NCBI RefSeq assembly: GCF_010499265.1
Contig: NZ_JAAGSC010000044.1
Coordinates: forward strand, 341,266 to 405,265
Reading direction: 5' to 3'
From: Wenzhouxiangella limi
GTDB taxonomy: Bacteria > Pseudomonadota > Gammaproteobacteria > Xanthomonadales > Wenzhouxiangellaceae
Length of the DNA stretch: 64,000 nt
Positions 1 through 64,000 of this stretch are shown here, piece by piece; the first letter of the stretch is position 1, and the number at the start of each line of letters is the position of its first letter. The translations under genes were made by a program, and so were the position numbers. The notes under the pieces are model-generated. The model was not told the DNA's origin, did no database searches, and saw nothing but the letters and a program-made list of their open reading frames with translations.

Positions 1-2
1 AT

Positions 3-953
3 GCGATCACCGGTGCCGTCGCGCTGGTGCTCCTGGTCGCGCTGTCGGCCTGCGCGCGCGAGGAGCCGGTGCGCATCGCCAGCCACGTCTGGGTCGGCTA
101 CGAGCCCATGTTTCTGGCCCGCTCGCTGGGCTGGCTTGACGAGGCGCTGGTCACCCTGCAGGAAACCGCCTCGGCCAGCGAGTCCATGGCAGCACTGACG
201 GCCGGGCAAGTCGACGGCGCGGCGCTGACCCTGGACGAAGTCCTGCAGCTGCGCGAGCAGGGCGTGGACCTGACCGTGGTTCTGGTATTCAACGTCTCGG
301 TCGGCGCCGACGTGATCCTGGCCCGACCGCCGATCGCTACACTCGCCGATCTGGCCGGACGCCGGGTGGCTTTCGAGCACGGTGCGGTCGGCGAGCTGAT
401 GATCGTCGAGGCACTGCGCCAGGCGGGTCTGACCCGGGCCGATATCGAGGCGGTGGACCTGTCGGCCAATGAGCAGGCGACGGCCTATTCCGATGGCATG
501 GTCGATGCTGTCGTCACCTACGAGCCCGCCGCCAGTCTCCTGCAGGCCGAGGGTGCGATCAGCCTCTTCGACAGCAGCGAAATCCCGGAATACATCGTCG
601 ATGTGCTGGCCGTTCGCAGCGACCGACTTGGTTCCGGCCGGGTCGCAGCGCTGGAACATCTTGTCGGCAGCCACTTGCGGGCCCTGGAATACTTCTTGCG
701 CAATCCCCAGGATGCCGCCTACCGCATGGCGGAGCGTCTCGGTTTACCGCCCGCTGAAGTGCTGTCGGCCTACCGGGGACTGGTGCTGCCCGATCTGGCG
801 GGCAACTATCGCCTGCTGCAAGGCGACGCAGCGTCGTTGCGCGAAGCCGCCCAGGCTCTGGTCCTGTTCAAAGTCGAACAGGGCCTTCTGTCCGAGAAAA
901 ACGACCTCGGTCGTTTGCTCAGCGCGCGCTTTTTGCCGCCGCTGGTCCGCTGA
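3..953 (+). CDS. ABC-type substrate-binding lipoprotein, NMT1/THI5-like (5' end outside window)
   Basis: The frame is open back to the first base, so the start codon lies left of the window. The first visible residues form a hydrophobic signal segment ending in a lipobox (LSAC, Cys codon at 51-53), which predicts an outer-envelope lipoprotein. The body resembles SsuA/TauA/NMT1 periplasmic binding proteins: an early HVWVGYEPMFLA segment, then an ATLADLAGRRVAFEHG segment typical of the ligand cleft. No permease or ATPase gene is adjacent. Instead a PhnD-GGDEF-EAL protein starts 14 bases downstream on the same strand, so the lipoprotein may feed ligand to that sensor rather than to a transporter. 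The ligand is unknown. The family call is fairly secure; the sensor role is inference. Confidence 0.8.
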   Translation, partial: AITGAVALVLLVALSACAREEPVRIASHVWVGYEPMFLARSLGWLDEALVTLQETASASESMAALTAGQVDGAALTLDEVLQLREQGVDLTVVLVFNVSVGADVILARPPIATLADLAGRRVAFEHGAVGELMIVEALRQAGLTRADIEAVDLSANEQATAYSDGMVDAVVTYEPAASLLQAEGAISLFDSSEIPEYIVDVLAVRSDRLGSGRVAALEHLVGSHLRALEYFLRNPQDAAYRMAERLGLPPAEVLSAYRGLVLPDLAGNYRLLQGDAASLREAAQALVLFKVEQGLLSEKNDLGRLLSARFLPPLVR

Positions 954-967
954 GCCGCGCTTTGACC

Positions 968-3900
968 ATGCCTTCCCGGACCCTGCACTTTCCTGTTTGG
1001 CGCACTGCGGGATTCATCGTCTGGTGTCTGTTGCTGCTGTCGGCCACGCAGGCCCAGGCCGCCGAACCGGTCCGCCTGGGCATTCTGTCTCCGCGTCCGC
1101 CGGCCGAGGCGCTGGCGCGCTGGGCGCCGCTTGAGAGCGCGCTGAAGGAATCGCTGGCCGGTCGTGAGGTCGTGATCCGGGTTTTCGACCTCGATGGCCT
1201 GGAGCAGGCGGTGGCCGCCCGCCGACTTGACTTTGTGCTGACCAGCCCGGGTCACTTCGTCATGATGCAGCATCGCCACGGCCTGTCGGCGCCGCTGGCG
1301 ACGCGCATCAGTCGCTACCAGGGGCGGGATCTCGATGCGATCGGGGGTGTGATCATCGCGCGATCCGACGATGCACGGATTCGCGCGCTGGAGGACCTGT
1401 CGGGTCGTCGAATCGCCGTCGTGGATCCTGTGTCCATGGGTGGTTATCAAATGCAGGCCCACGAACTGTTTCAGGCCGGTCTGCCGCTGCCGGAAGAACA
1501 GAACCTGGTGCAGGTCGGTACGCCGCATGACCGCGTCATCGAGGCAGTGCTGGCCGGTGAAGCCGATGCCGGCTTTCTGCGCGCCGGCCGGCTCGAAGCG
1601 CTGATCCGCTCGGGCGAGGTGGCACCGGATGCCCTGCGCGTCATCCATCCCCAGTCGCTGCCCGATTTGCCGTTCGAAGTCTCCACCCGGCTTTACCCGG
1701 AGTGGCCGCTGGCGTCCCTGCCGCATATCGATCCGGAGCTTTCCCGGCAGGTAGCCATGGCGATCCTCGGTTTGACCGATCGCCCCGCTTTTCTCGAGTC
1801 CGTCGGTTTCGGCGGCTTCCGCATCCCGGTCGATTACCGGGCCGTCGAGGACATGCTGCGCGATCTTCGGGTGCCGCCTTTCGATCTCCAGCCGGACGTC
1901 AGCCTGGCGGATTTATGGCGTGCCTACCGCCTCGAAATCCTGGTGACGATCGCGAGCTTTTTGCTGGTGCTGGGCCTGGTCGCCATGCTGGGCCTGAGCC
2001 GGCGGCGGCTCAAGCGTCTGGAGCGCATCATCGAGCGCTCGCCGGTCGCGGCGATTTCCTGGCGCAGCGAGGAGGGCTGGCCGGTTACCTACGTGAGCGA
2101 AAACGCCTCCCTGCTCGGCTACGAGCCGGGCCGCTTCCAGTCCGGCGACCTGCGCTACGACGAATTGATCCATCCCGACGATCTACCCCGGATCCGCGCG
2201 GAGGTTGAACGACATCTTGCCGAAGGCCCCGATGACTACGATCAGAAATACCGTTTTCGTCACGGCGACGGTCGCTGGATCTGGATCCAGGATCACACCT
2301 GGCTGACGCGCGATCGGCACGGCAGGGTGATCGGCATTCACGGCGTGCTGATGGATGTCACGGATCGCCAGAAGGCCGAAGAAAAGGCCGAGCATTCGCG
2401 CTATCTGCTGCGCTACATCATTGAGCATGCCCGCTACGCCGTGGCGGTGCACGATCGCGACTTGAACTACATCTACGTCAGCGAGAACTATCTCGACACT
2501 TTCAACGTCAGCGAGCGCGACATCATCGGCAAGCATCACTACGAGGTCTTTCCCGACCTGCCGCAGAAACTGCGCGAGGTGCACCGGCGGGTGCTTCAGG
2601 GCGAGGTCCTGTCGGCCGAGGATGATCCGTTTGAATATCCCGACGGCACCATGGACTGGACGCGCTGGGAATGCCGGCCCTGGTTTGAGGCCGACGGGAC
2701 CATTGGCGGCCTGATTGTCTACACCGAGATCACCACCGAGCGCAAGCAGGCCGAGCTGGCTCTGCGCGAACAGACCGAAGCGCTGGCGCGCAGCAACGAG
2801 CGTCTGGAGCAGCTGGCCACGGTTTTCACGCACGCCCGCGAGGGCGTCGTCATCACCGATGCCGCCGGCGATATCATCGAAGTCAACGATGCCTTCAGCC
2901 GCATCACCGGCTACCCGCGCGAGGAAGCCCTGGGACGCAATCCGCGCTTCCTGCGTTCAGGACGGCACGGCCCGAGTTTCTACAGCGAACTGTGGGAAAC
3001 GCTGGCGCGCGATGGTTACTGGTCGGGCGAAATCTGGAACCGGCGCAAGAGCGGCGAACTCTATCCCCAGCAGATGACCATCACCGCGGTCAGCGATGAG
3101 GAAGGCTGCACGGTGCAATACGTCGCGCTGATCAACGATGTCAGCGCGCTCAAACAGCATGAGCGCCAGATCGAGTACGCGACCAACTACGATGCGCTGA
3201 CCGGATTGCCCAACCGTCGCCTCCTGGCCGATCGCCTCAAGCGGGCGATGGCCCAGATGCAGCGCCAGGATTCCGGTCTGGCGGTGATCTACCTGGATCT
3301 CGACGGCTTCAAGGACGTCAACGAAGCCTTCGGCCACGACATCGGCGACCGGCTGCTTTGCCAGCTCGCCGACCGCATCCAGGCGGCGCTGCGGGCTGGC
3401 GATGCGGTCGCCCGTCTGGGCGGTGACGAACTGGTGATCGTTCTGGTCGACGTGTCCGAACGGGCCGCGGTCGAATCAATGCTGGAGAATCTGCTCGAAA
3501 GCATTACCGCGCCGTTCGTGATCGGCGACAACGAGCTGCGGCTGTCGGCCAGTCTGGGCGTGACGTTCTACCCGCAGCCCGAAGAGGTCGACGCCGATCA
3601 GCTGATGCGCCAGGCCGATCAGGCCATGTACCGCGCCAAGCTGGCCGGCAAGGGGCACTACCAGTTCTTCGATCGCGAAGAGGACCTGGCCACCCGGGGG
3701 CTGCACGATAGCCAGCAGCGCGTTCGACGGGGCCTGGAAGACGACGAGTTCGTGCTGTTCTACCAGCCCAAGGTCAACATGCGCACCGGCGAGGTCATCG
3801 GCGCCGAGGCGCTGATTCGCTGGCAGCACCCTGAACGCGGCCTGCTGGCGCCGGGTCAGTTCCTGCCGCTGGTCGAAAATCATGACCTGGCCCTGGTCAT

Positions 3901-4858
3901 GGGCGACTGGGTGATTGACCGTGCGCTTGGGCAGATCGCATCATGGAACGAGCAGGGGCTGGCGCTGAGCGTGAGCGTCAACGTGTTCGCCCGCCAGCTG
4001 CAGCAAAACGGTTTCGTGGACAGCCTGCGCGCGGCGCTGGAACGCTTTCCGGCGGTGCAGGAAGGACAGTTCGAGATCGAAGTGCTCGAGACCAGCGCGC
4101 TGGCCGATATGTCCAAGGTCTCGAGCATCATCAGCGAGTGCCAGGCCATGGGCGTGCGCTGCGCCCTCGATGACTTCGGTACCGGCTACTCCTCGTTGAG
4201 CTACCTCAAATGCCTGCCGGCCGCGGTGCTCAAGATCGACCAGAGCTTCGTGCGCGACATGCTCGATGATCCGGAGGACCTGGCCATCCTCAACGGCGTG
4301 CTGGGCCTGGCCAGTGCCTTTGACCGTGTTCCGATCGCCGAGGGCGTGGAAACCGTTCGTCACGGCGAGATTTTGCTTGATCTGGGCTGTGACCTGGCCC
4401 AGGGCTACGGCATTGCCCGGCCGATGCCGGCGGCCGACCTGCCCGAATGGATCGGCGCCTGGCAGCCCAGCGATTCCTGGCGTGATCGGCCGCCGAAAAA
4501 CGCCGTCCAGCTGCGCCTGAGCTTCGCCATGGTTGAGCACCGGTCCTGGGTCGGGGCGGTGGCGGAGTTTCTGGAAACCGGTCAGCGTCCACCGGCACTG
4601 GAGACGGCCGATTGCGCCTTCGGCCGCTGGTTGCGCGACCATGCCGACTCGCTCCAGCTCGACGACAACAAGCTGCAGCAACTATACGATCTGCATGATC
4701 AGGCCCACAGCGTCGGCCGCGCATTGATTGCCGCCCGGTCCAATGACGGTGAGGCGGCGGGGGGAGCAGACGCAGAGCAGCTGTTCGAACTGCGCGATCG
4801 CCTGCTGGACTGTATGCAGGCAATCGAACGGTCCATGGATACCGGGGTATCAGTGTGA
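968..4858 (+). CDS. PhnD-like sensor, triple PAS, GGDEF-EAL c-di-GMP enzyme with C-terminal CZB zinc domain
   Basis: About 1296 residues, starting at ATG 968; a TTG two codons earlier is less likely. Order: N-terminal membrane or signal segment (about 11-31), PhnD-like periplasmic binding domain (about 35-290), transmembrane helix (about 318-340), three PAS domains (about 350-730), GGDEF (about 735-900), EAL (about 910-1160), CZB (about 1180-1275). The cyclase motif is GGDEL with an RxxD inhibitory site five residues before it. The phosphodiesterase half has EALIRW, DDFGTGYSS, a LKID lysine and IAEGVET, so both halves look catalytically competent. The CZB end shows His in VEHRSWV, Cys in CAFGRWL and HxxxH in LHDQAH, the zinc ligands known from E. 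coli DgcZ. The likely role is to couple a periplasmic ligand and cytoplasmic zinc to c-di-GMP level. It overlaps the end of convergent thrC by 9 bases. Confidence 0.9.
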   Translation: MPSRTLHFPVWRTAGFIVWCLLLLSATQAQAAEPVRLGILSPRPPAEALARWAPLESALKESLAGREVVIRVFDLDGLEQAVAARRLDFVLTSPGHFVMMQHRHGLSAPLATRISRYQGRDLDAIGGVIIARSDDARIRALEDLSGRRIAVVDPVSMGGYQMQAHELFQAGLPLPEEQNLVQVGTPHDRVIEAVLAGEADAGFLRAGRLEALIRSGEVAPDALRVIHPQSLPDLPFEVSTRLYPEWPLASLPHIDPELSRQVAMAILGLTDRPAFLESVGFGGFRIPVDYRAVEDMLRDLRVPPFDLQPDVSLADLWRAYRLEILVTIASFLLVLGLVAMLGLSRRRLKRLERIIERSPVAAISWRSEEGWPVTYVSENASLLGYEPGRFQSGDLRYDELIHPDDLPRIRAEVERHLAEGPDDYDQKYRFRHGDGRWIWIQDHTWLTRDRHGRVIGIHGVLMDVTDRQKAEEKAEHSRYLLRYIIEHARYAVAVHDRDLNYIYVSENYLDTFNVSERDIIGKHHYEVFPDLPQKLREVHRRVLQGEVLSAEDDPFEYPDGTMDWTRWECRPWFEADGTIGGLIVYTEITTERKQAELALREQTEALARSNERLEQLATVFTHAREGVVITDAAGDIIEVNDAFSRITGYPREEALGRNPRFLRSGRHGPSFYSELWETLARDGYWSGEIWNRRKSGELYPQQMTITAVSDEEGCTVQYVALINDVSALKQHERQIEYATNYDALTGLPNRRLLADRLKRAMAQMQRQDSGLAVIYLDLDGFKDVNEAFGHDIGDRLLCQLADRIQAALRAGDAVARLGGDELVIVLVDVSERAAVESMLENLLESITAPFVIGDNELRLSASLGVTFYPQPEEVDADQLMRQADQAMYRAKLAGKGHYQFFDREEDLATRGLHDSQQRVRRGLEDDEFVLFYQPKVNMRTGEVIGAEALIRWQHPERGLLAPGQFLPLVENHDLALVMGDWVIDRALGQIASWNEQGLALSVSVNVFARQLQQNGFVDSLRAALERFPAVQEGQFEIEVLETSALADMSKVSSIISECQAMGVRCALDDFGTGYSSLSYLKCLPAAVLKIDQSFVRDMLDDPEDLAILNGVLGLASAFDRVPIAEGVETVRHGEILLDLGCDLAQGYGIARPMPAADLPEWIGAWQPSDSWRDRPPKNAVQLRLSFAMVEHRSWVGAVAEFLETGQRPPALETADCAFGRWLRDHADSLQLDDNKLQQLYDLHDQAHSVGRALIAARSNDGEAAGGADAEQLFELRDRLLDCMQAIERSMDTGVSV

Positions 4859-6154
4859 GGCCAGCGCCAGCAGGCGCTGGCGCATCACGGCGAAATCGGC
4901 GACCAGATCCTCGGCCCGGCTGTTGCGCGCCAGCAGCGTGGCCAGCGCCGGCGGCGGCTCGACGGCCCGGCCCAGCAGCGGCTCGACCACTTCGTCGAAC
5001 TTGGCCGGGTGGGCGGTTGCGGCGACCAGATGCGGGCGGTAGTGACCGTACTTGCGGCGCATGTGCAGCACTTCCACCGCGCAGGCCGTGTGCGGACAGA
5101 TTTCCATGTGGTAGCGCTGATCGACCTCCTGAACGGTCCGGCGGATGACCTCGTCGCTGACGCTGAAGGCGCGAATGTCGGAATTGCGCAGATCCTGATC
5201 CCGATAAAACCAGGCCAGGCGCTCGAAGTTGCTGGGATCGCCCACGTCCATGGCGTTGGCCAGCGTGGCCAGGCCCGGTCGCCCGCGGTAGTCCTGGCCG
5301 TCGAAATAGTCAGACAGGGTGCGGTTGGCGTTGGTCGCCAGCACGATCTCGCCGATGGGTAGCCCCAGCCGCCGCGCCAGCACGCAGGCCAGGGCGTTGC
5401 CGAGGTTGCCGGTGGGGACGATCACGTCGGCGGCTGCGCTGGTGCGGCGAAACAGCTGCACGCTGGCGTGCGCATAGTAAGTGACCTGCGGCAGCAGGCG
5501 GCCGATGGAGATGCTGTTGGCCGAGGTCAGGCGCAGGCGCTCGACCAGCTCGGGATCGTTCAGGGCGCGCTTGGCCAGGCGCTGGCAGTCGTCGAAGTCC
5601 CCGGCCACGCAGAAGGTGTGCACGTTGTCGCCGAAGGCGCCGAGCTGATGCGCCTGGCGCGCTGAAACCCGGCCCCGTGGATAAAGAATGACGACGCGGA
5701 AGCCGGGGCGCCGATGAAAGGCGGCGGCCACCGCGCCGCCGGTATCGCCGGAGGTCGCCACGACGATGGTCTGGACCGGTTCGTCGGGCGCGCGCAGCCG
5801 CGTCATGCACGCGGCCAGGAAGCGGGCGGCAAAGTCCTTGAAGGCCGCGGTGGGGCCGTGAAAGAGCTCCAGCATCCAGCTGCGGCCGCGCTCGAACTCG
5901 ATCAACGGCAGCGGCAGGTCCAGCGCCTCCTGGGTGATGTCTTCAAGCGATTCGAGCAGGCTGCTGTCGCGCAAAAATGGCGTGAGCACGCGGTGGGCGG
6001 TCTCGGCCAGGCTGCGACAGTCGGCCAGGTCGGCAAAGTGGAACTCGGGCAGGTGCTCGGGCACGTACAGGCCACCGTCGGGCGCCAGGCCGCGGCGCAG
6101 CGCAGTGTCCAGCGCCACCGGCTCGGACCGGCCGACGGTGCTCAGGTAGCGCAT
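4850..6154 (-). CDS. thrC: threonine synthase
   Basis: PLP enzyme converting O-phosphohomoserine to threonine, the last step of threonine synthesis. 434 residues, the usual length. ATG at 6154 gives the typical MRYLSTVG start; the open frame continues upstream but only into thrB. The PLP lysine is K106 in HGPTAAFKDFAARF, followed by the SGDTGGA phosphate-binding loop. The start overlaps the end of thrB by 13 bases, so it is the last gene of a thrA-thrB-thrC operon with translational coupling. Its own stop lies inside the last codons of the convergent GGDEF-EAL gene. Confidence 0.96.
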   Translation of the reverse strand: MRYLSTVGRSEPVALDTALRRGLAPDGGLYVPEHLPEFHFADLADCRSLAETAHRVLTPFLRDSSLLESLEDITQEALDLPLPLIEFERGRSWMLELFHGPTAAFKDFAARFLAACMTRLRAPDEPVQTIVVATSGDTGGAVAAAFHRRPGFRVVILYPRGRVSARQAHQLGAFGDNVHTFCVAGDFDDCQRLAKRALNDPELVERLRLTSANSISIGRLLPQVTYYAHASVQLFRRTSAAADVIVPTGNLGNALACVLARRLGLPIGEIVLATNANRTLSDYFDGQDYRGRPGLATLANAMDVGDPSNFERLAWFYRDQDLRNSDIRAFSVSDEVIRRTVQEVDQRYHMEICPHTACAVEVLHMRRKYGHYRPHLVAATAHPAKFDEVVEPLLGRAVEPPPALATLLARNSRAEDLVADFAVMRQRLLALASH

Positions 6155-7098
6155 GGCGTGTCCTCGTCGTCGAGCAGCAGACGGGCGCCGGGCGCATCCA
6201 GTCCGCAAACCAGCGCCGATGCGGCCAGGCCATGTTGCCCGAAGGCTGAAATCATGTCCTCGCCGGCCGCAGCGGCGGCCTGACGGTCGGTGAACCAGCC
6301 AAACACGCTGGGTCCGGCCCCGGAAATGGACGCGCCCAGCGCGCCGTGGTCCAGCGCCGCCTGCTTGACGGCGTGAAACCCGGGAATCAATCCAGCCCGC
6401 CGCGGTTCGATCAGGCCGTCGGCCAGGCCGGCCCGAATCAGGGCCAGGTCGTTGCGGTAGCACCCGGCCAGAAACAGCCCCAGGCGGGTCTGCTGGGCAA
6501 CGATTTCCTCCAGGCCAAAACCGATCTGCAGTACTTCCCGGGCGGCGCGGGTTTCGACCACGTGGTCGGGATGAACGACCACGGCGACCAGGCCGTCGGG
6601 CAGCGGGATGCGAAACAGCTGGTCCGGCGAGGCCAGCACCAGCCCGCCCAGCAGCTGCGGCCCGACGTTGTCGCCGTGGGCCGAGCCCGACGCCACGGTC
6701 TCGCCGGCCAGGGCGTACGGATAGAGCTCGGCCTGCGCTAGCGGACGGTCGAGCAGGGCGTTGACCGCCACCAGGGCTGCGGTGGCCGAGGCCGCCGAGC
6801 CGCCCAGCCCGGAGCCCAGCGGAATGCCCTTGTTGATCTCCAGGCGCACGCCAAAGTCGGCGCGCTGGGCGGCCAGCAGCGACAGCACGGCGCGACCGGC
6901 GGTGTTGCGATCTGCCGCGCGCGGCAGATCGGTTACGGTGCCGCGAATGTCGTCGATGACCACGTCCGATTCGGCGCGGCGGCAGGCGTGGACGGTATCG
7001 CCCGCGCCCTCGACGGCAAAGCCCAGCAGGTCGAACCCGACCGCGGCGTTGCCAACGCTGGCCGGGGCGAAGGCCGATGCCTTTTGCCGTTGGGTCAC
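6142..7098 (-). CDS. thrB: homoserine kinase (GHMP family)
   Basis: Phosphorylates homoserine to O-phosphohomoserine with ATP. 318 residues, typical of the GHMP-type ThrB. The ATP-binding glycine/serine loop PLGSGLGGSAASAT lies at about residues 93-106, and the N-terminal PASVGNAAVGFDLLG segment is diagnostic for ThrB. The C-terminal SGAGPSVFGWF motif is also present. The start overlaps the thrA stop by 4 bases (7095-7098) and the end overlaps thrC by 13 bases. All three threonine genes are thus tightly coupled and read leftward. Confidence 0.96.
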   Translation of the reverse strand: MTQRQKASAFAPASVGNAAVGFDLLGFAVEGAGDTVHACRRAESDVVIDDIRGTVTDLPRAADRNTAGRAVLSLLAAQRADFGVRLEINKGIPLGSGLGGSAASATAALVAVNALLDRPLAQAELYPYALAGETVASGSAHGDNVGPQLLGGLVLASPDQLFRIPLPDGLVAVVVHPDHVVETRAAREVLQIGFGLEEIVAQQTRLGLFLAGCYRNDLALIRAGLADGLIEPRRAGLIPGFHAVKQAALDHGALGASISGAGPSVFGWFTDRQAAAAAGEDMISAFGQHGLAASALVCGLDAPGARLLLDDEDTPCAT

Positions 7099-9563
7099 AG
7101 GCGCGCCCCGAGGTTGACCGCCACCCGCAGCAGGTCGGCGAACACGCCGCCGGCGGTGACGTCGGGACCGGCGCCCGGTCCCTGCACGATCAGCGGGTTG
7201 TCGCGGTAGCGCCGGGTCTGGAAGGCGACCACGTTGTCGGTCAGCGCCAGGTGGGCAAAGGGATGATCGGCCGGCAGCGACTTCAGCGCCACCTCGGCGC
7301 GCCCCTGGTCGTCGAGCGAGGCGACGTAGCGCAGCACGTGGTCCTGCGACTGCGCCTGCTCCAGGCGTTCGGTCATGGCTGCATCGTAGTCCGACAGGCC
7401 GGCCAGGAAATCGTCCACGCTGGCCTGTTCGAGTTCGCCTGGCGCCAGGCTTTCTACTGCCACGTCGTCCAGTCCGATCTCCAGACCCATCTCGCGGGCC
7501 AGAATCACCAGCTTGCGGGCGACATCGGTGCCCGACAGATCGTCGCGCGGGTCGGGTTCGGTAAAGCCGGCCGCGCGCGCCTCGCGGACCAGTTCGGCAA
7601 ACGATGTGCCCGGCTGAAAGCGGTTGAACAGGTAGGCCAGGGTGCCCGAAAAAATGCCGTCGATGCGAATCACGTGATCGCCGGTATCGATCAGGTCGCG
7701 CAGGGTCTGGATGACGGGCAGGCCGGCACCCACCGTGGCCTCGTAGCGCCAGCGCGCGCTGCCGCGCTCTAGCTGGCGCCGAATCCGGCGGTAGCGGTCG
7801 GGGTCGCCGCTGCCGGCGTGCTTGTTGGGGGTGATGACGTGGATGCCGCGCTCCAGCCAGCCCAGGTAGCGCTCGGCGACCCGGTCGCTGGCGGTGCAGT
7901 CGATCAGCACCGCGTGCGGCAGATGGTCGTCGTCAATGAAATCAGCCAGGCGATCCAGGTCCAGCGCCTCGTGGGCCTCACCGAGCGGGTCATCCTGATC
8001 CTCCAGCTGCAGGCCGGGCTGGCTCAAGCGCATGCGGCTCGACGAGGCCACCGCGCGCAGGCGCAGGTCGAGGTTGGCTTCGCGCTTGAGCCGATCGGCC
8101 GCCGCCAGAATCTGGCGAGCCAGCGCCGAGCCGACCTGGCCCGGTCCGATCAGGCCTACCGACAAGGTCTGGTCGGACAGGTAGAAGCCGGCGTGGATCG
8201 CGCGCAGGGCGCGCTCGGCGTCGGCCTCGTCCACCGCCACCGAAATGTTGCGCTCCGAGGCGCCCTGGGCGATGGCGCGTACGTTGATGCCGGCCCGGGC
8301 CAGGCTGGCGAACAGGCGCGCGGCAACGCCCGGCGTGCCGGTCATGCCCTCGCCGACGATGGCGAGGATGCGGATGTCGGGCACCAGCGCGATGCGGTGG
8401 ATCTGATGGTGGCGCAGCTCGCGCTCGAAGACTTCTTCGAGGATGGATCGGGCCCGGTCGCCGGCACCAGCCGGCACAACCACGCAGATCGAGTGTTCGG
8501 ACGAGCCCTGCGAGATCATCGACACCGAAATCTCGGCCCGGTGCAGCGCGCTGAAGATGCGCTCGGCGGTACCGGGCACGCCGATCATGCCGGCGCCTTC
8601 GATGTTGATCAGGCTCATGTCGCCGATGCCGGAAATCCCCTTGACCGGCATGCCGGGATGGCCGGCCGAGTCGATCCGGGTGCCGGGGCACTCGGGGTTG
8701 AAGGTGTTGCGGATGAAAACCGGGATGTCGCAGGCCAGCGCCGGACTGAGCGCCTGCGGGTGGATCACCCGGGCGCCGAAATAGGCCAGCTCGAAGGCTT
8801 CGCGGTAGGACAGGTGCTCGAGCAGCTCGGCCTGCGGTACCGCGGTGGGGTCGGCCGACAGCAGGCCGTCGACATTGGTCCAGATGTGGACTTCCTCAGC
8901 GCTCAGCAGGCGGGCGAAGATGCTGCCCGAATAATCCGAGCCGTTTCTGCCAAGGGTGGAAATGCGACCCTCGGTTGTCCGGCAGACAAAGCCGGTGATG
9001 ACGTAGCGGCGCGCCGGGCGCTCGGCCAGGATCGTGTCCATCTGGCGCTGGCTGGCGTCCCAGTCCACCGCGACCATGAGCGCGGCGGGTCGGGTCCGCA
9101 GCACGTCGCGGGCGTCGATGAATTCGGCTTCCTGGCCCAGGGCCTGCAGGCGGGCGCTGAGCAGCTGGGCCGACAGCAGCTCGCCGTGGCCGGAGATCAA
9201 TTCCAGCGCCTCGTTGGGGGCCGAACCCATCAGTGCCAGGCTCGATAACAGCTGATGCAGGGTGACGAAACGATCGTTGAGCGCGTCCTGCGTCGTCGCC
9301 AGCAGCGATGGATGCGTCTCGAGCAGCTGGGTGGCCGTGGCGAGATGCTGCTCGCGCAGCGTCTCCAGGGTGCTGGTCCAGCGCGGCTCGGCGCAGGCGG
9401 CATCGGCCGCGGCGGCCAGCAGGCTGTTGGTAACACCGGCCATGGCCGAAACGACCACGGCCTGGGCCTGATCGTCACGCGCGGCCACGAGTCTGGCGAC
9501 GTGATCGATACAGCGGGCATCGGCGAGACTGCTGCCGCCGAACTTGTGCACGATCCAGCGCAT
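7095..9563 (-). CDS. thrA: bifunctional aspartokinase / homoserine dehydrogenase I
   Basis: Catalyses the first and third steps of the aspartate pathway to threonine. ATG at 9563 gives MRWIVHKFGGSSLADA, the standard ThrA N terminus; the open frame extends 22 codons further but lacks family similarity. 822 residues, matching E. coli ThrA. The aspartokinase domain (about 1-290) is followed by two ACT regulatory units (about 310-450) and a homoserine dehydrogenase domain (from about 465) with VGLIGPGQVGSALARQ for NAD(P). First gene of the leftward thrABC operon. No thrL-like run of Thr/Ile codons was found in the short divergent gap 9564-9713, so E. coli-style attenuation is not evident. Confidence 0.96.
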   Translation of the reverse strand: MRWIVHKFGGSSLADARCIDHVARLVAARDDQAQAVVVSAMAGVTNSLLAAAADAACAEPRWTSTLETLREQHLATATQLLETHPSLLATTQDALNDRFVTLHQLLSSLALMGSAPNEALELISGHGELLSAQLLSARLQALGQEAEFIDARDVLRTRPAALMVAVDWDASQRQMDTILAERPARRYVITGFVCRTTEGRISTLGRNGSDYSGSIFARLLSAEEVHIWTNVDGLLSADPTAVPQAELLEHLSYREAFELAYFGARVIHPQALSPALACDIPVFIRNTFNPECPGTRIDSAGHPGMPVKGISGIGDMSLINIEGAGMIGVPGTAERIFSALHRAEISVSMISQGSSEHSICVVVPAGAGDRARSILEEVFERELRHHQIHRIALVPDIRILAIVGEGMTGTPGVAARLFASLARAGINVRAIAQGASERNISVAVDEADAERALRAIHAGFYLSDQTLSVGLIGPGQVGSALARQILAAADRLKREANLDLRLRAVASSSRMRLSQPGLQLEDQDDPLGEAHEALDLDRLADFIDDDHLPHAVLIDCTASDRVAERYLGWLERGIHVITPNKHAGSGDPDRYRRIRRQLERGSARWRYEATVGAGLPVIQTLRDLIDTGDHVIRIDGIFSGTLAYLFNRFQPGTSFAELVREARAAGFTEPDPRDDLSGTDVARKLVILAREMGLEIGLDDVAVESLAPGELEQASVDDFLAGLSDYDAAMTERLEQAQSQDHVLRYVASLDDQGRAEVALKSLPADHPFAHLALTDNVVAFQTRRYRDNPLIVQGPGAGPDVTAGGVFADLLRVAVNLGARL

Positions 9564-9670
9564 GCGGGGACTACCGTGAAGTTTCCAGCCCGAAGTGTAC
9601 CGCCGTGATTGCTGCAGGTCAGCAAGCAATTGCGGTCACGCCCGAAACGCCGCCCTGACGCCGCCGCCGG

Positions 9671-9676
9671 TACAAT
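9671..9676 (+). promoter_or_regulatory. -10 element (TACAAT) upstream of AMP nucleosidase gene
   Basis: A TACAAT hexamer sits about 38 bases before the chosen amn start, in the 150-base gap between divergent thrA and amn. No good -35 hexamer is seen 16-18 bases upstream, so strength is uncertain. Confidence 0.4.
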
Positions 9677-9713
9677 GCAAACTTATAACAATAACGACAT
9701 CGGGTCCCAAGGA

Positions 9714-10487
9714 ATGGAAGACAAACAAAGCATCGTCAACAACTGGCTGCCGCGCTACACCGGCACGGCCGTCGAAGATTTCGGAAAATACATCCTGCTG
9801 ACCAACTTCGACAACTACGTCGAAAAGTTCGCCTCGGTCATGGGCGTTGAAGTGCGCGGGCGCGACAAGGCGATGCGCAACGCCACCTGCGACGACATCT
9901 CCATGATTAATTTCGGTATGGGCAGCGCGAATGCCGCCACCATCATGGACCTGCTCAGCGCGGTCAAGCCGCGCGGCGTGCTGTTTCTGGGCAAGTGCGG
10001 GGGGCTGAAGAGGAAAAACGAGCTCGGTGACCTGATTCTGCCCATCGCCGCGATCCGCGGCGAAGGAACCTCGGCGGACTATTTTCCGCCCGAAGTCCCT
10101 TCGCTGCCGGCGTTCACCCTGCAGCGCGCGGTCTCATCGACGGTTCGCGACCACGACAAGGATTACTGGACCGGCACGGTCTACACCACCAACCGACGGG
10201 TCTGGGAGCACGACCGCGCGTTCAAGAAATACCTGCGCCGAACCCGCTGCATGGCGATCGACATGGAAACCGCCACCATTTTCACGGTCGGCTTCGCCAA
10301 CTCGATTCCCGCCGGCGCGCTGCTGCTGGTTTCGGACCAGCCGATGGTGCCCGACGGTGTGAAAACCGACGCCTCTGACCGCGTCATCACCGAACAATAC
10401 GTCGACAGCCAGATCGCCATCGGCATCGACTCGCTCAAAGAAATCGCCAACGAGGGTCGCTCGGTCAAGCACCTGCGCTTCGACTGA
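9714..10487 (+). CDS. amn: AMP nucleosidase, short form
   Basis: Hydrolyses AMP to adenine and ribose 5-phosphate. The ATG at 9714 is chosen because MEDKQSIVNNWLPRYTGT matches the N terminus I know for short (about 257-260 residue) AMP nucleosidases. An in-frame ATG at 9675 would add 13 residues but lies over the TACAAT element. Conserved blocks are INFGMGSANAATIMDLL, LFLGKCGGLK and the nucleoside-phosphorylase-fold segment DMETATIF near residue 182. It lacks the large N-terminal domain of E. coli Amn. The sequence closely resembles Bacteroidota versions, so transfer is possible, though short forms also occur in some Proteobacteria. Single gene; probable own promoter. Confidence 0.9.
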   Translation: MEDKQSIVNNWLPRYTGTAVEDFGKYILLTNFDNYVEKFASVMGVEVRGRDKAMRNATCDDISMINFGMGSANAATIMDLLSAVKPRGVLFLGKCGGLKRKNELGDLILPIAAIRGEGTSADYFPPEVPSLPAFTLQRAVSSTVRDHDKDYWTGTVYTTNRRVWEHDRAFKKYLRRTRCMAIDMETATIFTVGFANSIPAGALLLVSDQPMVPDGVKTDASDRVITEQYVDSQIAIGIDSLKEIANEGRSVKHLRFD

Positions 10488-10542
10488 GCGGGCCATACAA
10501 TCGATCCCACTGCTGGAAAACCATTGGACTTTTTGCAACGAC

Positions 10543-12636
10543 ATGAAAATTTCGATCCTGCTGATTCTGTGTGCGGCCCTGAGCTGGCCGAGTGTGACCA
10601 TGGGCGCTGACAAAGACGCTTTCCTGTGGCTGGAAGAGGTCGAGAGCGAACAGGCGCTGGACTGGGCGCGGGCGCAAAATGAGCGCTCGGTGGCCTACCT
10701 GGAGGCCCATCCGCTGTTCGAACCCATCCACGAGCGCAACCTTGAAATCCTGACCGCCGACGACCGTATCGCCTACCCCTCGCTGCGGGGCGGGCGGATC
10801 TACAACTTCTGGCGCGACGCCGAGCACGTGCGCGGCATCTGGCGCGTGACCTCGCGCGAGGACTACCGCAACGACCAGCCCGACTGGGACACCATCATCG
10901 ACGTCGACGCGCTGGCCGATGCCGAGGACGAGAACTGGGTCTGGGGTGGCGCGAGCTGCCGCTATCCCGACTACGATCGCTGCATCATTGGCCTGTCGAT
11001 CGGCGGCGCGGATGCCGCCGTTCGCCGCGAGTTCGACCTTGCCTCCCGCAGCTTCGTCGACGACGGTTTCGTGCTGCCGGAATCGAAGAGCTACCTGAGC
11101 TGGCGCGACCGCGACAGCGTGTTTTTCGGCCCCGCGTTTGAAGACGAGCAGATGACGAGCTCCGGCTACCCGCGCCAGGTCCATATCTGGGAGCGCGGCA
11201 CGCCCCGGCAGGACGCGCGGCTGGTGTTCGAGGCCGAGCGCGACGACGTGCTGGTCAACGCCAGCCGTTACTGGGACGGCGACACGCCCTGGGACATCAT
11301 CGTGCGCCTGCCGAGCTTTTTCACCCGCGAGTACCACGTGTTGCGCGACGGTGAAACCATCCGCGTGGACGTGCCCGACGACGCCAACCTGGCCGGTATT
11401 CTCGACGGCCAGCTGCTGGTCGAGCTGAAGTCCGACTGGACGCTGGGCGAGGCCACGTTCGCCCAGGGCGCTTTGCTGGCTGCCGACATGGAATCGGTGC
11501 TCGCCGGCGAGCCGGATTTCGAACTGCTGTTCCAGCCTAACGAGCGCCAGGCGGTCAACGGGGTTTCGACCACCGACAACACCGTCATCGTGTCGATCCT
11601 CGACAACGTGACCGGGCAGCTGCTGCGCTTCACGCGCGGTCCGGACGGCTGGACCCGTCAGACGCTGGATGTGCCGGATCTGGGCACGATCAGCGTGGTC
11701 AGCACCGATGACCGGTCCGATGCCTTCTACTTCAACTACACCGGCTTCCTGACCCCCTCGCGCCTGTACGAGGCCGATGCCGCGGCCGACAGCCGGCGCC
11801 AGATCCGGTCCGAGCCGGCCCGGTTCGACACCGAGGGCATGGCGGTCGAGCAATTCTTCGCGACCTCGGCCGACGGCGAGCGCATTCCGTATTTCGTCGT
11901 CAAGCCGGCCGGATTCGAGGCCGACGGCGCCAATCCGACCCTGCTGGGCGCCTACGGCGGCTTCGAGGTGGCGCGCACGCCGTTTTACTCCGGCACCATC
12001 GGCTCGGCCTGGCTTGAGCGCGGCGGCGTCTACGTGCTGGCCAATATCCGCGGCGGCGGCGAGTTCGGTCCGCGCTGGCACCAGGCGGCGCTGAAGGAAA
12101 ACCGCCAGCGCGCTTTCGACGACCTGATCGCGGTGGCCGAAGATCTGATCGAGCGCGACATCACTTCACCGCAACACCTGGGCATCCAGGGCGGCTCCAA
12201 CGGCGGTTTGCTGACCGGTGCCGTCATGGTCCAGCGCCCGGACCTGTTCAACGCTGTGGTCAGCCAGGTGCCGCTGCTGGATATGAAGCGCTATCACAAG
12301 CTGCTGGCCGGGGCCAGCTGGATGGCCGAGTACGGTGACCCGGACGACCCGGAGCAGTGGGCCTACATCCGCCGCTATTCGCCGTATCAGAACGTCTCGG
12401 CCGAGGCGGACTATCCCAAGGCGTTCTTCACCACCTCCACGCGCGATGACCGCGTCCATCCCGGGCATGCCCGCAAGATGGTCGCGCGCATGGTCGAGCA
12501 GGGCCACGACGTGCTCTACTACGAAAACATCGAGGGCGGGCACGGCGGCGCGGCCAATCTCAAGCAGAGCGCCTACATCAGCGCGCTGATCTACGCCTAC
12601 CTGCACGATCGGCTGAACCCTGGAAGTAGCGACTGA
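10543..12636 (+). CDS. prolyl oligopeptidase family serine peptidase (S9A), exported
   Basis: 697 residues with an N-terminal signal peptide (MKISILLILCAALSWPS, cleavage near AMGA-D). After it come an N-terminal seven-bladed propeller region (about 80-400) and an alpha/beta hydrolase domain. Catalytic residues: Ser in GIQGGSNGG (about 551), Asp in STRDDRVHPGH (about 635) and His in EGGHGG (about 667). Family members cleave short proline-containing peptides; with a signal peptide this one likely acts in the periplasm on imported peptides. A TACAAT hexamer at 10496-10501 may be its -10 element. Not clearly co-transcribed with amn, whose stop is 55 bases upstream. Confidence 0.92.
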   Translation: MKISILLILCAALSWPSVTMGADKDAFLWLEEVESEQALDWARAQNERSVAYLEAHPLFEPIHERNLEILTADDRIAYPSLRGGRIYNFWRDAEHVRGIWRVTSREDYRNDQPDWDTIIDVDALADAEDENWVWGGASCRYPDYDRCIIGLSIGGADAAVRREFDLASRSFVDDGFVLPESKSYLSWRDRDSVFFGPAFEDEQMTSSGYPRQVHIWERGTPRQDARLVFEAERDDVLVNASRYWDGDTPWDIIVRLPSFFTREYHVLRDGETIRVDVPDDANLAGILDGQLLVELKSDWTLGEATFAQGALLAADMESVLAGEPDFELLFQPNERQAVNGVSTTDNTVIVSILDNVTGQLLRFTRGPDGWTRQTLDVPDLGTISVVSTDDRSDAFYFNYTGFLTPSRLYEADAAADSRRQIRSEPARFDTEGMAVEQFFATSADGERIPYFVVKPAGFEADGANPTLLGAYGGFEVARTPFYSGTIGSAWLERGGVYVLANIRGGGEFGPRWHQAALKENRQRAFDDLIAVAEDLIERDITSPQHLGIQGGSNGGLLTGAVMVQRPDLFNAVVSQVPLLDMKRYHKLLAGASWMAEYGDPDDPEQWAYIRRYSPYQNVSAEADYPKAFFTTSTRDDRVHPGHARKMVARMVEQGHDVLYYENIEGGHGGAANLKQSAYISALIYAYLHDRLNPGSSD

Positions 12637-12647
12637 GCCGGGGATTG

Positions 12648-12851
12648 CCTGGCGCGTGATCGCTTGCAGCCCGGCTGGCTAGTCGGTCACCGCTCGCGGT
12701 GACCGATCCCCTGCAGTACTCGGTCCGAGCGGGGGTTGCAGAACTCGCTCCGGCCCTGGCAGGCCTGCGCTCAAACATGCTGCAACCCTTTTTCCGCTCG
12801 ACCCTGCGTGCTTCGGCTAGCCAGACGGTCTGCAAGCGATCACCCGCCAGG
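12648..12851. repeat. nested inverted-repeat element between peptidase and HAD phosphatase genes
   Basis: Outer arms of 35 bases at 12648-12682 and 12817-12851 pair at 32 of 35 positions. Inside them are a perfect 10-bp hairpin (12683-12706, loop CTCG) and another arm pair: CGAGCGG at 12726-12732 with CCGCTCG at 12794-12800, and GGGTTGCAG at 12733-12741 with CTGCAACCC at 12780-12788. The gap of 246 bases between the convergent genes is almost entirely taken up by this structure. It holds no credible ORF. It could be a miniature transposable-like element or a two-way terminator. Confidence 0.75.
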
Positions 12852-12882
12852 CGCCGATGTGCTCAGTGCTTTCCGGGGCCAA

Positions 12883-13536
12883 CTACAGCCACGGAATCGG
12901 ATCAAACTCCGCCAGACTTCCCAGCACCTGATCGGCCTGCTCGAAGGCAGCGTCGGCCGGGTCGAAGACCGAGGGTACGGCGATCACGTGCATGCCGGCG
13001 CTTCGGGCGGCGCTCACTCCGGCCGGCGCATCCTCGAACACCAGGCAATGTTCGGGTGCGACGCCGAGTTTGCGCGCCGTGGTCAGAAATACCGCCGGGT
13101 CCGGCTTGCTGCGCGTCTCGTGGATGCCGGAGTGGGTGAGATGAAGGTAGGGCGCCAACGCCAGCTTTTCGACGACGGCTGCAATCAGCGCCGGGGGCGA
13201 GGACGAGGCGATGGCCATGGGAATGTCGCGCTGTCGGAGCGTGTCCATGGTGGCGTGGACGCCGGGCAGGGCTTCGGAGCGCGCCAGGATCAGGCGGGTG
13301 ACCTCGGCGAGGACGCGCTCGACCATCTCGTCGATGCCCGGACCGTCCCAGCCAAAGCGCGCATGCCACAGGCGCACTACCTCGTCGATGCGACGTCCGG
13401 CAGTCGCGCGGCACAGCTCTCTAGTGACCGGCACCCCCAGCGGCCGGAAGCAGGCCAGTTCGGCGTCCTGCCACAGTGGCTCGGAGTCGATCAGCAGGCC
13501 GTCCATGTCGAAGATGGCCGCAGCGATCGGCATCAC
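12883..13536 (-). CDS. hxpB: HAD-family sugar-phosphate phosphatase, YniC/HxpB-like
   Basis: 217 residues. The HAD nucleophile motif is AAIFDMDGLLIDSEPLW (first Asp the nucleophile, second the acid/base), with motif II SSS at about 112-114, motif III lysine in SKPDPAVF and motif IV FEDAPAG. The RIDEVVRLWHARFGWDGP cap segment is very like E. coli HxpB (YniC), which dephosphorylates 2-deoxyglucose 6-phosphate and other hexose phosphates. Its ATG overlaps the stop of the upstream SLC13-like transporter gene by 4 bases, so the two are translationally coupled, though no functional link is obvious. The exact substrate is uncertain. Confidence 0.85.
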   Translation of the reverse strand: MMPIAAAIFDMDGLLIDSEPLWQDAELACFRPLGVPVTRELCRATAGRRIDEVVRLWHARFGWDGPGIDEMVERVLAEVTRLILARSEALPGVHATMDTLRQRDIPMAIASSSPPALIAAVVEKLALAPYLHLTHSGIHETRSKPDPAVFLTTARKLGVAPEHCLVFEDAPAGVSAARSAGMHVIAVPSVFDPADAAFEQADQVLGSLAEFDPIPWL

Positions 13537-15437
13537 AGCGGCCAGACCAGCAGGATCATCGGCACGCCCACGGCCACCACAATGATCTCCAGCGGCAGCC
13601 CCAGGCGCCAGTAGTCGCCGAAGCGAAACCCGCCGGGACCGAGAATGAGGGTGTTATTCTGGTGCGCGATCGGGGTCAGGAAAGCACACGAGGCGCCCAC
13701 GGCCACGGCCATCAGCAGGCTGTCGGGATTGACGTCCAGCACGTCGGCCGAGCTCAAAGCGATTGGGCACATGACCGCAGCGGTAGCGGCATTGTTCATT
13801 ACGCTGGACAACACAATGGTCACGACCATGACGATGATCATTGCAAGGATCGGTCCGCCGCCGGCGACCTGATCGAGCAGGGTTCGGGTTATCAGGTCGG
13901 CCGCGCCGGTGCTTTCCATGGCGCCGGCCACCGGGATCAACGCGCCCAGCAGCACGATCACCGGCCAGTCGATCGCCTCGTAGACCTTGCGCGCGGGGAC
14001 CAGGCGGGTCAGCACCGTGGCCAGCACGCCGAGCACGAACGCCACCGCGGTTGGCAGCAGTCCGAGGGCGGCGATGGCAACCGCGCCGAGCATGATCCCG
14101 GCGGCCGCCAGCGCCTGGCCCGGCCGGGGAATCCTCAGCGAGCGCTCGGCCAGCGGGATACAGCCGTTGTTGACGGCGAATTCATGAACGGTTTCCAGCG
14201 GGCCCTGCAGCAGCAGCACATCGCTGGGCCGGAAGCGCAGGGTCTTGAGCCGGGCGATGGTGCGCTGGCCCTGGCGCGAGACGGCGAGCAGGTTGATATC
14301 GTATTGGGTGCGTAGCTTCAGGGCTCTTGCCGAGCGGCCGATGATGCTTGAGCTCGGCATCACGACCACTTCCATCAAGACGATTTCCTCGGCCTCCCGG
14401 GATTCGCCGCGCTTGTCGTCGTCCTGGTCTTTCCGCTCCTTGTCCCGGTCCGGTTCTTGCGTGCTGGTCTCCCCGGAGGTTTTCGCCGGCTTCTTGACGC
14501 TGGTGCGACTGTCGGCCTGGTCGCTGCGGGTGTGGACCTGGGGTTCGCGCTTGTCTTCTTCCAGGCGTATGTTGAGCTTGCTCAGCGCCGTCACCAGAGC
14601 CTTGGGCTCGGCTTCGATGACCAGAATGTCGCCGGCCTGGAGCTTGTAATTGCCGTGGGGGGAGCGAATGCGCTCCTCGTCGCGAATCAGGCCGACAATC
14701 TGCGAGCCGGTGTCTTCGATTTCATCTTCGGCTTCGCTCAGGCGCATGCCGACGGCGTCTGACTTTTGCGCGATCCGGGCCTCGGTCAGGTAGTCGCCGG
14801 TGTCGAAGTCCTCCAGATCCGACCGCTCCCGAACCGGGATCAAGAACCGGCCCAGACCGAAGATAACGGCCAGTCCCGCAAGCACCACGACCACGCCGAC
14901 CGGGGTGAAGTCGAACATCGTGAACGCACCCATTCCGGCGTCGGCCCGAAAGCCTGAAACGATCAGGTTCGGCGGGGTGCCGATCAGCGTCATCATGCCG
15001 CCGAGGATCGAGCCGAAGGCCAGCGGCATCAGCATCTGACCCGGCGCCAGGCCGTGCTTCTGCGCCAGCTGGATGGCCACCGGCATCAGCAGGGCCAGGG
15101 CGCCGACGTTGTTCATGAACGCCGACAGAAAAGCCGCCAGGCTGACCAGCATGGTGTTGGCGATGAAGGCGTTGTCGGTTTTCGGCAGCATCCGCTCGGT
15201 GAGGATGTCGACCGCCCCGGAGGTCTGCAGCGCGCGGCTGAGAATCAGGATGGCGGCGACGGTGATCACGGCCGGGTGGCCGAAGCCCTCGAACGCATCG
15301 CGACCCGGCACCAGGCCGAAGATCACGCAGGCCAGCAGGGCGGCGGCAGCCACCAGGTCATGGCGCCATCGTCCCCACACGAACAGGACGATGGTGGTCA
15401 GCAGAATGGCAAGAATCGTGACCTGGTCGATGCTCAT
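13533..15437 (-). CDS. SLC13/DASS-type anion permease with two RCK_C (TrkA-C) domains
   Basis: 634 residues. About five to six N-terminal membrane helices are followed by a cytoplasmic insert and a second helix bundle (about 445-634). The paired family signatures are FMNNVGALALLMP (about 108-120) and MNNAATAAVMCPIAL (about 553-567), the divergent repeats that bind substrate and sodium. The insert has two TrkA-C-like units (about 205-290 and 350-430). They are separated by a highly charged linker at about 300-350, rich in D, E, K and R. Related proteins carry sulfate or other divalent anions; the substrate here cannot be read from sequence. It overlaps hxpB by 4 bases and follows imuB by 59 bases on the same strand. 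Confidence 0.88.
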   Translation of the reverse strand: MSIDQVTILAILLTTIVLFVWGRWRHDLVAAAALLACVIFGLVPGRDAFEGFGHPAVITVAAILILSRALQTSGAVDILTERMLPKTDNAFIANTMLVSLAAFLSAFMNNVGALALLMPVAIQLAQKHGLAPGQMLMPLAFGSILGGMMTLIGTPPNLIVSGFRADAGMGAFTMFDFTPVGVVVVLAGLAVIFGLGRFLIPVRERSDLEDFDTGDYLTEARIAQKSDAVGMRLSEAEDEIEDTGSQIVGLIRDEERIRSPHGNYKLQAGDILVIEAEPKALVTALSKLNIRLEEDKREPQVHTRSDQADSRTSVKKPAKTSGETSTQEPDRDKERKDQDDDKRGESREAEEIVLMEVVVMPSSSIIGRSARALKLRTQYDINLLAVSRQGQRTIARLKTLRFRPSDVLLLQGPLETVHEFAVNNGCIPLAERSLRIPRPGQALAAAGIMLGAVAIAALGLLPTAVAFVLGVLATVLTRLVPARKVYEAIDWPVIVLLGALIPVAGAMESTGAADLITRTLLDQVAGGGPILAMIIVMVVTIVLSSVMNNAATAAVMCPIALSSADVLDVNPDSLLMAVAVGASCAFLTPIAHQNNTLILGPGGFRFGDYWRLGLPLEIIVVAVGVPMILLVWPL

Positions 15438-15496
15438 CGCAAGCGGGGTTTTCTGGACAATGCGGCATCATAACCAACAATGCCTTGGGCTTTGCT

Positions 15497-16924
15497 TCAG
15501 CAGAACAATCCGTGCAGAAACCAGCCCGAGCGCGGTTCGTGCTCGTGGAAAATCCACACCCGGCGGTTGCGGCCATCGCGCGCAATCCAGTAGTCGCGGC
15601 GGCAGTCCTGACCGTCCCACCAGCCGGCCTCGATCCGCTCCGGGCCGTCTTCGAGGCGAAAATCGGCGCGTTGGCAAGGGCGCGGTTCGGGCAGCAGCCA
15701 GGTCGGTCGCGGCCGGGTTTCGGTACAGACGCGGGTGGTGCCGGGCGGGACCCAGCGCCAGGCGTGTTCGGGGCGATGGTCGGCCTGCGGGGCGATGCCG
15801 CTCAAGGCCTCCTCACCCAGGCGGGCGCGCAGGCGATCGAGCAGCGCCGGCCAGGCATCGCCGTGGTTGCGACCGTCCCACAGGTCGGCCTGGGGTGGGC
15901 GATGTTCCAGCGTGGTCTCGGCCTTGAGCACCAGTGCGGCGACCGGCGCGGGCAGGCGAATGCGGTCGAGCTTCAGGGCCAGCATCTCCAGCAGCCGGGC
16001 GCGGTCGAAGCCGGGCCGGGCCAGGCTCAGGCCCAGGGCGATCGGGTTGCCGGCGTCTTCGCGCTCCAGGGTGACGTGCAGGGCGGTCAGGGCCCGATCG
16101 CGCACCTCCAGCCAGCCGCCGAGGTGGTCGAGCGCGCGATTGCCGGCAAACAGCAGCGCCTCGCTGCGCTCGCTGGGCACGGGCAGCTCCAGGCGCTGGC
16201 GATAGCGCTCCGGCGGCTGCCAGCCGGCCAGCGGGGTGGGCTGGCGGCCGTAGAGCTGATCGAGCTCGGCGTTCAGGGCGCTGCCGAAGCGGCGGGCGCG
16301 CTCCGGCGCGCCCATGCGCACCAGCTCACCGAGCCGGCGCAGACCGCAGCCGATGATGGCCTGTTGCTTGCCCGGCGCCAGCCCCAGGGCATCGATCGGC
16401 AGCGCGTCGAGGGTGTGTTGCAGGCGCTCCGGCGAGTCGGCGTGCTGACCCACGCGCGCCAGCAGCCGGGCCGCGGCCGGCACCACCGCGGTGCCGCAGC
16501 GCACCCGGAAACCCTGCTGGCGGAGGGTTTTTACGAGCTGGTCGAGCAGCGGCTGCAGGCCGCCGCGCAGGCGCTGGCTGCCGGCGATTTCCAGCAGCAC
16601 GGTATCGGGCGGGGCCAGCACCACCTGGTGGCTGTGGCCGTAGGCGGCCAGGGCGATCTGCTCGAGCGCGCGCTGCTCCATGGCCGGGTTGCGCGGCCGA
16701 CTCTGCAGCTGCGGCAGCAGGGCCAGCGCCTGGCTCAGGCCCATGCCTGCCCGCACGCCGTGCTGGGCCGCGATGCGCCCGGCCTGGAAGATCCGCGCCT
16801 GGCCGCGCTGGTGGCTGTGCACCGCGACCGGACCGATCCCGGGCTGATGGTCCCAGACCGCGCTCAGCGGCAGGCCGGGGCAGTACAGACCGGCCCACAG
16901 CGATGCCCGAACCGGCTGGCTCAT
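15497..16924 (-). CDS. imuB: ImuB, catalytically inactive Y-family polymerase-like mutagenesis protein
   Basis: 475 residues, Y-family polymerase fold (N-terminal AVWDHQPGIGPVAVHS region, GLAPGKQQAIIGCGLRRLGEL helix-hairpin-helix near 185-205). The paired catalytic acidic residues of DinB/UmuC are absent: the first motif reads GLYCPGLPLSAV instead of a D-x-D pattern. That is the hallmark of ImuB, a non-catalytic partner that links ImuA and DnaE2 to the sliding clamp in SOS mutagenesis. The start overlaps imuA by 4 bases. The usual third gene, dnaE2, does not follow; the next gene on this strand is the SLC13-like transporter. Confidence 0.87.
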   Translation of the reverse strand: MSQPVRASLWAGLYCPGLPLSAVWDHQPGIGPVAVHSHQRGQARIFQAGRIAAQHGVRAGMGLSQALALLPQLQSRPRNPAMEQRALEQIALAAYGHSHQVVLAPPDTVLLEIAGSQRLRGGLQPLLDQLVKTLRQQGFRVRCGTAVVPAAARLLARVGQHADSPERLQHTLDALPIDALGLAPGKQQAIIGCGLRRLGELVRMGAPERARRFGSALNAELDQLYGRQPTPLAGWQPPERYRQRLELPVPSERSEALLFAGNRALDHLGGWLEVRDRALTALHVTLEREDAGNPIALGLSLARPGFDRARLLEMLALKLDRIRLPAPVAALVLKAETTLEHRPPQADLWDGRNHGDAWPALLDRLRARLGEEALSGIAPQADHRPEHAWRWVPPGTTRVCTETRPRPTWLLPEPRPCQRADFRLEDGPERIEAGWWDGQDCRRDYWIARDGRNRRVWIFHEHEPRSGWFLHGLFC

Positions 16925-17574
16925 GGCGCTGAGGCGCTCTGCCGGCGGCGGACGGCCAGTTCGATCACGTTGGCCCGGCCCAGGTGCAGCGCCCGAGTCG
17001 GGCCGTCGCCGCGCAGCAGGGTCAGCTGCGGCCCCGGCTCCAGCCCCAGGCGCAGGGCCGACAGCGACGGCGGCGGCTGCTGATGCCGGCGATAGCAGAC
17101 AAAGGCGGGCGCGTCGCTTTCACGGGCGGCCAGCTGCAGGCGGCGAATCGAGCGGGCATCGACCCGGCCGCGCGGATGCCAGACCAGCACGCTGCCGCAG
17201 ACCCCGCTTTTCAGGCTCTGCTCGGCCGCCCACAGGGCCTGGTCGGGGGCGCGGACCACCACCAGCCGATCCAGCGCGATGCCGGCCCGGTGCAGGCGCT
17301 GCGGGCAGGGCACCAGCGGCGGGGCGATCAGCATTACGGGCTGTCCCTGCCGGGTCTGCTCGGCCAGCAGTGGCATGAGCAGGTCGAGTTCGCCGCTGCC
17401 CAGGCAGGCCGGCAGTATCTCGACCAGGCGCCCGCACGGCCAGCCGCCGTCGGGCAGCCAGGCGTCGAGCTCGGCCCGACCGCTGCCTGTACAGCGAGCC
17501 TGCGGCCGTCGGCGCCCGCGCCACAGATCGCTGCGCTGGTCGAGCAGGTGCTGCAGGGGCTGTGCTTCGGGCAT
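16921..17574 (-). CDS. imuA: ImuA, SOS mutagenesis accessory protein (RecA/SulA-like)
   Basis: 217 residues, RecA-fold relative involved in translesion synthesis with ImuB and DnaE2. The conserved N-terminal pattern WRGRR followed by LDAWLPDGGWPCGRLVEIL, and a GSGELDLLMPLLA segment, are typical of ImuA; a strict Walker A motif is not present. ATG at 17574. A LexA-type box lies 34-49 bases upstream, so DNA-damage induction is expected. It is coupled to imuB by a 4-base overlap. Confidence 0.87.
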   Translation of the reverse strand: MPEAQPLQHLLDQRSDLWRGRRRPQARCTGSGRAELDAWLPDGGWPCGRLVEILPACLGSGELDLLMPLLAEQTRQGQPVMLIAPPLVPCPQRLHRAGIALDRLVVVRAPDQALWAAEQSLKSGVCGSVLVWHPRGRVDARSIRRLQLAARESDAPAFVCYRRHQQPPPSLSALRLGLEPGPQLTLLRGDGPTRALHLGRANVIELAVRRRQSASAP

Positions 17575-17607
17575 GGACCGGTACTCCTTGGGGGCGAGAC
17601 TGAATAA

Positions 17608-17623
17608 CTATACTAATGTACAG
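17608..17623 (-). promoter_or_regulatory. probable LexA (SOS) box upstream of imuA
   Basis: Read on the minus strand the 16-mer is CTGTACATTAGTATAG, which fits CTGT-N8-ACAG with one mismatch (ATAG), with AA and TT flanks continuing the symmetry. It lies in the divergent gap between imuA and the tricorn-type protease gene, at the expected promoter distance from imuA. Confidence 0.65.
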
Positions 17624-17730
17624 TTTCTCAGAATCCGAGAACGGGCGGATGAAAATCCCGACCGATCGTGGTCGCGGGTCAGGGTATTCTTGTCGGCCGC
17701 TGGGTTTGGCTAATTTTCCGAGGTTGTTCG

Positions 17731-20700
17731 ATGCGTTTTGTCGTGTGTTTGTTGCTGTTGTCCGTTGTTCTGGTCGCACCTTCTCCGGCCGCGGTGCCGG
17801 GCTACTACCACCAGCCGGCCGCCGGCAGCGAGCGGATCGTGTTCGTTTCCGAAAGCGACCTGTGGACGGTCTCTGCCGATGGCGGCCTTGCGGCGCGCCT
17901 GACCACCCACGCCGAGCCCAAGCTCGAGCCGGCGATCTCGCCGGACGGGCGCTGGCTGGCTTTCAACGGCAGCTACGGCGGCGGCCGGGCGGTGTACGTG
18001 ATGCCGGTCAGCGGCGGCGAACCCAAGCGCCTGACTTTTGAAAGCGGCTGGGTCAAGGTCCAGGGCTGGACCCCGGACGGCGAGGTGCTTTATGCCAGCA
18101 ATACCGTGGCCGGCCCGGCCTGGTTTACCGTCCTGCGCGCGGTCGATCCTGAAACCCTGGCGGTGCGCGAGCTGCCGCTGATGGATGCACGCGAGGCCGC
18201 GTTTGCCGACGACGGGACGATCTACTTCACCCGCTTCGGCCTGGCCCTGACCGCCGACAACGCGCGCGAGTACCGCGGCGGCGCCATGGCCCAGCTGTGG
18301 CGCTTCCACCCCGAGCGCGACGACGAGGCCGAGCGTCTGCTGCCCGACTTCGACGGCAATCTGGAAGCGCCGATGTGGTGGGACGGCCGGCTGTACCTGC
18401 TCAGCGACGCCAACGGCGGGGCCGGCAACCTGTGGCGGCTGGAGGCCGATGGGTCCAATGCGACCCAGCTGACCTTCCACGCCGACTTCGAGGTGCGCTC
18501 GCCCAGCCTGGCCGACGGGCGTATCGTCTACCAGCACGGCGCCGACCTGCGCGTGTTCGATATCGCCAGCGGTGAGGATCGGGCGCTGGCCATCGAGTTG
18601 ACCAGCGATCGTTCGCGCGGCTTAACCCGCTGGCTGGCCGAGCCGCTGGCGTTTCTCGACGGCGCTCGTTTAGCCCCGGATGCCGGCCGGGTGGCGGTTG
18701 CCGCGCGTGGCCAGGTCACCCTGGCCGGCACCGGCGCGCTGCGCCGCATCGACCTGGCGCTGCCCGATCGCAGCCGGGCGCGCCAAGCCGTCGCCGGCCC
18801 CGACGGCGACTGGGTCTACGCCATCGTCGTCGGCGACGGCGAGCAGGAAATCTGGCGCTTTCCGGCCGACGGCAGCGGCGCCGGCGAAGCCCTGACCGAC
18901 GACGGCGAGACCCAGCGCGAGCGCCTGATCGTCTCGCCCGACGGGCGCTACATCGCCCACGACGACCGCCCGGGCCGGCTGTGGCTGCTGGACCTGGAAA
19001 CCGGCCGCAACCGCCTGCTCGAAGACTCCGGCGGCAGCGGCTACAGCGACATCGTCTGGGCGCCGGACAGCGCCAGCCTGGCGGTGACCCGTCCCGACAC
19101 GACTATCCAGCGCCGCCAGCTTGTGCTGATCGAAGTGCCCGACGGCGCTACCCACGTGCTCAGCAGCGACCGCTACGAAAGCTTTTCGCCGGCCTTCAGC
19201 CCCGACGGGCGCTGGCTTTATTTTCTCTCCAATCGCCATTTCCAGGCCACGCCAGCCAGCCCCTGGGGCGATCGCAACCTCGGCCCGATGTTCGACCGGC
19301 GCACCCGGATCTACGCCTACGCGCTGCAGCCGGACAACGTCTTTCCGCTGGCTGAGCGCACCGAGTTAAGCGTCGAGCCCGAAGCGCCCGGCGACGAGCC
19401 GGCCTCGATCGAGTTCGATGGGCTGGCGCAACGACTGTTCGAGGTCGACGTGGTCGCCGGCAACTACAGCGCCCTGGCCGCGGCCGGTGACCGGCTCTAC
19501 CTGATCGATCGCGACGAGGGCGGCAGCGCGCTCAAGACCATCGATTTCGGGCCGGACCAGCCGGCGCTGGAGACCTTTGCAAGCGGGGTGCGCTTTTTCG
19601 AGCTGTCGGCGGATCGTACCCGCATGCTCTACGCCAGCTCGGGCAACGCGATGTACATTGTCGACGCCAAGGCCAAGCCGCCCGGTGATCTGGGCCCGCA
19701 CCAGGTGCGCCTGGACGACTGGCGCCTGCCGGTGCGCCCGGCCGAGGAGTGGCGCCAGATGTTCGTCGACGCCTGGCGCATGCAGCGCGACTGGCTGTTC
19801 GATCCCGACCTGCGCGGCCAGGACTGGGAAGCCGTGCGTGAGCGCTACGCGCCGCTGGCCGAGCGCGTCGGCGACCGGCGCGAGCTCGACGACCTGCTCG
19901 GCCAGATGGTGGCCGAGCTCGGCGTGCTGCACTCGCAGGTCCGCGGCGGCGAGTATCCCGACGAGCCGGAGTCGGGCGCGCCGGCCTTCCTGGGCGGCGC
20001 TTTCGAGGCCGTGGACCAGGGCCTGCGCATCACCCATATCTACCGCAGCGATCCCGAACTGCCCGCCGAGCGCTCGCCGCTGGCCCGGCCCGGCGCGGGG
20101 CTGGCGGTGGGTGATGTGATCAGCGCGGTCAACGGCCGTGCGGTGCGCTCAAAAGCCGACCTGGCCCGACAGCTCGATCACCAGGCCGGCCAGCAGGTCC
20201 GAATCGACTACCGGCGCGGCACCGAGTCGGCCAGCGCGGTAGTCGAGCCGGTCAGTGGCTGGGGCGACTGGGGCCTGCGCTACCAGGACTGGATCCAGGG
20301 CCGGCGCGAGACCGTCGACGAGCTGGCTGGCGGCCGCATCGGCTATCTGCATTTGAACGCCATGGGAAGCAACGACATCGCCAGCTTCGCGCGCGAGTTC
20401 TACGCCAACATCGACCGCGACGGCCTGATCATCGACGTGCGCCGCAACCGCGGCGGCAACATCGACAGCTGGATCATCGAGAAACTGCTGCGCCGGGCCT
20501 GGATGTTCTGGCAGCGCCCGGTCGGCGAGCCGTTCTGGAACATGCAGCAGACCTTCCGCGGCCACCTGGCGGTGCTGGTCGATCCGCTGACCTATTCCGA
20601 CGGCGAGACCTTTGCCGCCGGGGTCAAGACCCTGGGGCTGGGGCCGGTCATCGGCCAGCGCACCGCCGGGGCCGGGGTGTGGCTGAGTGACACCAACCGC

Positions 20701-20952
20701 CTGGTCGATCGCGGCGTGATGCGCGCCGCCCAGAGTCCGCAGTTCGACGCCCAGGGCCGCTGGCTGGTCGAAGGCTTCGGCGTGGTGCCCGACATCGAGG
20801 TCGAAAACCGCCCGCACGCGACCTGGAACGGAGATGATGCGCAGCTGGAGCGGGCGGTCGAGGTGCTGCTCGAGCGGCTGGAGGCCGAGCCGGTAGTTCA
20901 GCCGCCGGCCCAGCCCATCCCGCCGCGCGGCGAGAACGCCATCAGTCCCTGA
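17731..20952 (+). CDS. tricorn-type S41 protease with beta-propellers and PDZ domain, exported
   Basis: 1073 residues from ATG 17731, which follows a GAGG and begins a clear signal peptide (MRFVVCLLLLSVVLVAPSPA). An in-frame start 63 bases earlier would bury the signal. Repeated DGRWLAF/DGRYIAH-type WD40-like strands (about 40-560) form the two propellers of tricorn. They are followed by the C1 core, a PDZ domain (about 770-850, GLAVGDVISAVNGRAV) and an S41 catalytic domain. The nucleophile Ser is in YSDGETFAAGV (about 955) and a candidate His in LGVLHSQV (about 734). Tricorn degrades oligopeptides; a signal peptide suggests a periplasmic version. A strong hairpin terminator follows. Confidence 0.9.
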   Translation: MRFVVCLLLLSVVLVAPSPAAVPGYYHQPAAGSERIVFVSESDLWTVSADGGLAARLTTHAEPKLEPAISPDGRWLAFNGSYGGGRAVYVMPVSGGEPKRLTFESGWVKVQGWTPDGEVLYASNTVAGPAWFTVLRAVDPETLAVRELPLMDAREAAFADDGTIYFTRFGLALTADNAREYRGGAMAQLWRFHPERDDEAERLLPDFDGNLEAPMWWDGRLYLLSDANGGAGNLWRLEADGSNATQLTFHADFEVRSPSLADGRIVYQHGADLRVFDIASGEDRALAIELTSDRSRGLTRWLAEPLAFLDGARLAPDAGRVAVAARGQVTLAGTGALRRIDLALPDRSRARQAVAGPDGDWVYAIVVGDGEQEIWRFPADGSGAGEALTDDGETQRERLIVSPDGRYIAHDDRPGRLWLLDLETGRNRLLEDSGGSGYSDIVWAPDSASLAVTRPDTTIQRRQLVLIEVPDGATHVLSSDRYESFSPAFSPDGRWLYFLSNRHFQATPASPWGDRNLGPMFDRRTRIYAYALQPDNVFPLAERTELSVEPEAPGDEPASIEFDGLAQRLFEVDVVAGNYSALAAAGDRLYLIDRDEGGSALKTIDFGPDQPALETFASGVRFFELSADRTRMLYASSGNAMYIVDAKAKPPGDLGPHQVRLDDWRLPVRPAEEWRQMFVDAWRMQRDWLFDPDLRGQDWEAVRERYAPLAERVGDRRELDDLLGQMVAELGVLHSQVRGGEYPDEPESGAPAFLGGAFEAVDQGLRITHIYRSDPELPAERSPLARPGAGLAVGDVISAVNGRAVRSKADLARQLDHQAGQQVRIDYRRGTESASAVVEPVSGWGDWGLRYQDWIQGRRETVDELAGGRIGYLHLNAMGSNDIASFAREFYANIDRDGLIIDVRRNRGGNIDSWIIEKLLRRAWMFWQRPVGEPFWNMQQTFRGHLAVLVDPLTYSDGETFAAGVKTLGLGPVIGQRTAGAGVWLSDTNRLVDRGVMRAAQSPQFDAQGRWLVEGFGVVPDIEVENRPHATWNGDDAQLERAVEVLLERLEAEPVVQPPAQPIPPRGENAISP

Positions 20953-20972
20953 GGGGCTGTCTTCGGGAAAAG

Positions 20973-21000
20973 AAAAACCCCGCCAGGTGGCGGGGTTTTT
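20973..21000. terminator. bidirectional intrinsic terminator after tricorn protease gene
   Basis: A-run, then CCCCGCC, loop AGGT, GGCGGGG, then T-run. It works in either direction, which suits the convergent tricorn and proX genes. Confidence 0.85.
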
Positions 21001-21015
21001 CCTGCTTCTTGTTTG

Positions 21016-21122
21016 TCGTCCCGGCCGCAGCGAAGCGGAGCGCCGGGACCTCCAGCTATAACACCGTCACAGGAGGCTTCGTTCGACCTGGAGATGCCGG
21101 GACAAGCCCGGCATGACAGATT
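21016..21122. repeat. REP-like extragenic palindromes
   Basis: Two imperfect palindromes. The first is GTCGTCCCGGCCG, about 14 bases, then CGCCGGGACCTCCAG. The second is GATGCCGGGACAAGCCCGGC followed by ATGACAGA. The same pair of motifs recurs at about 63694-63800, so this is a dispersed repeat family. It occupies the gap between tricorn and proX together with the terminator. Confidence 0.7.
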
Positions 21123-21149
21123 GCGGTGCCGGTGTGGTGTCTTAAGCGA

Positions 21150-22019
21150 TCAATCGATGTTGCCGGTCACCCAGTAGTCGACCAGATCGTCGTGCTCGTC
21201 GATGAAGCGCGTCACGGCTTCGTCGTAGGAGTTTTCCTGGGCGTAGAACATCGCGTCCTGCAGGACATCGAGCTCCAGCTGAATCCGCGACACCATCAGG
21301 GCGACTTCCGGATTGTCCTGGTAGAAGCCCTGGCGGGACATGGCGTGGACGCGCTCGAAGCTGCCTAGCGTGCCGCGCGGGTCTTCGAGGTAGCGCAGGT
21401 CGTGGGCGCCGAACTTCCAGTGCGGGCTCCAGCCGGTGACCACGATCCACTCGTCGCGACGAACGGCGCGGGCCAGGGCGGCGGTCATGCCGGCGCCTGA
21501 AGAGATCTGCAGCTGGTAGCCGTCGAGACCGTAGTCCTCGATGGCCTGTTCGGACAGGCGGGTCAGACCGGCCCCGGGGTCGATGCCGGTGATGGTGCCG
21601 TCAAGCTGGCTGCGAACCGCGTCGTCTTTCAGGTCCTCGATCGAGGACAGTTGGTCTTCCGGGATATAGGTCGGCACGGCCCAGCCCAGGCGCGCGTAGC
21701 CGTAGAGAATGCCCAGGCTGACGATGTCGCTGCCGACCGCGTCCATGTAGTCTTCGTGGGTGCCGGGCAGCCAGGCCATCATCATCATGTCGATATCGCC
21801 CGAGGCCAGCCCCTGGTACTGCGGGGCGATGTCGGTCTGGATCAACTCGACTTCGCGATCCATCCGCTCTTCGATCAGCTGGGCGGTCAGCTTGGTGATG
21901 AACTCGGCGTCCGACCAGGCGGTCCAGCCGATCCGGACCGGATCCTGGGCCTGGACCGGCAGCGCCAGCCCGGCGGCCAGAACGACGGCGAAAAAGGTTT
22001 GCAATAATTTGTCTTGCAT
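21150..22019 (-). CDS. proX: glycine betaine/choline ABC transporter substrate-binding protein
   Basis: 289 residues with signal peptide (MQDKLLQTFFAVVLAAGLALPVQA would be the leader; cleavage near QAQ-D). OpuAC-type fold: IGWTAWSDAEF near the start, GDIDMMMMAWLPGTHEDY, and VTGWSPHWKF late. The Trp and aromatic residues in these blocks form the quaternary-amine cage in ProX/OpuAC. Last gene of a leftward proV-proW-proX operon, 84 bases after proW. Role: osmoprotectant uptake. Confidence 0.9.
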   Translation of the reverse strand: MQDKLLQTFFAVVLAAGLALPVQAQDPVRIGWTAWSDAEFITKLTAQLIEERMDREVELIQTDIAPQYQGLASGDIDMMMMAWLPGTHEDYMDAVGSDIVSLGILYGYARLGWAVPTYIPEDQLSSIEDLKDDAVRSQLDGTITGIDPGAGLTRLSEQAIEDYGLDGYQLQISSGAGMTAALARAVRRDEWIVVTGWSPHWKFGAHDLRYLEDPRGTLGSFERVHAMSRQGFYQDNPEVALMVSRIQLELDVLQDAMFYAQENSYDEAVTRFIDEHDDLVDYWVTGNID

Positions 22020-22103
22020 GGTGTTGCTCCTTGCTGAATGCGTTGTGTGCTTTCGTACACGTGATGGCGCCAGTCTGGCGCCGGATTGCCCGGGCGCGCG
22101 CTC

Positions 22104-22946
22104 TTAGCGGCGCCTGGGCGCGAAACTCTGCGTGATGCGGTCGAGCAGGATGGCCAGGATGACGACCCCCAGGCCGCCTTCGAAGCCCAGCCCGACGTTG
22201 AGGCGCTGGATCCCGGTCAGAACGGTGTTGCCCAGGCCCCCGGCGCCGATCATCGAGGCGATCACCACCATCGACAGGGCCAGCATGATGGTCTGGTTGA
22301 CCCCGGCCATGATCGAGGGCATGGCCATGGGCAGCTGGACCTTGCGCAGCAGCTGAAACCGGGTGCAGCCGAAGGCGAAGCCGGCCTCAATCTGCTCCTT
22401 GCTGACCTGGCGGATGCCGAGATTGGTCAGCCGCACCACCGGCGGCATGGAAAACACCACCGTGGCGATGGCGCCGGGCACCGTGCCCAGGCCGAAAAAG
22501 ATCGCCGCCGGGATCAGATAGACGAACGGCGGCATGGTTTGCATGAAGTCCAGCACCGGTCGGCAGATTGACTCGACGGTGTCGCTGCGGGCCATGGCGA
22601 TGCCGATCGGCAGCCCGATCAGCAGTGCGACCAGGCTAGACGCCAGCACCAGGGCCAGCGTCTGCATGGTCTGGACCCACAGGCCCATGCCGATGATGGT
22701 GGCCAGCGCGATCAGCGCGAACAGGCCGAACCGCCAGCTCACGCGCCAGGCGCTCAGGCCGACCAGGATCAGCGCCAGCAGCCAGGCCGGCAGCCACAGC
22801 AGCACGTCCTGGAACAGGTCGGTGAACAGCCCGATGAAGGTGGCAATGCCGTCGAGCAGCGGGGTGAAGTGATCCTGCACCCAGACCACCAGCGCCTCGA
22901 CCCAGTCGCCGATCGGCAGACGCAGGCGTTCCAGCCATTCATCCAT
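22104..22946 (-). CDS. proW: glycine betaine ABC transporter permease
   Basis: 280 residues, membrane permease of the ProW/OpuAB family. An N-terminal amphipathic region (LPIGDWVEALVVWVQDHF) is followed by about six to seven helices. The ATPase-contact EAA-like loop includes GIRQVSKEQIEAGFAFGC, and GVNQTIMLALSMVVIASMIG, a conserved ProW segment, follows. Its start overlaps the proV stop by 8 bases. Assigned to osmoprotectant uptake by its partners. Confidence 0.92.
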   Translation of the reverse strand: MDEWLERLRLPIGDWVEALVVWVQDHFTPLLDGIATFIGLFTDLFQDVLLWLPAWLLALILVGLSAWRVSWRFGLFALIALATIIGMGLWVQTMQTLALVLASSLVALLIGLPIGIAMARSDTVESICRPVLDFMQTMPPFVYLIPAAIFFGLGTVPGAIATVVFSMPPVVRLTNLGIRQVSKEQIEAGFAFGCTRFQLLRKVQLPMAMPSIMAGVNQTIMLALSMVVIASMIGAGGLGNTVLTGIQRLNVGLGFEGGLGVVILAILLDRITQSFAPRRR

Positions 22947-24168
22947 TGGCCGCCTCCTGGTTCATCGTGGTGCCGCCGGCCCGGTCCAGGGTGCGCAGCA
23001 GGCGGGTTCGCGACACCGTGCCGCGGTAAATGCCCTGCTCGTCGACCACCGGCAGCGGCACCGGGGTGCTGGCGCAGCGTCCGATCAGCAGATCCAGGCC
23101 GTCGTGGGGCGAGACCGGTTCGATGTCGACGAAGGCCTGGTCGAACGGCGGCTTCTCCTTGCTGTCGAGCGCTTCGACCAGACGGTCGGCCGAGACCACG
23201 CCTTCGAAGCGCTGGTCCTCGTCGACCACGATGGCGTGCTGGCGATCGTGCCGCCGCAGGGCCTCCAGGGCCGCCCGCATGCCCATGCCGGGGCGCTCGA
23301 TCACGGTGACCTGGGTCTTGTCCATGATGTCGGATGCGCTGAAGACCTGGGTGACGTCGACGCCGTAGAAAAAGGCCTTGACATAGTCGTTGGCCGGCTC
23401 GGTCACGATTTCTTCCGGCGTGCCCACCTGGACGACCGCGCCGTCCTGCATGATGGCGATGCGATCGCCGATCCGCATCGCCTCGTCGAGATCGTGCGAG
23501 ATAAAAACCACCGTGCGCCGCTGCTTGCGCTGCAGGGCCAGCAGCTCGTCCTGCATTTCGGTGCGGATCAGCGGATCGAGCGCGGAAAACGCCTCGTCCA
23601 TCAGCAGGATGGACGGATCGGTAGCCAGTGCCCGGGCCAGGCCGACGCGCTGCTGCATGCCGCCGGACAATTCGTCGGGGTAGCTGTCGGCGTTGGCGGC
23701 CAGGCCGACCTGTTCCAGCGCCTCGCGGGCGCGCTCGCGGCGTTTTTCCCGATCCTCGCCGGCAACTTCAAGCCCGAAAGCGGCGTTGTCGACCACGCTG
23801 CGGTGCGGCATCAGGGCAAACGACTGAAACACCATCGCCAGGTCGCGCCGGCGCAGCTCGATCAGCTCCTTGGCGCTCATGGTCACGATATCCTGACCGC
23901 GAACCTCGACGCGGCCGCGCGTGGGTTCGATCAGCCGGTTGAGCAGCCGGATCAGGGTCGACTTGCCCGAGCCGGACAGTCCCATGACGACGAAGATCTC
24001 GCCCTCGAGAATATCCAGCGAGACATCGCGAACACCGATCGTCTGGCCGGTGCGGGAAAAAATGTCGTCCTTGCTCAGACCCTCACTGAGCAGGCCAATG
24101 GCGCGGTCCGGGTCGCGGCCGAAAACTTTGTACAACCCGGCGATTCGAATGATGACGTCCCCGTCCAA
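22939..24168 (-). CDS. proV: glycine betaine ABC transporter ATP-binding protein with CBS domains
   Basis: 409 residues. Walker A GLSGSGKST (about 62-70), signature LSGGMQQRVGLARAL, Walker B ILLMDEAFSALDPL and the switch His in FISHDLDEA are all intact. The C-terminal third (about 285-400) holds a CBS pair, which in OpuA senses ionic strength and gates transport. First gene of the leftward proVWX operon. The start at ATG 24168 gives MDGDVIIRIAGLYKVFG, a standard ProV N terminus. Confidence 0.93.
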   Translation of the reverse strand: MDGDVIIRIAGLYKVFGRDPDRAIGLLSEGLSKDDIFSRTGQTIGVRDVSLDILEGEIFVVMGLSGSGKSTLIRLLNRLIEPTRGRVEVRGQDIVTMSAKELIELRRRDLAMVFQSFALMPHRSVVDNAAFGLEVAGEDREKRRERAREALEQVGLAANADSYPDELSGGMQQRVGLARALATDPSILLMDEAFSALDPLIRTEMQDELLALQRKQRRTVVFISHDLDEAMRIGDRIAIMQDGAVVQVGTPEEIVTEPANDYVKAFFYGVDVTQVFSASDIMDKTQVTVIERPGMGMRAALEALRRHDRQHAIVVDEDQRFEGVVSADRLVEALDSKEKPPFDQAFVDIEPVSPHDGLDLLIGRCASTPVPLPVVDEQGIYRGTVSRTRLLRTLDRAGGTTMNQEAANG

Positions 24169-24295
24169 AAAGTCTCCAAACTGATTGGTAAGCCATCCAC
24201 ACTAACATACGGTGCCGAACCCGCCGGTCACGCACCGCTACTTGCATCAATGGATTTGCGGCCACTAAGGGGTGCACGGGGCAGGGCGAGTGTTT

Positions 24296-24301
24296 TACAA
24301 T
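24296..24301 (+). promoter_or_regulatory. -10 element of tRNA-Ser promoter
   Basis: TACAAT, 35 bases before the mature tRNA 5' end. The -35 region is weak. Confidence 0.5.
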
Positions 24302-24335
24302 GGCAGGCTAGCTGCGGAATGCGGTCCAGGTTTAC

Positions 24336-24594
<259 letters not shown>

Positions 24595-24598
24595 CACA

Positions 24599-24629
24599 TA
24601 AAAAAGCCCGCGCGAGGCGGGCTTTTTTT
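24599..24629. terminator. bidirectional terminator after tRNA-Ser repeat
   Basis: A-run, GCCCGC, loop, GCGGGC and a T-run. It follows the second tRNA-Ser 3' end copy and also serves the convergent cupin gene. Confidence 0.85.
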
Positions 24630-24658
24630 GGCGAACTCCGGCGAAGCCGGACTCCGGC

Positions 24659-25048
24659 CTAGTGCTCTTCTTCGTAAGCGTCCGCCTCGGCCTTGTCGTC
24701 GTGGTGGGTACCGGCCGGATGCTCGGGCGGGGCGTAAACCGTGTAGAGCTTGAGTGCCTTGCTGCCGGTGTTGATGAAATTATGCTCGGTGCCGGCGTGA
24801 ACGAACACCAGATCGTTAGTGCCGACTTCGCGCGCGTTCCCGGACAGCACGGCCTGACCGTTGCCCTCGACCAGAATCAGAATCTGGTCGTGATCACCGT
24901 GCACCTCGGCGCCGATTTCCTCACCCGGCTGGAGGGTCATCAGTACGACCTGCGCCTCCTGCCCGGTGATCACGGTGTCGCGAAACGCGTCATTGTTCAG
25001 GGCCATTTTCACGATCGGAACGATGGCCTTGTCGATGTCTTTACTCAT
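24659..25048 (-). CDS. small cupin-domain protein
   Basis: 129 residues from ATG 25048 (MSKDIDKAIVPIVKMAL); the in-frame upstream extension to 25093 is poor in family character. A GGAG Shine-Dalgarno-like tract lies about 12 bases upstream. Cupin motif 1 is PGEEIGAEVHGDHDQILILV (metal His and Glu/Gln candidates) and motif 2 FVHAGTEHNFINTG. The C-terminal tail is charged and His-rich (THHDDKAEADAYEEEH). Small cupins of this kind are often of unknown function or mannose-6-phosphate-isomerase-like; no substrate can be named. It stands alone between the tRNA-Ser repeat and the TehA-like gene. Confidence 0.85.
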   Translation of the reverse strand: MSKDIDKAIVPIVKMALNNDAFRDTVITGQEAQVVLMTLQPGEEIGAEVHGDHDQILILVEGNGQAVLSGNAREVGTNDLVFVHAGTEHNFINTGSKALKLYTVYAPPEHPAGTHHDDKAEADAYEEEH

Positions 25049-25139
25049 CTTGCATGGACTCCTTAAAGATTGAAATTCAATTTCGATCTGCACCTTCTAG
25101 ACATTAGCAAATTGCTGGTCGGGCTGCCGTCGAATCGGC

Positions 25140-26114
25140 CTAATGCGCGGCCAGCTCGCCGCGGCCGACCGCCAGCAGCGTGCGAGCAGCGACCAGCACG
25201 ATCACGAGGGTCACCAGCCCTGCCAGTGCGGCCAGGATTGTTCCGCCGACCGCTCCGGTCAGCGCATCGAAACGGAACGTGGCCACGGTGAAGGCGGCCA
25301 ACGGAAAGGTGTAGGCCCACCAGGACGGGAAGAAAGGCAGCCTGAGAAAGCCGGGCACCTGCGGAATCAGCAGCAGAAAGTTCAGCAGCGCGATGAAGTA
25401 CAGCACCAGTCCCGCGTTCGTCGGCCCGGGCGCCAACTGCAGCCAGGCCAGAAAAGCGACCGAGGGCGGGGCCATCAGGATCGCCAGCGTGGGCCGCATC
25501 GGGGCTTCCAGGGCATCACCGATGACCAGCCGATAAAACACCAGCGTGCCGAGAATGATCCAGTAAAACAGGCCGATGCTGAAGAAAAACCAGCCGGTGA
25601 GCTCGAAACCGGCCGGAATCGCGGCCACGGGGACGAGGACGTTGCCGACCGCGGGAATGAACCACGCCGGGTTGAGGCTGTTGGGAGGGCGGTGGGAGTT
25701 CAACCAGACCGTCACTATGAGCAGGGTGAGAAAAAGCTGCAGCGCTGCACCACTGATCCACAGCATGTTCGAGACCGACTCCAGCCAGGGCCGCGACAGG
25801 ATGCCCAGCAGGAGAAGGTTGATTGCGATCGCCGGCAGAAAATTGATCCGCACCGGATGGCGCAGCTCCGCCATGACCCGGTCACGATGGTGCAACGCCT
25901 TGACCGCATAGGCCGCCAGCAAGATGACGAACACCGCCGCGGCAATCGTCGTCAGCGTTGCCGAAACCACCGGCGAAAGGTCCCAGCGTGTCTCCACGGC
26001 ATGCCACACCAGCCCCAGCCCGCAGGTCCCCATGACCGAGGCGAACAGCGGCAGCGGCAGGGTGGCGGTGAACCCGGCCGTGGTGGTGCTTTGGGCGTGA
26101 TCGGCGTTGGACAT
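25140..26114 (-). CDS. TehA/SLAC1-family anion channel
   Basis: 324 residues with about ten predicted membrane helices and short loops. The segment TLPLPLFASVMGTCGLGLVW at the first helix and the WFIPAVGNVLVPVAAIP segment mid-protein are characteristic of the tellurite-resistance/dicarboxylate transporter (TDT) family, which includes the plant guard-cell channel SLAC1. Members conduct chloride, nitrate or dicarboxylates; selectivity cannot be read here. The stop is 91 bases upstream of the cupin start, so a two-gene leftward unit is possible. Confidence 0.87.
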   Translation of the reverse strand: MSNADHAQSTTTAGFTATLPLPLFASVMGTCGLGLVWHAVETRWDLSPVVSATLTTIAAAVFVILLAAYAVKALHHRDRVMAELRHPVRINFLPAIAINLLLLGILSRPWLESVSNMLWISGAALQLFLTLLIVTVWLNSHRPPNSLNPAWFIPAVGNVLVPVAAIPAGFELTGWFFFSIGLFYWIILGTLVFYRLVIGDALEAPMRPTLAILMAPPSVAFLAWLQLAPGPTNAGLVLYFIALLNFLLLIPQVPGFLRLPFFPSWWAYTFPLAAFTVATFRFDALTGAVGGTILAALAGLVTLVIVLVAARTLLAVGRGELAAH

Positions 26115-26188
26115 GGCAAAGATCGCGGGGAGTTGGAATAGCGCGACAGTATAAGGCGAGGCTAATCTAATAAAAATGAGAATCGCGG

Positions 26189-26217
26189 TTGACCCTTATC
26201 CAAGCCTGAGCCATAAT
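26189..26217 (+). promoter_or_regulatory. sigma-70 promoter of tRNA-Arg(ACG)
   Basis: TTGACC at 26189-26194, a 17-base spacer and CATAAT at 26212-26217, ending 13 bases before the mature tRNA. Confidence 0.8.
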
Positions 26218-26230
26218 TACCGGCTTGCAC

Positions 26231-26307
26231 GCGCCCGTAGCTCAGCTGGATAGAGTACCTGGCTACGAACCAGGCGGTCGGAGGTTCGAATCCTTCCGGG
26301 CGCGCCA
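26231..26307 (+). tRNA. tRNA-Arg(ACG)
   Basis: 77 bases with encoded CCA. Acceptor GCGCCCG with CGGGCGC, anticodon stem CCTGG/CCAGG, loop CTACGAA giving ACG (read as inosine-CG after TadA editing). Its 3' end is reiterated twice downstream. Confidence 0.96.
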
Positions 26308-26348
26308 GATATAAAAAAGCCCCGCCCCGAGCGGGGTTTTTTATATCT
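26308..26348. terminator. terminator in first tRNA-Arg repeat unit
   Basis: GATATAAAAAA, then GCCCCGC, loop, GCGGGG and TTTTTTATATC; the AT flanks pair as well. Confidence 0.85.
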
Positions 26349-26478
26349 GATGTGCTCGGAGGCCGAGTCGAACCTCCTCAGGGTTCGAACCGAGCCGCAG
26401 GCGAGGACGATGCGGCTGTAAGCCGCACCCGCAGGGCAAGCGCCGTCAGGCGCGCAGTCAATCCTTCCGGGCGCGCCA

Positions 26479-26519
26479 GATATAAAAAGCCCCGCCTCGA
26501 GCGGGGTTTTTTATATCTG
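26479..26519. terminator. terminator in second tRNA-Arg repeat unit
   Basis: Near-identical copy of the hairpin at 26308-26348, one A shorter, directly after the second CCA. Confidence 0.85.
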
Positions 26520-26703
26520 ATGTGCTCGGAGGCCGAGTCGAATCTCCTCAAGGTTCGAACCGAGCCGCGTAGCGGCGAGCTCGCTGACGCGCACCGTCAG
26601 GCCGCAGGCCAAGGCCGCGTGAGCGGCCGCCGCAATCCTTCCGGGCGCAACAGCCTACACCCCAGTGCTTGCGCCGCTCTGCGCTCCATGCTATTGAAGC
26701 CAT

Positions 26704-27357
26704 ATGCAGATCGCCGCGACCAATCCTTCTCCGCCGATCGCCAGGGTGGCGCCGACGCAGACGCGTTCTGAGAACGAAGCGCGGCCGGACCCTGAGGGTG
26801 AGAGCGCACGCGGGGAACAGACCGACCGATCGGAATCAGACGCCCAACGCGGCCCGCTGGAACTGACCGAGGCCGAGCAGGCGCAGGTGCGGGAACTGCA
26901 GCAGCGCGATCGTGAGGTCAGGGCGCACGAGCTGGCCCACGTGGCCGCCGGCGGGGCCTATGTCACCGCGCCCGCTTCTTACCAGTACGAGGTCGGCCCG
27001 GATGGTCGCCGTTACGCCGTCGGTGGTGAGGTCTCGATCGACACCAGCGTGCCGTCCGACCCCGAAGAAGCCCTGGCCAAGGCGCAGATCATTCAGCGCG
27101 CGGCCTTGGCCCCGGTCGATCCTTCGGCGCAGGACTACCAGGTTGCCGCAAAGGCGCGACAGATGGCGATCGAGGCGCGCAGCGAACTGGCGGCCGAGCG
27201 GCTGGAAGAGACCAGCTCCGCCGGAGAACGGGCCGAGGGCGAGCGAGGGCCTGATCAGTCTGATGAAGCCGGTGTGGCTGCCGCGGCCGCCGATCGGGTG
27301 CCGCTTGTCACCGAACAGTCGCTCGCCCCGCAAACGCGCTTTAGCCTGTTTGCCTGA
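26704..27357 (+). CDS. SprA-related putative metalloprotease
   Basis: 217 residues. A charged, low-complexity N terminus (1-55) leads into LTEAEQAQVRELQQRDREVR and then AHELAHVAAGGAYV, whose HELAH is an HExxH zinc site. It continues YQYEVGPDGRRYAVGGEVSIDTS, the hallmark of the SprA-related family, a putative metalloprotease catalytic domain widespread in Proteobacteria and of unproven function. The C terminus is Ala/Glu-rich with no membrane segment. It lies between the tRNA-Arg repeats and the V-ATPase operon and is not clearly part of either. Confidence 0.85.
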   Translation: MQIAATNPSPPIARVAPTQTRSENEARPDPEGESARGEQTDRSESDAQRGPLELTEAEQAQVRELQQRDREVRAHELAHVAAGGAYVTAPASYQYEVGPDGRRYAVGGEVSIDTSVPSDPEEALAKAQIIQRAALAPVDPSAQDYQVAAKARQMAIEARSELAAERLEETSSAGERAEGERGPDQSDEAGVAAAAADRVPLVTEQSLAPQTRFSLFA

Positions 27358-27384
27358 AATCTAAGGGCTTCAGGGGCCATCGAA

Positions 27385-27398
27385 TTGACGTGCGTCAA
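27385..27398. promoter_or_regulatory. FNR/CRP-family-like palindrome upstream of V-ATPase operon
   Basis: TTGACGTGCGTCAA, a perfect 14-bp palindrome that differs from the FNR consensus TTGAT-N4-ATCAA at one base per half. If it is centred at -41.5, the -10 hexamer falls on TACGCT at 27421-27426. The first operon gene starts about 195 bases downstream, leaving a leader of about 160 bases with no evident gene. Confidence 0.5.
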
Positions 27399-27593
27399 GT
27401 GCTGTGGCCGCCGTCCGCGGTACGCTCAAACTGCCCTGGAGGAAGGGCGGTAAAGACAACCATATTGCCCGCGGGAAACGGATTGATTTCACGGCTTCCC
27501 GGCGGCTGATCGTTGGTCAGGACCGGAAGGTTCGGCAGTGATCATCTCCGCTACCGAGGCTTCCCGGCGTTTTTGATGAGACGGGAGGGCAGC

Positions 27594-27941
27594 ATGTCGG
27601 GCGAGGACAGAGCGCGGCAGATCGAGTCGGCGGATGCGATCCGCGATGTGCTCGGGGCGGAAGCGGGTATTCGACGCAAGGTCGCGGCCTGTCGGGAAGA
27701 AGTTGCCGCGGCTGTGGCGGCCGAGCAGGAGCGCGCTCGTGCGATCGAGCAGCGCACCAGCGAGCGGCTGTCCCGTCTCCACGCCCATTGCGAACACCAG
27801 ATCGAGGCGCGCACGTCCACGCTGCGGGCCCGCGCCGGCAGTGAAGCACCCGCCGCCCAGCTGGACGAGGCCGATCGCGACCGTTTGCGAGCGGCAGCCG
27901 AGCGCCTGTCGGCGCGCCTGACGGGGGCCGTCGATGGCTGA
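27594..27941 (+). CDS. V/A-type ATPase peripheral stalk subunit (G/H-like)
   Basis: 115 residues from ATG 27594, preceded by GGGAGGG. Almost wholly helical and charged, with long Ala/Glu/Arg heptad-like stretches (CREEVAAAVAAEQERARAIEQ) typical of the stalk subunit paired with E. Assignment rests on shape, length and first place in the V-ATPase operon, as in Thermus-type operons. It overlaps the next gene by 8 bases. Confidence 0.7.
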   Translation: MSGEDRARQIESADAIRDVLGAEAGIRRKVAACREEVAAAVAAEQERARAIEQRTSERLSRLHAHCEHQIEARTSTLRARAGSEAPAAQLDEADRDRLRAAAERLSARLTGAVDG

Positions 27942-28719
27942 ATCGGCCCGGGTCGGATATCTGCAGGCCCGTCTCCAGGCCCGCCATGGCCAGCGTCCCG
28001 GCGAGGTGGATTGGCGCTTGATCGAGTCCAGCGTTGATCTGCTCCACTATTTGGATGCGGTGCGCGCAACTGCGCTCAAGCGCTGGGTGAGGGGCGTTTC
28101 GCCGGACTCCTCGGCGGCAGAAATCGAGATGCTGCTGCGGGCCAACTGGCGCGACGGCGTGGTGCAGGCCTCGACCTGGGCGCCGGGCCCCTGGCGCGAG
28201 ATGCTGCTCTGGTGCCGCTGGCTGCCGGAATTGCCGGTCTTGGCCCACCTGCTCGACGGCGGCGGGGTTCGCGCCTGGATGCGCAGCGACCCGGTGATCC
28301 GGTCTTTCGCCTTCGACGACCCCGGCGCCTGCCTGTCAGCCCTGGCCGACACCGAGCTGGCGCCCATGCAGCCGCTGCTGCAGGCCGGAGAAGGCGTGCG
28401 CTCGGCCTGGCAATCCGTTTTGTGTGATCTCGTCCCGGGCACGGTCTCATCACCGGCCGGGGATGCGCTTGAGCAGCTCGACCGGCTGCTGGAGGGACAT
28501 CGCGTGGCGATGCTCGAGGCTCCGGAGCAGGGCGACGGTCAAGCGCTGCGCAAGGAACTGGGCGCGCGTTTTTTGCGCGTGTTCCGGCGTGCCGCCGGCA
28601 CCGCAGCGGTGGTCTTCGCCTTCCTCGGCCTGGAGGCGCTCGAGGCCGAGCGGGTGCGCGCCGGACTGGTTACCCGCCGCCTGCTCAGGCGCGTACCGGA
28701 GGGCCTGACATGGGCTTGA
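27934..28719 (+). CDS. putative V/A-type ATPase subunit C/d-like protein
   Basis: 261 residues, predicted helical, no membrane segment. It starts RVGYLQARLQARHG, resembling the opening helix of V-ATPase subunit C (AC39/d), the socket joining rotor shaft to membrane ring. WLPELPVLAHLLDGGGVRAWM and a C-terminal AFLGLEALEAERVRAGLVTRRL segment fit that fold only loosely. Operon position (between stalk subunit and subunit I, overlaps of 8 and 10 bases) makes it the only candidate for the otherwise missing C subunit. A lineage-specific protein is the alternative. Confidence 0.6.
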   Translation: MAESARVGYLQARLQARHGQRPGEVDWRLIESSVDLLHYLDAVRATALKRWVRGVSPDSSAAEIEMLLRANWRDGVVQASTWAPGPWREMLLWCRWLPELPVLAHLLDGGGVRAWMRSDPVIRSFAFDDPGACLSALADTELAPMQPLLQAGEGVRSAWQSVLCDLVPGTVSSPAGDALEQLDRLLEGHRVAMLEAPEQGDGQALRKELGARFLRVFRRAAGTAAVVFAFLGLEALEAERVRAGLVTRRLLRRVPEGLTWA

Positions 28720-30557
28720 GACCGGGCACGGCCTGCTGGTTCGAGCTGCTGGTGCCGCGCGCCGATCTGGCCCGTACCCTGGCCCGCCTGGCCGAAACGC
28801 AAACCGTGGAACTGGAGACCGAACAGCGGCCGGACCGTCCCTTCGAGCTGCCCGGCCTGACCGCCGCGGTGGCCGAATTCAATGATCTGGAACGGCGGCT
28901 GTCGGGCTGGTGGCCGGAGGGACAGTTGCCGTCGCTGGATCGGTCCATGGACCCGGTCGCGGCCATGGAAGATGCGCTGGCGCGTCTGCGCGTCTGGGCC
29001 GCAGAAGCCGAGCCGCTGATCGATCAGGCCGAGCGGCACGAAACCGAACTGGCTCGGCTGGATGAACTCGATCGTCTCGTGGCCGGCGACAACCCGGCGC
29101 TGCCGGCCTTCGAGCGGCTCGCCGAGGCCGGTCCCTGGCTGGCCGCGCGCCTGTACCGTCTGCCGCCTGATTCCCAGCCGGACGACTGGCCGGCCTCCAT
29201 CCTGACCCAGTTTCTGGTCGACGCCGACGGCCAGCGCTACGTCCTCGCCGTGGGCCCGGACGACGCGGTGAGCCGGCTCGATGAGCGCATGACGGCGATC
29301 AAGGCCCGTCGGCTGATGATGCCGGCCTGGCTGCCCGATGAACCGCAGGCGGCGCGGAACGCGCTGGCCGAGCGCCGGGCGCAGGCCGAGCAGGCCCGGC
29401 GCCAGGTGGGCGAGCGCATCGCCGAGCTCCACGAGCGCCACCAGATCGCGCCGGCCCTGGGGGTGATGGCGCTGATGCAATGGTTTGCCGGTCACGCCCC
29501 GGCGCTGCCGATGACCGAGCATTTCGTCCTGGTGACTGGCTGGTGCAGCGATCCGGACGGGGCCGAGCTCGACCGGGTTCTGGCCGAATCCAACGTCGAG
29601 CACGTGCTGCGGCGCGCCGATCCGCCGGCCGGGCTGGACGTGCCGGTGATCATGCGCAATCCCCGCTGGGCCAAGCCGTTCGAGATTTTCGCCAATCTGC
29701 TGGGAACGCCTGGTTCGACCGAGGTCGATCCAAGCCGCCTGCTGGCGGTGATCACCCCGCTGATGTTCGGCTTCATGTTCGGCGATGTCGGCCAGGGCGC
29801 GGTGTTGCTGGGGCTGGGCCTGTGGCTGCGCAAGCGCATCCCGGTGTTTGCCTTGCTGGTGCCGTTCGGTGCCGCCGCGATCGTGTTCGGTTTCCTGTTC
29901 GGCAGCATTTTCGCCAACGAGCACTTGATCCCGGCGCTGTGGATGCACCCGATCGATCACCCGACCACGATCATGGCGATCGCGGTGGGTTTCGGCGTGT
30001 GCGTGATCGCCACCGGCCTGTTGTTCGACGCCCTGCGCTGCCTGTGGCGCGGCGCGGGACTGCATTGGCTGGCCACCCGCGCCGGCCTGGTGCTGGCTTA
30101 CTTCGGCATTCTCGGCGCGCTGCTGCGGCCTGAGCTGCTCAACCTGGCGTGGCTGGGCTTTGCCTGGTTCGTGCTGGGCTCGGTGGGCGTGGCCGAACGC
30201 CAGCGCCTGATGGAACTCCCCAAGGCCCTGGGCGAACTGCTGGAAGGCATGCTGCAGCTGCTGGTCAACACCATCTCTTTCGTGCGCGTCGGGGCCTTCG
30301 CGCTGGCTCATGCCGGCCTGTCGGCGGCCGTGTTCGGAATGGCCGATGCCGCCGGCGGCGGGCTGGCGGGCCTGATCGTCATCATCCTCGGCAACGCCAT
30401 CGTGATCGCGCTGGAAGGGCTGATCGTCGGCATCCAGACCACCCGCCTGATGCTGTTTGAATTCTTTATCCGTTTTTTGACCGCCGAGGGCCGCCGGTTC
30501 AAGCCGCTGACCGGTCCCGGCGCCGTTTTCCGACCCACCGGGAGAAGTTCGACATGA
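28710..30557 (+). CDS. V/A-type ATPase subunit I (membrane stator, a-like)
   Basis: 615 residues. The N-terminal cytoplasmic half (1-335) is helical and coiled-coil rich; the C-terminal half has about seven to eight membrane helices beginning near LLAVITPLMFGFMFGDVGQG, the best conserved subunit I signature. A late FVRVGAFALAHAGLSAAVFG helix probably carries the half-channel residues facing the c ring. Subunit I forms the ion path and holds the peripheral stalks. The end overlaps subunit K by 4 bases. Confidence 0.93.
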   Translation: MGLRPGTACWFELLVPRADLARTLARLAETQTVELETEQRPDRPFELPGLTAAVAEFNDLERRLSGWWPEGQLPSLDRSMDPVAAMEDALARLRVWAAEAEPLIDQAERHETELARLDELDRLVAGDNPALPAFERLAEAGPWLAARLYRLPPDSQPDDWPASILTQFLVDADGQRYVLAVGPDDAVSRLDERMTAIKARRLMMPAWLPDEPQAARNALAERRAQAEQARRQVGERIAELHERHQIAPALGVMALMQWFAGHAPALPMTEHFVLVTGWCSDPDGAELDRVLAESNVEHVLRRADPPAGLDVPVIMRNPRWAKPFEIFANLLGTPGSTEVDPSRLLAVITPLMFGFMFGDVGQGAVLLGLGLWLRKRIPVFALLVPFGAAAIVFGFLFGSIFANEHLIPALWMHPIDHPTTIMAIAVGFGVCVIATGLLFDALRCLWRGAGLHWLATRAGLVLAYFGILGALLRPELLNLAWLGFAWFVLGSVGVAERQRLMELPKALGELLEGMLQLLVNTISFVRVGAFALAHAGLSAAVFGMADAAGGGLAGLIVIILGNAIVIALEGLIVGIQTTRLMLFEFFIRFLTAEGRRFKPLTGPGAVFRPTGRSST

Positions 30558-30907
30558 AACTGGGAACCATCATCGTGCTGGCGCTGGGCGCCGTGATTGC
30601 CTGCCTGGCGCTGACGGCCACCTATCTGGTCTTTACCTCAAGCATGGCCAGCGCCCAGGAGGGCGGGATGCTGGTCGAAGTGGTCGATCCGTCTGTGATG
30701 CGCTGGGGCTTTCTCTCGGCCGCGCTTGCCGCCGGTCTGGCCGCGGCCGGGGCCGGCTATGCCGTGGCTCACGTCGGCAGCGCCGCGGTCGGTGCCCTGG
30801 CCGAGAAGCCGGACCTGATGGGCCGGGTGCTGGTCATCGTCGGCCTGGCCGAAGGCGTGGCCATCTACGGCCTGATCATCGCCATCCTGATTCTCAACCA
30901 GCTCTAG
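30554..30907 (+). CDS. V/A-type ATPase subunit K (membrane rotor, c-like)
   Basis: 117 residues. An N-terminal hydrophobic segment (about 5-27) precedes a two-helix hairpin. The hairpin has a Gly/Ala-rich first helix (LSAALAAGLAAAGAGYAVAH) and a second helix bearing the ion-binding Glu in GLAEGVAIYGL. It is a single-hairpin form, like Thermus, rather than the four-helix form of Enterococcus NtpK. Whether protons or sodium are moved cannot be settled from these residues alone. Confidence 0.9.
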   Translation: MKLGTIIVLALGAVIACLALTATYLVFTSSMASAQEGGMLVEVVDPSVMRWGFLSAALAAGLAAAGAGYAVAHVGSAAVGALAEKPDLMGRVLVIVGLAEGVAIYGLIIAILILNQL

Positions 30908-30910
30908 ACG

Positions 30911-31222
30911 ATGGACCGTCCGGCCGTCACTCGCCCCGTCGTGATCAGCGACCGCTTGACCGCCGCCGGCTTCCGGTTGGCGGGTCTGGAAACCGCGGTG
31001 GCCACGCCCGAAGACGTGCGCGAGCAGCTGCGCGCTGCCCTGCGCGGTCACCGTCCCATCCTGCTGACCGCCGACCTGGCCGAGCACCTGCCGCCCGACG
31101 AACTCGCCGGCATCATCCGCCGGGCGCGGCCACCGCTGGCCGTGGTGCCTGACGTCAGCGGCCACGGGCGCAGTCCGGATCTGGCCGGCAGGGTGCATCG
31201 AGCGCTCGGAGTCGAGACATGA
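30911..31222 (+). CDS. V/A-type ATPase subunit F
   Basis: 103 residues, small alpha/beta protein of the central shaft. It begins RPVVISDRLTAAGFRLAGLE and continues ILLTADLAEHLP, matching the subunit F pattern of a strand, a G-F-x-L-x-G turn and a response-regulator-like fold. The start is 3 bases after subunit K and the end overlaps subunit E by 4 bases. In Thermus the corresponding subunit regulates ATP hydrolysis. Confidence 0.85.
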   Translation: MDRPAVTRPVVISDRLTAAGFRLAGLETAVATPEDVREQLRAALRGHRPILLTADLAEHLPPDELAGIIRRARPPLAVVPDVSGHGRSPDLAGRVHRALGVET

Positions 31223-31826
31223 ACAAGAACGGATTACTGAATCTGCTTGAAACGTCCGGCGAACAGCAGTGCCGCGACCTGCGCTCGGAAGGGGCAACAA
31301 AGGTCGCCGAGCTGCGCCGCAAGGCTTTCGCCCGGGCGCGACAGCGGGTCAGCGCGGCCATTGCCGAGGAGCGCAAGCGCATGGACCAGGCGATCGGCCG
31401 GGTCGAGGCAGAAGTCGAGACCACCCTGCGCCAGCGCCTGCTCGCCCACGATGCCGCACTGGTCGAGCAAGGCCGCCGCGTGCTGATCGAGAATCTGCAG
31501 CGGCGCTGGCAGGATCCCGACGCGCGCAGCGCCTGGGCCGCCACCCTGGTGGACGAGGCGGCGAACGTGGTGATTGCGCGCGATTGGCGGGTCGAATGTC
31601 CAAACGGCTGGCCCGGAGAAGAGCAGGCCGAGCTCGCTCGACGCGCGGCCGAGGCGCACGGTGCGCGCGTCGAGATCGTTCCCTCCGACTCGCTCGAGGC
31701 CGGACTGAAGCTGGTCAGCGGTGGCCTGGTCGTGGACATGAGCCTGGCTGGCCTGCTGGTCGATGAGGATTTCATCGACGGCGCCCTGCTCGATCTGGTC
31801 GGACGGGCGAGTGCGGGAGAAGCGTC

Positions 31827-31830
<4 letters not shown>
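31219..31830 (+). CDS. V/A-type ATPase subunit E (peripheral stalk)
   Basis: 203 residues. The N-terminal half is a long charged helix (CRDLRSEGATKVAELRRKAF), which pairs with the G/H-like subunit. The C-terminal globular part ends GGLVVDMSLAGLLVDEDFID, a typical subunit E close. It overlaps subunits F and A by 4 bases each. Confidence 0.87.
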
Positions 31831-33573
<1,743 letters not shown>

Positions 33574-33584
<11 letters not shown>

Positions 33585-34965
33585 TGTCATCCTCAGCGGC
33601 GCCCTGACCGGGCTGGAAGGCCCGTTGCTGTTTGCCCGCCGCGAAGCCAACGTGGCCTTGAACGACGCCGTCGAGGTCATCGGTCGCGAGGGCCGGGGGC
33701 GGGTCGGCCGGGTATCGGCGCTGGACGAGGAAGCCATGGTCATCGAGGTGCTTGAATCGACCACCGGGCTGGACCTGGACGGGACCCGCATCCGCATCCG
33801 CCAGCGGCCGCTGGAAATGGCGCTGGGCCCCGGTCTGCTGGGTCGGGTGTTCAACAGCGTCGGGGCGCCGATCGACGGCGGTCCGGCGCTGCCGGCCGAG
33901 CGCCGCCAGCGCGTCGACGGCATGGCCATCAACCCGGCCGCGCGCGACCTGCCGCGCGATTTCATCGAGACCACGGTCTCGACCATCGATTTGATGAACA
34001 GCCTGGTCCGGGGCCAGAAGCTGCCGCTGTTTTCCTGCGGCGGCCTGCCGCACGATCGCCTGGCCACCCAGATCGCCCAGCGTGCCCGGCTGCGCGACGC
34101 CCAGGCCGGCGAGTTCTGCGTGGTCTTCGTCGGCATCGGTGTGCCCTACGACACCGCCGAGAACTTCCGCTACGCGATGGAGAAATCCGGCGCCCTGGCG
34201 CACACGGCGATGTTTCTCAACCACGCCGACGAGCCGTCCACCCAGCGCCTGCTGACCCCCAGGTTCGCGCTGACCGCGGCCGAGTACCTGGCCTTTGTCG
34301 AAGACCGGCACGTGCTGGTGGTGATGACCGACATGACCAACTACTGCGAAGCCCTGCGCGAGGTCTCGGCCAGCCACGGCGAGATCCCCAGCCGCAAGGG
34401 CTATCCCGGCTACATGTACTCCGACCTGGCGACCATTTTCGAGCGCGCCGGCTGCATCAAGGGCCTGCCGGGAACCCTGACCCAGCTGCCCATTCTGACC
34501 ATGCCCGGCGACGATATCGGCCACCCCATCCCGGACCTGACCGGCTACATCACCGAGGGCCAGATCGTGCTCGGGCGCGAGCTCGACCGCAAGGGCGTCT
34601 ACCCGCCGGTCGAGGTGCTGCCCAGCCTGTCGCGTCTGATGGACGCCGGCACCGGCAAGGGCTATACCCATCCCGACCACCCGGCGCTTTCGAATCAGCT
34701 GTTCGCCTGCTACGCGCGCGCCAGCCGGGCGCGCGTGCTGGCTTCGGTCATGGGCGTCGACGGACTGCCGGAAACCGACCGCCGCTTTCTCGAATTCGGC
34801 GATGCTTTTGAGGAACGCCTGGTCAGCCAGCAATACCCGCGCACGCTCGAAGAAAGCATGGCGCTGGGCTGGGAGCTTCTGCGCGCTCTGCCGGTGTCAG
34901 AGCTGACGCGGCTGTCGGGCGAGCAGCTGGCCTGCTACATTGAAGCCCCGGCCGAGGCCGGCTAG
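33574..34965 (+). CDS. V/A-type ATPase subunit B
   Basis: 463 residues from ATG 33574, eight bases after AAGGAGG; an in-frame start 57 bases earlier has no such site. Non-catalytic nucleotide-binding partner of subunit A: the P-loop position reads SCGGLPHDRLATQIA, lacking Walker A, as expected for B. The segment VVMTDMTNYCEALREVSASHG and the late GYMYSDLATIFERAG are strongly conserved. The stop is 6 bases before subunit D. Confidence 0.95.
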
Positions 34966-34971
34966 CGCGCC

Positions 34972-35583
34972 GTGGCCGGGACCGAGACCAGCCCGACCCG
35001 CAGCGCCTTTCTCGAGCTGCAGGACGAGCGCCAGGTCGTGCGCGAGGGCTTCGAGTTCCTCGACGAGAAGCGCGTCATCCTGGCCCAGGAAATGCTGCAC
35101 CGGCTGGAAGTCTTTCAGCTTGATCGAGGCCGCTACCAGGCCCTGCACGCCGAGGCCGTGGTCGCCGTGGCCCGCGCCCTGGGCCGACACGGGCTCGATG
35201 GGCTGGAAGTCCAGCCGCCGCAGGTGCTCAAGTCAGCCAGGCTTGATCTGCGCGAGCAGCCTTTTCTCGGCGTGAGTCTGGTCGATGCCGAACTGGACCT
35301 GGAGCCGGGTGCGGCTGAACCGGCAGTCAATCCCTCGCCGGAGGCCAGGCGCTGTGCCGCAGCCTTTGGCGAACTCACCCGGCTGGCGCTGGCCATGGCG
35401 GTCCAGCGATCCTGCCTCGAGCGCCTGATTGACGAATACATCCGCACCGAGCGCCGCGCCCGCGCGCTGGAAAACGTGGTCCTGCCTGAAATCACCGAAT
35501 CGCTGGAATTCATCAACGAGCAGCTCGAAGCGGTTGACCAGGAAGAAGCCATCCGCGTCAGGACCGCGCGCAAAAGCGATTGA
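34972..35583 (+). CDS. V/A-type ATPase subunit D (central shaft)
   Basis: 203 residues, GTG start at 34972, the only start close after subunit B. Helical hairpin protein: the N-terminal [20 protein letters not shown] (usual P-T-[RK]-x-x-L motif) and C-terminal [17 protein letters not shown] are diagnostic of subunit D, the rotor axle inside the A3B3 ring. Last gene of the operon. The -35 box of the next tRNA promoter overlaps its stop codon. Confidence 0.92.
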
Positions 35584-35608
35584 CCGGAACCAGGCCAGCG
35601 CCTACAAT
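35580..35608 (+). promoter_or_regulatory. sigma-70 promoter of tRNA-Pro
   Basis: TTGACC at 35580-35585 (spanning the atpD-like stop codon), a 17-base spacer and TACAAT at 35603-35608, 16 bases before the tRNA. It is probably the promoter for the whole Pro-Arg tRNA pair. Confidence 0.8.
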
Positions 35609-35624
35609 CGACCGGCTATATGTT

Positions 35625-35701
35625 CGGGGTGTAGCGCAGCCTGGTAGCGCAACTGCTTTGGGAGCAGTAGGTCGCAGGTTCAAATCCTGCCACCCCGACC
35701 A
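35625..35701 (+). tRNA. tRNA-Pro(TGG)
   Basis: 77 bases with CCA. Acceptor CGGGGTG with CACCCCG, loop TTTGGGA giving TGG, T loop TTCAAAT. Confidence 0.95.
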
Positions 35702-35752
35702 AAAATGACTTGATTTTGCGCCCGTAGCTCAACTGGATAGAGCATCGGCCTT

Positions 35753-36446
35753 TGAGCAGCGCAGCCTTCGGGTTGCGTGACAAAAGGAGCCCCTGTCGGG
35801 AAACGGAACCGGCAGGGTGGACTGCACTGTAACGGGGAAACCTTAGCGGCGGCCGCGGCCGGCCGATGGCAATCCCGTGGAAACCGTCGGTTGCCCTATC
35901 CGATGGAGTAAGATGTGTGGCGGGTTGGTTTTGGCCTTCTGCCATGCATCACACCAAGGAAAAAGGTGACCTGGGAGTCTTGAAGGCTCAGGTGGATTTG
36001 TTCGAGCAGGGATTTACGATCCTGCAGCCGCTGACCGAGCACGCCCCGTTTGATCTGGTGGCGTATCGAGGAGGACGCTTCGTTCGGATACAGGTCAAAT
36101 ATCGCAGATTGGACCGCACGGGAAAATTGGAAGTCAAGTTCTGGACTTCCTGGGCCGACAGAAATGGAACCCATAGCGTGCCAGTCGACAAGAACGAGGT
36201 CGACGTCTACTGTGTTTATTGCCCGGATACGGATGAATGCTATTACCTTGATCCTGGTCAATTTGGCTACTCGGCCTGCCTGAGGGTAAGGGCGACCAAG
36301 AATCGTCAATCGCGCGGCGTTCGTTTCGCGAGCGACTTTCGACGGGTTCCGTAGAGACTATACGTGCAGCACCTGAGAAGGTGAAGAGATAGTCCAGACC
36401 ACAAACCCGGCCCAGGGCCGGGGCCGCGAAAGCGGTAGTTGGTAAG
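35753..36446 (+). mobile_element. group I intron in tRNA-Arg(TCT), with homing endonuclease ORF
   Basis: 694 bases. Core helices found by eye: P2 CCCTGTCGG/CCGGCAGGG (35791-35799, 35809-35817); P3 CTGCAC/GTGCAG (35822-35827, 36364-36369); P4 ACGGG/CCCGT (35832-35836, 35874-35878); P7 GACTAT/ATAGTC (36356-36361, 36389-36394); P8 CACC/GGTG (36370-36383). The GGGGAAACCTTAGCGG and AAGAGATAGTCC strings match the Q and S elements of the Azoarcus tRNA-Ile intron. The insert between P4 and P7 holds the endonuclease ORF, probably in the P6 loop. The 3' end has a GCGAAAGC tetraloop hairpin and a terminal G. P1 was not settled. Confidence 0.92.
35944..36354 (+). CDS. PD-(D/E)XK homing endonuclease of the group I intron
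   Basis: 136 residues from ATG 35944 (MHHTKEKGDLGVLKAQVDLF). The frame opens earlier at 35866, but that start is inside the P4/P5 ribozyme helices and adds no family sequence. Predicted PD-(D/E)XK residues: Glu6 in TKEKGD, Asp37 in APFDLVAYRGGR, and Q50-x-K52 in RIQVKYRR. The Q-x-K variant and short length are those I recall for the cyanobacterial tRNA-intron enzyme I-Ssp6803I. It likely cuts intronless tRNA-Arg genes to drive homing. The TAG stop ends one base before P7, so the coding sequence runs up against the ribozyme core. GC is lower than in neighbouring genes. Confidence 0.87.
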   Translation: MHHTKEKGDLGVLKAQVDLFEQGFTILQPLTEHAPFDLVAYRGGRFVRIQVKYRRLDRTGKLEVKFWTSWADRNGTHSVPVDKNEVDVYCVYCPDTDECYYLDPGQFGYSACLRVRATKNRQSRGVRFASDFRRVP

Positions 36447-36543
36447 CTAAGCCGGCGGTTGCAGGTTCGAGTCCTGCCGGGCGCGCCATGACATTCGGTC
36501 CGGGTTACAATACCGGGCTCGGAAAAATAAAAGTTTTGCCTGT

Positions 36544-36620
36544 GGTGGGCGTAGCTCAGTTGGTAGAGCACTGGATTGTGGCTCCAGAGGTCGCGGGTTC
36601 AACCCCCGTCGCTCACCCCA
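36544..36620 (+). tRNA. tRNA-His(GTG)
   Basis: Includes the extra 5' G (position -1, base 36544) facing C73. Acceptor GTGGGCG/CGCTCAC, loop TTGTGGC giving GTG, encoded CCA at 36618-36620. A TACAAT at 36506-36511 may be its -10 element. Confidence 0.93.
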
Positions 36621-36626
36621 CCCATC

Positions 36627-36702
<76 letters not shown>

Positions 36703-36742
36703 AATTCCCTTATCGATTCACGGATACACGAGACGATCGAGC

Positions 36743-38026
36743 ATGCAGGTAAGCGTAGAGAAAACCGGTGACCTCGAGCGCCGGATGACCGTCCAGGTGC
36801 CCGGCGACGACATCACCTCGAAGGTGAACAGCCGGCTCAGCGAGTTGCGCCGCCAGGTGCGCCTTAAAGGTTTCCGGCCGGGCAAGGTGCCGCTGAACGT
36901 CGTGCGTCAGCGCTACGGCAAGCAGGTGCGCGAAGAGGTTCTCGGCCAGGTCATGGAATCCAGCCTGCAGGAAGCCATCGGACAGGAAGAAATGCGCGTA
37001 GCCGGCGTTTCGCGGCTGGAGCCCGCCAGCGGTCCGGACTTCGAGGGCGATTTCGAGTTCATCGCCGAACTCGAGGTCTTTCCCGAAATGCCCGAAATCG
37101 AGATCGCCGACCTGGCCTTCGAGCGCCCGGTGGCCGAGGTGGCCGATTCCGACGTCGACGACATGATCGACACCCTGCGCCAGCAGCGCCGCGAATGGGA
37201 GACGGTCGAACGGCCCGCGGCCATGGACGACCGGGTGCGTTTGACTTACGTCGCCGACGCCGAGGGTGAGCGCGTGCCGGAAGTCGGTCACCACGAACTC
37301 GCGCCCACGCTCGGCAACATGACGACCTTCCCCCAGCTCGAGGAAGCGCTCACGGGCATGTCGGCAGGTGAAAGCAAGGAGGTCGAGCTGACCTTCCCCG
37401 AGGATTACCGCTACCAGGCCCTGGCCGGCAAGACCGCCAAGGTCGAACTCAGCGTCCAGGAAGTCCAGGCCTCGGAGATGCCCGAGGTCGACGATGCCTT
37501 CGCCGATTCTTTCGGCGTCGATGGCGGGGTGGAACAACTGCGCGCCGACGTGCGCCGCAACCTCGAGCGTGAGCTGCGCCAGGCGGTTACCAACCGCCTC
37601 AAGACCGCGGTGACCGACGCACTGAGCGAGAAATACGCCGATCTTGCGCTGCCGCGTTCCAGCGTCACCCAGGAGGCGCGTCAGATGGTCCAGCAGATGC
37701 AGCAGCAGTCCGGCCAGCAGGCCGACCTGCCGCTGGAGCAGTTCATGCCGATGGCTGAACGACGTCTGCGCCTCGGCCTGCTGATGGGCGAACTGGCCCG
37801 CCAGAACGAAATCAGCATCGATCAGGGCCGGGTCCAGCAAAAGCTCGAGGAGGTCGCCGATACCTACGAAGATCCCTCGCAGATCATTGAAATTTACCGC
37901 GCCGACAAAAACTTGATGGACCAGCTGGAGAATCTGGTGCTTGAAGAGCAGGTGATCGATCTCGTGCTGGACAAGGCCGAGGTCGCCGACAAGACAATGA
38001 GCTTCAAGGAAGCGCTGGAGACGTAA
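36743..38026 (+). CDS. tig: trigger factor (ribosome-associated chaperone and prolyl isomerase)
   Basis: 427 residues from ATG 36743 ([20 protein letters not shown]), the standard trigger factor opening; the earlier in-frame start overlaps tRNA-Lys. The ribosome-docking signature is [17 protein letters not shown] (about 43-59). The FKBP-like PPIase domain follows at about 155-245 ([17 protein letters not shown]), then the helical C-terminal chaperone arms. Binds L23 at the tunnel exit. Its TAA shares one base with the ATG of clpP. Proteolysis genes clpP, clpX and lon follow in the usual order. Confidence 0.96.
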
Positions 38027-38646
38027 TGGACGAAAAAGCCCTCAATCTGGTGCCGATGGTGGTCGAGCAGTCGGCCCGCGGCGAACGTGCCTACGATATC
38101 TACTCGCGCCTGCTCAAGGAGCGGGTCATTTTCGTGGTCGGACCGATCGAGGACTACTCGGCCAACCTGATCGTCGCCCAGCTGCTGTTTCTGGAGTCGG
38201 AGAATCCGGAAAAAGACATCAATATCTACATCAACTCGCCGGGTGGTTCGGTCACCGCGGGGATGGCGATCTACGACACCATGCAGTTCGTCAAGCCCGA
38301 TGTGGCCACGATGTGCATCGGCCAGGCCGCCAGCATGGGCGCGCTGCTGCTCGCCGCCGGCGCGGCCGGCAAGCGCTACTGTCTGCCCAATTCACGGGTG
38401 ATGATTCATCAGCCGCTGGGCGGATTCCAGGGCCAGGCCTCCGACATCGATATCCACGCCCGCGAAATCCTCAAGCTCAAGGACAAGCTCAACCGGATTC
38501 TGCAGCACCACACCGGGCAGGATCTCGAGGTCATCGAGCGCGACACCGATCGCGACAAGTTCATGTCCGGCGAGGACGCCTGCGAGTATGGCCTGATCGA
38601 CGAAGTCCTGAGCTCGCGTCAGCCGCCCAAGGCAGTCTCCGAATAA
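38026..38646 (+). CDS. clpP: ATP-dependent Clp protease proteolytic subunit
   Basis: 206 residues. Serine protease of the two-ring ClpP barrel: Ser103 in [11 protein letters not shown], His128 in [11 protein letters not shown], and Asp in [11 protein letters not shown] near 177. Acts with ClpX (next gene). The start overlaps the tig stop by one base. Confidence 0.97.
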
Positions 38647-38761
38647 AACCGGGGGAAGCCGGCCATCCGGGCCGGCGCCGGGCTCTGACGTTTTCCTCGG
38701 CTTTCATGCTTTCGGGTACACTGTTTTCCTCAACGAATCAGCGGAAACCCCAGACAGTCCC

Positions 38762-40024
38762 ATGAGCGATTCGAGCAGCGACGGCAAGATCCTGTACTGT
38801 TCCTTCTGCGGCAAGAGCCAGCACGAGGTCCGCAAGCTGATTGCCGGTCCCAGCGTCTACATCTGCGACGAATGCGTCGAGTTGTGCAACGACATCATTC
38901 GCGAGGAACTGGAGGAATCCAGCCTGGCCGAGCGCGAAGAATTGCCGACCCCGCGTGAAATCCATTCCTTCCTCGACAACTACGTCATCGGTCAGCAGCC
39001 GGCCAAGAAGGTGCTGTCGGTGGCCGTCTATAACCACTACAAGCGGCTGGAATCGCACAAGCATCGCGATGACGTCGAGCTCAACAAGTCCAATATCCTG
39101 CTGATTGGTCCGACCGGTTCGGGCAAGACGCTGCTGGCCGAGACGCTGGCGCGCATGCTCAATGTCCCGTTCACCATCGCCGACGCCACCACGCTGACCG
39201 AGGCTGGCTACGTCGGCGAGGATGTTGAAAACATCATCCAGAAGCTGCTGCAGAAGTGCGATTACGACGTCGAAAAGGCCCAGAGCGGCATCGTCTACAT
39301 CGACGAAATCGACAAGATCTCGCGCAAGGCCGAAAACCCGTCGATTACCCGGGATGTCTCGGGTGAAGGGGTACAGCAGGCGCTGCTGAAACTCATCGAG
39401 GGCACTTCCGCCTCGGTTCCGCCCCAGGGCGGGCGCAAGCATCCGCAGCAGGAGTTCCTGCAGGTCGACACGCGCAACATCCTGTTCATTTGCGGCGGTG
39501 CCTTCGCCGGGCTTGAAAAGGTCATCCAGGCGCGTTCAGAGTCGGCCGGTATCGGTTTCCGGGCCGAGGTGCGCTCAGCGGAAACGGACAACACCTCCGA
39601 ACTGCTGGCCCGCGTCGAGCCGGAAGATTTGATCCGCTTCGGTCTGATCCCGGAATTTGTCGGCCGCATGCCGGTCATCGCCACCCTGGGCGAGCTCGAC
39701 GAGGAAGCGCTGGTGCGCATTCTCATCGAGCCCAAGAACGCGGTCGTCAAGCAGTTCCAGAAGCTGTTCGAAATGGACCACTGCGAGCTCGAGGTCCGCG
39801 AGGACGCGTTGCACGCCATCGCCCAGAAGGCCATGGCCCGCAAGACCGGCGCCCGCGGTCTGCGCACCATCCTTGAAAACGTGCTGCTGGAGAGCATGTA
39901 TGACCTGCCGTCGCTCGACGATGTCTCCAAGGTGGTCGTGGACGAGGCGGTGATCAACGGCGAATCCGAGCCCTATCTGATGTACGAAAGCAGCCGCAAG
40001 CAGCGCGCCGGGGCCGAAAACTGA
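38762..40024 (+). CDS. clpX: ClpX unfoldase, AAA+ partner of ClpP
   Basis: 420 residues. The N-terminal zinc-binding domain has Cys13, Cys16, Cys35 and Cys38 ([18 protein letters not shown]). Walker A is [12 protein letters not shown] and Walker [11 protein letters not shown]; the ClpP-contact loop should lie near residues 265-275. It unfolds tagged proteins for ClpP. 115 bases separate it from clpP; a TACACT at about 38716 could be a -10 for a clpX-proximal promoter. Confidence 0.97.
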
Positions 40025-40111
40025 GCGCGTCCTGATCCCCGTGGGCCGGTTTTTCACGCCGGCCCGGCTTGCCTTGCTATCCTCCCCGGGGTGCCAGCCG
40101 CCCGGGCCGCG

Positions 40112-40140
40112 CTTGAATCCGGTACCGGCAAGGCCAATAT
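40112..40140 (+). promoter_or_regulatory. possible sigma-32 (heat-shock) promoter of lon
   Basis: CTTGAA at 40112-40117, 16 bases, then CCAATAT at 40134-40140. It resembles CTTGAA-N13-15-CCCCATNT, but the -10 part is imperfect. Confidence 0.4.
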
Positions 40141-40181
40141 CTCTGGCCAGCAACCCTTCTTTCTTCAATATTCAGGAATCT

Positions 40182-42605
40182 ATGGCTACGCAAGCATCAA
40201 GCAGCGCTTCAGACATCACCCCACGTCAGCCCACGCCGGTCTTGAGCCTGCGCGACGTGGTGGTCTTCCCGCACATGGTGATCCCGCTATTCGTCGGCCG
40301 CGAGCGTTCGGTTCGCGCGCTGGAAGAAACCATGAACGTCGACAAGCAGATCCTCCTGGTAACCCAGAAAAACCCGGAAACCGAGTCGCCGGACGCCGAG
40401 GATCTTTTCGACTGCGGAACCCTGGCGACCATTTTGCAGATGCTGCGCCTGCCGGACGGCACCACCAAGGTGCTGGTCGAAGGCGTCGAACGGGTCAGCA
40501 TCGACGAGATGTCCGAGACCGACGGCTATCTGGCAGGGCGCTGGCATTATCTCGAGCCGGCCGAGGCCGAAGACGAGCGCGTGCTCGAAGTCACCATGCG
40601 CAGCCTGGTTGGACTGTTCGAGCAGTACGTCAAGCTCAGCCGCAAGATTCCGCCCGAACTGCTCACCACGCTGGCCGGTATCGAGGATCCCAGCCGGCTG
40701 GCCGATACCATCGCCGCCCACCTGGGAATCCGGATCGAAGACAAGCAGCAAATCCTGGAAACCGCCTCGATCCTGGAGCGCATGGAGCGACTGATGGCGC
40801 TCGTGGAAGGCGAGATCGACGTACTCAAGCTCGAAAAGCGCATCCGCGGCCGGGTCAAGACCCAGATGGAAAAAAGCCAGCGCGAGTACTACCTCAACGA
40901 GCAGATGAAGGCCATCCAGAAAGAACTGGGCGATCTCGACGAGTCGGGCAACGACCTGGGCGACCTGGAAGCCAAGATCGAGAAATCCGGGATGCCGGCC
41001 GAGGCCATGGAAAAGGCCAAGACCGAGTTCAACAAGCTCAAGATGATGTCGCCGATGTCGGCCGAGGCCACGGTGGTGCGCAACTACCTCGACTGGATGC
41101 TGATGATGCCGTGGAAAAAGCGCAGTCGCATCCGCAACGACATCCGTGCTGCCGAGGAAATTCTCGAGGCCGATCACTTTGGCCTGGAACGGGTCAAGGA
41201 ACGGATTCTCGAGTACCTGGCCGTCCAGCAGCGGGTCAAGAAGCTTAAAGGTCCGATCCTGTGCCTGGTCGGACCGCCGGGCGTGGGCAAGACCTCGCTG
41301 GGTCGCTCGATTGCGCGCTCCACCAACCGCGAGTTCATCCGCATGAGCCTGGGCGGGGTGCGCGACGAGGCCGAAATCCGCGGTCATCGCCGCACCTATA
41401 TCGGCTCCATGCCGGGTCGGGTGCTGCAGAACCTGGGCAAGATCGGTACCCGCAACCCGCTGTTCATGCTCGACGAGCTCGACAAGATGTCGATGGATTT
41501 CCGCGGCGATCCGTCCTCGGCCCTGCTCGAGGTGCTCGATCCCGAGCAGAACAACACCTTCGGCGATCACTACCTGGAAGTCGATTTCGACCTCTCGGAG
41601 GTGATGTTCGTGGCCACGGCCAACTCGCTCAACATCCCGCCGGCGCTGCTGGACCGGATGGAGATCATCCGCATCCCCGGCTACACCGAAGATGAAAAGC
41701 TCAATATCGCCACGCGCTACCTGCTGTCCAAGCAGATCAAGCAGCACGGCCTCAAGGAAGACGAGATCTCGATCAGCGAGGGCGCGATCACCGACATTAT
41801 CCGCTACTACACCCGCGAGGCCGGGGTCCGCAACCTGGAGCGCGAGCTGGCCAAGATCTGCCGCAAGGTGGTCAAGGAGCTCAGCGTGGACAAGGCGCTT
41901 GAATCGCGCCAGGTCACGGTGCGCAATCTCGACAAGTACCTGGGCGTGCGTCGTTTCCGCTACGGCCGGGCCGAGGAAGAAAACGAGATCGGCCAGGTGA
42001 CCGGGCTGGCCTGGACCGAGGTCGGCGGCGAGCTGCTGCAGATCGAGGCCGCGGCCGTGCCGGGCAAGGGCAAGCTGACCCATACCGGCCAGCTCGGCAA
42101 CGTGATGCAGGAATCGGTCCAGGCTGGGCTGTCGGTTGTCCGCTCCCGGGCCAAGGCGCTGGGCATTGCCGAAGATTTCCACCAGAACCGCGACATCCAC
42201 ATCCACGTGCCCGAAGGCGCCACCCCCAAGGACGGTCCAAGCGCCGGTGTGGCCATGGTCACCGCGCTGGTCTCGGTGCTGACCGGCGTCGCCGTGCGCG
42301 CCGATGTGGCCATGACCGGCGAGATCACTCTGCGCGGCAAGGTATTGCCCATCGGCGGACTGAAGGAGAAACTGCTGGCGGCCCTGCGAGGCGGCATCCG
42401 TCTGGTGCTGATCCCGCAGGAAAACGAAAAGGACCTGGCCGAAATCCCGCAGCGCATCAAAAAAGGCCTGGACATCCGGCCGGTGCAGTGGATCGATGAG
42501 GTGCTCGAACTTGCTCTGGAGCACCTGCCCGAAGCCAGTCCGGACGACGATGCGGCCCCGGCCACGAAAGGCGAGAGCAACGAGGCGGCGATCCGGGCAC
42601 ATTGA
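40182..42605 (+). CDS. lon: ATP-dependent protease Lon
   Basis: 807 residues from ATG 40182 ([12 protein letters not shown]); a longer in-frame start at 40041 gives 47 residues unlike Lon. N-terminal substrate domain from [23 protein letters not shown]+ Walker [14 protein letters not shown] (about 364) and Walker [10 protein letters not shown]. The C-terminal protease has the Ser-Lys dyad: Ser in [12 protein letters not shown] (about 687) and Lys in [10 protein letters not shown]. Degrades misfolded and regulatory proteins. A heat-shock-like promoter precedes it. Confidence 0.97.
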
Positions 42606-42810
42606 GCCCCAGCCGGTCCGCGAATGCGTTTAAAATAATGTCAATTCGCGGTCTCGGCCTTCGCCGGGCGCCTTTTCGAGTTGCCGGCGGATGTCGGCTG
42701 AGATAGTATCAACAAGGCACGCTTTGCCGTCCGCTGGCACTTTCGGTACCGAGGGGGATGCAGACCGACAGGGCGGTTTCTTTTCACTGGAATCTTTGGA
42801 GCAAGACAGA

Positions 42811-43083
42811 ATGAATAAATCGGAATTGGTTGACGCGGTCGCTGAGGAAGCGGGACTGACCAAGGCGGACGCGCAGCGCGCGCTGGACGCGACCACCACG
42901 AGCATTGCCAAGGCGCTCAAGAGCGGGGACACCGTTTCTCTGGTTGGTTTTGGCACCTTCTCGGTCAAGGAGCGGGCCGCCCGCAGCGGCCGGAACCCGG
43001 CAACGGGCGAGACCATCAAGATCAAGGCGTCGAAATCGCCCTCCTTCAAGGCTGGTAAAGGTTTCAAAGACGCGATAAAATAG
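42811..43083 (+). CDS. hupB: DNA-binding protein HU (beta-like)
   Basis: 90 residues from ATG 42811 ([20 protein letters not shown]). Typical [19 protein letters not shown], then [15 protein letters not shown] with the Pro that intercalates into DNA, and the C-terminal [14 protein letters not shown]. Dimeric nucleoid protein. Its usual place after lon is kept. The 205-base gap 42606-42810 holds an AT-rich TTTAAAATAATG stretch at about 42629 but no clear gene. Confidence 0.96.
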
Positions 43084-43098
43084 CGGGCTTGTTGCCCG

Positions 43099-43174
43099 GG
43101 GTGCTTAGCTCAGCTGGGAGAGCATCGCCCTTACAAGGCGAGGGTCGGCGGTTCGAGCCCGTCAGCACCCACCA
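43099..43174 (+). tRNA. tRNA-Val(TAC)
   Basis: 76 bases with CCA. Acceptor GGGTGCT/AGCACCC, anticodon stem TCGCC/GGCGA, loop CTTACAA giving TAC. Confidence 0.95.
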
Positions 43175-43182
43175 GGTTTTTA

Positions 43183-43259
43183 GGAGTGGTAGTTCAGTTG
43201 GTTAGAATACCGGCCTGTCACGCCGGGGGTCGCGGGTTCGAGTCCCGTCCACTCCGCCA
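43183..43259 (+). tRNA. tRNA-Asp(GTC)
   Basis: 77 bases with CCA. Acceptor GGAGTGG/CCACTCC, anticodon stem CCGGC/GCCGG, loop CTGTCAC giving GTC. Confidence 0.95.
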
Positions 43260-43267
43260 CCACGCTG

Positions 43268-43298
43268 CAGGGCGCCTTCGGGGCGCCCTGTTTGTTTT
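43268..43298 (+). terminator. intrinsic terminator after tRNA-Asp
   Basis: CAGGGCGCC, TTCGG loop, GGCGCCCTG, then TTTGTTTT, nine bases after the tRNA. Confidence 0.85.
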
Positions 43299-43322
43299 GA
43301 GAATAGGGTATTCTAATACGTC

Positions 43323-45227
43323 ATGCTTCAGGCCATTCGCGAACGCGTTACCGGAATCGTCGCCATCTTCATCCTGGGTCTGCTGGCCATTCCTTTCCTG
43401 TTTTTCGGCATGGAGAGCTACATCAGCGCCGTCCCCCAGGACGCCGTGGCCACCGTGGCTGATGAAGAGATCACCACCACCGAATTCCAGTCCAGCTTCG
43501 CCCGCCATCGCGCCGAGCTGCGCCAGCAGCAGGGCGATGACTACGACGAGATTGCCACCAACCAGCCCGCCGCCCGTCGCCAGCATCTCGAGCAAATGAT
43601 CGACGAGCGCCTGCTGCGACACCACGCCGAGTCCATGGGCCTGACCATCAGCGCCACCATGCTGCGCGACATCATCGCCCAGATTCCCGCGTTTCAGATC
43701 GACGGAAACTTCGACGGTGAGTCCTACCGTCAGGCGCTGCGCGCATCCGGGCGCACGCCGCGCGGGTTCGAGCAGGAACTGCGCGAGGATCTGCTCACGC
43801 GCATGCTGCCGACCACGCTCTCGTTCTCGACCGTCGTGACCGAAGCAGAAATCGACCGCATGCTCAGTCTCGAGAATGAAACCCGCCAGATCAGCCTGGT
43901 CGATGTGCCGGTCGCGCCCTACCGCGACCAGGTCGAGGTCACCGAACAGGCCGTGGCCGAGTATTACGAGGCCAACCAGGATGACTTCCTGACCACCGAG
44001 GAAGTCAGCATCCGCTACATCGAGCTCGACGCCCAGGCGCTGACCAGCGACCTGACCCTGACCGAGGACGAATTGCGCCAGCGCTACGAGGCTGCCAGCC
44101 AGCGCTACCTCACACCCGAGGCGCGCCAGGCGTCGCATATCCTGATCGAAACCGACCACGAAGGCAGCGACGAGGAGGCCCGGGCGCTGGCAACCCAGCT
44201 CTACGAGCGTGCGCTGGAAGGCGAGGCCTTCGAAGACCTGGCCCGGGAGTTTTCGGACGATCCCGGCTCGGCCGAGATCGGCGGCGAGCTCGGCTGGATC
44301 GAGCCCGGCGACATGGTCGAAGCGTTCGAAGATGCGCTGTTTGACCTGACCTTCAGCGGAGAAATCGGCGAGCCGGTCCGCAGCCCCTTCGGGTGGCACG
44401 TGATTCGCCTGGATGAAATCCGCGAGCCCGAGGGTAAGAGTTTTGAAGAAGCTCGCGAGGAGATCCTGGCCGAGTACCGCGAGCGCGAGGCCGAGGCGCT
44501 GTACATCGAACTGTCCGACCGGCTCGTGGATCTCGTGTTTGCCGACGACAGCAGCCTGGACCCGCTCGCCGAAGAGCTGGCGCTTGAGATCGAGCGCACC
44601 GAGCCTTTTTCGCGCGCCGGAAGCGAAGAAGGAGTGGCCTCGAACCAGAGGGTCGTTGACGCCGCGTTTTCAGACAGGGTGTTGCTCGATGGCACGGTGT
44701 CGGATCCGATCGAGCTGGATCGCAATCAGCTGGTGGTGGTCGAGGTCGAGGAGCATTTCCCCGCCGAACCCCAGCCGCTGGAAGCGGTGGCCGACCGGAT
44801 TCGCGAACGTCTGATCGCCGATGGGGCTCGCGAAATGGCGCGTGAGCGGGCCGAATCGCTGAAGGAACAGGCCGCCGGTTCAAGCGACCTGGCCGAGTTG
44901 GTCGCCGGCGATGAAAACCTGTCCTTGAACGAATATCCCGCCGTGGGCCGCTACGATTTCCAGCACGGTCCGCAGCTGCTCGACGAGCTGTTCCGTCTGC
45001 CGGCCCCGGGTGACGAGCCCACCCTGCACGTGCTGCCGCGCGCCCAGGGCTTCGCGCTGGTGCGGCTGGAAGGCGTGCAGCCGGGCAACCCGGTCGAGGC
45101 TGCGCAAGAAGAGCGCGATCTCATGCGCCAGCAGATCCGTTTCCGGCAGTCCAACGAAGAGGTGCTGGGGCTGCTCGCCTACCTGCGGGAAAACACCGAC
45201 ATTCAGGTGGTCGAAGACCGGCTTTGA
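43323..45227 (+). CDS. ppiD: PpiD, membrane-anchored periplasmic folding factor
   Basis: 634 residues. One N-terminal helix (about 13-33, VAIFILGLLAIPFLFFG) anchors it in the inner membrane. A SurA-N-like chaperone region (about 35-230) is followed by a parvulin domain (about 260-360, beginning ARQASHILIETDHEG and including GGELGWIEPGDMV, FGWHVIRLDEI) and a long C-terminal chaperone part. PpiD sits at the SecYEG exit and assists outer-membrane and periplasmic protein folding. Its location downstream of hupB is the classical one, here with two tRNAs inserted between. Confidence 0.93.
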   Translation: MLQAIRERVTGIVAIFILGLLAIPFLFFGMESYISAVPQDAVATVADEEITTTEFQSSFARHRAELRQQQGDDYDEIATNQPAARRQHLEQMIDERLLRHHAESMGLTISATMLRDIIAQIPAFQIDGNFDGESYRQALRASGRTPRGFEQELREDLLTRMLPTTLSFSTVVTEAEIDRMLSLENETRQISLVDVPVAPYRDQVEVTEQAVAEYYEANQDDFLTTEEVSIRYIELDAQALTSDLTLTEDELRQRYEAASQRYLTPEARQASHILIETDHEGSDEEARALATQLYERALEGEAFEDLAREFSDDPGSAEIGGELGWIEPGDMVEAFEDALFDLTFSGEIGEPVRSPFGWHVIRLDEIREPEGKSFEEAREEILAEYREREAEALYIELSDRLVDLVFADDSSLDPLAEELALEIERTEPFSRAGSEEGVASNQRVVDAAFSDRVLLDGTVSDPIELDRNQLVVVEVEEHFPAEPQPLEAVADRIRERLIADGAREMARERAESLKEQAAGSSDLAELVAGDENLSLNEYPAVGRYDFQHGPQLLDELFRLPAPGDEPTLHVLPRAQGFALVRLEGVQPGNPVEAAQEERDLMRQQIRFRQSNEEVLGLLAYLRENTDIQVVEDRL

Positions 45228-45245
45228 GCTTGAACCGGGGGTCGG

Positions 45246-46031
45246 TCAGTCGATCCCGGCCATGCCGACGATGCTGTAGCCGCCGTCCACGTAGGTGATT
45301 TCGCCGGTGATCCCGGCTGCGAGGTCCGAGCACAGGAAGGCGGCGGCGTTGCCGACATCCTCGATGCTGACGCTGCGCCGCAGCGGTGCGGTGTGCTCGA
45401 CGTGGTCCAGCATCGCCCGGAACCTTGGAATGCCGGCTGCGGCCAGGGTCTTGATCGGACCGGCCGAAATCCCGTTGACGCGAATGCCTTCCGGCCCCAG
45501 CCCGTGGGCCAGGTAGCGCACGGCGGCTTCCAGCGAGGCTTTGGCCAGTCCCATGACGTTGTAGCTGGGCATGGCCCGGACCGCGCCCAGGTAGCTCAGC
45601 GTCAGCAGGGCGCCGTTGCGTCCTTTCATCAGCGAGCGCCCGGCCCGCGCCAGCGCGGCGAAGCTGTAGGCCGAGATGTCGTGGGCAATGCGGAACCCCT
45701 CGCGATCGACGACGTCGGCAAACTCGCCCTCCAGCTGCTCGCGCGGGGCAAAGCCCACGGCGTGGACGATGATGTCCAGGCCGTCCCAGTGCTCGGAGAT
45801 TTCATCGAAAACGGCGGTGATCTGCTCGTCGCTGGTCACGTCCAGCGGCATCACCAGCTTCGAGCCCGTTTGCTGGGCGATCTTGTCGACCCGGCTTTTG
45901 AGCTTTTCATTCTGGTAGGTAAATGCCAGTTCGGCGCCTTCCCGCGCCATGGCTTCGGCAATGCCCCAGGCGATGGAACGCGGGCTGGCGACGCCGACGA
46001 TGAGGGCTTTTTTTCCGGTAAGCATTCCCAT
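45246..46031 (-). CDS. fabI: enoyl-[acyl-carrier-protein] reductase (NADH)
   Basis: 261 residues, SDR fold. The cofactor site is [20 protein letters not shown]. The catalytic pair is Tyr and Lys in [13 protein letters not shown] (Y-x6-K spacing of FabI, not the Y-x3-K of ordinary SDRs). [12 protein letters not shown] and [13 protein letters not shown] form the substrate loop where triclosan binds. Reduces trans-2-enoyl-ACP in the last step of fatty-acid elongation. It reads leftward, convergent with ppiD, with only 18 bases between stops. Confidence 0.95.
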
Positions 46032-46062
46032 TTTGGAAATCCTGATTGAGTGGTTATGGTTT

Positions 46063-46138
46063 TGGTGCCCCGGGCAGGATTCGAACCTGCGACCTGCCGC
46101 TTAGGAGGCGGCTGCTCTATCCCCTGAGCTACCGAGGC
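46063..46138 (-). tRNA. tRNA-Arg(CCT)
   Basis: 76 bases with CCA, read on the minus strand. Acceptor GCCTCGG/CCGGGGC, anticodon stem CCGCC/GGCGG region with loop containing CCT, T stem GCAGG/CCTGC. A mutated partial copy lies about 330 bases upstream of it (46410-46471), with 77-bp repeats between. Confidence 0.93.
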
Positions 46139-46181
46139 GACTTCAAGCTCAAGATGGTAGCAGACGGGGGGCCGGGCAGGA

Positions 46182-46376
46182 TTGCTGCGCAGCCTGCGGC
46201 TGCTTGCCCTTCGGGCTGTCGCAAAGAGCGACAGCGAGCTCCGCTCTTCGAGCTCCGGTTGCTGCGCAGCCTGCGGCTGCTTGCCCTTCGGGCTGTCGCA
46301 AAGAGCGACAGCGAGCTCCGCTCTTCGAGCTCCGGTTGCTGCGCAGCCTGCGGCTGCTTGCCCTTCGGGCTGTCGC
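46182..46376. repeat. 77-bp tandem repeat (about 2.5 copies) beside tRNA-Arg(CCT)
   Basis: Copies start at 46182, 46259 and 46336 (each with TTGCTGCGCAGCCTGCGGC); the third is cut off at 46376. The two full copies look identical by eye. Each holds several short hairpins (GCCCTTCGGGC, GAGCTC...GAGCTC). On the minus strand it includes CCCGAAGGGCAAGC, also present in the core of the tRNA-Ser and, with one change, tRNA-Arg(ACG) repeats. The stretch 46139-46487 has no credible protein gene. Confidence 0.88.
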
Positions 46377-46390
46377 TTACGCTCCAGCGA

Positions 46391-46410
46391 TTGTGCGCGG
46401 CCGCGCACAA
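46391..46410. repeat. perfect 20-bp palindrome at the break in the tRNA-Arg copy
   Basis: TTGTGCGCGGCCGCGCACAA is its own reverse complement. It begins exactly where similarity to tRNA-Arg(CCT) stops, inside the T loop. Confidence 0.85.
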
Positions 46411-46471
46411 TTCGAACCTGCGACCTGCCGCTTGAGGTGAGCGGCTGCTCTATCCCCTGAGCTACCGAGGC
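46410..46471 (-). pseudogene. broken copy of tRNA-Arg(CCT)
   Basis: Keeps the 5' acceptor strand GCCTCGG, the D arm, the 5' part of the T arm (GCAGG TTCGAA) and most of the anticodon arm. The anticodon loop is changed and two bases longer (TCACCTCAA in place of CTCCTAA context). The 3' half of the T stem, the acceptor 3' strand and CCA are gone, replaced by a palindrome. It cannot form a normal tRNA. Confidence 0.85.
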
Positions 46472-46487
46472 CATAGTCTGGCTTGGG

Positions 46488-47636
46488 TCAGGATTCTAGC
46501 AGTTCGGACAGCAGCGGGCCGCGCCAGCCTTGCAGCCAGTCAGGACGCTCACCGCGGGCAATGCGGGTCAGCTCGCGCTTGCTGGCGATCAGGGCGGGCT
46601 CGATGTTGAGCGCTTCGGCGATCCTGCGCACGGCCTGCTGGGCGTTGCCGATCCAGTCGCGCTGATCGGGGCTCAGCGCCGTCAGCGCGGCCGGGCGGTT
46701 GAAATCGCGGCTTCCATCGACGGCCAGCATCTCGACCAGTTGGTCGCGGTAGCGTCTGCGGACCGGGTCGGGCAGGGCGCGCAGGGCGTCATCCAGGCGC
46801 CCCTTGACGGCGCTTTCGGCCAGCCGCAGCAAGTCTTCGTCGCGAATTACGAAGCTGCGCGGCAGGTCGCGATCGCGGGCCGTCTGCTCGCGCCATTGCG
46901 CCAGATCCGCCAGCGCTGCGAGCGCGTCGTCCGAGAGCCGGCCGGCGCCCTTGACCCGCAGCAACGCGGGTGCCGCATCGTCGGCGCGCGCGGACTCGAC
47001 GAGGCGCGCGCAGTCCTCCAGCAGCCACGCCAGCCGGCCCGCCTTGTCCAGGCGTTCGGCCAGGTGCTGCTGCAGTCGCGGCAGCCAGATCACGTCCTGG
47101 GCGGCATAGCTGAGCAGGTCGCGGGTGAGCGGGCGCTTGCACCAGTTCGAGCGGGCTTTTCCTCCGGCCAGCTCGACGCCCAGCGTATCGGCCACCAGCT
47201 GTTCATAGCGAACCTGCAGGGGCTGGCCCAGCATGGCCGCGGCAATCTGGGTGTCGAACAGCGGATCCGGCACCGTGCCGGTCAGGATGCGGAAGATCTC
47301 CATGTCCTCGCCGACGCTGTGCAGGATCTTGATTCGTTCGCGGTCGTCGAGCAGCCCGGCCAGCGGTGCCATTTGCGGCAGCGCCACGGCATCGAGCAGC
47401 CAGACCTGGCGTCCCTCGCTGGCCTGGACCAGGCCGGGACGGGGAAAGAAGGTTCGTTCGCGCACGAATTCGGTATCCAGGCCGACGGTCGCCGCGTGCT
47501 GCCACTGGGCGCTTGCTGATTCCAGTTCGTCTGCGCGCGAGATCAGGGCCGCCTGCGATACCGCCTGATCGGCGCGTTCGCGCTCGGCCTGGGGCACCGA
47601 TTGGGCTTTGGTTGAATCAGACGGATCCAAGGTCAA
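46488..47636 (-). CDS. rnd: ribonuclease D
   Basis: 382 residues. DEDDy 3'-5' exonuclease: DEDD motif 1 in VGLDTEFVRERTF, motif 2 in ILHSVGEDMEIF, motif 3 YAAQDVIWLPRL with the Tyr. The second half contains the HRDC domains (AALADLAQWREQTARDRDLPR). Trims tRNA 3' ends. The upstream part before about residue 30 is not conserved, so a start a little downstream is possible. Its stop lies 17 bases beyond the broken tRNA-Arg copy, and the TPR gene upstream overlaps its start by 4 bases. Confidence 0.93.
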   Translation of the reverse strand: MTLDPSDSTKAQSVPQAERERADQAVSQAALISRADELESASAQWQHAATVGLDTEFVRERTFFPRPGLVQASEGRQVWLLDAVALPQMAPLAGLLDDRERIKILHSVGEDMEIFRILTGTVPDPLFDTQIAAAMLGQPLQVRYEQLVADTLGVELAGGKARSNWCKRPLTRDLLSYAAQDVIWLPRLQQHLAERLDKAGRLAWLLEDCARLVESARADDAAPALLRVKGAGRLSDDALAALADLAQWREQTARDRDLPRSFVIRDEDLLRLAESAVKGRLDDALRALPDPVRRRYRDQLVEMLAVDGSRDFNRPAALTALSPDQRDWIGNAQQAVRRIAEALNIEPALIASKRELTRIARGERPDWLQGWRGPLLSELLES

Positions 47637-48067
47637 CGCTGGGGCCCGTCCTTATCGGGGTCCTGCCCGCTGAGTTCTTCGCGGGGCGTGGGCAGATCCG
47701 CGGCGTCCAGCGAGAACTCCGCGACGCTATGGCTGGCCGCCAGCGTGCCCGGATCTACCGTGAGCAGGCCCAGGCGCCGGCCTTCCTCGAGGACCTTGGC
47801 GGCATCATCGGCATAGCCGGCCTGCATCAGGGCCTGGACCAGGTTCTTCCAGATCGCCGGATCTTCGGGCTGGCGCTGCAGGGCCTGGTGCAGGAGCCGC
47901 GCGGCATCCTCGAAGTGGCCGGTGCGATAGGCGATATCGCCGAGACGTCCATGCACCTCGGCGTGGTCCGGGTCGTCGGCCAGGATGGCGCGATAGAGCG
48001 TTTCTGCCTCGGGCAGGCGGCCGTCCTGGTGCTGTTCGATCGCTTCTTTCAGTCGCGGGTCGGGCAT
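47633..48067 (-). CDS. small TPR-repeat protein
   Basis: 144 residues. Three tetratricopeptide-like repeats cover about 1-105 (MPDPRLKEAIEQHQDGRLPE, AILADDPDHAEVHGRLGDIAY, LLHQALQRQPEDPAIWKNLV). The tail (105-144) is acidic and unordered. No signal peptide. Probably a protein-protein adaptor. It overlaps rnd by 4 bases and follows the EAL-HDOD gene by 8 bases, so the three may be one transcript. Confidence 0.82.
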   Translation of the reverse strand: MPDPRLKEAIEQHQDGRLPEAETLYRAILADDPDHAEVHGRLGDIAYRTGHFEDAARLLHQALQRQPEDPAIWKNLVQALMQAGYADDAAKVLEEGRRLGLLTVDPGTLAASHSVAEFSLDAADLPTPREELSGQDPDKDGPQR

Positions 48068-48075
48068 GGTGTTCC

Positions 48076-49347
48076 TTATTCAGTCAGGGCCAGGTACTGG
48101 TCGGTGGCCCAGGCAACGGCCTCCAGGTAACTGCGGCGCAGGTCTTTGACCGCAAACAGCCCGTCCTGGATCTGCTCCCATTCGCCGCGTTCGTAGCTGA
48201 CCACGGTCTGCAGCAGACGTCCGTAGGGGCCTTCGCGCTCGACCAGCGCGCTGACCAGGTCGTCCTCAAGGGGAAGCAGGGCGATGACCTCTTTCATGGG
48301 TGCGTCCATGAGCGCGTCGAGCAGCGAAAACAGGCCGGCGGTGAACGCCATGTCCCGGGTTTCCTTGGCCATCTCCCCGGTCATCAGTTCGCACATGCGC
48401 GCCCGGATCAGGGCCAGTCGCATGAGTTCGCTGGGACGATCATCCACGCCGGCCATGACCTGCAGCCGGGCCCAGCTGCGGATCGTCGGGATCCCCAGGT
48501 AGACAATCGCGTGCTGGATTGACTTGATCTTGACCGACAGCCCGTAATAGGCCGAATTGACGGTCCGCAGCAGCCGATAGTGCAGGGCGACGTCGTTGCG
48601 GATGATCGCTTCGAGTTCTTCGGGCGTCACGTCCGGATCCTGCAGCTGCTTGACCAGGCGCATGACGTTGATCTTGCTTTCCGGCAGCCGCTTGGCCGTC
48701 ATGGTGGTGGGACGGCACAGGAAGAACCCCTGGAAATACTTGAAGCCCAGGCGGCGGCACTGCTCGAACTGGGCCCGGGTTTCCACCGATTTGGCCACCA
48801 TGATGATGTCGTGGTCCTGAAGCTTCTTGATGATTTCGATCTGGGCCATGACATCGTGGGCGAGGATGTCGATCTTGACCAGGCGGGCGTGCTCCAGAAA
48901 GCGTTCGACGCTGTCCCGCCAGGTGAAATTGTCGAGCGCAATGGTGTAGCCGAGCATGTTCAGCTGGGCCACGGCGGCGACGGTCTCGTCGTTGACGGGC
49001 ACGTCTTCCATGATCTCGATGCCGACGTGTTCGCTGCCGAAGGGCAGGTCGGTGCCGGCGAGCAGGAACTGGTGGTCGAGATTGAAAAACGCGAGCCGAT
49101 CACCGACCAGCCGGCCGAGATCGAGTTCCATCATGGTGTTGAGCATGACCTTGGAGGTCGCGCTGGCGCCGTCGGTGTCGAGATCGGCGCGGTTTTGACG
49201 GGAGTCACGAAACAGCAGTTCGTAGCCGTAAATCCCCTGCTCGTCGTCGAAGATGGGCTGACGAGCCAGATAGATCAGGGCCTCGGGGCCGTTCTCGTGG
49301 TCAGCGGGCTCGCCGGGGGGCGTTGCCGCCGGATACTTTGTCATCAT
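48076..49347 (-). CDS. EAL-HDOD signalling protein with degenerate EAL
   Basis: 423 residues. The N-terminal EAL-like domain (about 25-215) has YELLF at the EAL position and ALDNFTW where DDFGTGYSS should be. The metal and base residues are lost, so it probably binds but does not hydrolyse c-di-GMP, or not even that. The C-terminal HDOD domain (about 220-410) carries NDVALHYRLLRTVNSAYYG and AIVYLGIPTIRSWARL. Such proteins (CdgJ/YuxH type) often affect motility. It lies next to the brake protein and flagellar genes, which fits. Confidence 0.88.
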   Translation of the reverse strand: MMTKYPAATPPGEPADHENGPEALIYLARQPIFDDEQGIYGYELLFRDSRQNRADLDTDGASATSKVMLNTMMELDLGRLVGDRLAFFNLDHQFLLAGTDLPFGSEHVGIEIMEDVPVNDETVAAVAQLNMLGYTIALDNFTWRDSVERFLEHARLVKIDILAHDVMAQIEIIKKLQDHDIIMVAKSVETRAQFEQCRRLGFKYFQGFFLCRPTTMTAKRLPESKINVMRLVKQLQDPDVTPEELEAIIRNDVALHYRLLRTVNSAYYGLSVKIKSIQHAIVYLGIPTIRSWARLQVMAGVDDRPSELMRLALIRARMCELMTGEMAKETRDMAFTAGLFSLLDALMDAPMKEVIALLPLEDDLVSALVEREGPYGRLLQTVVSYERGEWEQIQDGLFAVKDLRRSYLEAVAWATDQYLALTE

Positions 49348-49386
49348 TCCTGACCAGCCTGCCGTAGAAGTCGTTTTACCCTCCGA

Positions 49387-50094
49387 CTAAAGTCCCCGGC
49401 TGTGCTGGATCGATTGCCGCTCCAATTCCAGCACGAGTTTGCTCAGTCGGCGTTCCTGCACGGGCTCCAGCTCGGTGAATCGCGCGCCCAGCCGCCAGAA
49501 CCTCGTTTCGGGTAGATCGTCGAAACTCTGAACGGCCGCCTTGACGACCAGCTGCTGACCCTGCAGGTCCAGCAGGCAGTCTAGCACCTCGCCCGGGCTC
49601 AGTTGCGCCTCCGGGCCGATGAGCGCCCCGAAGCCGCCGACGGACAGGTCAACGAGTCGAGCACGATGGCGTTCGCCGGCATCCTCGAGTTCCAGCGTGA
49701 CGTCGGCCTGTCCGCCGGTCATCCGGACGCGAAAGGCCATGCGCCGCTCGTAGTGGTGTACTTCGTCGGGCCACTCGCACAGCAGCGCCGGGTAGCTGTC
49801 GTAGCGGCTGTGCAACTGCAGGCGGGTACGGAAGCGGACTTCGGTGCCGTCGAGCTGCGAGCGCACCTGCAGCGCATCGCCCGGTCGATACAGGTCGATC
49901 ACCGATGCCGGCGGTGCATCGAGATAGATGCCGCTGACCGGTTTGAGCCCGACGATGGTCGAGAGATGGCCTTCCTGGCCGTTGGGGTGCCAGAGGTTGA
50001 TCAGCGATCGGGCCTCGATCAGCCGGCGCAGCAGGGCCTGAACCCGCTTGGGTTCCCGAATCGGTTCCGGGGTGGAATCTGGTTCGGGCGTCAA
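49387..50094 (-). CDS. ycgR: YcgR-type flagellar brake protein (PilZ, c-di-GMP binding)
   Basis: 235 residues from TTG 50094, which overlaps the flgN stop (TTGA). The frame stays open further upstream, but only antisense-like sequence over flgN. N-terminal YcgR domain (about 25-120, LINLWHPNGQEGHLSTIVGL) and C-terminal PilZ domain. The PilZ c-di-GMP signature RxxxR is in YERRMAFRVRM, and DLSVGGFGA is the D/NxSxxG motif. Binding slows the motor. It follows flgN and flgM in one leftward unit. The start codon is the least certain point. Confidence 0.85.
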   Translation of the reverse strand: MTPEPDSTPEPIREPKRVQALLRRLIEARSLINLWHPNGQEGHLSTIVGLKPVSGIYLDAPPASVIDLYRPGDALQVRSQLDGTEVRFRTRLQLHSRYDSYPALLCEWPDEVHHYERRMAFRVRMTGGQADVTLELEDAGERHRARLVDLSVGGFGALIGPEAQLSPGEVLDCLLDLQGQQLVVKAAVQSFDDLPETRFWRLGARFTELEPVQERRLSKLVLELERQSIQHSRGL

Positions 50095-50582
50095 CCCGAG
50101 GCCAGCAGGCGTGAGGAAGAGGGATTGCTGGTCCGGCCGTCGGGGCCGTAGACTCCGCCGGTACCGGCGGGCTGCCCGTTGAGGACATCCAGGGCGCGCC
50201 GAACATAGCCCAGTCGATACTGGACGGTCAGACCGTTGCGCTCGTTGAGTTCGCGGCAGCGCTGGAGGCGCTGGCCGATGCGCTGCTGTTCGCTTTCGAG
50301 TTCGGCGCCGGGATCGCACCAGGCCAGGGCCTGCTGCATGCCGCTGTCGTTGACGTCGAACTGAAGTTCCGACAGCAGGCGGATCTGGTCGCGACCGAGA
50401 TCGTCGAGCTTGCGCAACAGGTCGGTCTTTTCCCGGGTCAGGAGGTCGAGCCGATCGGCATCACCGGATTCCAGCGCCGAGCGCTCGGATTCCAGCGTGC
50501 CGAGCAGCTCGCTTGCGCACTCGCCCTGGGTGTGCAGCAAGCGTTTCAGCGCGTCACGAAACTGTCCCGGGCCCTGAAGCAT
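50091..50582 (-). CDS. flgN: FlgN, export chaperone for FlgK and FlgL
   Basis: 163 residues, helical coiled-coil protein with FlgN features: LKRLLHTQGECASELLGTLE at the start, SALESGDADRLDLLTREKTDLL mid-protein (split by a turn), and a late NERNGLTVQYRLGYVRRAL. The last is the hook-associated-protein binding region. Five bases after flgM on the same strand. It overlaps ycgR by 4 bases. Confidence 0.87.
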   Translation of the reverse strand: MLQGPGQFRDALKRLLHTQGECASELLGTLESERSALESGDADRLDLLTREKTDLLRKLDDLGRDQIRLLSELQFDVNDSGMQQALAWCDPGAELESEQQRIGQRLQRCRELNERNGLTVQYRLGYVRRALDVLNGQPAGTGGVYGPDGRTSNPSSSRLLASG

Positions 50583-50587
50583 GCGGT

Positions 50588-50914
50588 CTAGCCTTCTCCG
50601 AGGCCGTCATCCAGGGCCAGCAAACGCTCGGCGATCTGGCGCGGATCGATTTCGTAGACACCCTCTTCGAGCGCCTGGCGCGCGGATTCGACGCGGCCGA
50701 TGTCGACGGCTTCGCCGGCTGCGGCCTCGCTGGCGAGTTCGCTCAGGCGCCGCGCCGACTCGGTCAGGCTGACCGAATCCGTCGGCTGCGTGCCCGAAGA
50801 TCTCGCTTCGGTGTCTGTCGAAGACGCTTGGCCCGGCGACGTTTCCTGCCGACCGATGCGCGAATCGGACTGGGTGTTGGGTGGCCTGATCAAGCCGTCA
50901 ATTCTTTCAGGCAT
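50588..50914 (-). CDS. flgM: FlgM, anti-sigma-28 factor
   Basis: 108 residues from ATG 50914 (MPERIDGLIRPPN). Long disordered N terminus rich in Ser, Thr, Gln. The C-terminal sigma-binding half is VSLTESARRLSELASEAA followed by VDIGRVESARQALEEGVYEI and IAERLL, the typical FlgM pattern. It holds FliA inactive until it is exported through the finished hook. A sigma-28-like element lies upstream. Confidence 0.88.
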   Translation of the reverse strand: MPERIDGLIRPPNTQSDSRIGRQETSPGQASSTDTEARSSGTQPTDSVSLTESARRLSELASEAAAGEAVDIGRVESARQALEEGVYEIDPRQIAERLLALDDGLGEG

Positions 50915-50953
50915 GGTGCCTTCTCCGCTATAAGCGTGTGTCCAGTATAAGGG

Positions 50954-50980
50954 ATAGCGACCGTCGCGCCCAATTCTTGA
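50954..50980 (-). promoter_or_regulatory. possible sigma-28 promoter of flgM
   Basis: On the minus strand TCAAGAAT, 11 bases, GTCGCTAT, compared with TAAAGTTT-N11-GCCGATAA: five of eight matches in each part, correct spacing, 40 bases before flgM. Weak but well placed. Confidence 0.35.
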
Positions 50981-51021
50981 GCCCCGGCGGTACAAAAATA
51001 TGCTTCAGGTCACGTTTCGGC

Positions 51022-51780
51022 TCAGGGCACATGAACCGCAACCTCTCCGGGGCCCCGCACGACCCCTTCCACGACTGTTTCCGACGACAGGTTTCGAACC
51101 TGGATGATATCGCCGATCTGCGCATCCTTCAGCGCTCGCCCGGGTGCGCGGATGGCGATACCGGCGCGCTCGGCCAGCAGCGTGACCTGTTCGTCCTTGC
51201 GGATCGTCGGTGGGACCGCCACCAGCGCCGGCGTGATCACGGTCCCGGCGGCCGCCGCTCGACGCAGGGTCTGACCGGTCACCCGTTCCAGGTCTTCGTA
51301 GTAGCCAAACCCCAGCGTACTGGTGTCCAGGCGCTGCATGCGAACCGCCTTTGAGTCCAGCGCCGCGCCGCGCGGGAGGCTGCGCGCCAGCACCGCGACC
51401 TCGACTTCCCGACTGACCTTGACCGGCACGTAGATCTTCCACGGCCGCTGACCGGTGCAGCGGATGCCCACGCTGGTATTGCCGCCAAGCCGGCTGCCGG
51501 CCGCGTTGAAGGCTTCCAGCGGCTGTTCGCATGCCGACAGGCGCAGCCGCCGGTCCAGCCGGCCGGCTTCGGCCACGACCCCGGGCCCTTTGGCCTCGAG
51601 CTGGGCCAGCACGAACGATTCGGCCGCCTCGCGAATGCTGTCCAGCGACTGGGTGGCTTGCTGACCGGCCGCGAGCGGGCCGATCAAAAGTAGCACTAGC
51701 GCGGCCACGGCCGCTGGCACGCACTTTGCCGGTTTCACGATGGTTGGATACTGCTTGGAAGTGGCGGTGATCGAGTTCAT
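51022..51780 (-). CDS. flgA: FlgA, periplasmic P-ring assembly chaperone
   Basis: 252 residues if started at ATG 51780. A hydrophobic signal segment follows (VAALVLLLIGPLAAGQQ). A GTG at 51738 (MKPAKCVPAAVAALVLLL) would give a more compact signal peptide. It is favoured by the sigma-54 element, whose transcription start would fall near 51783, but neither has a good Shine-Dalgarno. SAF-type domain in the C-terminal half: GRALKDAQIGDIIQVRN and a closing VVEGVVRGPGEVAVHVP, the classical FlgA end. It helps FlgI form the P ring. Divergent from flgB. Confidence 0.9.
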   Translation of the reverse strand: MNSITATSKQYPTIVKPAKCVPAAVAALVLLLIGPLAAGQQATQSLDSIREAAESFVLAQLEAKGPGVVAEAGRLDRRLRLSACEQPLEAFNAAGSRLGGNTSVGIRCTGQRPWKIYVPVKVSREVEVAVLARSLPRGAALDSKAVRMQRLDTSTLGFGYYEDLERVTGQTLRRAAAAGTVITPALVAVPPTIRKDEQVTLLAERAGIAIRAPGRALKDAQIGDIIQVRNLSSETVVEGVVRGPGEVAVHVP

Positions 51781-51793
51781 GGCCAGCAACGGC

Positions 51794-51809
51794 AGCAAAA
51801 ACGATGCCA
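51794..51809 (-). promoter_or_regulatory. sigma-54 promoter for flgA
   Basis: Minus strand TGGCATCGTTTTTGCT: GG and GC exactly 10 bases apart, matching TGGCAC-N5-TTGC in all but one position. Confidence 0.6.
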
Positions 51810-51933
51810 CCCCGTCAGCGAACGCCAAAGCGGCAAGACTTTGCCGCCCCGCTGGTGTGGCGACCCGACCGGCGGGCAGGGCATTGCCGGCCGAGGCGTG
51901 GATTGCAAGGGTTTCGGCCGATCGCCATGCAGC

Positions 51934-51949
51934 TGGCACAGACTTTGCT
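51934..51949 (+). promoter_or_regulatory. sigma-54 promoter for flgB operon
   Basis: TGGCACAGACTTTGCT: GG at 51935-51936, GC at 51947-51948, 10-base spacing, near-perfect match to TGGCACG-N4-TTGCW. The predicted start is about 33 bases before flgB. It implies RpoN and a FleQ/FlrC-type activator. Confidence 0.8.
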
Positions 51950-51993
51950 GCAGTCCTCACGACCAATTCGCGGCAAGCAAAGAGGTGCCGTCC

Positions 51994-52395
51994 ATGAGTC
52001 TGAATATCGACAAACATTTCGGGGTTCACGCCCAGGCGGTGCAGCTGCGCAGCCAGCGTAACGAGGTGCTGGCCGCCAACATCGCCAACGCCGATACCCC
52101 CGACTACAAGGCGCGCGACGTGGATTTTGACGCTGTCTTGCGTCGCACGGCCGAGTCCGGCGAGGGCCTGCGGGTCACGCACGAACGCCACATGCTGGCC
52201 AACGGCGCCGCCCCCGGGCAGGCGCCGACGGTCTATCGCGTCCCGACCCAGCCGTCGCAGGACGGCAACACGGTTGACGTCCAGCAAGAGCAGGCGGCCT
52301 TTGCCGAAAACGCCGTGCGCTACCAGGCCAGCCTGGAGTTCCTAAGCGGTCGCGTACGCGGCCTGATCACCGCCATCAAGGGTCAGAGTCAATGA
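51994..52395 (+). CDS. flgB: FlgB, proximal rod protein
   Basis: 133 residues from ATG 51994 (MSLNIDKHFGVHAQAVQLRS). The rod-protein N-terminal block is NEVLAANIANADTPDYKARD. First gene of the rightward flgBCDEFGHIJKL run, 45 bases after the sigma-54 element. The stop overlaps flgC by 4 bases. Confidence 0.95.
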   Translation: MSLNIDKHFGVHAQAVQLRSQRNEVLAANIANADTPDYKARDVDFDAVLRRTAESGEGLRVTHERHMLANGAAPGQAPTVYRVPTQPSQDGNTVDVQQEQAAFAENAVRYQASLEFLSGRVRGLITAIKGQSQ

Positions 52396-52808
52396 GTCTG
52401 TTTAAAGTCTTTGATATCGCCGGATCCGGCATGAGCGCCCAGTCGGTGCGCCTGAACACCACCGCTTCGAACCTGGCCAACGCCAACTCGGTGTCCACCA
52501 CCGAGGAAGGCGCCTACCGTTCGCGCCAGCCCCTGTTCCAGGCCGCGCTCGACCGCGCGGCCGGCGGCAACGACGCGACGGTGGGCGTGCGCGTGCTCGG
52601 CATCATGGAATCCAGTGCCGAGCCGCAGCGGCTGTTCGAGCCCGGCAACCCGCAGGCCGACGAAGAAGGTTACGTCTACAAGAGCAACGTCAATATCGCC
52701 GAGGAGATGGCCAACATGATCTCGGCCTCGCGCTCGTTCCAGAACAACATCGAAGTGCTCAACACCTCGAAGGATCTGATGATGCGCACCCTCAATCTCG
52801 GCCGATAG
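52392..52808 (+). CDS. flgC: FlgC, proximal rod protein
   Basis: 138 residues. Begins MSLFKVFDIAGSGMSAQSVR with LNTTASNLANANSVST, and ends with NMISASRSFQNNIEVLNTSK. Both terminal helices form the rod D0 domain. Coupled to flgB. Confidence 0.96.
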   Translation: MSLFKVFDIAGSGMSAQSVRLNTTASNLANANSVSTTEEGAYRSRQPLFQAALDRAAGGNDATVGVRVLGIMESSAEPQRLFEPGNPQADEEGYVYKSNVNIAEEMANMISASRSFQNNIEVLNTSKDLMMRTLNLGR

Positions 52809-52826
52809 CCAAGGAGCCCCAACCAC

Positions 52827-53498
52827 ATGGATATCAGCAGCATTTCCGGCATTCGCCAGTTCGACGACGGATCCAAGGTACCGACCAACCCGAACAATGA
52901 GCTGGGCCAGGAAGAGTTCCTGAGCCTGATGATCGCGCAGCTGCAGAACCAGGACCCGTTCAAGCCGATGGAAAACGGTGATTTCCTCGGCCAGATGGCG
53001 CAGTTCTCGACGGTCTCGGGGATCGGCGAGCTCAAGGAAAGCTTCGAGGCCACGGCCCAGTCACTGCAGGGCGGCCAGGCCTTGCAGGCGGCCTCGCTGG
53101 TCGATCGCTCGGCGCTGGTCGAAAGTGACCAGGTGGCGTTCGACGGCGAGAACCCGGTCCGTGGCGCGTTCGAAGTGCCGGGGGGTGCGACCGAAGCCCA
53201 GGTCGACATTCGCGACGGAACGGGCGCCTTGATCCAGCGGGTACCGGCGGTGATTGGCGCCGACGGCCGTGCCAGCTTTGCCTGGGACGGCTTTGACAGC
53301 GATGGCCTCCAGCGCGCGCCGGGCAGCTACTCGATCTCGGCCAGCGTGCGCGTCGGCAGCGAAATGCAGGCCGCCGACACGCTGGTCTGGGGCCGCATTG
53401 AAAGCGTCACCCTGGGCACGTCAAAAGACGGCAGCGCCCTGCTCAATATCGCGGGCCTGGGGTCCGTGCCTCTTGGCCAGGCCAAGGAAATTTCCTAA
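52827..53498 (+). CDS. flgD: FlgD, hook-cap scaffold
   Basis: 223 residues. Conserved N terminus with QEEFLSLMIAQLQNQDP and PMENGDFLGQMAQFSTVSGI. The central FlgD Ig-like/TUDOR region (about 105-205) has AFDGENPVRGAFEVPGGATE and FAWDGFDSDG. It caps the growing hook. Normal GC. Confidence 0.95.
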   Translation: MDISSISGIRQFDDGSKVPTNPNNELGQEEFLSLMIAQLQNQDPFKPMENGDFLGQMAQFSTVSGIGELKESFEATAQSLQGGQALQAASLVDRSALVESDQVAFDGENPVRGAFEVPGGATEAQVDIRDGTGALIQRVPAVIGADGRASFAWDGFDSDGLQRAPGSYSISASVRVGSEMQAADTLVWGRIESVTLGTSKDGSALLNIAGLGSVPLGQAKEIS

Positions 53499-53538
53499 AG
53501 AAACCACCGCCTACTGATTCGACAAGGAGTCAAACACC

Positions 53539-54840
53539 ATGCCTTTCCAGATTGCACTTTCCGGCCTGAACGCGGCTTCGACCAGCCTCAATACGACGGC
53601 CAACAATATCTCCAACGTCAACACCACGGGTTTCAAGAGTTCCAGGGCGAACTTCGTGGAGTTGTTCGCCACTGGGCTTCAGAACGTTCAAGAAAGTGCA
53701 ACCGGGCTTGGTGCCCGAACGTCTTCTATCCAGCAGCTGTTTTCGCAAGGCTCGCTCGAGTTTACTGATAACAATCTTGATCTGGCTCTGATCGGAGAGG
53801 GCTTTTTTACTTTGTCTGACGATCAAGGAGCGCTTTCGTATACTCGAGCCGGCAACTTTGGTGTCAATGCAGATGGGGAAATCGTGAATGATCAGGGGCT
53901 TAAATTACAAGGTTTTCCCGCCTTGGATAATGGAAGCTTTAATACTGGGGATCCACAAGATTTAGCGCTAAATACGACAAATGCAAGACCGCAAGCGACT
54001 GGAAACATAAATCTTGGGCTCAACCTACCGTCAGAAGCGCCAATCCCAAAGGATCCAAATTTTGATATTTCTGAGCCCGATTCTTATAACAGCACAACCG
54101 CTGTGACGATTTTTGACTCTTTGGGTAATGCGAAGTCAGCTTCTTATTACTTTGTTAAAGATTCTGAAAATTCATGGACGGTTTATCTTGCTATAGATGG
54201 CACGGTTGTCGAGGATCCCGCTAACCCCGGAACGGAATTAACTGCTCAGTTGGGTTTTACAAACGACGGTGAACTCGAAACTATTAACGGAAATAACATT
54301 AGCTCAGACGGGACTGAATTTTCGTTCATTGATCCAAATGCCGCGGATCCTGATAATCCAGTGAATGGGGAAGGCTTCCCGGTGCCTGGTTCGAACGATC
54401 TTTTTATAACAGCTGATTTTGCGAACGTTACCCAGTTTGGAGGTAGCTTTACTGTCAACAACCTGACGCAAGATGGGTTTGCCAGTGGGCGATTAGCGTC
54501 AATCCAGATTACCGATGAAGGCGTTGTATCAGCTCGTTTCACCAATGGAGTATCTCAACCTTTAGGTCAATTGGCGATTACCAACTTTGCCAATCCGGAA
54601 GGGCTGGAGAATGTTAGCGACACGCGTTGGGCTGAAACTGCTGATTCCGGGCAGGCACTCCGAGGTGCTGCGGGCACCGGCAACTTTGGAGAGATTCAGT
54701 CCGGTGCCATTGAGACCGCCAATGTCGATCTGGCTAAAGAACTGGTCAACATGATCACCGCGCAGCGGACCTATCAGGCCAACGCGCAGATGATCACTAC
54801 CGCTGACCAGATCACCCAGACAGTGCTGAATATCCGATGA
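53539..54840 (+). CDS. flgE: FlgE, flagellar hook protein (compositionally mosaic)
   Basis: 433 residues. Conserved ends: MPFQIALSGLNAASTSLNTT...NNISNVNTTGFKSSR at the start and ETANVDLAKELVNMITAQR plus ANAQMITTADQI at the end. The middle, from about 53760 to 54640, is markedly AT-rich: by count 21 of 60 G+C at 54121-54180 and 23 of 60 at 54061-54120. In neighbouring flgD, 53041-53100 has 45 of 60. It also uses A/T-ending codons. That segment codes for the surface-exposed D1-D2 domains. The reading frame is intact, so this is a working hook gene with a replaced or fast-changing centre. Confidence 0.95.
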   Translation: MPFQIALSGLNAASTSLNTTANNISNVNTTGFKSSRANFVELFATGLQNVQESATGLGARTSSIQQLFSQGSLEFTDNNLDLALIGEGFFTLSDDQGALSYTRAGNFGVNADGEIVNDQGLKLQGFPALDNGSFNTGDPQDLALNTTNARPQATGNINLGLNLPSEAPIPKDPNFDISEPDSYNSTTAVTIFDSLGNAKSASYYFVKDSENSWTVYLAIDGTVVEDPANPGTELTAQLGFTNDGELETINGNNISSDGTEFSFIDPNAADPDNPVNGEGFPVPGSNDLFITADFANVTQFGGSFTVNNLTQDGFASGRLASIQITDEGVVSARFTNGVSQPLGQLAITNFANPEGLENVSDTRWAETADSGQALRGAAGTGNFGEIQSGAIETANVDLAKELVNMITAQRTYQANAQMITTADQITQTVLNIR

Positions 54841-54931
54841 GCAGTAATGGCCATCCTGTCGATTGGGACAACTCCGACAGCCAGCGCGTGCACTAGCGCG
54901 CTGGTCTGACGACGCTGCAAGGAGATAAGTC

Positions 54932-55672
54932 ATGGACCGACTTCTATATGTCAGCATGACCGGGGCCAACCAGGTCATGAAAGGCCAGGCGGTCACCGCC
55001 CACAACATCGCCAACGTTTCGACCACCGGTTTCAAGGCCAGCCTGCAGGAAGCGGTCGGTCAGGAAATCCAGGGCCGCGGCCTGCCAACGCGGGTCAACG
55101 TGCTGTCCGATCACAGCCGGGTGGATTTCGCGCCCGGCACGCTGCAGGCCACGGGCCGGGACCTTGATGTCGCCCTGCGCGGTGATGCCTGGATGGTGGT
55201 GCAGGGCCCGGACGGCGACGAGGCGCTCACCCGCCGCGGCGACCTCCAGGTCGATGCCACGGGTCTGATCACAACCGGCGCCGGTCACCCGGTGCTCGGC
55301 GACGGCGGCCCGATTGCCGTGCCGCCCAACAGCAAGCTCACCGTCGGCCAGGACGGCACGATCTCGGTCGTGCCGCTGGGGCAGGGCGCCGAAGTCCAGG
55401 CCATCGTCGACCGCATCCGGCTTGTCATTCCCGAGTCCGACAACCTCGATCGCGGGGCCGATGGCCTGTTCCGCCCGCGCGAGGGCGAAATTCCACCGGC
55501 CGATGCCGCCGCCAGCCTGATCTCGGGCCACCTGGAGACCAGCAACGTCAACATGGCCCAGGCCATGGTCGACATGATCGAGCAGTCGCGCCAGTTCGAG
55601 CTGCACGTGAAGATGATGCGCACCGCAGACGACAACGGCGCCCGCGCCGCTGAACTGATGCGGATGAGCTAG
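54932..55672 (+). CDS. flgF: FlgF, distal rod protein
   Basis: 246 residues. MDRLLYVSMTGANQVMKGQA then HNIANVSTTGFKASL, and a late SNVNMAQAMVDMIEQSRQFE, typical FlgF. A GGAGATAA site lies just upstream. GC returns to the local norm here. 91 bases separate it from flgE. Confidence 0.94.
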   Translation: MDRLLYVSMTGANQVMKGQAVTAHNIANVSTTGFKASLQEAVGQEIQGRGLPTRVNVLSDHSRVDFAPGTLQATGRDLDVALRGDAWMVVQGPDGDEALTRRGDLQVDATGLITTGAGHPVLGDGGPIAVPPNSKLTVGQDGTISVVPLGQGAEVQAIVDRIRLVIPESDNLDRGADGLFRPREGEIPPADAAASLISGHLETSNVNMAQAMVDMIEQSRQFELHVKMMRTADDNGARAAELMRMS

Positions 55673-55752
55673 CTCTCGGTGCTGCTGGCACCCATTTTGC
55701 TGCGTTTGTGCCCAGCGCTCGACGCCCAAGCACTTTTTCAAGGATGTGAAGC

Positions 55753-56535
55753 ATGAAGGCACTCTGGATCGCCAAGACCGGGCTTGATGCCCAGCAGACC
55801 AAGATGGCCGTGGTTTCGAACAACCTGGCCAACGTCGGCACGACCGGTTTCAAGAAGGGCCGGGCGGCGTTCGAAGACCTGGTTTACCAGAATGTCCGCC
55901 AGGCCGGCGGGCAGCAGGCCCAGGACGCAGAGATGCCTTCGGGTCTGTATCTGGGCACCGGCGCGCGCGTGGTATCAACCGAAAAGCTGTTCGGCCAGGG
56001 CAACCTGCAGCAGACCGAGAACGCTTTCGATGTCGCCATTCTCGGGCGCGGTTTCTTCCAGATCCAGCAGCCCGACGGCACCGTGGCCTACAGCCGCGAC
56101 GGCTCGTTCCAGGTCAACTCCCAGGGCCAGATGGTGACCTCCAGCGGCTACCAGGTCCAGCCCAACATCAACATTCCGCAGGGCGCCCAGAGCGTGACCA
56201 TCGGCCGCGACGGCACGGTCACGGTGCGCCTGGCCGGACAGGCCGAGCCGGTCCAGGTCGGGCTGATGCAGCTGGCCGACTTCATCAACCCGGCCGGTCT
56301 CGAGCCGCTGGGCGAGAACCTGTTTGTCGAGACCGGCGCCAGCGGTCCGCCGCTGCAGGGCAACCCGGGCATCAACGGACTCGGCAGCCTGTCGCAGGGC
56401 TCGCTGGAAAGCTCCAACGTCAACGTGGTCGAGGAGCTGGTCAACATGATCGAGACCCAGCGCGCCTACGAAATGAATTCCAAGGCCATCTCCAGCTCCG
56501 ACGAGATGCTGCGTTACATCAACAACAACCTCTAG
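55753..56535 (+). CDS. flgG: FlgG, distal rod protein
   Basis: 260 residues, the exact usual length. [40 protein letters not shown], and the closing [20 protein letters not shown]. Highly conserved. It connects rod to hook. Confidence 0.97.
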
Positions 56536-56543
56536 GTGACCGC

Positions 56544-57236
56544 ATGAAAACGTTCTTGCAGTCTGCTTGCGTTCTCGCCGTCATCGGTGCACTGGCCGCC
56601 TGCGCTTCGCCGCAGCCCATCCCCGACTGGGAGCCGGCGTTTCCCGAAGCCCCGCCGGTCGAGGACTTCGGGCCGCCCAACGGCGCGATCTTCCAGCAGC
56701 AGGTGGGTGCTGCCCTGTTCAGCGACCTCAAGGCGCGTCAGGTGGGCGATACGCTGACCGTGCGCCTGGTCGAAAACACCACGGCGTCGACCAGCGCCAG
56801 CACCAACACCTCCAAGGAAACCAACGCCGAAATCGTCAACCCCACGGTGTTTGGCCGCGCGCCGACCCGCCGCGACGACTCTGGCGCCCTGCCGCTGTTC
56901 GGCGGGTCGATGGATTCCACCACCGAGTTCGATGGGACCGGCAGTTCCAGCCAGTCCAACAGCATGCAGGGCAGCATGACCGTGACCGTCTACCAGCGCC
57001 TGCCCAACGGCAACCTCATGGTCAAGGGCGAGCGCTGGATCACGGTCAACCAGGGTCGCGAGTTCCTGCGCATCGCCGGCATCGTGCGCCCGGCCGATAT
57101 CGGCACCGACAACTCCGTGCCCAGCTTCAAGATCGCCGACGCCCGCATCGACTACCGCGGCACCGGCGCAATCGACGACGCCAACCGCCAGGGCTGGCTG
57201 GCGCGCTTCTTCCAGTCCCCCTGGATGCCGTTTTAA
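56544..57236 (+). CDS. flgH: FlgH, L-ring lipoprotein
   Basis: 230 residues. Signal peptide with lipobox LAACAS, so an outer-membrane lipoprotein. Conserved blocks: AALFSDLKARQVGDTLTVRL, and the late GEKWIT-like GERWITVNQGREFLRIAGIV with RPADIGTDN. Forms the L ring with FlgI's P ring. Eight bases after flgG. Confidence 0.95.
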   Translation: MKTFLQSACVLAVIGALAACASPQPIPDWEPAFPEAPPVEDFGPPNGAIFQQQVGAALFSDLKARQVGDTLTVRLVENTTASTSASTNTSKETNAEIVNPTVFGRAPTRRDDSGALPLFGGSMDSTTEFDGTGSSSQSNSMQGSMTVTVYQRLPNGNLMVKGERWITVNQGREFLRIAGIVRPADIGTDNSVPSFKIADARIDYRGTGAIDDANRQGWLARFFQSPWMPF

Positions 57237-57237
57237 A

Positions 57238-57275
57238 CCCGAACCCGTAACCCGTAACCCGTAACCCTGAACCCC
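57238..57275. repeat. telomere-like GTAACCC repeat between flgH and flgI
   Basis: Six C-runs (at 57238, 57244, 57251, 57258, 57265, 57272), mostly spaced as GTAACCC. The minus strand therefore reads (GGGTTAC)n with at least four GGG runs and 3-4 base loops, a textbook G-quadruplex pattern. It fills the 52-base gap between flgH and flgI. Confidence 0.85.
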
Positions 57276-57288
57276 AAGGCCTTTAGAA

Positions 57289-58422
57289 ATGAAAACGCTC
57301 CCGGTCCTGCTGATCCCCCTCCTGGCTCTGATCCTGGCCGCTGCGGGCGTCTCTTCGGTGCCCGCCCAGGAGTTCGAGGGCGAGCGCCTGAAAGACCTGG
57401 TCTCGGTGGCCGGCGTTCGTTCCAACCAGCTGGTCGGGTTCGGCCTGGTGGTGGGCCTGGACGGGACCGGCGACCAGACCAGCCAGGTGCCCTACGCGGT
57501 CCAGTCGATCAACAACATGCTCCAGCAATTCGGTATCACCGTGCCCGAAAACATCAACCCGCAGCTGCAGAACGTGGCCGCGGTGACGGTGCATGCCGAC
57601 CTGCCGCCGTTCGTCAAGCCCGGCACGTCCATCGACGTGACCGTCAGCTCGATCGGCAACGCCGACAGCCTGCGCGGCGGCAGCCTGCTGATGACCCCCT
57701 TGCGCGGCGCCGACGGCGAGATCTACGCCATCGCCCAGGGCAATCTCACGGTCAGCGGTTTCGGCGTGTCCGGGCAGGACGGCTCGAGCATTACCGTCAA
57801 CGTGCCGTCCACCGGCCGCATTCCCAGCGGGGCGACGGTGGAGCGCGAAGTGCCGACCAGTTTCCTGGCCAGGGAGACGCTGCTGCTCAACCTGCACACG
57901 CCCGACTTCACCACCGCCCACCGCGTGGTCGAGGCGATCAACAAGGTCATGGGGCAGGGCATGGCGCGGCCGCTGGATTCGGTCTCGATCGAAGTCCAGG
58001 CCCCCAGCGATCCGTCGCAGCGGATTTCGTATGTCTCCACGCTGGAGAACCTGGAAGTCCATCCGGGCACGGCGCCGGCGCGGGTGATCGTCAACTCGCG
58101 CACCGGCACCGTGGTCATCGGCCGCAACGTGCGCGTGCTGCCGGCGGCCGTGACCCACGGCTCGCTGTCGGTCACCATCACCGAACGGGCCCAGGTCTCC
58201 CAGCCCGGCGCTTTCTCCGAAGGCGAGACCGTGGTCACGCCGCAGACCGGCATCGAGGTCGAGGAAGAAAGTCCGCGCATGTTCCTGTTCGATCCCGGGG
58301 TCGAGCTCAACGACATCGTCCAGGCCGTCAACCAGGTCGGGGCCGCGCCCGGTGACCTGGTCGCGATCATGGAAGCGCTGAGCCAGGCCGGCGCCCTGCG
58401 CGCCGAGCTGATAGTGATCTGA
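57289..58422 (+). CDS. flgI: FlgI, P-ring protein
   Basis: 377 residues. Signal peptide ([20 protein letters not shown], cleavage near PAQ-E), then [38 protein letters not shown] and the closing [20 protein letters not shown]. Assembles in the peptidoglycan layer with the help of FlgA. Confidence 0.96.
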
Positions 58423-58438
58423 TCCGTATCGAGTCGCC

Positions 58439-59419
58439 ATGAGCATCGCGCCCACGCAGTCGACCTTTTTTGCCGATACCGGCGATATGGCCGAGCTGCG
58501 CCTGGCCGCGCAGAAAAACGACCCCCAGGCCACCCGCGAGACCGCGCAGCAGTTCGAGGCCCTGTTCATCCAGCTGATGCTCAAGTCCATGCGCGATGCC
58601 GGCATCAAGAGCGAACTGTTCGACTCCAGCCAGATGGACCGCTACATGGAGCTCTACGACCGCCAGATCGCGCTGGACATGGCCCAAAGCGGCGGTATCG
58701 GCCTGGCCGACGTGATGGTCGAGCAGATGCAGCCGGCCGGGCAGGGTGCGGCGCCGGTGCCCGAGGGCGGGTTCGCGGTCCCGCCGCGGGTCGATATCCG
58801 CCCCGCACCGAGTTTTGCGCCGGCACCGGACAGCGGCGTCACAACCGAGCCGGCGGCGACCCCGGTTTCCGTGCCGGCCGAGACAGCCGCGCTCCCCACG
58901 CCCGACCGCGCCCCGGTACCCGGACCGGACCCGACCCGCGCCCCGGCCTTCGAGGGACGCGAGGACTTCATTGCCAACATGCTGCCGCTGGCGCGCCGGG
59001 CCGCCGCGCGGCTGGGTGTGCCGGCCGAGGCCATCGTCGCCCAGTCCGCGCTCGAGACCGGCTGGGGCCGACACGTCATGCAGCGGCCCGACGGCTCGCC
59101 GGCCTGGGCGATGTTCGGCATCAAGGCCGGCTCGGACTGGACCGGCGACAGCGTCTCGGTGACCACGCTGGAGGTTCGCGACGGCGAGGCCGTGCGCGAG
59201 CGCGCCCGATTCCGGGCCTATGCCTCGCCCGAAGCGGCGGTCAACGACTACGTCAACTTCCTGACCTCGCGGCCCAGATACGCCGAGGTGCTGCAGGCCG
59301 GTTCCGACCCGGCCGCCTTCGCCACCGGCCTGCAGCGGGCGGGCTACGCGACCGACCCGCACTACGCCAGCAAGATCGAACGCCTGGTCGATACCGTCCG
59401 TCAGCGCGGAGAGGGCTAA
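58439..59419 (+). CDS. flgJ: FlgJ, rod-cap protein with peptidoglycan hydrolase domain
   Basis: 326 residues. N-terminal rod-cap domain (about 1-100, AQQFEALFIQLMLKSMRDAG), a Pro/Ala/Thr-rich linker (about 100-170), and a C-terminal glucosaminidase domain (about 175-320). The catalytic Glu is in QSALETGWGRHVM, and the FRAYASPEAAVNDYVNFLTS motif is present. It drills through murein for the rod. Confidence 0.95.
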   Translation: MSIAPTQSTFFADTGDMAELRLAAQKNDPQATRETAQQFEALFIQLMLKSMRDAGIKSELFDSSQMDRYMELYDRQIALDMAQSGGIGLADVMVEQMQPAGQGAAPVPEGGFAVPPRVDIRPAPSFAPAPDSGVTTEPAATPVSVPAETAALPTPDRAPVPGPDPTRAPAFEGREDFIANMLPLARRAAARLGVPAEAIVAQSALETGWGRHVMQRPDGSPAWAMFGIKAGSDWTGDSVSVTTLEVRDGEAVRERARFRAYASPEAAVNDYVNFLTSRPRYAEVLQAGSDPAAFATGLQRAGYATDPHYASKIERLVDTVRQRGEG

Positions 59420-59527
59420 AGAAATGTCGACTATGGCCGCTAACAGAGCATCAACGGCACACAGGGTCAACCGGGAATTGCCCTGCCTGCCGAACACCGG
59501 CCAAGCGCCGGCAGGAGAGAGTAAGTC

Positions 59528-61411
59528 ATGCTGAAGATCGGAACTTCCGGGCTGCTGGCCACCCAGCGCGCTCTGGCGACCACCGCCAACAACATCACCA
59601 ACGCCTCGACCGAAGGCTACAACCGCCAGCGGGTCAATTTCTCGACGCGCCCGCCGGAGTTTCTCGGCGGCAGCTTCCAGGGCACCGGCGTCCAGACCAG
59701 CAGCGTCAGCCGCATTTACGACAGCTTCCTGACCGGCGAAATCCGCTCGGGGCTGTCGGGCGAGGGCCGTCTTTCGACCTTCGCCAGCCTGGCCGGCCGC
59801 GTCGGCGACATCGTCGGCAGCGAGGCCAGCGGTCTGTCCGGCGGCCTGCAGTCGTTCGTTGCCAGTCTTGAAGGCCTGGCCAACGACCCCTCGTCCACAC
59901 CGGTGCGCCAGGTGGCTATTTCCGAGGCCGAGTCGCTGGCGCGTCGCTTCACTACGCTCGATTCACGGCTGGACTCGGTGGCGCGCGAAGTTGACGCCCG
60001 GGTCGCCGGGACCGTGGACGAAATCAACGGCCTGGCCCGCTCCATCGGCGAGCTCAACGAACGCATCGCCCGGGCCCAGGGCGCGTCGGGCGGGGCCGGC
60101 CCCAACGACCTGCTCGACCAGCGCGATCAGCTGATCAACGAGCTGTCGAGCAAGATCGAGGTCAACACCATCGACCAGGGCGATGGCGTCATCAACGTCT
60201 TTGTCGGCAACGGCCAGAACCTGGTGCTCGGCGGCAACGTCAACACCCTGAGCACGGGTGCCGGCGCGTTCGGGGCGCAGACCCAAGAGGTGTTCGTCGG
60301 CAATACGCCGGTGACCAACCAGCTCACCGGCGGTGAACTGGGCGGCCTGCTGGACTTCAAACGCGAGATCCTCGAGCCGACGCAAAATGAACTGGGCCGC
60401 ACGGCCGTCGCCCTGTCGCAGGAATTCAATCGTCTGCAGAACGAGGGGCTGGATCTGAATGGTGACCTCGGTGCCGACTTGTTTGCCGTTGGCGGGCCGG
60501 AGGTGCTGGGTTCAGGGAGTGAGTCGGTCGATGTATCGATAGGCGATCCGAACCAGCTGACCGGTAACGATTACCGTCTGAGTTTCGACGGTACGGATTT
60601 CACGTTGACCAACACTGCCACGGGTCAGAACGTCGGCCTCAGTGGTAGCGGGACTGCCGCTGATCCATTTTCGGCCGATGGGTTAGAGATTGTGGCCGAT
60701 CCGGCTGACTTCTCCGACGGCGACCGCCTTCTGATCCAGCCCACGCGCACTGCCGCCGGCGAAATGCGCACCTTGTTCAGCGATCCGGCGCTGCTGGCGG
60801 CCGCGGCCCCGGTTCGGGAAAGTGCGAGTATCGACAACACCGGAAACGCCACGATTTCCTACGTGGGTACCGCTAACCCAACGGATCCGCCGCTGCTTAA
60901 CGACGTGACCATCACCTTTGATGACCCGCCTGACACCTTCAGCGTGGTCGACAACAGCACCAACACCACCCTGGCGTCCGGCGAGCCCTACACCAGCGGT
61001 GAGCCCATTGAATTCAACGGCTGGACCGTCCAGATCGACGGCGAGCCCGATGCCGGCGATGTGTTCACGGTTGAAGCCAACACCAACGGCTCCGGCGACA
61101 ACCGCAACGCCCTGCGCCTGTCCGGCATGTTCGACGACAACCTGCTCGACGACGGCAATACCACGCTGTTCGGCCAGGTTGATGCGCTGGTCTCGCGGGT
61201 GGGTAGCGCAACGGCTTCGGCCAATACCGCGCTCCAGGCCCAGGAAGGCCTGCTGGCCCAGTCGCAGGCCGCGCGCGAATCGGTCAGCGGCGTCAACCTG
61301 GAAGAAGAGGCCGCCAACCTGGTCCGCTTCCAGCAGGCCTACGAGGCCAACGCCCAGGTCATCCGGGTGGCCGACACGGTCTTCCAGACCCTGATCAACG
61401 CGGTGAGGTAA
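59528..61411 (+). CDS. flgK: FlgK, hook-filament junction protein 1
   Basis: 627 residues. The N terminus MLKIGTSGLLATQRALATTA with NNITNASTEGYNRQRV and the C terminus SVSGVNLEEEAANLVRFQQA match HAP1. The variable centre (about 310-400, bases 60470-60700) is a little less GC-rich than the ends. Bound by FlgN before export. Confidence 0.95.
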   Translation: MLKIGTSGLLATQRALATTANNITNASTEGYNRQRVNFSTRPPEFLGGSFQGTGVQTSSVSRIYDSFLTGEIRSGLSGEGRLSTFASLAGRVGDIVGSEASGLSGGLQSFVASLEGLANDPSSTPVRQVAISEAESLARRFTTLDSRLDSVAREVDARVAGTVDEINGLARSIGELNERIARAQGASGGAGPNDLLDQRDQLINELSSKIEVNTIDQGDGVINVFVGNGQNLVLGGNVNTLSTGAGAFGAQTQEVFVGNTPVTNQLTGGELGGLLDFKREILEPTQNELGRTAVALSQEFNRLQNEGLDLNGDLGADLFAVGGPEVLGSGSESVDVSIGDPNQLTGNDYRLSFDGTDFTLTNTATGQNVGLSGSGTAADPFSADGLEIVADPADFSDGDRLLIQPTRTAAGEMRTLFSDPALLAAAAPVRESASIDNTGNATISYVGTANPTDPPLLNDVTITFDDPPDTFSVVDNSTNTTLASGEPYTSGEPIEFNGWTVQIDGEPDAGDVFTVEANTNGSGDNRNALRLSGMFDDNLLDDGNTTLFGQVDALVSRVGSATASANTALQAQEGLLAQSQAARESVSGVNLEEEAANLVRFQQAYEANAQVIRVADTVFQTLINAVR

Positions 61412-61416
61412 GCGAG

Positions 61417-62937
61417 ATGCGCATTTCCACAGCCCAGATTTACCAGCAGGGTCTCTCGGGGATTCTGCGCCAGCAGAGCAGCCTCAACCAGACCCAGCTG
61501 CAGCTGTCCACGGGACGCAAGATCAACAGCCCGTCCGATGATCCGGTCGGCGCCGCCCGGCTGCAGACCCTCGAGCGCGGCGTGCAGTCCCAGGAGGTCT
61601 ACGACCGCAACGTCAGCCGTACCCGCCAGCGCCTGCAGGTCGAGGAATCGGCCATCCAGTCCGCCGGCGAGCTCATCCAGCGCGTGCGCGAACTCACCGT
61701 CCAGGCCTCCAACGCGCCCTTGAGCGACGGCGACCGCGGCCAGATCGCGGTCGAGCTGCGCCAGCGCCTGGACCAGATGGTGGCCATCGCCAACACCCGC
61801 GACGGCGACGGCGAGTTCATCTTTGCCGGTGCCCAGGCCGGCACCCAGCCTTTCGTTCGCGAGGGCGGGGATATCGAGTACAAAGGCGACAGCATCCAGC
61901 GCGAACTCAGCATCGGCCCCGGCATCACCATGCGCGACGGCGATACCGGCGACAAGGTGTTCATGGGCATCCGCGACGGCAACGGTGTGGTCAGCGCCGG
62001 CCAGGCGGACGGCAATACCGGCACCGGGTTCGTGGCGGTGGAAAATGCGATTTCTGTCGCCGACTACCCCTCCGAGCGCTATACGGTCGACTTCATCAAC
62101 GGCACTCAGTTCAATGTGCTCGACGGAAACGGCGCCCAAATCGGCCCGTCCCAGAGCTACGTTGACGGCGATACGATCAGCTTGCCACCCGGCCCCGGTG
62201 GCGCCGAAATCACGCTGACCGGGCCTGCAACGGACGATGACAGTTTCGCGGTCACGCTCCGCACCGATAACAACGAAGTGGTTCAGGCCGGGCTCGGTCC
62301 GGATAACACCGGCAACATGGAATTCAGCGTCACCAGCGCGATCTCCCCGGCGAGCTACGATCGCGCCGACTACAGCATTGAGTTCGTGAATGAGGATTCG
62401 TTTGTCGTTCTTGATAATGAGGGTTTCCGATTATTGCCTACTACCGGAACGGATCCTCTCGACGATGGTGAGCGCGCCTTTGCATCCGGCGAAACAATTT
62501 CGTTCAACGGCGTCAACTTGACCCTGCGGGGCAACCCTGAAGTCGGTGACCAGTTCACCGTCGAGCCGGCCGCCAACCAGAGCGTGTTCGCCACCCTCGA
62601 CGATCTGATCGTTGCGCTGGAAAGCGGCAGCGGCACCCCGGCCGAGGCGGCCGTGCAGCGCCAGGGTATCGACGACGCGCTGGCGCGCCTGGACCGCATC
62701 GAAACTCGTTTCCTGGAAGTGCGCTCCGACATCGGCGGGCGCCTGAACACCCTCGACAGCGTCGAAGAAAGCATCGCCGAGCAGAGCCTGAGCCTCGAGA
62801 CCCTGGTCTCGGAGGTCCGCGACCTGGACTACGCCGAAGCCATCACCCGCCTGCAGCAGGAGCTCGTCACCCTGCAGGCCGCCCAGCAGAGCTTCGTGCG
62901 CATCCAGGGCCTGAGCCTGTTCCAGTTCCTGCGCTAG
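61417..62937 (+). CDS. flgL: FlgL, hook-filament junction protein 3
   Basis: 506 residues, longer than E. coli FlgL (317). The N terminus MRISTAQIYQQGLSGILRQQ with LSTGRKINSPSDDPVGAARL and the C-terminal DLDYAEAITRLQQELVTLQA are typical. The extra length is in the middle (about 170-400), with a repeat-like pair of blocks (YTVDFINGTQFNVLDGNG, YSIEFVNEDSFVVLDNEG) that suggests domain duplication. Base 62370-62460 has a local AT-rich patch. Confidence 0.94.
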   Translation: MRISTAQIYQQGLSGILRQQSSLNQTQLQLSTGRKINSPSDDPVGAARLQTLERGVQSQEVYDRNVSRTRQRLQVEESAIQSAGELIQRVRELTVQASNAPLSDGDRGQIAVELRQRLDQMVAIANTRDGDGEFIFAGAQAGTQPFVREGGDIEYKGDSIQRELSIGPGITMRDGDTGDKVFMGIRDGNGVVSAGQADGNTGTGFVAVENAISVADYPSERYTVDFINGTQFNVLDGNGAQIGPSQSYVDGDTISLPPGPGGAEITLTGPATDDDSFAVTLRTDNNEVVQAGLGPDNTGNMEFSVTSAISPASYDRADYSIEFVNEDSFVVLDNEGFRLLPTTGTDPLDDGERAFASGETISFNGVNLTLRGNPEVGDQFTVEPAANQSVFATLDDLIVALESGSGTPAEAAVQRQGIDDALARLDRIETRFLEVRSDIGGRLNTLDSVEESIAEQSLSLETLVSEVRDLDYAEAITRLQQELVTLQAAQQSFVRIQGLSLFQFLR

Positions 62938-62971
62938 ATCGACCGCCTCTCCGGGTCCTTTAGCGCATCCT

Positions 62972-63002
62972 ACCGCCGCCCGGCACCCGGTCCGGGCGGC
63001 GG
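62972..63002. terminator. hairpin after flgL
   Basis: CCGCCGCCCGG, short loop, CCGGGCGGCGG. A very strong stem but without a clear T-run, so it may be a processing or pausing hairpin rather than a simple terminator. Confidence 0.5.
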
Positions 63003-63050
63003 CCCTATCGCATTTGCGGAACCCTGTCAACACCCTCCGGCCAGATTGTG

Positions 63051-63056
63051 TACAAT
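63051..63056 (+). promoter_or_regulatory. -10 element of flaG
   Basis: TACAAT, 31 bases before flaG. No strong -35 was found, so the sigma factor is open. Confidence 0.4.
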
Positions 63057-63086
63057 TAAGTCACGAAACCCGTCGCGGAGGTCATC

Positions 63087-63530
63087 ATGGACAACGGAAT
63101 TGCAGGCGCTGCCGCCATGCCCCGGCCCATGCCTCTACCCACTCGTCCTGCCGTGGCGGATTCGCTTTCGCAAGACCGCGACCGGCCCCAGAACAACGCG
63201 ACCCGTCCGGATCCGGAAAACCCCTCGACCACGCCGGCCCAGCCCGACCCGGTACCGGAACCCGTATCCACCCAGGCGCCCTCCGGCGAGACCCGCAATC
63301 CCTTCGTCGACCAGCTGCAGGGGATGGCCGAGCAGATGACCGAGCGCGTCCAGTCCCAGGGCCGCTCGCTGGAGTTCGTGGTCAACGGTCAGGAAGGCGA
63401 AGACGTCGTCGTGCTGATCCGCTCGTCCGACACCGGCGAAGTCGTCCGCACCATTCCGCCCGAGGAACTCGCCAACCTCTCCCAGCAGGTCCGCAACGGC
63501 GGCCTGAACACGGTCGACGCCCGGGTCTGA
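63087..63530 (+). CDS. flaG: FlaG family flagellar protein
   Basis: 147 residues. Disordered Pro/Arg-rich N-terminal half (about 1-75), then the FlaG core: MTERVQSQGRSLEFVVNGQE, VVVLIRSSDTGEVVRTIPPE, ELANLSQQ. The last two match the FlaG pattern of I-D-x-x-T-x-E-V-[IV]-R-x-I-P-x-E. FlaG affects filament length in several bacteria. GCGGAGG lies ten bases upstream. It is separated from flgL by a strong hairpin and probably has its own promoter. Confidence 0.88.
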   Translation: MDNGIAGAAAMPRPMPLPTRPAVADSLSQDRDRPQNNATRPDPENPSTTPAQPDPVPEPVSTQAPSGETRNPFVDQLQGMAEQMTERVQSQGRSLEFVVNGQEGEDVVVLIRSSDTGEVVRTIPPEELANLSQQVRNGGLNTVDARV

Positions 63531-63622
63531 TACTCGAGGCTTGAGCCTGCCTGTCGAGGAAGGCTGCAAGGCAGGCAGACAGCCTGTCATCGCGGCTCAA
63601 CGTATCCTCTGGTCGCGGCTCT

Positions 63623-63714
63623 ACTCATCCTGTCGTCCCGGCCCCACTCATCCTGTCGTCCCGGCTCCACTCATCCGGTCGTCCCGGCCCCACTCATCCG
63701 GTCGTCCCGGCCGA
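63623..63714. repeat. four tandem 23-bp repeats
   Basis: Units start at 63623, 63646, 63669 and 63692, each close to ACTCATCCTGTCGTCCCGGC plus three bases; the third and fourth have CGG for CTG. The last merges into the palindrome of the following REP-like element. Confidence 0.88.
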
Positions 63715-63890
63715 AGAGCCGGGACCTCCAGCGCGCAACTGTCACAACGCGGTGGCGGTCGATGACGGATGATGCCGGCTCGAGGCCGGCATGACAGAGT
63801 GTTGGGGCCGGAATGACGAAGTGTTTGGATCGGCATAACAGAGCGTTGGGGCCGGAATGACAGAGCATTCGGCCCGGCATGCCAGCCCCA
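63694..63890. repeat. REP-like extragenic repeats
   Basis: TCATCCGGTCGTCCCGGCCG pairs with CCGGGACCTCCAGCG, then GATGCCGGCTCGAGGCCGGC with ATGACAGAG, the same family as at 21016-21122. After it come three imperfect direct repeats of GGCCGGAATGACGAAGTG type (about 63804-63890). No gene is credible between 63531 and 63932. Confidence 0.7.
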
Positions 63891-63932
63891 TCTACCGCTC
63901 CCCCAACGTCAACACCTAAGAGCGCCGATGCC

Positions 63933-64000
63933 ATGACAACCGTACGCTGGAATATCGCCGTGTCCGCCGAAACCGATCGCGCCCTTCGTATGTTGTTGGC
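63933..64000 (+). CDS. start of a probable ribbon-helix-helix domain protein (3' end outside window)
   Basis: 22 codons are visible: MTTVRWNIAVSAETDRALRM and two more. The strand-then-helix pattern VRWNIAVSAETDRALRMLL fits the N terminus of CopG/ribbon-helix-helix DNA-binding proteins. Too short to be sure; the rest lies to the right. Confidence 0.55.
   Translation, partial: MTTVRWNIAVSAETDRALRMLL

What the first reader, a model, noticed from the sequence alone, without database searches (positions are those of the whole stretch)
35718..36488. Group I intron inside the anticodon of tRNA-Arg(TCT)
The tRNA is split after T34 by 694 bases with P2, P3, P4, P7 and P8 pairings and Q/S core strings like those of the Azoarcus tRNA-Ile intron. 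Bacterial tRNA group I introns known to me sit in tRNA-Leu(UAA), tRNA-fMet, tRNA-Ile(CAU) and tRNA-Arg(CCU). An intron in tRNA-Arg(TCT) that carries an endonuclease gene, in a gammaproteobacterium, would be a new or rarely described host gene. If this is the only tRNA-Arg(TCT), the cell depends on the ribozyme to read AGA codons.
Basis: partly seen in the sequence, partly recalled or inferred. Interest (0 to 1): 0.92.

Follow-up and report, generated by a model that had tools for sequence, protein, structure and literature searches.

The report
Mobile self-splicing intron in tRNA-Arg(UCU)
The only detectable gene for the transfer RNA that reads the arginine codon AGA is interrupted, inside its anticodon, by what looks like a self-removing RNA segment carrying a DNA-cutting enzyme, and close relatives of that enzyme sit beside the same transfer RNA gene in many phages and other bacteria.

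Summary
It is a group I intron: in 34 homologous introns 1462 of 1492 cells pair, with double changes in 26 of 44 pairs. Fifteen congeners carry the empty site in the same tRNA cluster, 1-3 bases from the predicted spliced tRNA. The intron carries a PD-(D/E)XK endonuclease (PF11645) whose model best matches I-Ssp6803I (2OST). No intact tRNA-Arg(TCT) was found in the 99.6%-complete assembly, nor in 7 other intron-bearing congeners at up to 1 mismatch.

[quoted passage not shown] Not found in print: the endonuclease-bearing form, its presence-decay-loss within one genus, and the tie of its endonuclease to one tRNA. All 58 loci lie in, beside or among remnants of tRNA-Arg(TCT), and 35 of 40 viral relatives lie directly beside it without an intron. 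Splicing and homing are inferred, not shown.

The parts
35718..35752 (+). 5' exon of tRNA-Arg(UCU), ends in U34 (CTT|)
   Evidence: ARAGORN -i; 15 intact orthologues in the same cluster
36447..36488 (+). 3' exon of tRNA-Arg(UCU), starts with C35 (|CTAA), with encoded CCA
35753..36446 (+). group I intron, 694 nt, kin of the tRNA-Leu(UAA)/Arg(CCU)/CAU-tRNA introns; ends in omega-G 36446
   Evidence: covariation in 34 homologues; R1 model also finds Leu(UAA), Arg(CCU) and CAU tRNA introns
35787..35789 (+). internal guide GAG pairing with exon CUU (P1, with U.G at the splice site); 35785-35786 AG pairs with 3' exon CU (P10)
   Evidence: P1 102 of 102 cells paired (the exon side was in the selection pattern, the guide side was not); P10 pair 1 in 34 of 34, pair 2 in 31 of 34, pair 3 in 18 of 34, not in the window
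35791..35817 (+). P2 (35791-35799 with 35809-35817)
   Evidence: 301 of 305 cells paired, all 9 pairs with double changes
35822..35827 (+). P3 5' strand, pairs with 36364-36369
   Evidence: 204 of 204 cells paired, 5 of 6 pairs with double changes
35832..35878 (+). P4 (35832-35836 with 35874-35878), enclosing P5 and P5a
   Evidence: P4 170 of 170, P5 68 of 68, P5a 93 of 99 cells; the last four bases of the P4 3' strand were in the selection pattern (CCGT or CCGA)
35879..35885 (+). P6 5' strand, pairs with 36345-36350; the endonuclease gene lies in this loop
   Evidence: sequence inspection; P6 was part of the selection pattern, so not counted as evidence
35944..36354 (+). endonuclease gene, 136 aa from ATG 35944, PD-(D/E)XK; its last codons overlap P6 3' strand and J6/7
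   Evidence: PF11645 E 3.3e-38 (on the longer 162-aa frame, matching residues 28-159); 2OST by sequence E 6.6e-5 and by fold E 1.7e-10, TM 0.78; dN/dS 0.08-0.09 against L041 and L042
36356..36394 (+). P7 (36356-36360 with 36390-36394), P3 3' strand 36364-36369, P8 (36370-36373 with 36380-36383)
   Evidence: P7 169 of 170, P8 136 of 136 cells; GTC of the P7 3' strand and its first G were in the selection pattern
36406..36435 (+). P9 (36406-36412 with 36416-36422, inspection) and P9b (36424-36427, GAAA loop, 36432-36435)
   Evidence: P9b 136 of 136 cells, 4 of 4 pairs with double changes; P9 not counted

Best explanation
A mobile group I intron sits in the cell's only detectable tRNA-Arg(UCU) gene, between U34 and C35. 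Step 1 (inferred): the precursor folds; exon CUU pairs with guide GAG; a free guanosine in P7 attacks after U34; the freed exon attacks after omega-G; a 77-nt tRNA results, which the cell needs for AGA codons. Step 2 (inferred): the intron's I-Ssp6803I-like PD-(D/E)XK endonuclease cuts intronless tRNA-Arg(UCU) alleles near the anticodon, and repair copies the intron in (homing). Shown here: exact boundaries and empty sites, covarying ribozyme core, endonuclease family and fold, purifying selection, the family's tight tie to tRNA-Arg(TCT), and presence, decay, loss and absence within one genus.
For: Boundaries. Covariation: (1462 of 1492 cells; shuffle mean 1276, maximum of 500 1298). Empty sites: among 30 congeners 8 have the intron, 15 the exact empty site (26 bases), none both, 7 neither. 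Endonuclease; dN/dS 0.04-0.13 in 8 of 9 pairs, one saturated. Life-cycle stages: full (window; L106 in a one-contig genome), decayed endonuclease gene (L097/L107, 459 nt), gene lost (L110 243 nt, L114 281 nt). Mobility hint: endonuclease identity to the window is 76% both in L043, where the host trigger factor is 41% identical, and in congener L044, where it is 64%. tRNA-Arg(TCT) introns form one bipartition against 42 other tRNA introns, support 1.0.
Against: No RNA data. Rfam's group I model does not call the window's intron. Within the genus much of the pattern could be vertical descent with losses (window-L041 dS 0.53; L042 89% endonuclease, 81% trigger factor), and the endonuclease may simply change more slowly than trigger factor. 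The shuffles ignore relatedness; the exon side of P1, parts of P4 and P7, all of P6 and the omega-G lay in the selection pattern. P10 is only two pairs in the window. With two mismatches allowed, intron-bearing congeners still show 1-2 places for a shorter tRNA pattern; in G000 the one place fits tRNA-Arg(CCT), the others were not listed.
Confidence: 0.92

Rival explanations
1. The intron splices, but its endonuclease no longer homes; it is inherited vertically and kept because tRNA-Arg(UCU) is essential.
For: The endonuclease tree groups most gammaproteobacterial copies together; decayed and ORF-less copies exist in the genus; congeneric copies are old (dS 0.53).
Against: The window's gene is intact with dN/dS 0.08-0.09 against its two nearest relatives, and its identity does not follow that of the host protein.
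Confidence: 0.2
2. The tRNA gene is dead: a mobile element destroyed it and AGA is read otherwise.
For: AGA is rare: 15 of 17,876 codons in 40 long window ORFs, a crude set.
Against: AGA still occurs; both exons stay within 1-3 bases of intact orthologues; the ribozyme core is held by compensatory changes; no intact copy was found in the 8 intron-bearing congeners at up to 1 mismatch.
Confidence: 0.03
3. The insert is not self-splicing RNA but a gene inserted in a tRNA and removed by protein enzymes, as in archaeal tRNA introns.
For: Rfam does not call it.
Against: P3-P7 pseudoknot with covariation and a guide sequence; RF00028 matches two ORF-less copies.
Confidence: 0.02
4. Assembly or binning artefact.
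For: Draft assembly of 44 contigs; Ala-TGC and Ile-GAT genes not found.
Against: Same tRNA neighbours in independent assemblies, including a one-contig 3.49-Mb genome; junctions at the same bases in 33 loci and the window.
Confidence: 0.01

Closest known systems
I-Ssp6803I intron in tRNA-fMet of Synechocystis PCC 6803
   Same: Group I intron in a tRNA gene that encodes a PD-(D/E)XK homing endonuclease; related by sequence and fold (2OST); listed in PMC1995217 (passages) as tRNA-fMet, 655 nt, 150 aa
   Different: Different tRNA; about 23% identity in the structural alignment; the present family is tied to tRNA-Arg(TCT)
Putative group I intron in tRNA-Arg-TCT of Beggiatoa BOGUAY and Thiomargarita Bud S10 (PMC4853749, passages)
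   Same: Same host gene, gammaproteobacteria
   Different: The interrupted Bud S10 gene is given as 79335-79658 (324 bases), which leaves no room for an endonuclease gene; structure and type not determined by the authors in the passages read; sequence not compared here
[quoted passage not shown]
   Same: Insertion after U34 following CUU; guide GAG in most; found by the R1 model in other families of the order
   Different: 3' exon AAA and mostly ATT or TTT before GAG, against 3' exon CUA and AG before GAG in 30 of 34 here, UAG in at most 18; 204-233 nt in the Leu(TAA) rows, no gene; separate branch in the tree
tRNA-Arg(CCU) introns of alphaproteobacteria (Bartonella BbgpI self-splices, PMC7717549, passages incl. 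abstract)
   Same: Arginine tRNA, small group I intron; Arg(CCT) introns are found by R1
   Different: Inserted after the whole anticodon (CCT|), other isoacceptor, 228-314 nt, too short for this endonuclease gene
Free-standing homing endonucleases of T4-like phages (PMC3943268, passages)
   Same: Endonuclease gene outside any intron in phages
   Different: The passages read count 12 in T4 and name six families; here it is a PD-(D/E)XK family and the neighbour is tRNA-Arg(TCT) in 35 of 40 viral contigs

Membership tests
Group I introns | Core P3-P8 with P3/P7 pseudoknot | tested here: met
   P3 204/204, P4 170/170, P5 68/68, P7 169/170, P8 136/136 cells, with double changes; parts of P4 and P7 lay in the selection pattern, P6 not counted
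Group I introns | U.G pair at 5' splice site and guide sequence | tested here: met
   U.G 34 of 34, P1 102 of 102; the exon side was selected for, the guide side was not
Group I introns | Terminal omega-G | tested here: met
   G before CTAA; it was part of the selection pattern, so weak as a test
Group I introns | Match to Rfam RF00028 | tested here: inconclusive
   Window: no match; two ORF-less relatives E 1.1e-5 and 1.2e-5, below the curated score; ORF-less L114: none listed
Group I introns | Self-splicing with guanosine | not testable with these tools
   needs RNA
Group IC3 subgroup | Kinship with bacterial tRNA introns usually classed IC3 | tested here: inconclusive
   R1 finds Leu(UAA), Arg(CCU) and CAU introns, but the class label and the comparison with Azoarcus are recalled
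PD-(D/E)XK homing endonucleases (PF11645, I-Ssp6803I) | Family profile and fold | tested here: met
   (pLDDT 86.5)
PD-(D/E)XK homing endonucleases (PF11645, I-Ssp6803I) | Catalytic D and QxK | tested here: met
   D37 invariant, Q50 and K52 at least 90% in 27 rows, aligned to D and QVK of 2OST; catalytic role recalled
PD-(D/E)XK homing endonucleases (PF11645, I-Ssp6803I) | Cleavage of the intronless allele | not testable with these tools
   needs protein; association with tRNA-Arg(TCT) is indirect support

The most novel reading that the evidence does not exclude
One endonuclease lineage is addicted to one tRNA gene, tRNA-Arg(UCU), and lives in phages, free-standing beside intact copies, as well as in bacterial introns. 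On this reading phages cut the host's tRNA-Arg(UCU) gene while carrying a divergent copy of their own; a free-standing phage or actinobacterial-type endonuclease was later captured by an intron already at the cut site (the Cytobacillus layout, intron in the tRNA and endonuclease gene about 190 nt downstream, being the intermediate); and the intron, by splitting the target, now shields its host from phage endonucleases.
Probability: 0.2. Interest if true: 0.85.

Novelty: new member of a known kind. Interest (0 to 1): 0.62.

Why it matters
Plain ARAGORN and Rfam miss this tRNA, so genomes that carry it appear to lack a reader for AGA; other intron-split tRNAs may be missed the same way. The family gives a natural series in one genus (empty site, full mobile intron, decayed endonuclease gene, intron without the gene) for studying how such elements invade and decay. 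Its free-standing relatives beside the same tRNA in phages and Actinomycetota make the question of how introns and endonucleases join and part directly testable.

Tried and rejected
Rfam on the window and region: no group I hit. Free folding of the precursor (z -3.98) was not used as evidence. ARAGORN's 'Ser(gct)' calls at split genes were rejected as a one-base shift of the same junction, because the omega-G rule gives Arg(TCT). Its 'Gln', 'Phe' and 'Pro' calls at L043, L056, L061, L065 and L068 were checked by eye: L043, L056 and L065 hold the normal Arg(TCT) split, L061 and L068 are rearranged. L078's 'split' is spurious: the tRNA is intact upstream. 'Pyl(cta)' at L181 was read by eye as Arg(TCT).

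Plasmids: no relative of the endonuclease. NCBIfam: nothing useful. Rows dropped: one search aligned 34 introns (33 loci and the window); L043, L050, L053 and L057 have both junctions but failed the pattern. Tree: 58 rows; L075, L088 and L093-L098 left out as partial or broken, L090 for a stop, and L178 gave no row. In one search eight introns with out-of-register ARAGORN names were relabelled by motif and one (Phe) was left as named. One search's midpoint-rooted display gave 0.46 at the root fork; the bipartition itself is 1.0. The larger tree (79 rows, quick method) is poorly resolved, so the order free-standing first, intron later is not settled; it hangs on the very long outgroup branch L101. 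Of 33 phage records matched only three were opened.

Full report
WHAT IS THERE. At 35718-36488 lies tRNA-Arg(TCT) split by 694 bases. ARAGORN in intron mode gives the gene, anticodon TCT and the junction gcctt-intron-ctaag; without intron mode it reports nothing there. By standard numbering, counted by hand, the cut is between U34 and C35. The joined exons form a 77-nt tRNA-Arg(tct). Neighbours are tRNA-Pro(tgg) upstream and tRNA-His(gtg) and tRNA-Lys(ctt) downstream.

EMPTY SITES. Of 30 genomes of the same genus, 8 have the intron by model R1 and 15 the exact 26-base empty site GGATAGAGCATCGGCCTTCTAAGCCG (one mismatch was allowed; all 15 matches are exact); none has both and 7 show neither. 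The 15 intact genes lie in the same Pro-Arg-His-Lys cluster (Lys is not listed in one, L143) and differ from the window's joined exons by 1 to 3 bases. This fixes the boundaries independently of any RNA model and shows an insertion polymorphism.

SOLE COPY. The window's assembly (3.35 Mb, 44 contigs, 99.59% complete) holds 40 intact tRNAs. The arginine anticodons are ACG, CCG and CCT; no intact TCT was found by tRNA model and ARAGORN or by pattern. Ala-TGC and Ile-GAT are also missing, so the assembly may lack a stretch. One other intron-bearing congener is a single 3.49-Mb contig (G099; 95% complete), also without the empty site at up to one mismatch. A shorter pattern with two mismatches gives one place in G000, on the strand and with the sequence expected of tRNA-Arg(CCT), and one or two in each other intron-bearing congener; those rows were not listed, so tRNA-Arg(CCT) is only the likely reading there. 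AGA makes 15 of 17,876 codons in 40 long ORFs of the window, a crude set: rare but used.

THE RIBOZYME. The endonuclease was used as query in genome contigs, giving 58 loci. From these and the window, 34 introns with both junctions and the core pattern were aligned with the gene left out. In ten helices (44 pairs) 1462 of 1492 cells are standard pairs, against a shuffle mean of 1276 and a maximum of 1298 in 500 shuffles; 26 pairs show changes on both sides. P3 and P7, which form the pseudoknot, both covary (P7 GACTA/TAGTC against GGCCA/TGGTC and GACTT/AAGTC). Limits: the shuffles do not keep relatedness, and the selection pattern fixed the exon side of P1, the last four bases of P4's 3' strand (CCGT or CCGA), the first G and the GTC of P7, all of P6, and the omega-G with the 3' exon. 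P2, P3, P5, P8 and P9b were not in it. The guide (GAG, in L065 GGG) pairs with exon CUU, with U.G at the splice site, in all 34; L056 is one base out of register in the alignment at the exon. P10 is two pairs in the window and three in at most 18 of 34. Rfam's group I model misses the window but matches ORF-less copies L110 (E 1.1e-5) and L073 (E 1.2e-5), below its curated score; ORF-less L114 and the Leu and CAT introns L116 and L128 gave no row.

KINSHIP OF THE INTRON. Model R1, built only from the 3' halves of these introns, found 22 of 250 genomes of the order: 10 strong matches (103 bits or more), all tRNA-Arg(TCT) once ARAGORN's register is corrected, and 12 genomes with matches of 38-60 bits, which lie in tRNA-Leu(TAA or CAA) or a CAT tRNA. 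In the phylum sample, 37 of 398 genomes matched. Loci were given for 30 of them, and one more (G031) was known; among these only the window's genome had an Arg(TCT) intron, the rest being Leu(TAA), Arg(CCT) and CAT tRNAs, with some ARAGORN calls out of register. Stricter filters were in use, and six genomes were not examined. In a tree of 79 introns the 37 Arg(TCT) introns are one side of a branch with support 1.0. Leu(UAA) introns also follow CUU and mostly use GAG; before it they mostly carry ATT or TTT to meet AAA, where Arg(UCU) introns carry AG in 30 of 34, and UAG in at most 18, to meet CUA. A move from Leu(UAA) to Arg(UCU), or the reverse, would have needed mainly that change; this is inference.

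THE ENDONUCLEASE. The gene (35944-36354, 136 aa) sits in the loop of P6, and its last codons overlap the ribozyme core. Pfam PF11645 E 3.3e-38; 2OST by sequence E 6.6e-5. The AlphaFold model (pLDDT 86.5) best matches I-Ssp6803I: E 1.7e-10, TM 0.78, 23% identity. In 9 compared pairs dN/dS is 0.04-0.13 in 8; one is saturated and window-L044 nearly so. The own genome has one copy.

ONE tRNA, FOUR LAYOUTS. All 58 loci are tied to tRNA-Arg(TCT). 37 are introns with both junctions. 6 are partial or rearranged copies with one tRNA half or remnants: L060, L061, L068, L075, L088, L094. 1 is Cytobacillus gottheilii L073: a 288-nt intron in the tRNA with the gene about 190 nt downstream. 14 are free-standing genes beside an intact tRNA-Arg(TCT): 12 Actinomycetota, one gammaproteobacterium (L071) and one Planctomycetota (L078). 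In an independent class sample 8 of 369 genomes matched: the window's, two more with the Arg(TCT) intron (L175; L177/L180 with the gene in two pieces), L174 (the L061 type), L176 free-standing beside an intact tRNA-Arg(TCT), two partial copies near tRNA-Pro (L173, L179), and L178 (37% identity), for which no tRNA-Arg(TCT) was seen. Phages: 33 records matched and three were opened. Synechococcus phage Sf-FR1 (58% identity) and Acinetobacter phage Herod (43%) have the gene next to tRNA-Arg(TCT); in Klebsiella phage FKP10 (31%) it lies in a tRNA cluster with Arg(TCT) about 560 nt away. Of 40 IMG/VR contigs found with the alignment, 34 by ARAGORN and one more by eye (L181) have it directly beside tRNA-Arg(TCT), upstream or downstream. 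The five others are L104 (Arg(TCT) 432 nt away), L209 and L210 (beside Ser(GCT)), L211 (no tRNA) and L214 (none near). In 21 viral loci with three or more tRNAs including Arg(TCT), phages Sf-FR1 and Herod among them, it is adjacent in 20, with 7.3 expected for random gaps and at most 17 in 200,000 simulations; several of these contigs are near-copies. In the 40 contigs no true split Arg(TCT) was seen; the one ARAGORN split (L184) spans an intact gene.

HISTORY. In a 58-row protein tree, intron and free-standing states need 4 changes (shuffled mean 16.8). The gammaproteobacterial free-standing L071 and the viral L102 fall inside intron-borne groups, so genes have probably left introns. Which state came first is not settled. 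Endonuclease identity to the window does not follow that of host trigger factor: 76% against 41% in L043, 76% against 64% in congener L044, 69% against 36% in L056, but 89% against 81% in L042. A slower pace of the endonuclease could explain part of this. Within the genus there are full introns, a decayed endonuclease gene (L107, 459 nt) and introns without it (243 and 281 nt).

PRINT. [quoted passage not shown] 2013a, not seen) and in Thiomargarita Bud S10. PMC8450103 (passages) discusses fMet and Ile2 introns. PMC4033280 (passages) lists cyanobacteria, alpha- and betaproteobacteria. [quoted passage not shown] PMC11835236 (passages) describes a database of 42,459 group I introns, which I could not search. 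PMC3984707 (passages) says that phage introns then known were all in protein genes. Ten paper searches, of openly licensed papers only and with capped listings, showed me no tRNA-Arg(UCU) intron with an endonuclease and no endonuclease family beside tRNA-Arg(UCU).

VERDICT. A real, well-bounded group I intron with an intact endonuclease gene in the sole detectable tRNA-Arg(UCU) gene: a new member of a known kind. The tie of its endonuclease family to one tRNA across phages and several bacterial phyla is the more surprising part.

Noticed in passing
L116-L120, L123-L125, L127 (same order, several families): tRNA-Leu(TAA) genes split by group I introns of 216-233 nt that plain ARAGORN does not report.
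   Followed up: partly
L121, L122, L126: tRNA-Leu(CAA) genes that seem split after C34 (CTC|AAA) with guide GAG, which would make a C-G instead of U.G pair at the splice site.
   Followed up: no
G031 (L121, L127, L128): One genome with three R1 matches in three tRNAs (Leu CAA, Leu TAA, CAT).
   Followed up: no
L078 1600-2300: Planctomycetota: the endonuclease gene follows an intact tRNA-Arg(TCT) and is itself followed by two further partial 3' halves of a tRNA.
   Followed up: no
L061, L068: Two Ectothiorhodospiraceae MAGs carry the intron core with truncated tRNA exons; possible decay or assembly error.
   Followed up: no
L209, L210: Distant viral relatives of the endonuclease have tRNA-Ser(GCT) as their nearest downstream tRNA, hinting at a switch of target tRNA.
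   Followed up: no
L060: A record titled Halobacteria archaeon carries a gammaproteobacterial-type copy (tree neighbour Ectothiorhodospiraceae); probably misbinned.
   Followed up: no
window 31827-35583: A set of ATPase-like genes in one direction ends just before the tRNA cluster (by reading the translations).
   Followed up: no
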